This document shows, piece after piece, positions 1 to 33,852 of a stretch of 33,852 nucleotides of DNA. How positions within the stretch are numbered: the stretch's first letter is position 1; each line of letters opens with the position of its first letter. A model generated the notes under the pieces. The model worked only from the letters and a program-made list of their open reading frames with translations, ran no database searches and had not been told where the DNA came from. The position numbers were made by a program, and so were the translations under genes. The stretch is from Deltaproteobacteria bacterium (lineage in GTDB: Bacteria; Myxococcota_A; Polyangia; Haliangiales; Haliangiaceae): NCBI GenBank assembly GCA_013812655.1, contig JACCTC010000352.1:1-33852 (forward strand), read 5' to 3'.

Positions 1-1272
1 ACGCGGCGGCACGCTTGGCGCGGGCGGCTTGCGCGGCGGCGGACTCGGATTGACCGCGTACGTCGCCGCCGCATCGAATTCGCGATCGATCGTCTCGTCC
101 TCGCTGTCGCCTTCGTCGTCGGTGGTCATCCGGCGTGCCTGCACCGGCACTGCCTTCGGCGGCTGCGCGAGCGCCGCGTTCGGTGGCGGCGGCGCGACCG
201 CGGCGCCGAGCGTCGGGTTCGACCGTGCGGGGGGCGGCCGCGTTGGCGGGCTCGATGATGGAGTCGGTGGCGGCGCCGACGGACCCTTGCCGCGTGGAAG
301 TGGGGTGCTCGGAATCTTCGACGGCAGCGGGCTGCCGGGTGCCACGCCGGCGACGGTGACCGGGCGCTGGGCTTCGATCGATGCGGGTGTCGGGATCCCG
401 GCGTGCGCGCTGACCTGGTTGCGGGGCACCGGTGCCGGTGCGGCCATCGCGATCGGCGCGACTTGCTGCGGCACGAAGCCGCCGGTGCCGCCCTGGTTCG
501 GCGTCGCCTCGTAGAGCGGGCGCAGCTGCGGCGCCGACGAGAACAGTGGCTTGGGTCCGCTTCCCCCGGGCGCACCGAGCGGGCCCGAGGGTCCCGGCAG
601 GAACCCGCCCGGACTCTGCGCTGGCGCGGGTGGCGCGCGGCCGAGCATCGGTTCGGGACGCAGCTGCGACGGGCGCAGCTGATCTTCCTGCTTGAGCGCA
701 TCGAGATCGACACGTGGGTTCGAGGCCGAGCTGCCGAACGCCGCGGCGGACTGGCGTGCCGGCGCGAGCTGCATGCGCGGGATCGGGAGCTCGCGGAGGG
801 CAAGCACGCTCGCGACGATCGACAGCCCGGCACCCGCCCAGAACAGATACATGCCGAAACCGATCGGCACCGCCGCCTGCCGGCTCGGGCCCTGGATCAA
901 CAGGAACGTTGCGAGGATCCCGGCGATCCCGGCGAGCGGGATGCACAGCTTCGCGAGCGTCCGGCGGCGATCGTTGCGGCTCCACACGAGCGCGGCCATC
1001 GCGAGGATCGCGAGCAGCAGGGCGCTGGTCGTGGCGAGCTCGGCATACGCGATATTCTCGAAGCCCTCGGGCAGCGGCATCGCCTTGCAGGTGCCGTCAC
1101 CGCCGGTGTTGCACAGCTCCGCGCCGTGCAGGCCGACGAAGATCTCCTGCATGCGGCGCGGCTGGCCGTTGATGGTCGGATGACCAGCCCACCACGCGGA
1201 GGTCGCGATCGACACGGCGAGGAGTGCCGCCGCCGCGAGCGCGGTGCCCGCGCCGCTGACGCGTGACGCCAT
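1..1272 (-). CDS. Membrane protein with proline-rich tail, 3' end outside window
   Basis: An open frame runs leftward from ATG at 1272 (MASRVSG...) to the window edge without a stop, giving 424 codons. The first ~160 residues contain four hydrophobic segments (about 7-28, 72-96, 106-127 and 134-158). The segment between the first two carries two Cys (CNTGGDGTC) and is probably extracytoplasmic. After residue ~165 the protein becomes a long Pro/Ala/Ser-rich, low-complexity tail with an acidic patch (DDEGDSEDE). The layout resembles the many four-TM proteins with disordered tails of myxobacteria, but I recognise no family. It starts 9 bp after the stop of the LOG-family gene on the same strand, so the two are probably one operon. 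The tail's extreme GC makes long antisense open frames, which I discount. Confidence 0.8.
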   Translation of the reverse strand, partial: MASRVSGAGTALAAAALLAVSIATSAWWAGHPTINGQPRRMQEIFVGLHGAELCNTGGDGTCKAMPLPEGFENIAYAELATTSALLLAILAMAALVWSRNDRRRTLAKLCIPLAGIAGILATFLLIQGPSRQAAVPIGFGMYLFWAGAGLSIVASVLALRELPIPRMQLAPARQSAAAFGSSASNPRVDLDALKQEDQLRPSQLRPEPMLGRAPPAPAQSPGGFLPGPSGPLGAPGGSGPKPLFSSAPQLRPLYEATPNQGGTGGFVPQQVAPIAMAAPAPVPRNQVSAHAGIPTPASIEAQRPVTVAGVAPGSPLPSKIPSTPLPRGKGPSAPPPTPSSSPPTRPPPARSNPTLGAAVAPPPPNAALAQPPKAVPVQARRMTTDDEGDSEDETIDREFDAAATYAVNPSPPPRKPPAPSVPPR

Positions 1273-1281
1273 GGATCGAGG

Positions 1282-1818
1282 CTACCACGCAGCGAGTTGA
1301 TCGAGTGCAGCCGCCGCCGACGGTGCCGTGCGAAACAACTGGCGCACTTCGGGGCGCAGCACGCCGGCCGCGACGGCGTGATCGAGGAACGCCTCGAGGG
1401 GCGGCCAGAACCCATCGACGTCGAGGAACACGAGGGGCTTCGTGTGGTAACCGAGCTGCATGCCGGTCAGCGTCTCGAAGGCTTCCTCGAGCGTGCCGAA
1501 GCCACCGGGCGCGACGACGAACGCGTCCGCGAGGTCGAACATCATCGCCTTGCGCTGGTGCATGTTCGCGACAATGTGCTGCTCGGTCAGCCCGGTGTGC
1601 GCGACCTCGTAATCGACGAGGGCCTGCGGGATCACGCCGACGGCACGGCCCTTCGCGGCGAGCACCGCGTCGGCGAGCACCCCCATGAGCCCGCGATGCG
1701 CACCGCCGTAGATCAACGTCAGCTCGCGGCTCGCGAGCTCTCGCCCGAGCGCCTGGATCGCCGCGACATCGACGGGGCGACCCTCGGACGAGGACAGGAA
1801 CACGCAGACCGAGTGCAT
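1282..1818 (-). CDS. LOG-family (TIGR00730) Rossmann-fold phosphoribohydrolase
   Basis: 178 aa, full length for the family. It has the two signature motifs of LOG proteins: an N-terminal GGxxxGLMG (YGGAHRGLMG, residues 37-46) and the catalytic PGGFGTLEE (104-112), preceded by the MHQRK segment (86-90). Family members release the base from nucleoside 5'-monophosphates, for example cytokinin riboside monophosphate in plants and AMP or similar substrates in bacteria. The substrate here cannot be read from sequence. The protein has no signal peptide and should be cytosolic. It starts at ATG 1818 and is divergent from the acetyltransferase at 1857, with only 38 bp between the starts. The next gene on its strand begins 9 bp after its stop. 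Confidence 0.92.
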   Translation of the reverse strand: MHSVCVFLSSSEGRPVDVAAIQALGRELASRELTLIYGGAHRGLMGVLADAVLAAKGRAVGVIPQALVDYEVAHTGLTEQHIVANMHQRKAMMFDLADAFVVAPGGFGTLEEAFETLTGMQLGYHTKPLVFLDVDGFWPPLEAFLDHAVAAGVLRPEVRQLFRTAPSAAAALDQLAAW

Positions 1819-1856
1819 CCCGCGAAGCTAACCGATCTGCGTGCTAGCGTGGCGGC
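1819..1856. promoter_or_regulatory. Short divergent promoter region
   Basis: This 38-bp gap separates the start codons of two divergent genes, so both promoters must lie in or near it. On the plus strand TGCTAGCGT (1842-1850) ends 6 bp before the GTG start. On the minus strand GGTTAGCTT occupies a comparable place. Both resemble the TGCTAGC-like -10 elements seen upstream of many myxobacterial genes and would give very short or absent 5' leaders. No clear -35 is seen on either strand. Confidence 0.35.
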
Positions 1857-2294
1857 GTGGTGTTGCGCTGGAATGTCCGCGCGTTCTCGGAGCTCTCCGC
1901 GATCGAGCTCTACGCGATCACTGCGCTGCGCGAGCGGGTGTTCGTCGTCGAGCAGCGCTGCGCATACCTCGACGCCGACGGCATCGATCCGTTCGCGCGT
2001 CACCTGTGGGCCGACGACGCGGGCGTGATCCACGCCTACCTGCGCATCGTGCCGCCGCGCATGAAGTTCGACGAGGTCAGCCTCGGTCGCGTGATCGTGG
2101 CACCCGAGGCGCGTGGGACCGGGCTTGGCAAGGAGCTGATGACGCGCGGTCTTGCCGCGGTCGGTCCCGTCCCGGTGCGCATCGGCGCACAGGCGCACCT
2201 CGAGAAGTTCTACGGAGACCTCGGATTCGTGCGCGCGTCCGAGCTCTACGACGAGGATGGCATCCCGCACCTCGAGATGACGCGCGCGCCCTGA
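1857..2294 (+). CDS. ElaA-type GNAT N-acetyltransferase
   Basis: 145 aa, the usual ElaA length. The N-terminal segment LYAITALRERVFVVEQRC followed by YLDADGID matches the ElaA pattern (LYxLxxLRxxVFVVEQxCxYxDxDGxD). The acetyl-CoA binding region of the GNAT fold is seen as GRVIVAPEARGTGLGKELM (about 77-95), with R/Q-x-x-G-x-G/A present as ARGTGLG. The natural acceptor of ElaA proteins is not established. Cytosolic. Two GTG codons stand in tandem at 1857 and 1860; either could be used. The start lies 6 bp after a TGCTAGC-like -10 element, suggesting a leaderless or near-leaderless message. Confidence 0.9.
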   Translation: MVLRWNVRAFSELSAIELYAITALRERVFVVEQRCAYLDADGIDPFARHLWADDAGVIHAYLRIVPPRMKFDEVSLGRVIVAPEARGTGLGKELMTRGLAAVGPVPVRIGAQAHLEKFYGDLGFVRASELYDEDGIPHLEMTRAP

Positions 2295-2328
2295 ACGATG
2301 CGGCACGCGATCCGCATGAGATCGTTGC

Positions 2329-2541
2329 GTGAGCACAACCCGCAAGATCAGTCGCACCGGCGCGAAGTCGAAGTCCAAGGCGCCGAAGCAGGACAACACG
2401 CCGCAGAGCGCGCGGCCGGCGGCGAGTGCCAAGGTCAAGGCCGGCCAGGAATCCGGGAAGAACCCGCAGCGCACGCATCGTCAGGCTGCGGCCATGCGCG
2501 CGAGCGTGAATCGCGGCGGGCGCAAGCGCGTCGAGGGCTAG
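2329..2541 (+). CDS. Small basic Lys/Arg/Ala-rich protein
   Basis: 70 aa from GTG 2329 (MSTTRKISRTG...). It is rich in Lys, Arg, Ser, Ala and Gln, with no hydrophobic core, and is probably disordered; nucleic-acid binding is possible from the charge but is only a guess. The frame keeps the codon bias of its neighbours and stops at 2541, overlapping by 4 bp the stop of the convergent TMEM220-like gene. No family is recognised. It lies 34 bp downstream of the acetyltransferase gene and may be co-transcribed with it. Confidence 0.55.
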   Translation: MSTTRKISRTGAKSKSKAPKQDNTPQSARPAASAKVKAGQESGKNPQRTHRQAAAMRASVNRGGRKRVEG

Positions 2542-2912
2542 CTGCGCGTTCGCCGGAACGCCGCCGCGGCCAGCAACCAGACCGCCACGATCGCGAGCCC
2601 GCCAGCCTCGCGGCCCTCCTCGACGGCGCCGCCCTTCATGCTCATGTCGTGCGTGAGATCGCCGACCCCGATCACGCCCCAGGTCAGGTAGATCAGGTAC
2701 CCCGCCCACGCGACCGCGCCGACGCCGACCGCGGCGGCCGCGATCCACGCCTCACGCCGCACCGGGAGCAGCGCGGAGATCACCGTCGCGACGCCGTAGC
2801 TGACCATCCACCGGATCGGATCGGGATCGTTGTACTGCAGCGCCACGCAGGTCGCGAACAGCGCCGCCATCACGTACGCGAGGTACCGGAACCAGGCCGG
2901 CACGGGCTTCAT
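2538..2912 (-). CDS. TMEM220-family small membrane protein
   Basis: 124 aa from ATG 2912 (MKPVPAWFRYL...). A longer open frame exists upstream, but its extra N-terminus is not hydrophobic and overlaps the start of adk, so I use the internal ATG. Four hydrophobic helices fill nearly the whole chain (about 9-25, 35-51, 57-80 and 106-118). The motif QYNDPDP directly after helix 1 (26-32) is the hallmark of the transmembrane-220 family, whose function is unknown. It is divergent from adk, with 56 bp between the starts. Confidence 0.8.
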   Translation of the reverse strand: MKPVPAWFRYLAYVMAALFATCVALQYNDPDPIRWMVSYGVATVISALLPVRREAWIAAAAVGVGAVAWAGYLIYLTWGVIGVGDLTHDMSMKGGAVEEGREAGGLAIVAVWLLAAAAFRRTRS

Positions 2913-2968
2913 GGAATGGACATTAGCGTGGATTGCGCCGTGACCGCGCGCATGCTTCGATGCGCCCC

Positions 2969-3597
2969 ATGCGCATGATTCTCGTCGGGCCACCGGGAGC
3001 CGGCAAAGGCACGCAGGCCGCCAGACTGATCAACACGTTCAAGATCCCGCACATCTCGAGCGGCGACATGCTTCGCGCCGCCGTCATCCAGGGAACGCCC
3101 CTCGGCAAGGAAGCCGACAAGTCCATGAAGGCCGGCCAGCTCGTCCCCGACGAGGTCGTGATCGGTATGATCCTCGAGCGGATCGCCAAGCCGGACAGCG
3201 CGAACGGCTTCATGCTCGACGGGTTTCCGCGCACGCGCCCGCAGGCCGAGGCGCTCGATGCCGCACTGACCAAGGCGGGCTTCGCGCTCGACGCCGTCGT
3301 GCTGATCGAGGTTCCCGATGCGCTGCTCGAGGAGCGCGCGTGCGGTCGCCGGAGCGATCCGGAGACCGGCACGATCTACCACCTCAAGTACAACCCGCCG
3401 CCAGCGGACGTGGCCGGTCGGCTCGTGCACCGCAAGGACGACACCGTCGAGGCGGTGTCGACGCGGATCGCGAAGTACCACTCCGAGACCGCCCCGATCG
3501 TCCCGTTCTACGAGGAGAAGGGCATCCTGAAGCGCGTCGACGGCGTCGGTGACCCGGACACGATCACGCAGCGGCTGACGGCCGCGCTCGCACGCTG

Positions 3598-3598
<1 letters not shown>
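2969..3598 (+). CDS. adk: Adenylate kinase
   Basis: 209 aa; interconverts ATP + AMP and 2 ADP in the cytosol. The start is taken at ATG 2969 (MRMILVGPPGAGKGTQ), with ATG 2975 also possible. The P-loop GPPGAGKGT is at residues 7-15, the AMP-binding SSGDMLR follows at about 31-37, then GFMLDGFPRT with the family's DGFPR motif. The LID region reads CGRRSDPETGTIYH and lacks the four-Cys zinc site of Gram-positive enzymes. The TGA stop shares its last base with the ATG of leuS (TGATG), so the two are translationally coupled. Adk next to a tRNA synthetase is not the common secY-adk arrangement. Confidence 0.97.
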
Positions 3599-6138
<2,540 letters not shown>

Positions 6139-6158
6139 GGCGACCGAAGCACGGTGGA

Positions 6159-6545
6159 TCAGGACGCGATGGTCTGACGAGCCGAGGCGACGCGCTCGAC
6201 GGCCTTGTCCGCGAGCTGCTTGCCGGCACGCGCGGTCTGGCGTGCGCGCTGGAGCGCCTCGGCGAGCGCCTGGTCGGTACCTTTGAGGGCATCGGTGCTC
6301 GCGTCATCGATCTGCTGCACGAGCTTGCGCGCGAACCGCAACGCGCCGGCCGACAGCTTCTCCGCGAGCTCGAGCCCACCATCGAACGCGGTGCGCAGCT
6401 CGACGCGTGCGTCCTGGAGGACGGCAACCGCCGTCGCCTTGCCGCGCTCCGCGACATCGAGCGCGAGGTACACCACGCGCGGGCCTTCGTTCTCGTACGG
6501 CGAGGTCTCGGTCTTCTGGGTCGCGGTCATGGGCTTGTCCTTCAT
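6159..6545 (-). CDS. Phasin-like alpha-helical protein of unknown function
   Basis: 128 aa from ATG 6545 (MKDKPMTATQ...). A more upstream ATG at 6566 would add seven residues. After a polar N-terminus, residues ~30-125 are one long amphipathic, Ala/Leu/Arg/Lys-rich helical region with heptad-like spacing (ALRFARKLVQQIDDA, ALQRARQTARAGKQLADKAVERV). This resembles phasins and apolipoprotein-like proteins that coat storage granules or bind membranes, but no phasin motif can be confirmed and no polyhydroxyalkanoate gene is nearby. It is convergent with leuS, 20 bp between the stops. Confidence 0.65.
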   Translation of the reverse strand: MKDKPMTATQKTETSPYENEGPRVVYLALDVAERGKATAVAVLQDARVELRTAFDGGLELAEKLSAGALRFARKLVQQIDDASTDALKGTDQALAEALQRARQTARAGKQLADKAVERVASARQTIAS

Positions 6546-6589
6546 GACCAGGACTCTAAGACGCACCGCGTTATGAGACGTGGATTGGC

Positions 6590-6618
6590 CGCTAACATCA
6601 ACTAACGCACAGCGTCAA
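6590..6618 (-). promoter_or_regulatory. Candidate promoter of the phasin-like gene
   Basis: On the minus strand TTGACG (6618-6613) is followed by TTAGCG (6595-6590) at 17-bp spacing, or TGTTAGC (6597-6591), a myxobacterial-like -10, at 15 bp. The elements lie about 45-75 bp upstream of the start codon in the most A/T-rich stretch of this part of the window. Sequence resemblance only. Confidence 0.35.
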
Positions 6619-6658
6619 GTCTGTATAATCAGTTCGGTTAACGGTTACCCGATGAAAG

Positions 6659-7471
6659 CTAGAAGGGCGGCGCATCGGGACGGTCGTAGATCGCGAGCGC
6701 CTGGATTTGGAAGGACCCGCCGGCCGCTGCGAAGCCGAACGTGCCATCGGGGAGCGCGATCGCCGCAGTGGTCGCGACGCTGTCGCTGCCTGCGGTCAGC
6801 CGGCACAGGATCGTGTTGGTGCCGGAGCTCTGCACCGTCGCACGCAGCCGAAATGGCCGACCCGAGGTACCACCCGCGAGCGGGCGCGGCGCGATGCGCT
6901 CGACACCGTGATAGATGACCAGGTTGCCGGCGCCGTCGATGCCGCACGCGAGATCATCCTCGCCTGGCACCGGCGCGGCACGCAGCCACAGCCGGAAGCT
7001 CGCGGTGTCGTCGGCGCGAGCGAACTGCACGTTGCCGAGCACCTCGTAGGTCGTCGAGCGCACCGTCGTCGCCGGGAAGCTCGAGACGATCGAGCCCGCG
7101 CCGGTGATCGAGAGTGGCGGCCCGAGCTCCCAGCCGGTCTCGCCCTCGCGCGGGATCAGGTAGCCATCGGTGATCTCGGGATCGGCGAATGCGGTGATGC
7201 AGCGCGCGGTGTCGGGGCCCGTCGTGACCGGAAACGGATCGCAGGTCTCCGGAATGCCATCGTCGTCGGCATCGCCGAGGTGCGGCGCAGCGTCGAGCGG
7301 ACACGGATCGGTCGCGTTCGGCAGGCCGTCGCCGTCGAGGTCGCCGGCGCCGTCGGCCTCGCTGGCCTGACACGGATCCTCGAGGTCCGTGATGCCATCG
7401 CCGTCGAGATCCGCGCCGTCGCCGTCGCCGCATCCCATGAGGGCAAGCCAGACAACCAGCGTGGCTCGCAT
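6659..7471 (-). CDS. Lipoprotein with thrombospondin type 3 calcium-binding repeats
   Basis: 270 aa from ATG 7471. The first residues form a short lipoprotein signal ([14 protein letters not shown]), with the lipidated Cys at 14. Three acidic Ca2+-binding repeats follow: [14 protein letters not shown] (21-34), [14 protein letters not shown] (44-57) and [14 protein letters not shown] (67-80). The remaining ~185 residues are Gly/Ser/Thr-rich beta-type sequence ending [20 protein letters not shown], which looks like a concanavalin-type jelly roll. It is probably a surface-anchored adhesive or carbohydrate-binding protein; this architecture is common in Myxococcota. Divergent from the moaB-like gene, 33 bp apart. 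Confidence 0.8.
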
Positions 7472-7476
7472 CGCGG

Positions 7477-7500
7477 TCAGCGTATCACGCGGTACGCTGA
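7477..7500. promoter_or_regulatory. Inverted repeat between divergent start codons
   Basis: TCAGCGTA (7477-7484) and its exact reverse complement TACGCTGA (7493-7500) are separated by 8 bp. The dyad fills most of the 33-bp space between the divergent starts at 7471 and 7505. Its place would suit a dimeric repressor acting on both genes, but no regulator is encoded next to it. Confidence 0.35.
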
Positions 7501-7504
7501 GCCC

Positions 7505-8029
7505 ATGGAACGCGACTTCATCCCGGTCAACGTCGCGGTGCTCACCGTCTCGGATACCCGTACGGTCGAGACCGATACCTCCGGAAAGCTGATCGCCGAC
7601 CGGCTCACCGAGGTCGGTCACACGATCGTCGCGCGCGAGATCGTGATCGACTCCGAGGTGATCATCCGCGCGAAGCTCGCGCACTGGATCGCGGATCCGG
7701 GCGTCGAGGTCGTGATCGCGACCGGCGGCACTGGCGTCACCCCACGCGACGTCACGCCCGAAGCCCTCGCCCCGCTCGTCACGAAACCCATCCCCGGTTT
7801 CGGCGAGCTGTTCCGCTGGCTCTCCTACGAGGAGATCGGGACGTCGACGATCCAGAGTCGCGCCGAGGCTGCGCTATGTGGGCAGACGTACGTGTTCCTG
7901 CTGCCGGGCTCGACGGGCGGCGTTCGCACCGGACTCGAGAAGATCTTGATCCCGCAGCTCGACCACCGCTTGAAGCCCTGCAACTTCGTGATGCTGCTCC
8001 CGCGAATCAAGAACGAGCAGCGCGGTTAG
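7505..8029 (+). CDS. moaB: MoaB/MogA-type molybdopterin adenylyltransferase-like protein
   Basis: 174 aa, the normal length of MoaB. The family's substrate-binding loop is seen as [10 protein letters not shown] (73-82). The N-terminus [11 protein letters not shown] (9-19) and the C-terminal [12 protein letters not shown] segment are also typical. MogA/MoaB proteins activate molybdopterin by adenylation before molybdate insertion, though some bacterial MoaB are inactive. No other molybdenum cofactor gene is in the window. Start ATG 7505 is divergent from the lipoprotein gene. Cytosolic. Confidence 0.9.
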
Positions 8030-8423
8030 GCGTGCATCGCGTACGTCGGCGCTGCTGTCGGATGCCGTCGTAGCTCGCCCGAGAGGCAGAACAGGGCGTA
8101 ACCAGAGCACACCGTGACGTGCTGTCGCGGTCAGGCGCAATTCGATTGCATCTGAGGATCGCCACTTCGGCTGATCGGCATCACAGTCACTGTCCGATTC
8201 GCACCGCAGATCACCGGTCGGGTCAGCGTCGAGGTCGTACATCCACGCGCCATCGCAGTACACGCTCGCACTCGTGTTGTGGCCGCGCTTACAAGCACTC
8301 GTGTCCAGGTGTCACCGGCCGTTCCGCCGACATCGTGCGCTCTCGTCGGCTATCCGGGTGTGACAGGCGGAATGCACATGTTGTGTAAGCGCGCGTGGCA
8401 CTGCGGATGAAGTAGGCGCCGCA
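8030..8423. other. Gene-free stretch between moaB-like and M4 protease genes
   Basis: No convincing gene is seen in 394 bp. On the minus strand a short Cys/Asp-rich frame around 8300-8140 (VYCDGAWMYDLDADPTGDL followed by CESDSDCD) has the flavour of myxobacterial Cys-rich surface proteins. It is preceded by an in-frame stop and runs into the 3' end of the moaB-like gene, so it is at best a remnant. The promoter of the protease gene should lie in the right half, but I could not assign it. Confidence 0.4.
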
Positions 8424-10685
8424 ATGACCAGCCGTTCTCAAGCTCGCGGAGCTCTGCTCCTCGCCATCTCGATCGCGGGATGTACCGGAGGTGCTCCTGC
8501 CGGCAGCGAAGACACCAAGGATGATCCGGCGCGCATGCCCGATGACATCGCCGACGCGCTGGCGGCGCTTCCGGAAGCGACCGTGCTCATGGAGACCGCA
8601 GACGGCGTGCCGACCTATCTCGTCGGCGAGCTCGCGAAGGTCGGCGACATGCAAACAGATGATCCCACTGTGGCCGACGGTTTGCTGCGCCCGCAGCTGG
8701 TTCCGGTGCTCAAGGCGTTCCGGCTGACGACGACCGATCTCGCGCTCCGCAAGATGAACGTCGACGAGAACGGCCATCGCCACTTCCGCTACACGCAGCA
8801 GCACGCGGGCCTCGAGGTCGTCGGCGGTGATCTCGTCGTTCACGTCGACATCAAGGGCGCCGTCTACTCGGTCAACGGCACCGCACGCGGCGACATCCCG
8901 GCGGACCTCGGCACGAGCCCGATCGCGCAGACCACGGCGAATACGAAGGTCACCAGCGACAGCCGGTTCACCGGCCTCGCGATCAAGGGCTCGCGTCTCG
9001 TCTACCTCGAGACGCCCGATGGCGAGTTCTTCAAGACCTACGAGACCACCGTCGAGGGCATGCGCGGCGCGAACCCGCAGCGCGACAAGGTCTTCGTCGA
9101 TGTCGACTCCGGTGACATCGTCGCGGTGCATCCGCAGATCCACTTCGCCGAGAACCGGAAGGTCCACAGCGCGAACAACGGCACGACGCTTCCCGGCACG
9201 CTGCGCCGCTCCGAGGGCCAGGCCGCGACGACCGACGCCGACGTCAATGCCGCGTACGACAACACCGGCTCCTCGTACAACGCATACAAGATGTTCTGGA
9301 ACCGCGACTCGTACAACAACGCGGGCGCCCAGCTCACGGCCACCGTCCATTACTCGAGCAACTACTGCAACGCGTTCTGGAACGGCTCGCAGATGGTGTA
9401 CGGCGACGGCAACGCGAGCCAGGGCTGCGCACCACTCGCGCGCTCGCTCGATGTGACCGCGCACGAGCTCACCCACGCCGTCACCCAGAACGAGTCGAAC
9501 CTCGTCTACAGCGGCGAGCCCGGCGGCATCAACGAGTCGCTCTCCGACATCTTCGGCACCTTCGTCGAAGCGTGGGTCGACGGCGGCAAGACCGGCGCGC
9601 TCGCGATCTCGAGCGACACCTGGCTGCTCGGCGAGGACGTGATTGCCGGCGGGCTCCGCTACATGTGCGATCCGGCGAAGGACGGCGTCTCCGCCGATCT
9701 GTGGACGGCCAGCGTCGGCAATATCGATGTCCACTACAGCTCCGGCATCGGCAACCTCGCGTTCTGTCTGCTCACCAGGGGCGGCACGCACCCGCGCGGC
9801 AAGACCACGACGAACGTCCCCGCGATCGGCATGGACAAGGCGATCCGCCTCTTCTACAAGGCGCAGGTCGACATCCTCACCTCGTCGTCGAAGTACGCCG
9901 CGCTGCGCACCGCACTCGAGCAGGCGGCAACCTCGCTCGGCTACGACGCCGCGACCAAGGACGCTGTCGGCTGCGCGTTCGCCGCCGTCGGTGTCGGCGC
10001 TGCGCCCGCGACCTGTGGTGGCGGCACGACCCCGCCGCCGCCGCCCACCGACGGCATGCTCATCAACGGCACGCCGCTCACGAACCTCAGCGGCGCGCAG
10101 GGCAGCGAGCGCTTCTGGGCCATCACCGTCCCCGCCGGTCAGAGCACGCTGACCTTCAAGATCTCCGGCGGCACCGGCGACGCAGATCTGTACGTCCAGG
10201 CCGGCAACAAGCCGACGACCTCGAGCTACGCGTGTCGCCCGTACCAGAACGGCAACGCCGAGACCTGCACGTTCACGCCACCCGCGGCCGGCACCTACTA
10301 CGTGATGCTGCGCGCGTACACCGCGTACTCGGGCCTCACCCTGACCGGCACGTACAGCGCGAGCGGCGGCACGACCGGCGATCCGTACCTGACCAACGGC
10401 GTCGCGCAAACGAACGTCAGCGGCGCGACCGGGAGTGCGACCTACTGGCGCGTCTCCGCCCCCGCGGGCAAGACACTCACCGTGAAGATCAGCGGCGGCA
10501 CCGGCGACGCCGATCTGTACACGCGGTTCGGCGCGCGCCCGACGACGAGCACGTACACCTGCCGGCCATACCTGACCGGCAACGCCGAAAGTTGCGGCCA
10601 GACCAACACGCAGGCCGGTGACTACTACGTGATGGTGCGCGGCTACGCGGCGTACACCGGGCTCTCGCTGATCGCGAGTTACTGA
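8424..10685 (+). CDS. Secreted M4 (thermolysin-type) zinc metalloprotease with two PPC domains
   Basis: 753 aa. The N-terminus MTSRSQARGALLLAISIAGC is a lipoprotein signal with lipidated Cys20. A propeptide (FTP and PepSY-like, about 60-245) precedes the catalytic domain. The zinc site is HELTH (347-351), with the third ligand Glu371 in GGINESLSDIFG. The downstream DVHYSSGIGN carries the M4 catalytic His region. After a Gly/Pro linker (~535-548) come two bacterial pre-peptidase C-terminal (PPC) domains (~550-645 and ~655-753), each with SGGTGDADLYVQ/TR and YYVMLRAY or YYVMVRGY motifs. PPC domains are often removed on secretion. The gene ends 58 bp before the island boundary repeat; its stop sits at the centre of GTTAC-TGA-GTAAC. 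Confidence 0.95.
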   Translation: MTSRSQARGALLLAISIAGCTGGAPAGSEDTKDDPARMPDDIADALAALPEATVLMETADGVPTYLVGELAKVGDMQTDDPTVADGLLRPQLVPVLKAFRLTTTDLALRKMNVDENGHRHFRYTQQHAGLEVVGGDLVVHVDIKGAVYSVNGTARGDIPADLGTSPIAQTTANTKVTSDSRFTGLAIKGSRLVYLETPDGEFFKTYETTVEGMRGANPQRDKVFVDVDSGDIVAVHPQIHFAENRKVHSANNGTTLPGTLRRSEGQAATTDADVNAAYDNTGSSYNAYKMFWNRDSYNNAGAQLTATVHYSSNYCNAFWNGSQMVYGDGNASQGCAPLARSLDVTAHELTHAVTQNESNLVYSGEPGGINESLSDIFGTFVEAWVDGGKTGALAISSDTWLLGEDVIAGGLRYMCDPAKDGVSADLWTASVGNIDVHYSSGIGNLAFCLLTRGGTHPRGKTTTNVPAIGMDKAIRLFYKAQVDILTSSSKYAALRTALEQAATSLGYDAATKDAVGCAFAAVGVGAAPATCGGGTTPPPPPTDGMLINGTPLTNLSGAQGSERFWAITVPAGQSTLTFKISGGTGDADLYVQAGNKPTTSSYACRPYQNGNAETCTFTPPAAGTYYVMLRAYTAYSGLTLTGTYSASGGTTGDPYLTNGVAQTNVSGATGSATYWRVSAPAGKTLTVKISGGTGDADLYTRFGARPTTSTYTCRPYLTGNAESCGQTNTQAGDYYVMVRGYAAYTGLSLIASY

Positions 10686-10690
10686 GTAAC

Positions 10691-10765
10691 GCGTCGTCGG
10701 TCTTCAAAACCGATGATGCTCCGCGAGAGCGGCGGCACGGTGGGTTCGATTCCCATGCGCTTCCG
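10691..10765 (+). tRNA. selC: 3' part of a tRNA-Sec (selC)-like gene, 5' acceptor strand not found
   Basis: The segment TCGGT-CTTCAAA-ACCGA (10697-10713) is an anticodon arm with a UCA anticodon in the CUUCAAA loop that is characteristic of bacterial tRNA-Sec. It is followed by a long G/C-rich variable-arm region (about 10717-10737), a T arm GTGGG-TTCGATT-CCCAT (10740-10756) and an acceptor 3' strand GCGCTTCC plus discriminator G (10765). The matching 5' strand GGAAGCGC is absent from the 100 bp upstream, which is the end of the protease gene. So this is a truncated or chimeric selC rather than a complete gene. Its 3' end forms the left attachment repeat of the island. Confidence 0.5.
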
Positions 10766-10768
10766 TTT
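10743..10768 (+). repeat. Left attachment repeat of the island
   Basis: Copy 1 of the 26-bp perfect direct repeat. It overlaps the T loop, T stem 3' strand and acceptor 3' strand of the selC-like sequence and extends three T beyond the discriminator base. Confidence 0.85.
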
Positions 10769-10785
10769 ACTTCTCGGCGGTTAGA

Positions 10786-11952
10786 TCAAATTTCCGATCC
10801 TGCTGCCATTCTGCTGCCACTCGGAGAGCTGGGAAGCTCGTCGAGCAACCGCACCGCTTCCCGCGCGACCTCCGGAGCGAGGTGGGCGTAGCGCATCGTC
10901 ATCTGGATCGTCGAGTGACCGAGTAGCTCCTGGATCGCCTTCAGCGGCGCGCCACGCATCGCGAGGTGACTCGCGAACGAATGACGCAGGCAATGCCAGC
11001 CGATCTGGCGAAGCCCTGCCCGCTTGCAGAGGCGCTCCATCGCGTAGCGCGGCTCGCCCACGGTCAGCACGCGGCCTGCGAGATCGCAGAACACGAGCGG
11101 GCCGCGGAGGTGCCGATGCGCCTTGAGCGCGGTGCGCACCTCGTTGCCGAGCGCGATCTCGCGGGCATGCCCTGACTTCGGCGTACCCACGATCCCGTTC
11201 ACGACGTTGAGCCGCACGACGACCCGTCCTGCGACGAGATCGACGTCCTGCCAGCGCAGTGCCCGCAGCTCGCCGATTCGAAGGCCGGTACGCAGCGCGA
11301 CGAGAATCATCGTGCGCCACTCACCATTGGCCGCCTTCACCAAGCGCTCCGCTTCCTCGTACGTCAGGAAGTCGAAGTCAGGCTTCGGCGGCCGGAGCCA
11401 CTCGACCTCCGGCACGTTCTCGATCAAGCCGCGCTTGCGCGCGATCGAGAGCATGCGGCGGAGCACCGTGAGGCAGTTATTGATCGTCTTCGGCTTGAGC
11501 AGGCGGATCTTCGTTGCGGGCTCGCCGTCGCGCCGCGTCGCATTCGCGATCGGCGTCCTGGCAAGCTCGACCTTCAGATCCTCGATCACGGCGTAGGTCA
11601 CCTCGTTCAGGCGGAGATCGCCGATCCGAGGGAGCAGCTGCACCCTCAACACGGCGTCCTTCGCAACGACCGACGACGACTTGTTCCGCACACGCGAGAC
11701 ATCCAGATAGATCTTCGAGAACTCCCTGACCGTGGCCACCTCCTTCTTGGTTGGGGGCGGAGGCGGCTTCGCCTCGCCAGTTGCATGGACGCTTGCGATT
11801 GATCGGCGCTCCGCTTCCTCCGCGCCTGCCCTCGTATTGGGCAGGCCCATCGGCATCGGTACACCTGAGATCCGCACGCTGCGTCCATTGCTCGCGCGAA
11901 CCTGTTTCCGGAACGTCCAGTGCCCGTTCCGCTTGTCTCGTCGAACGCTCAT
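10786..11952 (-). CDS. Tyrosine-type island integrase
   Basis: 388 aa. I place the start at ATG 11952 (MSVRRDKRNGHW) because it overlaps the upstream gene's TGA as ATGA; a longer frame opens at 11997. An Arm-type N-terminus (~1-65) is followed by a SAM-like core-binding domain (~75-185) and the catalytic domain. The catalytic residues are visible: Arg225 in RTGLRIGEL, His320-x-x-Arg323 in WHCLRHSFASH, His346 in LLGHST and nucleophile Tyr355 in MRYAHL. It should catalyse integration and excision at the 3' end of the selC-like sequence that begins 21 bp past its stop. It is the last of three overlapping minus-strand genes. Confidence 0.95.
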   Translation of the reverse strand: MSVRRDKRNGHWTFRKQVRASNGRSVRISGVPMPMGLPNTRAGAEEAERRSIASVHATGEAKPPPPPTKKEVATVREFSKIYLDVSRVRNKSSSVVAKDAVLRVQLLPRIGDLRLNEVTYAVIEDLKVELARTPIANATRRDGEPATKIRLLKPKTINNCLTVLRRMLSIARKRGLIENVPEVEWLRPPKPDFDFLTYEEAERLVKAANGEWRTMILVALRTGLRIGELRALRWQDVDLVAGRVVVRLNVVNGIVGTPKSGHAREIALGNEVRTALKAHRHLRGPLVFCDLAGRVLTVGEPRYAMERLCKRAGLRQIGWHCLRHSFASHLAMRGAPLKAIQELLGHSTIQMTMRYAHLAPEVAREAVRLLDELPSSPSGSRMAAGSEI

Positions 11953-12305
11953 CCAGAGCCTCCATCCGACGAGCCCTTGCTCCATGCGCTCAACCATGAC
12001 ACGAGCCCCGAGCGACTGAACAGCATGCGCTTGCCGAGACGACGATGCGGGATCACGCCGCGACCGGCGAAGTCGTAGACGGTCTTTCGATCGACGCCGA
12101 GGAACACGGCGACATCGTCGGCGGTCATCACTTCGTTGCTTGGCTGCGCCGAGGCTGGCGGCGAAGTTCGCCCAGCGAGGCGCTGGAAGGCGTCGAGACC
12201 CGCAGTGCAGATGCCGAGCGTAATCCCCTTGACGAGCTCGGTCGGGTCGCCGCCACTAAACTCGATCACATCGGGCTTCTCGGCCAGTGCAAGCTTGGTG
12301 GTCAT
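11949..12305 (-). CDS. Helix-turn-helix DNA-binding protein, possible excisionase or regulator
   Basis: 118 aa from ATG 12305 (MTTKLALAEK...), whose A overlaps the TGA of the preceding gene (TGATG). Its own TGA overlaps the integrase ATG. The C-terminal half (~58-112) is a MerR/excisionase-like winged HTH of the helix_turn_helix_17 kind: MTADDVAVFLGVDRKTVYDF then GVIPHRRLGKRMLFSRSGLVSWL. The N-terminal half has no recognisable motif. Translational coupling with the integrase suggests a recombination directionality factor or a regulator of integrase expression. Which of the two cannot be told from sequence. Confidence 0.85.
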   Translation of the reverse strand: MTTKLALAEKPDVIEFSGGDPTELVKGITLGICTAGLDAFQRLAGRTSPPASAQPSNEVMTADDVAVFLGVDRKTVYDFAGRGVIPHRRLGKRMLFSRSGLVSWLSAWSKGSSDGGSG

Positions 12306-13396
12306 CACGCGAACCTCCGCTCGATCTCGTCGAGGTTGTTTCGCACCCACTCAGCGGCAGCTTCGGTGGACAAGGGCACGAGCGTCTCTGCCAGGTCGAT
12401 CGCCTCGCGTGAACCCATGAGCTTGGGTCCGAGCTTCATGAGTCGCGCCCGCTCGTCTGGTTGCAGTAGAGCGGCGACCGCTGCGACCTTCTGCATCAGT
12501 GCAGGGTCCAGCCTCGGCGTAACTCGTTCCTTCCGTGCCGCCGGGAATGTGACGGCGCCACTGGGCTTCGCTACTTCGCGTCGGATCATCGCGACTGCGT
12601 CCGCGACAGTTCGACTGGAGAGGTCGGCGGCGATCGCCTCCGAGTCGCTGTCTTGTAGGAGTACGGCGAGGAACGCTCGTTCGTTCGGCGCGAGCTGTCC
12701 CTGGATCCTTGCCAGATGGCCCATCGGGTTCGGTTGGTCGCTGGCCTTCTTCGCACTCCAGTTCTCCATGAGGCCGGGAACGTAAGGCGCGATCATCTTC
12801 GTGATCGCTTCGAGTCCGTTTTGCGGCGTCGACGACTCCGCGTCTTCGTCCTCCTCATAATCGTCGTCTTCTTCGTCGTCCCGGTCAGGCGCCGGCAGTG
12901 GCATCGCCACGTTCCGAGGCAATCCCTTGGCCATGGCGATCGTCTTCACCCAGTCGGCCTGTGCCTCGCTGACCGCACGCAGCGAATCCGCGCAGGTCCG
13001 CGACATGTGCGTGATCGCCTCGAGTGCGTACCGCAGGTCGTTGCTCTGTCCTCGGTTGACCGTGAACGCCTGCGTCTCGGGCTCGGGCGCAGCGTTCCGA
13101 TGCCGCAAGCCCACCTCCACGGTCGTCACGTAATCGAGAACGTTGCCAACGTCGTCGAGCGCGTACACGCGATACGTGTCAGGACCGCAGAGGTCGAGCA
13201 CATCTTCGGGCGTCACGTCGAGCGGTACACGCAACGGCTCGCGATCAGGCCCGTGGACGACACGCGGTCGGCCGCCGGTGTGTCGACACAGCCGCCACGC
13301 ACGCGTTCCCTCTGGGACCGGGACGAGGTTGCCGGTCGCATCGCGGGCGAGCGGTGGATGTTCTGGAGTCGGGCTCGTGGTCGTCGCAGCTCTCAT
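12305..13396 (-). CDS. Unknown 363-aa protein at the head of the integrase operon
   Basis: It starts at ATG 13396 (MRAATTTSPTPE...). The N-terminal ~100 residues (WRLCRHTGGRPRVVHGPDRE, then PEDVLDLCGPDTYRVYALDD) look like a compact beta domain. A helical middle (~120-160) follows, then a strongly acidic linker (DRDDEEDDDYEEDEDAE, ~172-188) and a helical C-terminal half with Ala/Leu repeats. No catalytic motif is recognised. Its stop overlaps the HTH gene start by one base, so all three genes (363 aa, HTH, integrase) form one translationally coupled unit. This argues for a role in the mobility or maintenance of the island rather than in its cargo. Confidence 0.8.
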   Translation of the reverse strand: MRAATTTSPTPEHPPLARDATGNLVPVPEGTRAWRLCRHTGGRPRVVHGPDREPLRVPLDVTPEDVLDLCGPDTYRVYALDDVGNVLDYVTTVEVGLRHRNAAPEPETQAFTVNRGQSNDLRYALEAITHMSRTCADSLRAVSEAQADWVKTIAMAKGLPRNVAMPLPAPDRDDEEDDDYEEDEDAESSTPQNGLEAITKMIAPYVPGLMENWSAKKASDQPNPMGHLARIQGQLAPNERAFLAVLLQDSDSEAIAADLSSRTVADAVAMIRREVAKPSGAVTFPAARKERVTPRLDPALMQKVAAVAALLQPDERARLMKLGPKLMGSREAIDLAETLVPLSTEAAAEWVRNNLDEIERRFA

Positions 13397-13593
13397 GGAT
13401 CCAACCTACGATCACACCTGGACAACCCTTGCCGGGCATGAAGATCCCGGCGACCATTGGCTGAATCCCTTGTTGGAATCCTTCTCTAGAACCTTCCCCG
13501 AACCCTTTGGCGAAGCCTTCTCGAAGCCATCTGCTCCCCCATCCCTGCTCGTTCGCCGACGCCTTCCTCCCGCTATTTCCGCGGAAACGGATC
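13397..13593. promoter_or_regulatory. Divergent intergenic region with a 12-bp periodic repeat
   Basis: This 197-bp gap separates the divergent integrase operon and the WYL regulator gene, so it must hold both promoters. From 13463 to 13528 six degenerate units start with GAA (GAATCCCTTG, GAATCCTTCT, GAACCTTCCC, GAACCCTTTG, GAAGCCTTCT, GAAGCC) at 11-13 bp spacing. They could be regulator-binding iterons. In one minus-strand frame they also read as a Gly-Phe/Glu-Gly repeat peptide. I saw no clear -10/-35 pair. Confidence 0.4.
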
Positions 13594-14613
13594 ATGTACC
13601 GGCGCGGTGACCTCGGGCAGGTCGCGCGCGCCATGCGTGTTCTGGACGCGCTGCGCGGTTTCAAGCATGGCCGTATGCTCTCCGAGCTGGCCGCCGAGGT
13701 CGACGCGAGCGAACGCACCGTCAAGCGCGACCTCGCCGCGCTCCAGGACTCCGGGATCGAGATCACCCGGACCCCGATCGAGGGTCGCGCCGCTGCGTGC
13801 CTCGTCGAGCGCGCTTACAGCTACGTCGCGATCACCAAGCGCGAACGCTACACACTGCTGGCGGTGCGCGCGATGTTCGATGTCCTGCGCGGAACTTCGT
13901 TCTACGACGATGTCGCGTCGGTCCTGCGCAAGCTCGAACAACGCATGACCGTGGAGGAACGCGCCGAGCACCAGACATTCGGGGAGCGCTTCGCCTACGT
14001 CGCCGATGGCGGCAGCAAGGTCTACGAGGGAAAGGAAGACGTCCTCGACGGCCTGCTGACCGGGGTGCTGTCACGCCGCGTGGTGAAGTTCGACTACCGG
14101 GACGCGCGCGGTCGTTCGCAGCGTGGCCACCTCGCACCGTTCGCGATGGTCCTCTACAAGCACGGCCTCTACGTGATCGGACGTCGGCTCCGTCGGCCGG
14201 AGGATGGCGCAAGCATTCCCGATGCCTCGGACGTCGGCGTGTTCGCCGCGGAGCGCTTCGTCTCGGCGGAGTTCGTCAAGGGTGCTGCGTTCACACCCCC
14301 CCCGGACTTCAAGCTGTCCGACTTCCTTCACGATGCGTTCGGTCCGTTCGCCGGAGATCCGCGGGACACGAAGCGCGTCGTGATCGAGTTCGACAAGAGC
14401 AAAGCGTCCTACGTACGTGCACGACTCTGGCATCGGACGCAGGAGTTCCACGAGACCGCGAACGGGTTGCGCCTGGAGTTCAACTGCAACAACCTGCGGC
14501 CGGTCGTCTCGTGGGTCCTCGAATGGGGCCCATACGCGAAAGCGATCGAGCCGCGCGAGCTCGTCGAACAGGTCTCGGGCGAGCTTCGGGCAGCGCTGCG
14601 TCACTACCCGTGA
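13594..14613 (+). CDS. WYL-domain transcriptional regulator
   Basis: 339 aa from ATG 13594 (MYRRGDLGQVARAMRV...); upstream in-frame codons lack protein character. The N-terminal winged HTH (~5-65) reads GRMLSELAAEVDASERTVKRDLAAL, the HTH_11/DeoR-like type of this family. The WYL domain (~145-235) contains VVKFDYRDARGRSQRGHLAPFAMVLYKHGLYVIGRR, with the ligand-binding pattern of WYL proteins. The WCX C-terminal extension (~260-335) is present with VVSWVLEWGPYAKAIEPRELVEQV. WYL regulators sense nucleic-acid or nucleotide ligands and frequently control phage-defence loci. It is followed on the same strand, 207 bp later, by the HEPN-motif gene and is divergent from the integrase operon. Confidence 0.93.
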   Translation: MYRRGDLGQVARAMRVLDALRGFKHGRMLSELAAEVDASERTVKRDLAALQDSGIEITRTPIEGRAAACLVERAYSYVAITKRERYTLLAVRAMFDVLRGTSFYDDVASVLRKLEQRMTVEERAEHQTFGERFAYVADGGSKVYEGKEDVLDGLLTGVLSRRVVKFDYRDARGRSQRGHLAPFAMVLYKHGLYVIGRRLRRPEDGASIPDASDVGVFAAERFVSAEFVKGAAFTPPPDFKLSDFLHDAFGPFAGDPRDTKRVVIEFDKSKASYVRARLWHRTQEFHETANGLRLEFNCNNLRPVVSWVLEWGPYAKAIEPRELVEQVSGELRAALRHYP

Positions 14614-14809
14614 CGGTTGCCCATCGAGCGAAGTTGCACGCAGGGCGTCGCGCACCGAGGTCTGAATCATGGGGACCCATCCTGACCCGGGGCGCTCTGT
14701 GCTCGGGGCACCCTAGGTCCGCTCCATTTTTCTTGGTGGCCGATCCCGGGTCGTTGTTGACTAGTGGCCCGGGAGCTACGTGTCGAGGTTCACCCGGTAG
14801 TTGGCGAAC

Positions 14810-14815
14810 AGGAGG
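14810..14815 (+). promoter_or_regulatory. Shine-Dalgarno site that sets the start of the HEPN-motif gene
   Basis: AGGAGG lies a few bases before GTG 14821. The upstream in-frame GTG at 14764 has no comparable site, so 14821 is preferred. Confidence 0.65.
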
Positions 14816-14820
14816 GGTCC

Positions 14821-15786
14821 GTGACGTCGCTCGATTTTTTGCAGGAAGGTTGGTCGGTGCAGCGGCAGCTGTATCTCGCGCAAGGTCTCGATGAACTGGT
14901 CGAGGAGGCAGACCGCCTTTGTCGCGACAAGGAAAAGCTTCACGACGCTCCCTCGACGTTCCAGCACGAGTGGCTGGAAGTGCACCGCCGGCTTCGAGAG
15001 GAGAGCGAGCGCAAGATGGTGGAGGACGGTGGCGTTGTGGCCAAGCCGCTCTTGGACTGGGTCGAGTTCGCGAAGCTCAAGAAGGAGGAGCGCCACGCGA
15101 ACATCGGCGAACGGCTCCGGACGCCTCGCGGCATGGTCTACACGGGCTTCTTCTTGCTCGCGCAGGCTCCTTTGAAGGACTGGCACCTCGCCTCTGTCCA
15201 GCCGATGCGGCCCGACATCACGAACGCGCTCGGAAACGAAATCGAGGAGGGCCTCGGCGCTCAGCTTGTGGAGAAACGACTCCGACAACTAGCAACCGCA
15301 ACGATGCGCGTCGTCGAGGTCTACTACAAGCCGCTGCTCCAGATGATCTGGACGCTTACCGCACGGCTGACGGGGTCGACCAGGAGGATGCCCCGCATGT
15401 GCGGCGAGCTCATCGCCTCCTGCCGAGAGTTGTGGCCGACGCTCACCGACATGATTCTGCCAACTGACTTTCTCGACGATGATGCTGTGCAAGTGCGGAA
15501 CGGCATCGCTCACCCAGCGAAGACGCATTTCGACTTTGCCACCCAGGAACTCGTGTTCATGCACGACGACGGCACCGAAGCTCGGTTCACCGAGAAGGAG
15601 TTGCGTCGCCGGCTACACGGCGTCTTGTATCGATCCACCCTGATGGACTACGCGTTCCAGTGGGTTGCCGGCATCGTGCCGGGCGACGTGCTCAGTTCCA
15701 AGGAAGCTCAATCGCCGGAGGCAAAGGCCGCCGTGGAATCATTGCTCGCGGCAGCAGCAAGTGGAGAGAAGCCCACCGATACGTAG
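14821..15786 (+). CDS. Large helical protein with a HEPN-type Rx4H motif
   Basis: 321 aa from GTG 14821, chosen for its strong ribosome binding site. The chain is predominantly helical and charged. Near residues 226-231 stands RNGIAH, an R-N-x3-H match to the Rx4-6H catalytic signature of HEPN ribonucleases, preceded by acidic DDDAVQV and followed by P. In HEPN proteins such a motif sits on the last core helix, and many members are toxins or defence effectors. I cannot name a specific family. A second conserved-looking block is TPRGMVYTGFFLLAQAPL (~101-118). It lies behind a WYL regulator and convergent with tcmP (8 bp between stops). Confidence 0.7.
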   Translation: MTSLDFLQEGWSVQRQLYLAQGLDELVEEADRLCRDKEKLHDAPSTFQHEWLEVHRRLREESERKMVEDGGVVAKPLLDWVEFAKLKKEERHANIGERLRTPRGMVYTGFFLLAQAPLKDWHLASVQPMRPDITNALGNEIEEGLGAQLVEKRLRQLATATMRVVEVYYKPLLQMIWTLTARLTGSTRRMPRMCGELIASCRELWPTLTDMILPTDFLDDDAVQVRNGIAHPAKTHFDFATQELVFMHDDGTEARFTEKELRRRLHGVLYRSTLMDYAFQWVAGIVPGDVLSSKEAQSPEAKAAVESLLAAAASGEKPTDT

Positions 15787-15794
15787 GAACGCGT

Positions 15795-16898
15795 TCAATG
15801 TTCGCGGAATCGGAATCGGAGCTCGGGCGGGAAGCTGTTCTTACGCCGGTTCGTTGGCGACGCAACAACCTCGATCTCGCCGCCGCCCTCGAGCTTGGCG
15901 AGCACCTGGCGCTTGTAGTGGGTCTCGCGAAATGGCGTGTCGGCGAGCACGAACTCCTCGATCTCATCGACGGTCGCCTCGCAGCCAACGAACCGATCGA
16001 CGATGCGCCGCTGGAGCTCGCCGAAGTTCGGCTCGCCGAACAACAACATCTGGGCCTGGTTCGTGGCATCCGAGAACCGGAACTCGCCGGTCTGGTCGAC
16101 GCCCCACATGGCCTCCTTCATCTTCTTGATCCCGAGCTTGTTGTTCGTCGCGAAGAACAAGAAGTAGTCGGTCACGTCGTTGTCGTTTCTCATCTCGAAT
16201 GACCGCACGTAGTGTGCCTTCGCGTCGGTTCGAAGTTGTTCGACATAGAGGTCATGCAGGAAACCTCGGCGCGCCGAGACGCCACCTGTCGGTGCGTCGC
16301 GCCACTTCTGCCTTCCAAACAGCCGATCGAACGTGCCGGGGTGATCCTCGTGTCGGAGGAACCGGTTGACTTCCTCGTACATGAAGTTGATCAGCACCTC
16401 GCAGCGCGGATACGACAAGATCGTCTTCACGAGTTCGAACGGCGTCTGGCTGAAGCCGAACGGGTCGATGAATGCGAACGTCGGTGGTAGCGACAGACCT
16501 CGCTCTACGTAACGATCGAGCACGATCTCCCGGAATTTTTCCTCGAATCCGCCGCATACGATCTTCACTTCGAAGTTGGCGGGTAACGGTAGTGCCTTCA
16601 CGAGGGATTCGAGGTGCGCGGCGCGGTCTTCGTTGTCCTCGATGAAGAGGAAGCGCAGCTTCGTGGACGAAGGAATACGCGCCTCATGCTGAAGGGCGGC
16701 CTTCAACGCGATGATCGGCGATCCTTCCTCGCCACCCGAGTACGCACCGGGACCGGCGAATCCGTCGACGTACTGGATCACGCGCTGATTGCTCGTGCCC
16801 AGGATAGCCGTCCACGCTTCGAGGTACCGGCGCAGGATCTCGTGCTTAGCACGCGTGTGCGGCTCGATCGGCCACAGCTTGGTTCGTGGCGCACTCAC
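15795..16898 (-). CDS. tcmP: Three-Cys-motif partner protein TcmP
   Basis: 367 aa. The N-terminal half is a Rossmann-type, methyltransferase-like domain. It has QYVDGFAGPGAYSGG (42-56), similar to SAM-binding motif I; FIEDNEDRAAHLE (85-97), similar to motif II; and FAFIDPFGF (141-149), in the place of the DPPY-type motif of amino-methyltransferases. The opening KLWPIEPHTRAKHEILRRYL is typical of TcmP (TIGR04474). The family is defined by its constant pairing with a phage Gp37/Gp68-like three-Cys protein, and that partner lies directly upstream here, 13 bp away. Its biochemical activity is unknown; nucleic-acid modification is a reasonable inference from the fold motifs. Confidence 0.92.
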   Translation of the reverse strand: MSAPRTKLWPIEPHTRAKHEILRRYLEAWTAILGTSNQRVIQYVDGFAGPGAYSGGEEGSPIIALKAALQHEARIPSSTKLRFLFIEDNEDRAAHLESLVKALPLPANFEVKIVCGGFEEKFREIVLDRYVERGLSLPPTFAFIDPFGFSQTPFELVKTILSYPRCEVLINFMYEEVNRFLRHEDHPGTFDRLFGRQKWRDAPTGGVSARRGFLHDLYVEQLRTDAKAHYVRSFEMRNDNDVTDYFLFFATNNKLGIKKMKEAMWGVDQTGEFRFSDATNQAQMLLFGEPNFGELQRRIVDRFVGCEATVDEIEEFVLADTPFRETHYKRQVLAKLEGGGEIEVVASPTNRRKNSFPPELRFRFREH

Positions 16899-16911
16899 GG
16901 GCGCCTTGCAT

Positions 16912-17661
16912 CTACCCGCTTACGATCGCGAACACGGCGTGTCGAGGCTGAAGCAGCACGGGCATCTCGTCCCACGTGCGGCCATCGAGTTGCCGACCGG
17001 TCGTCTTCTTCCTCACGCCGCCCCATTGCTTGAAGAAGAATCGTACGTTCGCGGTCTGACACTGGTCGCGAATCGAGCGAACCCACTCGGGATCCATTGG
17101 TCGAGCGCCATGTCCGCTCTCTCCCCCGACGATGACCCAGTGGATGCCGGTGAGATCCAAGTCCGGAATCGGACCGAGGAGCGGCTCGATGCTCAGGAAC
17201 CGCACGCTCGCATCGACCTTCTGCAGCGAGGCGACACGCTTTGCGTACTTCTGATTCTCGACGCTCACGCCCATCCAGATATTCGGTGTCAGCTCGATCT
17301 GCGATGCGATCTTCGCCATGCGCTCGGCTCGTTTGGTCAGCACCTGGAACTGGTGATGCGATGCGCGGCGCATCACCCCGAACACGCGCTTGATGTACGC
17401 GACCGGCACGTCTTCATGGAAGAGGTCGGACATACTGTTCACGAAGACGCGTCGCGCTGCTCGCCACTTGAGCGGCAGCTCCAGGGCTTCGGGAACTAGG
17501 CGTAGATCGAATCCGTTCTCGAAGGGATGGCCCGGCACACCACGGAAACGCTCCGAGAACGTCTCTGCGTAGCAGTGCTTGCAGCCGGGCGAGACCTTGG
17601 TGCACCCCCGCACGGGGTTCCAAGTCGCATCGGTCCATTCGATCGCACTGCCGTCAGACAT
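16912..17661 (-). CDS. DUF5131 / phage Gp37-Gp68 family three-Cys protein
   Basis: 249 aa from ATG 17661 (MSDGSAIEWTDATWNP); the open frame extends further upstream but the family begins here. The three-Cys motif is Cys20-x6-Cys27-x2-Cys30 in GCTKVSPGCKHCYAE, reminiscent of the iron-sulfur site of radical SAM enzymes. Further family blocks are RRVFVNSMSDLFHEDVP, FQVLTKRAERM, NIWMGVSVENQ and LSIEPLLGPI. The C-terminal VRFFFKQWGG is also characteristic. Members occur in phages and mobile islands; the reaction is not established. It forms an operon with tcmP. A TGCTATACGT sequence on the minus strand 15-25 bp before the start may be its -10. Confidence 0.93.
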   Translation of the reverse strand: MSDGSAIEWTDATWNPVRGCTKVSPGCKHCYAETFSERFRGVPGHPFENGFDLRLVPEALELPLKWRAARRVFVNSMSDLFHEDVPVAYIKRVFGVMRRASHHQFQVLTKRAERMAKIASQIELTPNIWMGVSVENQKYAKRVASLQKVDASVRFLSIEPLLGPIPDLDLTGIHWVIVGGESGHGARPMDPEWVRSIRDQCQTANVRFFFKQWGGVRKKTTGRQLDGRTWDEMPVLLQPRHAVFAIVSG

Positions 17662-17925
17662 GATCCCTGAACGAACGTATAGCACCTGTCTGACTTGCCA
17701 AAGCTTGTCGTCGTCGCCGTCTCGCATGGGATCAAGATCATTGGGGACCGAGTCGACGCGCCACTGACCGAATGAGCATCGGCAGTGGCGACAGCATCTT
17801 CACTTGGCCACGCGGCGATGCAGCCGGAGGCGTGCGCCGGGTTACCGGCGTCGGTACAAGTACAGGTGCTCATCAGCCGGCAGGCGCCTACCGGCGAGCC
17901 TCGGGAAGCGCTGTGTGCGGGATGC

Positions 17926-18075
17926 TCAAAACTGAAAGCGGGTGTTCCCTTCCGCGTCGACCACCACCACACCACCAGGCTTGCGGGCCGCCGCCAGGAC
18001 GCGCGGGAGATCATGATCGAACTCGTCGAGCGTGACCCGCCGCTGCTTGGTCCTACTCGTCCGTGCCTTCGCCAT
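17926..18075 (-). CDS. 49-aa Phd/YefM-antitoxin-like small protein
   Basis: It starts with ATG 18075 (MAKARTSRTKQRRVTLDEF...) and ends with TGA at 17926. After a basic N-terminus comes RRVTLDEFDHDLPRVLAAA then RKPGGVVVVDAEGNTRF. This matches the Phd/YefM N-terminal pattern (short strand, D/E-F, helix with hydrophobic L-x-x-V/I-L, then a G-hydrophobic strand and D/N-G turn), but without the long toxin-binding C-terminus. No toxin gene accompanies it. An open, protein-like frame without a standard start ends 3 bp upstream (stop 18081-18079). It lies between ADP-ribosylglycohydrolase and the DUF5131 gene, all on the minus strand. Confidence 0.6.
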   Translation of the reverse strand: MAKARTSRTKQRRVTLDEFDHDLPRVLAAARKPGGVVVVDAEGNTRFQF

Positions 18076-18078
18076 GCG

Positions 18079-18262
18079 TCACCCCAATGTACCGCCGGAC
18101 GATGCAACGTGACACTCGGGATCTCCGACGCGAATGCGAACACGGCGCTCACCTGAGGCAAATGCCACTACGCCGACGCCGGATAGGTCGATGCCATCCT
18201 GTGCGAGCAGGCCCTTCGCTCCGTCCTGCCAAGACGCCGCCTCGTCGACCGCGCGTTCAATA
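18079..18262 (-). other. Protein-like open frame with no standard start, possible remnant
   Basis: Reading the minus strand downward from the end of the ADP-ribosylglycohydrolase gene, one frame gives RIERAVDEAASWQDGAKGLL, then AQDGIDLSGVGVVAFASGER, then RVRIRVGDPECHVASSGGTLG and a TGA at 18081-18079. The composition and codon use look like real protein. No ATG, GTG or TTG gives a sensible start: the frame runs upstream into the glycohydrolase gene, and the only GTG is too late. It may be a 5'-truncated gene, or start at an unusual codon such as the ATT that overlaps the upstream TGA. The 49-aa gene begins three bases after its stop. Confidence 0.4.
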
Positions 18263-19276
18263 CGGCGGTAGGAACCGCCGCAGCCCAGTCGCGAATACCA
18301 CCGCAGTGAACACGGAGTTACGCAGCGGGATCAACGGCCACCAGATTCGCAGCGGAGCCCCGCGCCGCGTGACTCGTTCGCCGAGCCTGCGAATCCACGC
18401 GAACGAGCGCGGCCAGTCAGAGATTGCGAGCCAGTCGGCGGGGATGCTCGACGGTCCGCCGGTCGCACCCGCGAGGGCGCCGGCGATCGCGCCCGTCGTA
18501 TCGGCGTCGCCGCCCAGCGACACGACGTCGCCGACCACGCGGCGGAAGTCGTAAGGCGACCGCAGCCAAGCGTGGAGGCAGATCGGGACAGTGTGGTGGA
18601 CGTAACCGGTCACGCCTCGGGACAACCCAAGATCGGCCGCCAGGCGAGCCGGCGTGTGATCACGCAGCAATGCCTCCTCGACGCGATCCAGAGCGCCGAG
18701 GAGCTCGCGATCGACGATGCGAGCGCGGATATCACGCAGCACGACGGAGGGATCGAACGTGTGCATTCGGACCGCGTGGTGTGCCGCGATCGCGACCGCC
18801 AGCGAGCCAGCGCGGGCGCGCGGGTCCCGGTGAGTGATCAGGGTCGACGCGTCGACGAACGCGGCGATTCGATCGGGGTCCTCCACCCACGCACCGATGA
18901 TCGGCGCGCGCATCACGGCCCCGTTGCCGGCGGACTGCACTCCACTACGTCCTGGCGAGAATCCGAGCCATGACCGCGCGATCGCACGAAGCGTCCCCCA
19001 CCCGACCGACGCGGGCAGCGCAAGCAACCACCAGCGCAGTTTCCACGCGAGCGAGCGTGCGAACCGAACGGGGTCATCCCCGGCGGTCAGGAGCGCCTGC
19101 GCCGTCATGCAGGCGTGCTCGGTGTCATCGCTGAGCATTCCGCGACCCAGCACGAGGCGCTGCCGCAGTGGACCACCGTAGAGACGTGCAGCACGTCGAC
19201 CACTCAGGCCTTCGCGTGGCAGTCCGAGCGAGTCGCCGACTGCCGTGCCGAGTAGGAGGCCAGTGATGCGATCCAC
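18257..19276 (-). CDS. ADP-ribosylglycohydrolase (DraG/ARH family)
   Basis: 339 aa from GTG 19276 (MDRITGLLLGTAVGDSLGLP). The dinuclear Mg2+ site of the family is complete: SDDTEH (49-54) near the N-terminus and GGDADTTGAIAG (~253-264) near the C-terminus. The opening G-x-x-x-G-x-A-x-GD-x-L-G and the SAGNGAVMRA block (about 115-124) are also canonical. ARH enzymes remove ADP-ribose from proteins, nucleic acids or small molecules. The final ~50 residues add a hydrophobic stretch (IWWPLIPLRNSVFTAVVFATGLRRFL) that could anchor it to the membrane. It follows the PP2C gene by 179 bp on the same strand. No ADP-ribosyltransferase is seen in the island. Confidence 0.93.
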   Translation of the reverse strand: MDRITGLLLGTAVGDSLGLPREGLSGRRAARLYGGPLRQRLVLGRGMLSDDTEHACMTAQALLTAGDDPVRFARSLAWKLRWWLLALPASVGWGTLRAIARSWLGFSPGRSGVQSAGNGAVMRAPIIGAWVEDPDRIAAFVDASTLITHRDPRARAGSLAVAIAAHHAVRMHTFDPSVVLRDIRARIVDRELLGALDRVEEALLRDHTPARLAADLGLSRGVTGYVHHTVPICLHAWLRSPYDFRRVVGDVVSLGGDADTTGAIAGALAGATGGPSSIPADWLAISDWPRSFAWIRRLGERVTRRGAPLRIWWPLIPLRNSVFTAVVFATGLRRFLPPY

Positions 19277-19455
19277 GGCCCCCGGTCAAGCACGATGCGT
19301 GCCTCGTCGAGGTTGCGGATTCTGCCTGGCGTACGAGAGTGGCCCTGACGCGCTGGCTCGGCACCGCATCATCTCGTGTCGTTGTGGCAGAACCTTCGAT
19401 CAGCGGGTCCCGCACAGCCGTTCGTAGCAACGGTCACGAGCACCGGGTGACAAGG

Positions 19456-20076
19456 TCATCCGAAGTCACGACAGAGGACGACGGCCACATCGTCCTGGAG
19501 CGCACCGGACGGAAGACGAACAAGCTCGACCAGGGTTCGAGCCGCCGTGGCCAGGTCCGGACCGCGAGCGATGCGGGTGATGTCCTGCTGCTTCGCATAC
19601 CGGAGCAGTCCATCGGAGGCGACGATCAGCGTGGCGTTGCCGATCGGGCCAGCGTGGAACACGAAGGGCAAACACCCGCCGCCGACGAGCGGTTTCCGGA
19701 CTTGTCCCTCGGTGAGGTCGATGACTTCGTCACGAACGAGCCAGGCCCCCGAATCACCAACGCTGCAGCCCATGATGCCTCGGGCATCGAGGGATAGAAC
19801 GACCGCCGTGGTCTGGCCATGACCCAGTCGAGTGACGTCGCGATCGAGGGCTTCGATCACCCCGCTCCAGTCGGTCTCCCACGACATCGCCTCCACCGCG
19901 CCGACCAAGGCCTGTGCGGCAAAAGCACCGTTACTAGTGCCCCCTGCCCCGTCCGCCAAGGCGATCATGAGACCACGAGAACGCACGAACACGTTCGCGC
20001 GGTCCTGCCCCGTGATTCTCGCCGAGGCGACTTCGACGACGTACTCGAAGCGGTCCTTCACGATGCCTTGCGCCAT
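19456..20076 (-). CDS. PP2C-family serine/threonine phosphatase
   Basis: 206 aa from ATG 20076, slightly short for PP2C. The metal-binding and core motifs are all present: ITGQDRANVF (~21-30), ALADGAGG with Asp42 (39-46), GQTTAVVLSLD (~86-96), GCSVGDSGAWLV (~103-114), IVASDGLLRY (~159-168) and QDDVAVVL (~194-201). It should dephosphorylate Ser/Thr on protein partners. It is divergent from a pseudokinase-TPR gene (237 bp between starts) and upstream of the glycohydrolase gene, suggesting one signalling module. No membrane segment. Confidence 0.93.
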   Translation of the reverse strand: MAQGIVKDRFEYVVEVASARITGQDRANVFVRSRGLMIALADGAGGTSNGAFAAQALVGAVEAMSWETDWSGVIEALDRDVTRLGHGQTTAVVLSLDARGIMGCSVGDSGAWLVRDEVIDLTEGQVRKPLVGGGCLPFVFHAGPIGNATLIVASDGLLRYAKQQDITRIARGPDLATAARTLVELVRLPSGALQDDVAVVLCRDFG

Positions 20077-20313
20077 CCCTCACAAGACGTGCCGCATCCC
20101 GCAACGAATAGTCGCGTGCCAGCACGCGAACCGAGCAGACCCACCCCTCAACCCTTCAAGTGCGTGCGAGCGAGTTCCTTGATCCGAGAGGACCGGCTTC
20201 GCCGGACCCAGTGAAGCCTGGATCGACTGTGGCTGCTCGCTGACGTGCTCGACGACGCACGGCGAGATCGGATTCCCTTCCTGGCCTGCCCTCGCTGGTT
20301 CTAAACTCGGCGA
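20077..20313. promoter_or_regulatory. Divergent intergenic region of the phosphatase/pseudokinase module
   Basis: 237 bp between the starts of the PP2C gene and the pseudokinase-TPR gene; both promoters should lie here. I see no supported small gene, no strong dyad and no confident -10/-35 pair. Confidence 0.3.
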
Positions 20314-22176
20314 GTGACCCAGCTTGTTGATTGGCTCGAACGCGCTGACTGGAGTCGCCGGTCGGCCGAGTTCGGCGGGTTACGTGAAGGCCGAGATCGC
20401 GCTCAAGGTGCGTTCGTCGCCATGGAGTTCGCGCCTCCTTCAGGGTCCGGCGTCGTCTTCGAGCGGCTCTGGCAACTGTGGATCGGCCTGCCCAAGCACC
20501 CGAACGTGCTGGAGGCCGTGGGAGACAACGGCGATAGCCAGCGGCTGCTTCGTTACGCGGCCATCGACTGGGAGCATCCGCCGACGGTGGTGGGCGGCGA
20601 TCCGCAAGGTGCGGCACGGCTCGCAAGTTGGGGTGTCGACCTCGTGCGGACCTGCGAATTTCTGTCCTCGATCGTGCACAGGGACGTTCTTGGTTGGTTC
20701 GCGTGTCCGATCGTTCGGATTGACCTCGAAGGCGAAGTCCGTGTCGCGTTCGTTCCGGCCAAAGGTGATGCAGCAATGACGGCACGGCTGCCGCCGGAGG
20801 CAGTCGATCAGTGGCCTCGATGCGACGACCGAGGTCTGATCTATGTCGTCGGGCAGCTCCTGCGCGACCTGGCAGCGCTCGAAGACAGAACGCTGCCGAT
20901 CCCTGTCTGCCAAACCATCGACCGCTGCCTGGCCGAGGACCCGGCGAATCGGTTCGCCACGCTCAAGGAGTTGCTGGAAGCGTTCGTCGCTGCTGGCGGC
21001 CGACGCAAGCCTCCGCACGGCACAAGACCACCTCGGAGGGTGTGGAGCTGCGTCGAGGCGGGACTCGGGTATCTCGCGCTAGGAAAGCCGAAGAACGCCG
21101 TCACGTGGTTCGAACAGGCCGTCGAACAAGAACGGATCGCGCGAACCACGCCCACGGCGAAGCAAGGCCCGAACGCGCAAACGCTCGTTCTTCGCGCTTG
21201 CCGCGACGAAGTCATCAAGCGCGCCGAGGATGTCGACATGCTCGCATGGAAGGACGCCGAAGCGCGGGGATTGCAGTTCGAGCAGCAGCGACGATTCTAC
21301 GAGGCGCTTGAGCTTTATCGGAGGGTTCGGCTCGAAGGCGCGGACATGGTCAGACTCGAAGTTGCGATTGCGAGGTGCTCCTTCCAGCTCGGAGATTTCG
21401 ACGTCGCAACCGACTACGCGCAACGAGTCCTACAGCAAGATCCTCGTCATCAGGAGGCGCTCGAGCTTCGCGCGAACGCTCTACTTCGCGCCCGCCGGTA
21501 CGGTGAAGCGCTCGAAACTGCGAAGAAATGGCTCGCCGTTGCGCCAGACGATGGACTCGCTCATCTAGCTCGCGGGAAGATCCTTCTCGCGCTGGGGCGT
21601 GTAGTCGAAGCCCGAGATTCCTTCGAGCGTGCCAGCACTCGGGGGCCTCAGATCCTCGAAGCGATGCTTCTCCGACGAGAGGTCGATCGATCCATCAAGG
21701 ACGTTCGAACGGCGGCCGGAACTGCGAATGCGTCGAGCATCGACCTCCCCGAACATCTCGCCGAGCTTCGTGACGTGCTTCTCGATGGCAGTACGAGTGA
21801 CGCGATCGAGATGTTACGGCGACCAGGATTCGCGAACGACGCTGTTGCGCAGCTCCTCCTGGCTAGCCTGCTGTCGTTCGAGCGCCTGCACGCGGACGCG
21901 CTCGCGATCTATGACCGCGTCTTGACGCTCGGCGACGAACACCGTCATTCAGCCATGCTCGGCAAGGCCGACACACTTCTGGGGTCGGGTCGCGCGGAGG
22001 AGTCGCTGAGCTTGTTCGAGGGGCTCAGCGCGGAACGCAACGACCTCATCGAGGCGATCGACGGCCGTGCACGAGCGCTGAAACTGCTCGGTCGAATTGC
22101 CGAGGCTGATGAAGCATTCAAGCAGTACGTCGCGATGGCGGGCCATCGATCCGAGCTGCGCGTTCGGTCCCGATGA
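20314..22176 (+). CDS. Pseudokinase fused to TPR repeats
   Basis: 620 aa from GTG 20314. Residues ~25-228 follow the protein-kinase fold: an HPN block (62-64), a hinge-like RYAAIDWEHP (80-89), helix E plus HRD (122-124), an APE-like LPPEA (159-163), and DRCLAEDPANRFATLKELLEAF with Arg213. Key catalytic residues are missing. The VAxK position reads VAME, HRD is not followed by the catalytic Asn, and DFG is replaced by AFVP. It is therefore predicted to be inactive. Residues ~245-610 contain many TPR-type helical repeats (YLALGKPKNAVTWFEQAVEQ; LLALGRVVEARDSFERA). It probably acts as a scaffold regulated by, or regulating, the divergent PP2C phosphatase. Confidence 0.82.
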   Translation: MTQLVDWLERADWSRRSAEFGGLREGRDRAQGAFVAMEFAPPSGSGVVFERLWQLWIGLPKHPNVLEAVGDNGDSQRLLRYAAIDWEHPPTVVGGDPQGAARLASWGVDLVRTCEFLSSIVHRDVLGWFACPIVRIDLEGEVRVAFVPAKGDAAMTARLPPEAVDQWPRCDDRGLIYVVGQLLRDLAALEDRTLPIPVCQTIDRCLAEDPANRFATLKELLEAFVAAGGRRKPPHGTRPPRRVWSCVEAGLGYLALGKPKNAVTWFEQAVEQERIARTTPTAKQGPNAQTLVLRACRDEVIKRAEDVDMLAWKDAEARGLQFEQQRRFYEALELYRRVRLEGADMVRLEVAIARCSFQLGDFDVATDYAQRVLQQDPRHQEALELRANALLRARRYGEALETAKKWLAVAPDDGLAHLARGKILLALGRVVEARDSFERASTRGPQILEAMLLRREVDRSIKDVRTAAGTANASSIDLPEHLAELRDVLLDGSTSDAIEMLRRPGFANDAVAQLLLASLLSFERLHADALAIYDRVLTLGDEHRHSAMLGKADTLLGSGRAEESLSLFEGLSAERNDLIEAIDGRARALKLLGRIAEADEAFKQYVAMAGHRSELRVRSR

Positions 22177-22357
22177 GTGACGCCGTCGTGAAGCAGGAAT
22201 CCTTGGTACGTCTCTCGGTAAGGCCTTCAAACCTGCGCAGTGCCTAAATCCGGGGGGGGGACGTAGCTCTGCTACGCGTTAGAGCCGGCACTGCACCCAG
22301 TCGCACGTGTCCGTGTCACGATAGGAGTCTGGAATCTCTCGCCCGAGGGCGTTCACC
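22177..22357. other. Intergenic region containing a nine-G tract
   Basis: 181 bp between the pseudokinase gene and the interrupted repeat-domain gene. It holds a run of nine G (22252-22260) and nothing else I can support. The gene start at 22358 has GAGGG about 8-12 bp before it. Confidence 0.4.
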
Positions 22358-23760
22358 ATGAGCCTGACGCTTCGCGTGCATGCGATCGACGAGACCGGAG
22401 CACCGGTCGCGGGGGCGATCGTTCGCCGCGATAAGGAGAGCGCTGCGGTCACCGATGCTGATGGAGTTGCGATGCTCGACGGCATCAACACCGGGTTTGA
22501 TGCGGTGACTGTGTCGCACTCGATGCCCGCCGAAGTTCAGCTCGTGTTTTCCTTCGACGACGGATCGTGCGGCGTCATCAACCGCACGGTGACATTGCGC
22601 CGTGGAGCGCCGCTCAGTGGCACAGTCGTCACGCCCGACGGGACGCCATTGCCCAAAGCGATGGTTGAGGTCTGGCGCGCGCACGGCCCCATGTTGTTTG
22701 TGCAAAGCGAAGCCGACGGCACGTGGTCCGTCCCGGCGATGCAGGCCGGTGCGTTCGAGGTACGTGCCGGTGCAGACGGCTACGCTCGTGGCCTCGCGTT
22801 CTCCGGGACGCACGATGGACGTGCAGAACAACGTGGAGTGGTCGTGCGCGTGGCGTTTGGAGCGCGCCTGTCTGGCCGCGTCCGCTACTCGAGCGGGCAA
22901 CCAGCTGCCGGCGTGAGCGTCTACACCGAAACGCAGCCCGGCGAAGACCGCAGCACGACGACCGACGCCGACGGGCGATTCGAGATCGCGGGGCTCGGCG
23001 CTGGTCGCCAGCATGTGAGCGTCGGGCGCGGTCGTTGGAGTTCCGGCGTCGTCATGCCCGGCGACGGTGGGCATCACGAGCTCGACATCGAGCTGCCAGA
23101 TCCGGATCCGGCCTCGGAACCATCCCAGCCCCACGAGCCAGCGCCCCTGCCGGTCTCGACGGCCTCTCTGACAGGTCGGGTAGTTCGCGACGGCGCTCCA
23201 GTGGCGCGATTCGCAATCGTGCTGAAGGGTCTCGCCGCCTATCGCTGGACCAGCGGCCCCGCGATGATCCATTCAGCGGACGGCCGGTTCACATTGCCGG
23301 AGTTACGCGAAGCATCGTGCACGGTGCATGTTCTCGCGCTCGGCAGCCTGTGGGCGTCGACCGCCACCGTCGAGCTGGAACCCGGAGTGACGGTGGATCT
23401 GGGAGACATCGTTCTCCAGCCCAGATTGCGGATCACGGGCACGGTCTGCAACGTGGCTGGCGAACCGATTGCGCTGGTGCGCACGTCGCGATCGGCGGTC
23501 GGTTACTCCATGACGACCTGCTCCGCGACGCTGTCGACGGCAACTTCACGACCATCAGCGACTCGGACGGCGCGTTCGTGTTCGAGGGAGTTCACCTGAT
23601 CCAGCCCACCGTTCGACTCTCCGCCACTCACCCGGTGCTTGGTGCATCGCTGCAGCAGGCGCTAGGTGGCATCGACGAAATGTTTCAGCTCGTGCTCGCC
23701 CCGACCGGCGGCATCGACGGCGAGGTCGAGCCGAACAGCATGATGCATGGCTCCGTGATC
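22358..23760 (+). pseudogene. Carboxypeptidase-regulatory-like repeat protein, 5' part (split by transposon, frameshifted)
   Basis: It opens with MSLTLRVHAIDETGAPVAGA and contains at least four beta-sandwich repeats of the carboxypeptidase-regulatory/CNA-B kind. These are marked by hydrophobic-x-G-x-V/hydrophobic, GxPxxxAxV and DADGxF/ADGxW turns (LSGTVVTPDGTPLPKAMVEV; LSGRVRYSSGQPAAGVSVY; LTGRVVRDGAPVARFAIVL; ITGTVCNVAGEPIA). No signal peptide is visible. At 23471-23476 the frame shifts: GEPIA continues as GAHVAIGGRLLHDDLL in another frame, equal to two extra bases or one missing. At 23760 the gene is broken by a transposon within GSVI; the rest is at 29423-29620. With one target copy and the frameshift corrected the gene would be 531 codons including the stop. 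Confidence 0.8.
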
Positions 23761-23774
23761 CAGAGTTCATAACG
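23761..23774 (+). repeat. Left terminal inverted repeat of the insertion element
   Basis: CAGAGTTCATAACG, preceded by target duplication GTGATC. Pairs with 29409-29422 with one mismatch. Confidence 0.85.
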
Positions 23775-23783
23775 TTGCATCGA

Positions 23784-24425
23784 TCAGGGTTTGGTTCGCG
23801 CAAGCTCGAAACGGAGCGGGAGCCGCTTGTGATCGCTGGGTAGAATCAGTCCTCGTTGGTTGAGTTTGGCGAGCAAGTCTCCGATCGCGACGAGCTCCGC
23901 CTTGTTCGCGGCTGGAGCGAGCCGGACATGGACTGCGTGATCGGTGACCACGACGGTGCCGGGTGCGGCGAAGAGGTTCGCGAGAAGCTTCTTGGCCTCG
24001 CGCGGTCGCGTCATGTGCGGCGCGAGCAGGGTGGCGAGCTCGGACTCGGCGTTCGCGCAGACGACGCGGATCACGTCGATGACGGACTTGAGCTTGCCGT
24101 CGTGCTTCACGAGGGAGTCGGCGAGCTCGGTGTTCTCGACGAGGGCGTGCTTGGGAAGAAACGGTCGAAGGTCGAGGAGCTTCTCCTGGCGATCGAGTGC
24201 GTCGGCGAGATCCTGCGTGGCGGCGATGAAGCGTGGGTGGTCGGCGTTGAATCGCGCGAGATCGCGACGTGCGTCGCCTTCGGCGACTCGTGCGATCCGC
24301 AGCGCGCGTTCGAGACGGCGACGCGCTGGGTTGGGGATGATCGTTCCGGGCGGATAGGTCTCGACACCACGACCGTCGAGCTGGTTGATGCCCCAGCGCT
24401 CGACGCCGTGTTTGAATGCGTTCTC
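23784..24425 (-). pseudogene. Transposase, C-terminal part (separated by the RIT element)
   Basis: Reading from 24425 on the minus strand the frame gives ENAFKHGVERWGINQLDGRG and continues for 213 residues to the stop at 23784. It joins in frame to the upstream part ending HRWCQ at 27756. The result RWCQ-ENAFKH resembles the W-x-Q-E-N-x-F-K motif holding the catalytic Glu of this DDE transposase type. The rest is a helical region (RRLERALRIARVAEGDARRD) and a small C-terminal domain (LLANLFAAPGTVVVTDHAV) typical of these transposases. An internal ATG at 24110 gives a 108-aa open frame that could be mistaken for a separate gene. The two parts together make 725 aa. Confidence 0.85.
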
Positions 24426-24455
24426 TTGATTATGCCGACGTCGGCATAATCAAGA
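24424..24455. repeat. 32-bp perfect palindrome at the left RIT end
   Basis: TCTTGATTATGCCGAC (24424-24439) is followed directly by its exact reverse complement. It contains two copies of the ATTATGCC/GGCATAAT motif that recurs several times at both RIT ends and probably binds the recombinases. The palindrome includes the left copy of the TCTTGA core. Confidence 0.85.
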
Positions 24456-24484
24456 TTATGCCGAGCGCCGGATTATGCCGCGTC
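24450..24484 (+). repeat. Left 35-bp inverted repeat of the RIT element
   Basis: It begins TCAAGATTATGCCGAGCGCC and ends GATTATGCCGCGTC. It is an exact reverse complement of 27725-27759 and carries two ATTATGCC motifs 17 bp apart. Confidence 0.9.
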
Positions 24485-24528
24485 CGGCGGTGCCCTCGAC
24501 GATCCCCATGTTGGCGGGCGCGGCATAA

Positions 24529-25521
24529 TCAGAGGCTCTTGAGGAAGGCCATGACTTCGCTCGTAGCAGGTCGGTAGCGCCCCTTCTTGGTGCCGATCGG
24601 AGCCGTCCTCTCGAAGGCGCGCTCCTTCGCCGACAGGTCTGCGTCGAAGTACATCTGCGTCGTTTCGACGGACTCATGTCCGAGGATCAGGGCGATGACG
24701 GCGCTGTCGACACCCGCTTGCAGGAGGCGCACGGCGGTGGTGTGCCGCAGTACGTGCGGCGAGACCTTCTTGTGCGAGAGCGTCGGGCACTTGTCGGCAG
24801 CGAGGATCGCGTACTTGTCCACCAAGCGCTCCACTGCGTCTCGACTGAGGTGGCCACCGTGACGAGCCGGAAAGAGCGGCGCGGTAGGCGCGGCTCGGCG
24901 TTCGTCAATCCAGCGTCGGAGCAGCGGAGCCGTGTGGCGCCCGACTGGGGTGATGCGTTCCTTGCGACCCTTCCCGGTGCATCGGATCTGCGAGGTCGCA
25001 GCGATCGTGACGTCGTGGATGCAGAGGCGGATGATCTCGGAGACCCTCATCCCAGTCTCGATCGTTACGACGAGCAGCAAGTGATCGCGCCGGCCCAGCA
25101 AGCTGCTCTGGTCGGGCGCCGCGACCAGAGCAGCTACCTCCGGCTGGGTCAGGAAACCCACGACACGACGAGTGTGCCGCTTCTGCGGGATCGCGAGGAC
25201 TCGCTGGATCAGTGCACTGTAGGCAGGCTCCCGGAGGGCAAGGAAACGGAAGAACGATCGGATGGCAGCGAGCCGTACGTTGCGGGTTCGAACCGCATTC
25301 CCGCGTTCCTTCTCGAGGCTGTCGAGGAATGCCGCCACCAGCGATGCGTCGATGTCGGTGAGCGTGAACTTCGATGGGTCCTTGCCGAGACGCGCTTGTG
25401 CGAAGCGCAGAAGCAAGCAGAAGGCGTCACGGTAGGCCGCCACCGTGTTCGGGCTGACGGACTTTTGCCGCCGCAGCCGATCGGTGAAGAAGGCTTCGAG
25501 GTGGGGCGCCAGCGGAGTCAT
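24529..25521 (-). CDS. RIT tyrosine recombinase, third gene
   Basis: 330 aa from ATG 25521, which overlaps the preceding stop by 4 bp. A SAM-like core-binding domain (~5-105; SPNTVAAYRDAFCLLLRF) precedes the catalytic domain. Catalytic residues: Arg in TGMRVSEIIRL, Lys in GKGRKERITP, HVLRHTTAVRLL (H-x-x-R), GHESVETT and nucleophile Tyr in MYFDAD. It is closest in style to XerD/phage-type integrases and ends before the left inverted repeat. It should act together with the two upstream recombinases at the element ends. Confidence 0.93.
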   Translation of the reverse strand: MTPLAPHLEAFFTDRLRRQKSVSPNTVAAYRDAFCLLLRFAQARLGKDPSKFTLTDIDASLVAAFLDSLEKERGNAVRTRNVRLAAIRSFFRFLALREPAYSALIQRVLAIPQKRHTRRVVGFLTQPEVAALVAAPDQSSLLGRRDHLLLVVTIETGMRVSEIIRLCIHDVTIAATSQIRCTGKGRKERITPVGRHTAPLLRRWIDERRAAPTAPLFPARHGGHLSRDAVERLVDKYAILAADKCPTLSHKKVSPHVLRHTTAVRLLQAGVDSAVIALILGHESVETTQMYFDADLSAKERAFERTAPIGTKKGRYRPATSEVMAFLKSL

Positions 25522-26441
25522 GACCTTCCTCCGAGAGCGCGCTCGAGGCGCTGGTGGGCGAGCATGATGAGCTGCGGCGTGGCGGTCAGGTACCAGTAGG
25601 TAGACGACGGGCTGACATGGCCCAGGTACGTGGACAACAAAGGGAGCCGGGACTGGACGTCGACGCCTGCGCGGTACCAGTTGAGGAGCGTCGTGACGGC
25701 GAATCCATGACGAAGGTCGTGGATGCGGGGCCGCCTGGGTCGACGATCGGCGAGGTCTGCGCTCTTCAGAAGGCGGAGAAAGACGTGGTGGACTCCCCGA
25801 TAGTCGAGCCGGCTGCCGACCGACGACACGAGGAGGCTGGGACTCTTCGCGGGGCGGATCGTGCGATCGCGCTCTCGACCATACTTGGTGAGAGCGCGAA
25901 GCGTCGTGACTTCCAGGGGCACCAGGCGTGACTTGCCGAACTTGCTGTGTCGGACAAGCAGCAGCCCGTGACGCGGATCGAGATCGCTCCTGTCGAGCGC
26001 GAGCACTTCGCCGACGCGCATGCCCGTGCAGGCGAGCAGGCCGAGCAACGTGGTGTACGTCGAGGCGATGAACGGCGACCGCAGCGATCGGGCAGCGGTC
26101 AGCAAGGCTTGCACGTCTTCCTCCGAGTACACGTAGGGAGTCCCTCTCCGCCGGCGCCCCGGAAGAAGGTCAACGCTCGGGATCTCCGTCCGCGGATCGA
26201 GGGCGCTGACGTACTTTGCGAAGGGGCGCACGAGGCCGAGACGCGTCGCGAACCACGGTGGTCCTCCTCGCCCAGCCTGCGTGGCCCAGGTCAGCGCGAG
26301 TTGGGTGGTGATGAAGGCAGCGCTACTCTCGTCGAGAAACGTGACGAAGCCCGGGAGCAGCCGGCCTGCGCGATCGAGCTTGTAGCCGAGGGCGCGGCGG
26401 ACGCCGAGGTAGTCGCGGAGAATCCGGTGGAGGTCGATCAT
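25518..26441 (-). CDS. RIT tyrosine recombinase, second gene
   Basis: 307 aa from ATG 26441 (MIDLHRILRDYLGVRRALGY). The N-terminal core-binding domain is shorter than in the other two. Catalytic residues: Arg in TGMRVGEVLAL, Lys in HSKFGKSRLVPL, HDLRHGFAVTTL (H-x-x-R), YLGHVSPSST (His) and Tyr in YWYLTATP. The active site is complete. It overlaps its neighbours by 4 bp on both sides, so the three proteins should be made in fixed proportion. Confidence 0.93.
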   Translation of the reverse strand: MIDLHRILRDYLGVRRALGYKLDRAGRLLPGFVTFLDESSAAFITTQLALTWATQAGRGGPPWFATRLGLVRPFAKYVSALDPRTEIPSVDLLPGRRRRGTPYVYSEEDVQALLTAARSLRSPFIASTYTTLLGLLACTGMRVGEVLALDRSDLDPRHGLLLVRHSKFGKSRLVPLEVTTLRALTKYGRERDRTIRPAKSPSLLVSSVGSRLDYRGVHHVFLRLLKSADLADRRPRRPRIHDLRHGFAVTTLLNWYRAGVDVQSRLPLLSTYLGHVSPSSTYWYLTATPQLIMLAHQRLERALGGRS

Positions 26442-27634
26442 GACGACCGTCCCGGCCAGGGGCGGGCAAGTGTCCGCAGGCGGGTCGTGTCGACCTTTGC
26501 GTAGATCGCCGTTGTATCTGTGGCCCGATGGCGAAGGGCGTGCGCGATCTCGGTCAGCGAACCGCCTTGTCGGAGCATCTCCGTGGCGACGGTGTGGCGG
26601 AGGCGATGGGCGAATACGGGCGCAAGGTCGGCTCGCTTCGAAGCCCTGAACACGATCTGCGTGACGGTCGACGCGCCCAGTCCTCGCAACGGCGCCCTCA
26701 CGCGAAGAAACAGACTACGGGTCGAGGGACGTCCTCGGACCCGCAGGTACGCGACCAGCGCTTGGCCGATGTCCTCCGGCAGCGGCAACTCGCTGATCAC
26801 GGAGCCCTTGCCCCGGATGACGATCACCCCATCGGACCATCGGATATCATCGAGCAACAGCGTCCGGACTTCGCAGGCGCGAAGACCGAGCCGCGCCAGG
26901 AGCAACAGGATCGCGAAGTCTCGCTTTCCCATCGCAGTGCGCCGATCGCAGCTCGATAGGAGCTGGTCAACATCCTCGGCGACCAGCGCCTTGGGCAGTC
27001 CAGTGAGCCGCCACCCTGCGACGGCGGGCACGGCGCCGCGGAGATCGACTTCGGCTCGGCCGCTCAAGTACAGGTAGCGAAGAAACGAGCGCAGTACCGT
27101 CGTGATCACCTTCGTCGAGCCGACGGAGTATTGCTTCGACTCTTGGAGGACGAAACCAGTGACATCAGCAGCAGCGAGGCTGTCGACGTCAGGATGGCGA
27201 TCGAGGAACCGCTTCGTGAAATGCTCGTGGGACGCAATCGTCGGCGATCCGAGCCCACGCTCCTGCTCGAGATGCGCGAGATAGCGGCCGACGAGAGCGT
27301 CGGCTGGGTCTTGTCGAATCGGAGCCTCGACCGCAGACGAGATGGCGCCCTTCGTCGAGAGGAACGCCAAAATCGGCCGAAGGGAACGTGTTGACACGAA
27401 CTGGGTGCGGCGAGCTCGGCGCCGAGCGCGAATGAAACGAGCCGCGAGCGTCGAAGTCAGCGCCGAAAGACAAAGCGACCGCCGATCCAGCCACCGACTG
27501 AGCTGTCGGGTGAGTCGCAGGAGCTGCGCCGCCGACAACGGCGTGTATCCCAGCTCCAGCAAGTGAAGCCGAAGACCATCGGCGTAGGGACCGAGCGGCC
27601 CAGTGAAGCTGACTGGGGATGCATCTTGAACCAT
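26438..27634 (-). CDS. RIT tyrosine recombinase, first gene
   Basis: 398 aa, the longest of the trio, starting at ATG 27634. A perfect Shine-Dalgarno AAGGAGGT (27645-27638) stands 3 bp upstream, so this gene drives translation of the coupled trio. The N-terminal ~110 residues (LGYTPLSAAQLLRLTRQLSRW) are an extra domain before the core-binding domain (~115-205). Catalytic residues: Arg in LGLRACEVRTLLL, HRLRHTVATEML (H-x-x-R), His in ALRHRATDTT and Tyr in AIYAKVD. The promoter should lie between here and the right inverted repeat (27646-27724). Confidence 0.93.
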   Translation of the reverse strand: MVQDASPVSFTGPLGPYADGLRLHLLELGYTPLSAAQLLRLTRQLSRWLDRRSLCLSALTSTLAARFIRARRRARRTQFVSTRSLRPILAFLSTKGAISSAVEAPIRQDPADALVGRYLAHLEQERGLGSPTIASHEHFTKRFLDRHPDVDSLAAADVTGFVLQESKQYSVGSTKVITTVLRSFLRYLYLSGRAEVDLRGAVPAVAGWRLTGLPKALVAEDVDQLLSSCDRRTAMGKRDFAILLLLARLGLRACEVRTLLLDDIRWSDGVIVIRGKGSVISELPLPEDIGQALVAYLRVRGRPSTRSLFLRVRAPLRGLGASTVTQIVFRASKRADLAPVFAHRLRHTVATEMLRQGGSLTEIAHALRHRATDTTAIYAKVDTTRLRTLARPWPGRSS

Positions 27635-27724
27635 GTGACCTCCTTGTCCGGCACCAAGCCGGAGCGGAGATCACGACGGATTATGCCGACTTCACGGCAC
27701 TATCCTCGTCGGGGGTCGTCAGGC

Positions 27725-27759
27725 GACGCGGCATAATCCGGCGCTCGGCATAATCTTGA
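27725..27759 (-). repeat. Right 35-bp inverted repeat of the RIT element
   Basis: Exact reverse complement of 24450-24484. Its outer six bases TCTTGA are also the right copy of the core direct repeat. Another ATTATGCC motif lies further inside at about 27681. Confidence 0.9.
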
Positions 27760-29291
27760 CACCAGCGGTGCCACAAGATCTCGACGAGGCGCTCGGCCGG
27801 CAGCGTCGAACTCGCCAGGAAGTTCACTTGCCGTCCGTCTTCGGTGCGCACCGCGATCCGACGAATGCGTCCTCGCTTCTGGCCGAGGTTGCGCAGAGGA
27901 CCTTCGTACAGTCCGACGTGCTCGCCGGCGATCGTGATCGGCGCGAAGACCGTCGTCGGAAGCTCGGGGTACGGCGCGCGCTCGTACGTGACGAAGTCGA
28001 AGTGCGAATCGCGAAGCGCCGCGAGCAGCTCGGCGTGGGCGCCCGCGCGATCGAAGGCGAGCACGATCTGCTCGTCGTCACCGAGTGCCTCGCGCAGGCG
28101 CGCGGCGACCGGTGGCAGCCACGTTGCCAGGCTGTCATGCGAGGGGACCGCGACGCGAAACACCGGGATCCCATCCTCGTCGTGCACGTAGTAATCGCTC
28201 GTGCCGGGCAGGACCCGACGGTCCTGCATGCGCCAGCCCTTTCGCACGACCTGCTTGCCGGTGTACGGGCGCAGGTGGTTGTCGACGTAGAACACGGCGG
28301 GACCGCCGTCGTGCTTCGTCGTCGCGAGCAGGCGCTCGGTCATCTGTCGCTCGAGAGCGGCGCCGCCATCGGTTTGCTCGAGCAAACGGTAGAGCAGCTT
28401 GCGGACGCCGCTCGCCGTCGGCACGCGCTCGGCGCGCAGCAGCGTCGCGCCGCTCGGTGTCGCGAGCCGGCGCACGCCTTCCACCACCAGCTGACGGATC
28501 GCGAGCGCGCAGATCACCGCATCGAGTGCGATCCGCAGGCCGTCGGGATGGCGCCCCACAAACGCGGTCTGCGCCTCTTCGTACAGACCGAGCTCGCCGA
28601 CGAGTGCGAGCAAGATCCAACACCCAGCGTGCTGCACCACCTTGCCACCACGCACGGGCTGCGCGGTCATCGGCACGATCTCGTCGCTCTCTTCCGGGGT
28701 CGGCTTGCTCGATGGCTCGCCCAGATCGTCCGTCGTGGACCACAGCGGCAGCTGACTTTCCGACGAGGTCGATGCCGGTGCGTCGATCGCCGCAGTCGCC
28801 TTCGTACGCCGGCTGGCTTGCTCGCGCCGCCAGTGCTCCCAGACCATCCACACCGTCGAGTACGCGCGCCGATCTCGTCGCGGCTGTTCGCGATGCGCGT
28901 CGATCGGCATCCGACCCTCGTCGAACATCGCGAACCATGCGGCGCGCACCTCGGGCGTCACCTTTCCGGACTTGCCTTGCCGCGGCACGATTACGGCACC
29001 GAGCCCGCCCACCTCCTCGGTCCGACGCAGCCGCCGCAAGTGCTCGCTCGTCATCCCGAACGCCGCCGACAATCGACCGATACGGAACTCGCCTGTCTTC
29101 GCCAGCGTTACCAACAGCACGTTGCGAGGGCCGCGATCGTCGTCATCCTCGTCGTACACGCCGATCAGCGTCCCGCCCACGTACACGCTCGCCAGGGTTC
29201 CCTGAACGACCACCGTACCCTCCGCCGAGAAGCGGCGAATCTCACCAAACGGCGACGGCGGTTCCGGCAGCACGAACTCGAGAGCTTCCAT
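27756..29291 (-). pseudogene. Transposase, N-terminal part (interrupted by the RIT element)
   Basis: 512 native codons from ATG 29291 (MEALEFVLPEPPSPFGEIRRF); a longer open frame begins at 29378. The chain runs on into the RIT end and stops at 27681, adding foreign residues (DYAERRIMPRRL...). An N-terminal segment with GTVVVQGTLASVYVGGTLIGV is followed by an HTH (FRIGRLSAAFGMTSEHLRRLRR, ~79-100). The DDE domain has Asp in VFYVDNHLRPYTGKQ and Asp in QIVLAFDRAGAH; the third acidic residue is most likely the Glu of RWCQ-EN, lying beyond the RIT element. Without its C-terminal 213 residues the enzyme should be inactive. Confidence 0.85.
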
Positions 29292-29408
29292 CGCTCCCAA
29301 GACATCCGCCACCGATCCGAAATTCCAAACGAGGTCGCTTTTCTCGCACCTTTTTTCGATCTGTGTCGCACGCCGCAACCCCGTGGAATTCGATCACCTC
29401 GCGAGCGG

Positions 29409-29422
29409 CGTTATGAACCCTG
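29409..29422 (-). repeat. Right terminal inverted repeat of the insertion element
   Basis: CGTTATGAACCCTG on the plus strand, followed by target duplication GTGATC (29423-29428). Confidence 0.85.
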
Positions 29423-29620
29423 GTGATCGTGCACGCGGATGCACCGGACGGCGGGGGTGGAGTCGTCAACGTGCGACCCAGCGGCCTGTTTTCCGTCGAG
29501 AACCTGGTTCCCGGCGCGTACACGCTCGAACTTCTCGAGCGGCCGGGCTGGCCCCGACGTGTAGCTCGCGCCACGGTCGTCGCCGGCCAACGCACTCACG
29601 TGCGCATCCCACCGCCCTGA
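29423..29620 (+). pseudogene. Carboxypeptidase-regulatory-like repeat protein, 3' part
   Basis: Starting at the right target duplication the frame reads VIVHADAPDGGGGVVNVRPS, then GLFSVENLVPGAYTLELLER, and ends VRIPPP at 29620. It is the final beta-sandwich repeat of the gene that begins at 22358. The G-x-F-x-V/I-x-N-L-V-P-G-x-Y-x-L turn is diagnostic of these domains. GTG 29423 could be read as a start, giving a 65-aa frame, but continuity across the element explains it better. Confidence 0.8.
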
Positions 29621-29707
29621 GTACACGATTCCGCGTAGCGTCGGGGACAGTCAGGGGACCGTGAACTATGAGCGCGGCGAGCTGCCATGCCAGTGATATG
29701 GGTACTC

Positions 29708-29929
29708 ATGGCTGGCGTACGTGTGATCCATTGGAACGGCAAGGACATCCCGGAGGAGCTGCGCGAGCTGTCGGCGGGAACGTACATGGTCGAGTCCGTC
29801 GAGACGGCGCCCGCGTTGACCACTGAGGATGACCAAGGTCTCGCCGACGCGCTTGCATCACTGCGAGCGGGCAAGGGACGCACCGTCGACCAGGTCCGCG
29901 AGACCAGCGATTCGATCCTGCGTCGGTGA
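29708..29929 (+). CDS. Antitoxin-like protein of a decayed toxin-antitoxin pair
   Basis: 73 aa from ATG 29708 (MAGVRVIHWNGKDIPEELREL). The C-terminal half, EDDQGLADALASLRAGKGRT followed by VDQVRETSDSILRR, has the helical form of antitoxins paired with RelE/ParE toxins. The stop overlaps a GTG (GTGA) that opens a second frame, the usual antitoxin-toxin junction. That frame (VTIDFAPTRTNP) ends after 12 codons, so the toxin is truncated. The first ~75 bases are nearly identical to those of the gene at 33130, outside the island. Confidence 0.7.
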   Translation: MAGVRVIHWNGKDIPEELRELSAGTYMVESVETAPALTTEDDQGLADALASLRAGKGRTVDQVRETSDSILRR

Positions 29930-29964
29930 CAATCGACTTCGCGCCTACGCGGACGAACCCCTAA
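29926..29964 (+). pseudogene. Truncated toxin reading frame
   Basis: GTG 29926 overlaps the antitoxin stop. Only VTIDFAPTRTNP is encoded before TAA (29962-29964). The opening resembles the first strand of RelE/ParE toxins, but nothing further is recognisable in the ~140 bp that follow. Assignment rests mostly on the overlapping-gene layout. Confidence 0.4.
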
Positions 29965-30102
29965 CAACGATCATTGGCTAGCTGGCCGACGGCAAACCCT
30001 TTGCTCCCGACGTGCTCAAGGGCCCCGCGAGGGTGGGCCGGGCGGGATCCGACGACGACGATGACGATTTTCGCGGACTGCGCTGCCTCAGGCCACATCG
30101 TT

Positions 30103-31098
30103 TCAGCGCCTGACGCGCTTCGGCGGGTTCATACCGCCCTTCGCTTTCCTTGTGCCACGTTTCGGCGTCCGGGACGCAGTCTTGATCTTGCTTGAGCCGA
30201 CCTTCCTTGTCGGGCTCGTTTTGTCTGCCTCCACGTGGACCTTGTTCACGGCCATCGACTCGTCCATGGCCGCCACGAGCAAATGCCGAACCCCACCGAG
30301 AACAGCCTCGCCATGTCCGAACACGTTCTCGGCGAACGTCTTCATACTGAGATCGACGCGCTCCTGGGCGAACTCGAACTCGCCCTGAAGGTTGACCGCG
30401 ACCATTCGCTGCAACTCAGTTCGCGCGTCGGCCTCGAACCGAAGCCAGAGGTTGTCGAACGGTGGTTGGGCAAGTGGCAGGTTGAACTCGAACCAGCGCA
30501 TCTCCTGCCGTCGCGGATGACTGTGCGCCAGTTCGATCATCGGCTGTCCCAAGGCAGGCAGCTGAATGATCCAGCTGCCGAGCTGCCAGATCGTTCCCTG
30601 CGGCGATCCGTCTGCCGCGAAGACAGTGATGTCCGGGTGAAACTCGACGCCCATGATCTTCCCGTCCGACGCCTGCACTCGTGGGGACACGCGCTTCAGC
30701 CGGACGTTGACCTGATCGGCATAGAGGGTGGCCGCGCCCGCGGCGGGCTCGACCGTGATTGGGAACGTTCGCGGCGTCATTTGCGCGAGCCTCAACGCGT
30801 CCTCGCTGAATCCAGACCACGAGACAAGATACAGCCGGTCGGTCACCAACGACTCGTGCTTCCTCACGATGCCCTCGACCCAGATGAGGTCAGCAGGTCT
30901 CGTACGCCCGACGATCTCGAAGCACTGTGTGAACACGTGACCATCCACGGTCATCTCGGCGACCACATCGACCTCGCGCTTCACGTTGAGCTTCGTGTCG
31001 ATCAGGAACTTCGACGGCGTCACGGTGCAGCCCTGCGGCGCCAGAAGCTTCTTGAGCATCTCGACGATCTGCTGCTTCTTATTTGTACGCTTCGGCAT
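30103..31098 (-). CDS. Mrr-like restriction-endonuclease-fold protein, probably lacking the catalytic Lys
   Basis: 331 aa from ATG 31098. The N-terminal ~105 residues follow the Mrr_cat-type PD-(D/E)xK core. A helix (NKKQQIVEMLKKLL) is followed by a strand pair with REVDVVAEM (Asp44), then CFEIVGRTRPADLIWVEGIV (60-79), then DRLYLVSWSGFSEDAL (87-102), matching the family's I-V-S-x-S-GF-x-x-x-A block. In active members the second strand reads E-C-K; here it is Glu61-Ile-Val63, so the Lys is replaced. The middle is unassigned. The last ~35 residues are very basic, probably for nucleic-acid contact. It could be an inactive binder or use another basic residue such as Arg65. Confidence 0.65.
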   Translation of the reverse strand: MPKRTNKKQQIVEMLKKLLAPQGCTVTPSKFLIDTKLNVKREVDVVAEMTVDGHVFTQCFEIVGRTRPADLIWVEGIVRKHESLVTDRLYLVSWSGFSEDALRLAQMTPRTFPITVEPAAGAATLYADQVNVRLKRVSPRVQASDGKIMGVEFHPDITVFAADGSPQGTIWQLGSWIIQLPALGQPMIELAHSHPRRQEMRWFEFNLPLAQPPFDNLWLRFEADARTELQRMVAVNLQGEFEFAQERVDLSMKTFAENVFGHGEAVLGGVRHLLVAAMDESMAVNKVHVEADKTSPTRKVGSSKIKTASRTPKRGTRKAKGGMNPPKRVRR

Positions 31099-31145
31099 GG
31101 CTTCCCTTCGACAACGCGCGACTCATGTCGGTGACCACGTCAGGA

Positions 31146-31580
31146 TCACTTCGCGATGCCGCGCAGAATGTCGAGCCGGTTCGCCGGCGCGTCGGGCGAT
31201 AGAAAGTGAGGGATCGTTTTCTCGTTTCGCCTCGGGCGGTGCAAGAGCTCGACAGGCCACTCCGCGATCCGTACTTGCCTGACGTGAACGTACTGTTCGG
31301 GCTCTGGCTCGTCGATGTATTCCATCTGCCGAATCAGGGCGAGGGGCTCCTCGGCACCGCTTGTGTGACGCGAGAATTCGAGCGCCTCCGAGTACGTCGC
31401 GAACGGATAGAAGTAGTCGCTGCCGTCGTGAGGATCCTCGGCGCCCTGCTCCGGGTAACACCACACTCGGTACTCGAGTACATCGTCCCAGACGTAGCCG
31501 CCGCCCGCTTTGGCTGCAGCCGGATACGTTCCGACCAGTCCGGGATCTACCGCAGGCGGGTACGCCATTTGACCCTTCAC
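31146..31580 (-). CDS. Unknown acidic protein
   Basis: 144 aa from GTG 31580, which overlaps the preceding stop (GTGA); ATG 31568 (MAYPPAVDPGLVGTYPAAAK) is an alternative start giving 140 aa. It is rich in Asp, Glu, Tyr and Pro (YVWDDVLEYRVWCYPEQGAE; DYFYPFATYSEALEFSRHT) and ends LSPDAPANRLDILRGIAK. It has no membrane segment and no motif I can tie to a reaction. The well-structured, aromatic-rich composition indicates a real folded protein. It follows the small gene at 31577-31825 on the same strand. Confidence 0.7.
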   Translation of the reverse strand: MKGQMAYPPAVDPGLVGTYPAAAKAGGGYVWDDVLEYRVWCYPEQGAEDPHDGSDYFYPFATYSEALEFSRHTSGAEEPLALIRQMEYIDEPEPEQYVHVRQVRIAEWPVELLHRPRRNEKTIPHFLSPDAPANRLDILRGIAK

Positions 31581-31825
31581 GCCTCACGCCCCAGGCCACG
31601 ATGCCGCAGATCTTCGAGCACCGCCATCACCCCTGCGAGATCGGCATCGGACGTCAGCGCGTTCATGTCGATGCCGGACAACTGCCTCACGCGCTCGATG
31701 ACGACGTCCCGATGCACCTTGAACTTCTGCGCGACCAGCATCGCGCAAGAGCGAGCGCGCGACGCCCGGTGAGCGAGCGGCTGGCTGCTGTCGCGTGCGT
31801 TGCGGCGATTCGAGCTGTAGGACAC
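31577..31825 (-). CDS. Small unknown helical protein
   Basis: Up to 82 aa from the start at 31825; ATG 31741 (MLVAQKFKVHRDVVIERVRQ) gives 54 aa and contains all of the well-folded-looking part. The segment VVIERVRQLSGIDMNALTSD then LAGVMAVLEDLRHRGLG is helical. Its TGA overlaps the GTG start of the next gene, supporting reality through coupling. No family recognised. Confidence 0.45.
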   Translation of the reverse strand: MSYSSNRRNARDSSQPLAHRASRARSCAMLVAQKFKVHRDVVIERVRQLSGIDMNALTSDADLAGVMAVLEDLRHRGLGREA

Positions 31826-31985
31826 GACGCCCTACATTACCGGGTCGTTGCGAGACAGGCCCAGCTCCTTGCGGAATCCGGTGGTCAGTACGGCCCGCGA
31901 TCGGGACGACAGCGGCCGAAATAAGCGCATGCAATTCATCGGTGTCCAATATACACTCTTACGGCACCGCGTCTGCCTGGTTACG

Positions 31986-32339
31986 ATGACTGATCCCGTC
32001 CGCATCTTGTATCGCCCCGTCGGCCCGAAGGAGCTCGCGCTCATCGTGGCGTCGGGCTACCGCGAGTTCCCGCCGCGCTTGCCGGCGCAGCCGATCTTCT
32101 ACCCGGTCACGAACGAGGAATACGCGCGCCACATCGCCGAGAAGTGGAACGTGAAGGAAAGCGGCTCTGGCTACGTCACGCGATTTGCCGTGCGCGAGGA
32201 GTTCATCGCGCGCTACCCCGTCCAGCAGGTCGGCGCCCGAGTGCACACCGAGCACTGGGTCCCCGCCGAGGAACTACCCGAGTTCAACCACAACATCGTG
32301 GGGCTGATCGAGGTCATCGCGTCCTTCGAGCGGACGTGA
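31986..32339 (+). CDS. Conserved-looking small protein, unknown function
   Basis: 117 aa from ATG 31986 (MTDPVRILYRPVGPKELALI). It has a clear alternating pattern of short strands and helices (VASGYREFPPRLPAQPIFYP; GYVTRFAVREEFIARYPVQQVG; HTEHWVPAEELPEFNHNIVG). This resembles short proteins that genome annotation often labels ADP-ribosylation/crystallin J1, a label with no experimental basis that I know of. The lack of any Mg2+ motif rules out a real ADP-ribosylglycohydrolase. It is the last gene inside the island; an 8-bp-stem hairpin (32343-32360) follows its stop. Confidence 0.7.
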   Translation: MTDPVRILYRPVGPKELALIVASGYREFPPRLPAQPIFYPVTNEEYARHIAEKWNVKESGSGYVTRFAVREEFIARYPVQQVGARVHTEHWVPAEELPEFNHNIVGLIEVIASFERT

Positions 32340-32342
32340 TCG

Positions 32343-32360
32343 GGCAGCAGAGCTGCTGCC
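32343..32360 (+). terminator. Hairpin after the last island gene
   Basis: GGCAGCAG-AG-CTGCTGCC, a perfect 8-bp stem, begins 3 bp after the stop at 32339. There is no T run after it, and the two-base loop is too tight as drawn, so it would open to a smaller stem. It is only a weak terminator candidate. Confidence 0.3.
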
Positions 32361-32466
32361 ACTCTGCTGCCAGACCGCTCGGAATCACCACCGACTACCC
32401 GGAACGCATCGGAACCTAACTGGGCGAGACGAGGGCAAGTGCTCGTCGGGATTGGTGCCTCACCCA

Positions 32467-32492
32467 GGTTCGATTCCCATGCGCTTCCGTTT
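32467..32492 (+). repeat. Right attachment repeat of the island
   Basis: Copy 2 of the 26-bp perfect direct repeat. The sequence upstream of it does not form a T-stem partner, unlike the left copy, so this end carries only the duplicated core. Confidence 0.85.
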
Positions 32493-32633
32493 TGTTTCGC
32501 GGCGTTAGATCGATTTGCATCCTACGCTGCCACGAGCGATCAAGCATTTCGGCCCTAGCTCCCTCTGTGGACCATTTCCCATGCGGTTTGGCGTGGCAGC
32601 GTGAGCATCAAGGCCGCGTGCTACGGTGGGTTC
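32493..32633. other. Chromosomal side of the right island boundary
   Basis: 141 bp from the attachment repeat to the antitoxin gene. The first ~25 bp resemble the sequence just inside the left repeat (GGCGTTAGATCGATTT). I see no gene; the promoter of the toxin-antitoxin genes should lie here. Confidence 0.4.
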
Positions 32634-32861
32634 GTGGCGACGATCTCGAAGGCCGACTTGCTCAAGCTCGACATCGCTCAGCGGCTCGAGCTGATCGAGG
32701 AGCTCTGGGAAAGTATCGTTGACGAAGCCAACGTGGGCGCGACGCTTCCATTGTCCGCCGCGGACCGCGAACTGCTCGATCAACGTCTCCGCGAGGACGA
32801 CGAGGATCCGAGTGCCGCCATTCCCTGGTCCGAAGCCAAAGCGCGACTTCGCCAACCATGA
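32634..32861 (+). CDS. Addiction-module antitoxin (TIGR02574 type)
   Basis: 75 aa from GTG 32634; a longer frame opens at 32601 but the family begins near here. LKLDIAQRLELIEELWESIV is the characteristic first helix, followed by LPLSAADRELLDQRLREDDE and PWSEAKARLR, exactly the pattern of putative addiction-module components (TIGR02574) that pair with RelE/ParE toxins. Its TGA overlaps the toxin ATG (ATGA). It would bind and neutralise the toxin and repress the operon. Confidence 0.88.
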   Translation: MATISKADLLKLDIAQRLELIEELWESIVDEANVGATLPLSAADRELLDQRLREDDEDPSAAIPWSEAKARLRQP

Positions 32862-33128
32862 GCTACTCGCTGAGCCTGCGCCCTCGCGCGCTGGCGGAGA
32901 TCGAGAAGGCTCGCGATGGCTACGCGCAGGTCGAACACGGAGACACGTTCCGTGCCGAAGTCGAAGCAGTGGTAGACGCGATTCAGGCGATGCCGCTCCG
33001 TTTCCCGGTCGTCTACGAAACGATATCCGTTTGCGGTCTTCTTTCGGATCCGACCGACGACCGACCATATCGTCGTCCTCGCAGTTCTGCCGCAGCGCGC
33101 GGATCCGGCGAGTTGGCCGCGGCGCTGA
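32858..33128 (+). pseudogene. RelE/ParE-type toxin, frameshifted
   Basis: It starts MSYSLSLRPRALAEIEKARD, the usual RelE/ParE opening (strand, then helix). It continues to FPVVYET near 33021, where the frame is lost. The neighbouring frame then gives YPFAVFFRIRPTTDHIVVLA, then VLPQRADPASWPRR and TGA at 33126-33128, which is exactly the expected C-terminal half. One extra base (or two missing) near 33018-33024 explains it. Uncorrected, the product runs to 33148 with a foreign tail. The toxin is probably dead, unless the shift is a sequencing error. The next gene starts two bases after the restored stop. Confidence 0.75.
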
Positions 33129-33129
33129 T

Positions 33130-33462
33130 ATGGCTGGCGCACGCGTGATCCATTGGAACGGCAACGACATCCCGAAGGAGCTGCGCGAGCTGCCGGCGGG
33201 AACAACCGTGATCGAAGCTGTCGACACCGCGCCAGCGCTGACTGCTGAAGAGGACCTCGCGATCCTGACCGGTGATCCCGAGAACTACCGCACGTACGCC
33301 GCGGACTACTTCGGGGCAACGATACCTGTCGACGCCGTCGTGCACGTCCTTGTGGGCAAGAAGCTCGACGCCCAGCTCGTCGAACGCATCACCACCGACC
33401 GAACGTTGGCGGACCTGAGGAATGACCTCGCCGAGATCGCGTATCGAGCGTTCACACTTTGA
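33130..33462 (+). CDS. Antitoxin-like N-terminus with an unrelated C-terminal extension
   Basis: 110 aa from ATG 33130 (MAGARVIHWNGNDIPKELRE). The first ~40 residues match the island antitoxin at 29708 (VIHWNGxDIPxELRELxAGT...TAPALT), and about nine of ten bases are identical over the first 75. After EEDLAILTGDPENYRTYAAD it departs from that protein and carries a different helical C-terminus (VDAVVHVLVGKKLDAQLVER...). It may be an antitoxin that swapped its toxin-binding half. It directly follows the frameshifted toxin. No further toxin is seen downstream on this strand. Confidence 0.65.
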   Translation: MAGARVIHWNGNDIPKELRELPAGTTVIEAVDTAPALTAEEDLAILTGDPENYRTYAADYFGATIPVDAVVHVLVGKKLDAQLVERITTDRTLADLRNDLAEIAYRAFTL

Positions 33463-33745
33463 GGTGCGTGGCCGCGAGCACTTGAATACGACGAACCGCT
33501 TCGGCGGTCCCGATGAAGCCGCGGTCAGCTGTGCTCTGCAGGCCGAGATGCTCGTCGCCCGTCACTTTGGTCTCGATCTGTTCCCAGATCTCGCGGTGGA
33601 GCACGATCCGAGAGGCGTGCTTCTCGAACAGAACGAGCTCCTCCGCGTCAGATTCGTGCCCGTCGAGCGGGTACCGTGGATAGAAGGAGTCGTAGGCGCG
33701 ATCGAACTCATCCCAGCTCAGCTCACCGCGCGCGCAGCTGGCCAC
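33452..33745 (-). CDS. Small unknown protein
   Basis: 97 aa from GTG 33745; an in-frame TAA lies two codons upstream, so no longer start is possible and the N-terminus may be truncated. GELSWDEFDRAYDSFYPRYP then LDGHESDAEELVLFEKHASR and HREIWEQIETKVTGDEHLG suggest a folded helical protein. No family is named. It is convergent with the gene ending at 33462, overlapping by 11 bp. Confidence 0.6.
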   Translation of the reverse strand: MASCARGELSWDEFDRAYDSFYPRYPLDGHESDAEELVLFEKHASRIVLHREIWEQIETKVTGDEHLGLQSTADRGFIGTAEAVRRIQVLAATHLKV

Positions 33746-33786
33746 GTGTTAACGGCGGACGTTTTCCGTCGTGATCTGACGGTCGA

Positions 33787-33815
33787 CCGATCACGCCCGC
33801 TGGCGGCGTGATCGG
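33787..33815. repeat. 11-bp inverted repeat
   Basis: CCGATCACGCC (33787-33797) and its exact reverse complement GGCGTGATCGG (33805-33815) flank a 7-base spacer. It lies upstream of the minus-strand gene starting at 33745. It has no T run, so an operator is as likely as a terminator. Confidence 0.4.
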
Positions 33816-33852
33816 CTGGTCTTCGCCGGCGGGCGATCTGGATCGAGCTGGT

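Follow-up and report, generated by a model that had tools for sequence, protein, structure and literature searches.

A RIT element with a palindrome at one end and a possible two-slot attachment site

Results

The window, by which we mean the whole analysed stretch of 33,852 nucleotides, carries three tyrosine recombinase genes (ritA, ritB and ritC) that all lie on the minus strand, overlap their neighbours by 4 bp and stand between inverted repeats (Table 1). The order A-B-C was assigned by tblastn likeness to other trios. RitA, RitB and RitC each matched Pfam Phage_integrase, and an Arg box, an HxLRH box and a C-terminal Tyr were present in all three (by pattern only), which agrees with the three coupled recombinases with complete active sites described in an earlier sequence-only reading of this DNA. 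The domain search of RitA gave one SAM-like domain (residues 117-189), with about 115 residues ahead of it without an assigned domain; in the covered part of PMC8138268, RitA of RIT elements is described with two core-binding domains and RitC with an extra C-terminal helix.

The 35-bp inverted repeats (24450-24484 and 27725-27759) are 100% complementary, as that reading had it, and each resolves into a 29-bp arm and a 6-bp core; the locus reads flank-X-palindrome-Y-body-T-flank, where X, Y and T are hexamers. Because TCAAGA stands at X', Y and T alike, the palindrome and its cores are perfect over 32 bp (24424-24455, at the ritC end), as had been noticed together with the 20-bp spacer; in the whole window there are just two perfect palindromes of at least 16 bp, this one and one of 16 bp. 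The eight copies of ATTATGCC were likewise found again, on both strands and all within 24429-27754, against an expectation of 0.12 in the shuffled window. A 13-bp core-arm motif is present in the element and nowhere else in the window's own genome. The outer edges of the two repeats span 3,310 bp, and the element falls into the RIT size class (about 3.5 kb, terminal inverted repeats of roughly 28-35 bp) and shares the RIT trait of a palindrome overlapping one inverted repeat. By its genes and ends it is thus identified as a small RIT transposon, a ritA-ritB-ritC trio between inverted repeats, and the earlier identification was right. Contig C163 of the same genome holds another RIT element, which has a palindrome too and whose ritC end runs off the contig.

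Table 1. Features of the element and of the interrupted gene (positions in the window)
Feature	Position	Strand
C-terminal part of the transposase-like target gene that the element interrupts, 214 aa when counted from the hexamer	23784..24423	-
X hexamer TCTTGA (X' = TCAAGA), outer core on the side of the palindrome; with 27754-27759 it forms a 6-bp direct repeat	24424..24429	+
Perfect palindrome of 20 bp, TTATGCCGACGTCGGCATAA, made of two near-copies of the arm motif in inverted orientation	24430..24449	
Y hexamer TCAAGA, inner core, putative slot h2 adjoining the ritC end	24450..24455	+
29-bp arm at the ritC end, part of the 35-bp inverted repeat; carries two ATTATGCC-type motifs in direct orientation	24456..24484	+
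Third ATTATGCC motif of the ritC end, inverted	24522..24529	-
ritC, tyrosine recombinase, 330 aa	24529..25521	-
ritB, tyrosine recombinase, 307 aa	25518..26441	-
ritA, tyrosine recombinase, 398 aa	26438..27634	-
Third ATTATGCC motif of the ritA end, inverted	27680..27687	+
29-bp arm at the ritA end, part of the 35-bp inverted repeat	27725..27753	-
T hexamer TCAAGA; by the rule from relatives, probably the target's own core	27754..27759	-
N-terminal part of the same target gene, 539 aa	27760..29378	-

The element sits inside a transposase-like gene, whose open frame is restored when the element is taken out leaving one TCAAGA. No second copy of this gene was found in the window's genome, where there are merely three matches of 34-61 bp, a search of 234 other genomes of the phylum gave no match at E 1e-40, and the sole match in plasmid records was a Streptomyces gene of 25% identity. 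A related gene flanks another element (L003), and the two elements occupy the same place in their related transposase targets with the palindrome at opposite ends of the body. Arm-like sequence in target flanks did not rise above that of shuffled flanks. A theme common to the targets is that the hexamer often falls on codons of conserved motifs in the enzymes of other mobile elements: the HxxR box of a recombinase, IS66, the zinc finger of IS91, Walker B of IstB and DDE residues (motif positions by eye).

For comparison, 52 complete trios, sampled from the better RitA matches and not randomly, were scanned for palindromes. Automatic calls were obtained in 30, of which seven were rejected by eye, and 22 had no call; contig ends, decay and insertions account for some of the losses, and L123, L124 and L126 have no clear repeat. 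Automatic calls at L046, L063, L078, L127 and L135 were dropped (chance or contig end), L047 with its two palindromes was kept out of the single-end table, L085 was removed as a duplicate of L066, and L109 and L110, whose palindromes are degenerate, were read by eye. From 24 rhizobial loci we left out L140 (no palindrome), L150 (cut), L155 (sharing its flanks with L148) and L158 (sharing its place with L157).

Of the 47 curated elements, the window's included, 26 have the palindrome at the ritA end and 21 have it at the ritC end, and the same palindrome travels with the same body into different targets. On this comparison the palindrome at 24430-24449 is part of the element and not of the flank, so the outer boundary at the ritC end is the hexamer 24424-24429 and not position 24450. 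The sequence-only reading had offered the asymmetry as a mark of the end cut first or as the scar of an earlier event, and had named target origin of the spacer as what would refute it. Judged by the relatives, the asymmetry is not the mark of a fixed first-cut end, nor is the spacer target DNA, and the scar is close to the picture obtained here, since hexamers beside the palindrome can derive from earlier targets. The expectation that the end structure would be informative was right. Where the palindrome is imperfect, its orientation relative to the body is the same at whichever end it lies (L147 and L152 versus L151 and L153; L101 and L102 versus L100).

With three equal hexamers, the window alone cannot tell which hexamer came from where. 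Uninterrupted relatives of two targets support the view that T receives the hexamer native to the target and that X retains the carried one. For L147, the T-side query aligned across the full T hexamer in both uninterrupted relatives, and the X-side query ended two bases into X in the same two. For L112, the T-side query reached the last T base in all nine records in which both flanks lie side by side and the element is absent, and the X-side query ended inside X in eight; the exception, Allorhizobium (86.4%), aligns to the X end as well and is hence non-discriminating. Among the weaker matches listed for this target (80-85%), the alignment ended before the T end in 5/8. The T of L147 (ATTTGT with the preceding C) equals the Y of L153 on the same plasmid, and the X' of L153 equals the Y of L147; this one clear pair suggests that T can be carried onward to the next landing, here as a piece of 7 nt and not 6.

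Near-identical copies of relatives occupy different targets, and those of the rhizobial clade agree with a joint Aend-h1-palindrome-h2-Cend in which either of two crossover slots can be used. In Sinorhizobium (S.) meliloti LMB1, L113 has the palindrome at A with Y=GGCGGT and X'=GCAGGT, and L112 and L138 have it at C with X'=GGCGGT and Y=GCAGGT; T is different in each of the three. L112 and L113 have bodies of 99.97% identity and 32-bp modules that do not differ; relative to the body the two modules point the same way, yet they lie at opposite ends, a relation that, as read from these copies, is a circular permutation. Strains T10, M270 and NXC12 each have one opposite-end pair that agrees in both hexamers. 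Over the 13 within-strain opposite-end pairs, 14/26 hexamers match under the slot model and 4/26 under the position model (both hexamers in five pairs, one in four, none in four), and between strains the matches are 23/178 and 21/178. There are misfits: L101 and L100 agree in neither hexamer, and L156 is at odds with its strain mates.

Discussion

We put a probability of roughly 0.8 on the explanation that RIT elements travel excised, probably as a circle, carrying the joint Aend-h1-palindrome-h2-Cend with two crossover sites. Each hexamer would be flanked by two inverted recombinase half-sites, an arm and a palindrome half, and the joint would therefore hold two head-to-head crossover sites. 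The target would be recognised in a single polarity. Recombination at h1 would place the palindrome at the ritC end, h2 staying inside as Y, and recombination at h2 would place it at the ritA end, h1 staying inside, so that the side of the palindrome is fixed relative to the target and the gene body is free to point either way. The carried hexamer would remain beside the palindrome as X, and the target's own hexamer would end adjoining the body as T. On exit T could turn into a new slot hexamer, in which case the two slots would record earlier targets. It also seems likely, with somewhat less confidence, that the two-slot site is reversible in this manner, each move overwriting one slot with the last target's hexamer and X, Y and T recording up to three landing sites. 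We infer that the window's copy obeys the rules found in its relatives.

The two-slot reading accounts for the palindrome at one end, for the differing ends of close copies and for double-palindrome and palindrome-free forms. L047 and L069 have two palindromes and two X-type flanks each, and L127, perhaps with L121 (where one flank is just 3 bases), has no palindrome and two T-type flanks; these forms fit recombination between A-type and C-type elements. If the reading is true, insertion order could be read from the hexamers.

The opposed bodies of the window's element and L003 at the same place in related targets, and the opposed orientation of L100 and L101 in duplicated copies of one target, could also come from a body that flips in place by Y x T recombination between inverted sites, the location unchanged. 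We consider this unlikely: such a flip should not alter how the palindrome lies towards the flank, but in L101 the imperfect palindrome is turned round compared with L100 and its orientation to the body is kept, and hexamers common to copies in different targets require movement. The module, being palindromic and having X' = Y in 14/47 curated elements, might instead act as a single-stranded hairpin like integron attC, with X-Y pairing just stabilising it. However, X' differs from Y in 33/47, and in 19/20 of the rhizobial clade, so that pairing of the flanking hexamers is unnecessary, and the palindrome halves track the arm motif (7.32 of 10 alike with the adjoining arms; shuffled 5.80, shuffled maximum 6.82, n=19), which makes the hairpin quite improbable. 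Still less probable is that the target must match the carried hexamer exactly and no hexamer is acquired. The three hexamers are indeed close when one element per clade is taken (mean distance 0.68 versus 3.85 shuffled; all equal in 10/24), but 13/20 rhizobial copies have three different hexamers, which contradicts exact matching for that clade, one donor pair occurs with different targets, and the native T is unlike X in the relatives of L147 and L112. There is hardly any chance that the palindrome is a fixed functional end, such as the one cut first, as the window with its palindrome at the ritC end only and the covered part of PMC3414803, where the inverted repeat and overlapping palindromic sequence are said to flank ritA and ritC, respectively, might suggest, since the ritA end carries it in the majority counted above, nearly identical bodies carry it at either end, and within the same transposase target the window's element has it at one end of the body and L003 at the other.

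RIT-like recombinases occur widely, with matches to the window's RitA (other recombinases included) in 914 of 72,556 plasmid records, and the covered part of PMC10214605 lists the mechanism as untested in 2023, naming target specificity, empty site and movement. RIT (recombinase in trio; Van Houdt 2009/2012, Ricker 2013) is described as overlapping tyrosine recombinases A-B-C in about 3.5 kb, with inverted repeats of roughly 28-34 bp, an overlapping palindrome and insertion in transposase genes, and in the parts covered these accounts leave out a role of the palindrome, core hexamers and placement at either end (PMC3414803, PMC2864759, PMC10214605). RIT elements are already known; for the proposed two-slot attachment site the literature searched, as far as its covered parts go and with Ricker 2013 and Van Houdt 2009 represented as cited, holds no earlier account.

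The TnpA-TnpB-TnpC set of Tn554 differs from the window's three genes, which are all tyrosine recombinases, and TnpC stands outside a recombinase trio. The Tn554 type is alike in using tyrosine recombinases and in copying the 6 bp that adjoin the donor location on one side to the opposite side of the new one, and a palindromic module is not mentioned for it in the covered part of PMC10214605. GInt elements share three recombinases, staggered cuts of 6-7 nt and changing attachment sequences, but have an essential fourth gene and form islands, the largest of at least 76 kb, unlike the three-gene element of the window; a term search of the covered text found no palindrome mentioned (PMC5385486). 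Similar in its hexamer rule is the SE, which has a 6-bp spacer and in which one end receives the target's 6 bp and the other end those carried along (the 'fingerprint'; PMC10214605, covered part), as appears to hold in the relatives L147 and L112, whereas the window with its equal hexamers cannot resolve it. SE, however, has four core genes (intA-tfp-intB-srap) in contrast to three genes that are all tyrosine recombinases, and is described in the same part with one joint spacer between fixed ends, where the RIT elements compared here would have two slots around a palindrome, either of them usable.

The RIT element and its insertion site

Neighbouring genes of the recombinase-in-trio (RIT) element overlap by 4 bp, and RitA, RitB and RitC are all Phage_integrase matches with the Arg, HxLRH and Tyr motifs present by pattern match. 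The element terminates in perfect inverted repeats of 35 bp, in each of which a TCAAGA core of 6 bp adjoins an arm of 29 bp; outward of the ritC-end core lies a 20-bp palindrome followed by a second core. All eight window copies of ATTATGCC are inside the element ends (0.12 expected). The trio, the inverted repeats, the 32-bp palindrome and the eight motifs had been described by the sequence-only reading, and are borne out in the window sequence. The element is an ordinary RIT family member, and its asymmetric end appears to be explained by its relatives.

Features of the RIT element in the window
Feature	Position	Strand	Location
ritA	27634-26438	minus	RIT element, window
ritB	26441-25518	minus	RIT element, window
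ritC	25521-24529	minus	RIT element, window
32-bp perfect palindrome (core + 20-bp palindrome + core)	24424-24455		ritC end of window element

The element splits a transposase-like gene. If a single TCAAGA is retained, the empty-site frame reads through as HRWCQ|ENAFKHG (754 aa total). Taken separately, the halves both match a single uninterrupted Streptomyces 'putative transposase', at residues 3-394 and 642-734, and this protein has RWRIENAIK at the apparent equivalent of the insertion motif (by eye). A relative, L003, with a RitA 77% identical to that of the window, occupies the same position in a related gene. Its palindrome is on the same target side but at the ritA end, and thus its body points the opposite way; its ritC end is obscured by a second, nested trio on the same contig.

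Survey of relatives

Elements were read in the notation flank-X-palindrome-Y-body-T-flank, where X, Y and T are hexamers; the reading direction of Y and T is toward the body, and X' is the reverse complement of X. Scanning 52 complete trios gave 30 palindrome calls, leaving 22 after seven were rejected by eye and one duplicate was removed. Seven more elements were read by eye (L007, L072, L075, L084, L103, L109 and L110, the last two with degenerate palindromes), and 18 came from the rhizobial clade (24 loci examined; L112 and L113 already counted; L140, L150, L155 and L158 excluded). The palindrome was at the ritA end in 26 and at the ritC end in 21 of the 47 curated elements.

With one element per clade (n=24), X', Y and T differed from one another by a mean of 0.68 of 6 versus 3.85 when shuffled between clades, none of 20,000 shuffles being as low, and X'=Y=T in 10 elements. 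Differences in this set were confined to positions 1-4, with none at positions 5 and 6, which adjoin the arm in Y and T; in the rhizobial set these two positions differ 3 and 4 times. The genome of the window element has a second RIT (L055, contig C163), whose ritC end is beyond the contig edge; its palindrome at 2607-2626 has 9/10 pairs, and X'=Y=GTGTCG. Three trios from two genomes, found when searching around the Ideonella genome (L123, L124, L126), have similar upstream sequence in common; no clear inverted repeat or palindrome was found in them, and they are possibly non-mobile or of a different end type.

Sibling copies and a proposed two-slot joint

The two-slot model proposes a joint Aend-h1-palindrome-h2-Cend, with h1 and h2 as crossover slots. 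Rhizobial copies can tell models apart because their hexamers differ. In Sinorhizobium meliloti LMB1, two hexamers swap places: Y=GGCGGT and X'=GCAGGT in L113 (palindrome at A), against X'=GGCGGT and Y=GCAGGT in L112 and L138 (both with the palindrome at C). The T hexamers of the three are all different (GCAGGT, AGCTGT and TGCCGT as a set). L112 and L113 have bodies with 99.97% identity and carry one and the same 32-bp module, in the same orientation to the body, at opposite ends: a circular permutation of one joint, Aend-GGCGGT-palindrome-GCAGGT-Cend. Both slots also matched in one opposite-end pair each of strains T10 (L137, L149), M270 (L141, L144, on two plasmids) and NXC12 (L145, L154). 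Across within-strain opposite-end pairs (n=13), hexamers matched in 14/26 cases under the slot model versus 4/26 under the position model; between strains the matches were 23/178 versus 21/178. No slot matched in four pairs (L101/L100, L146/L156, L157/L156, L147/L151), as would be expected if these copies later moved or arrived separately.

Imperfect palindromes provide an independent check of the two-slot model. In S. fredii (at A in L147 and L152, at C in L151 and L153) and in Mesorhizobium AR02 (at A in L101 and L102, at C in L100), their centre keeps its orientation to the body at either end. In-place flipping of the body was rejected, since it would not keep this orientation. Palindrome halves resemble the adjoining arm (7.32/10) more than the arms of other elements (5.80, maximum 6.82 in 5,000 shuffles, n=19), and therefore each module hexamer in the joint lies between inverted half-sites. 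Inverted half-sites around a core are the usual core layout of tyrosine recombinases. Arm-like resemblance was looked for in the target flanks and none was found.

Native and carried hexamers

L147 is inserted in TRAP transporter genes. Sinorhizobium sp. CCBAU 05631 and S. fredii NGR234 have these genes without interruption, the two flank matches adjoining with an overlap of 2 bp. The T-side alignment begins at the first base of the query in both relatives, so that T reads as native over its full length, and the X-side query aligned to 303 of 307 only, two bases into X. Both L112 flanks are found side by side without the element in nine records; the T-side query extends to its last base in all nine, and the X-side query ends at 347 or 350 of 351 in eight, the one reaching 351 (86.4% identity) being a record that does not discriminate. 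Among the eight weaker T-side matches listed (80-85%), five end before the end of T. Because the T-side alignments span T while the X-side ones mostly stop inside X, T is native and X carried in these two cases. Target flanks are common to L157 and L148; X' and T are both TGCCGT in L148; in L157, T is again TGCCGT and X' is foreign.

Target polarity and identity

At the IS66 'Q-T/S-A/C-K' type site, with 21 insertions in the table (19 rhizobial, L130 and L131), the palindrome is on the gene's upstream side (flanks by eye), and body orientations are 11 ritA-end and 10 ritC-end. In the nine insertions at the HxxRH box of other recombinases, the palindrome lies toward RH (by eye), with body orientations of 5 and 4. 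As the palindrome side is constant and the orientations are mixed at both sites, it appears that the target fixes the palindrome side while body orientation is free.

Pfam assigned all ten target pieces searched to enzyme families: Mutator/IS256, IstB, IS91 zinc-binding plus Y2 transposase, AAA_25, IS66 (twice), DDE_5, rve and Phage_integrase (twice). The remaining targets were read by eye only, which gave no identity for a few (e.g. L061, L072, L084). The hexamer often appears to fall, at motif positions read by eye, on codons of what we take to be functional residues. RITs were also nested in ritB or ritC of other RITs (L003/L068, 229-5252; L066, 2731-9462; L080-L083), at or near HxxRH codons by tblastn breakpoints, and such nesting would account for the truncated trios of pHG1 and similar plasmids.

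Unusual end forms

L047 and L069 have a palindrome at each end and two X-type flanks, both reading RH... outward. L127 has two T-type flanks and no palindrome, and L121 resembles it, but one flank is just 3 bases. We infer that these are the expected reciprocal products of recombination between A-type and C-type copies. The Ideonella elements L004 and L007 have 98% identical surroundings and an exactly inverted 32-bp module.

At the L135 contig end (4401), the hexamer of the ritC end is followed not by target flank but by the palindrome's first 7 nt, the pattern expected of a circle joint, a tandem or a double-palindrome copy. L052 has palindrome-like modules at both ends of the trio (1058-1121 and 5158-5221), 4.1 kb apart and with differing hexamers. 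In three different RIT families (L074, L076, L104), one end lacks the palindrome and directly abuts a closely similar flank, ...CGACGCCAAGCTAAAAACGCTCTG. Since an IS91-family transposase gene is annotated beside this flank at the site of L104 (L091), an IS91-type insertion may have cut off the RIT end. In L063 (8211-8245, Mesorhizobium) and L140 (4297 onward, Sinorhizobium), other sequence with GGAGCGGGTTAGTCC, present as an inverted repeat in L140, replaces the palindrome; the replacing sequence is perhaps an insertion sequence targeting the palindrome.

Comparison with known systems

Van Houdt 2012 describes a 28-9-bp inverted repeat and an overlapping palindromic sequence in RIT elements, with variable ends and trios in complex combinations, and the 2010 CH34 genome paper describes insertion into radC and an IS66 tnpA. 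RIT target specificity, empty sites and movement are listed as not tested in PMC10214605. No two-slot account of RIT was found in the passages of open-licence PMC papers searched, which cite Ricker 2013 and Van Houdt 2009. From the relatives compared, the two-slot joint would be a new, testable account of RIT insertion.

The clearest case for T becoming the next slot hexamer is a single pair, L147 and L153, which are on the same plasmid: X' of L153 is Y of L147 (GGCCGT), and Y of L153 is the unusual native T of L147 plus one base (CATTTGT). This putative carry-over of T is paralleled by the fingerprint rule reported for SEs, four-gene elements with a 'fingerprint' hexamer, and Tn554 in PMC10214605.
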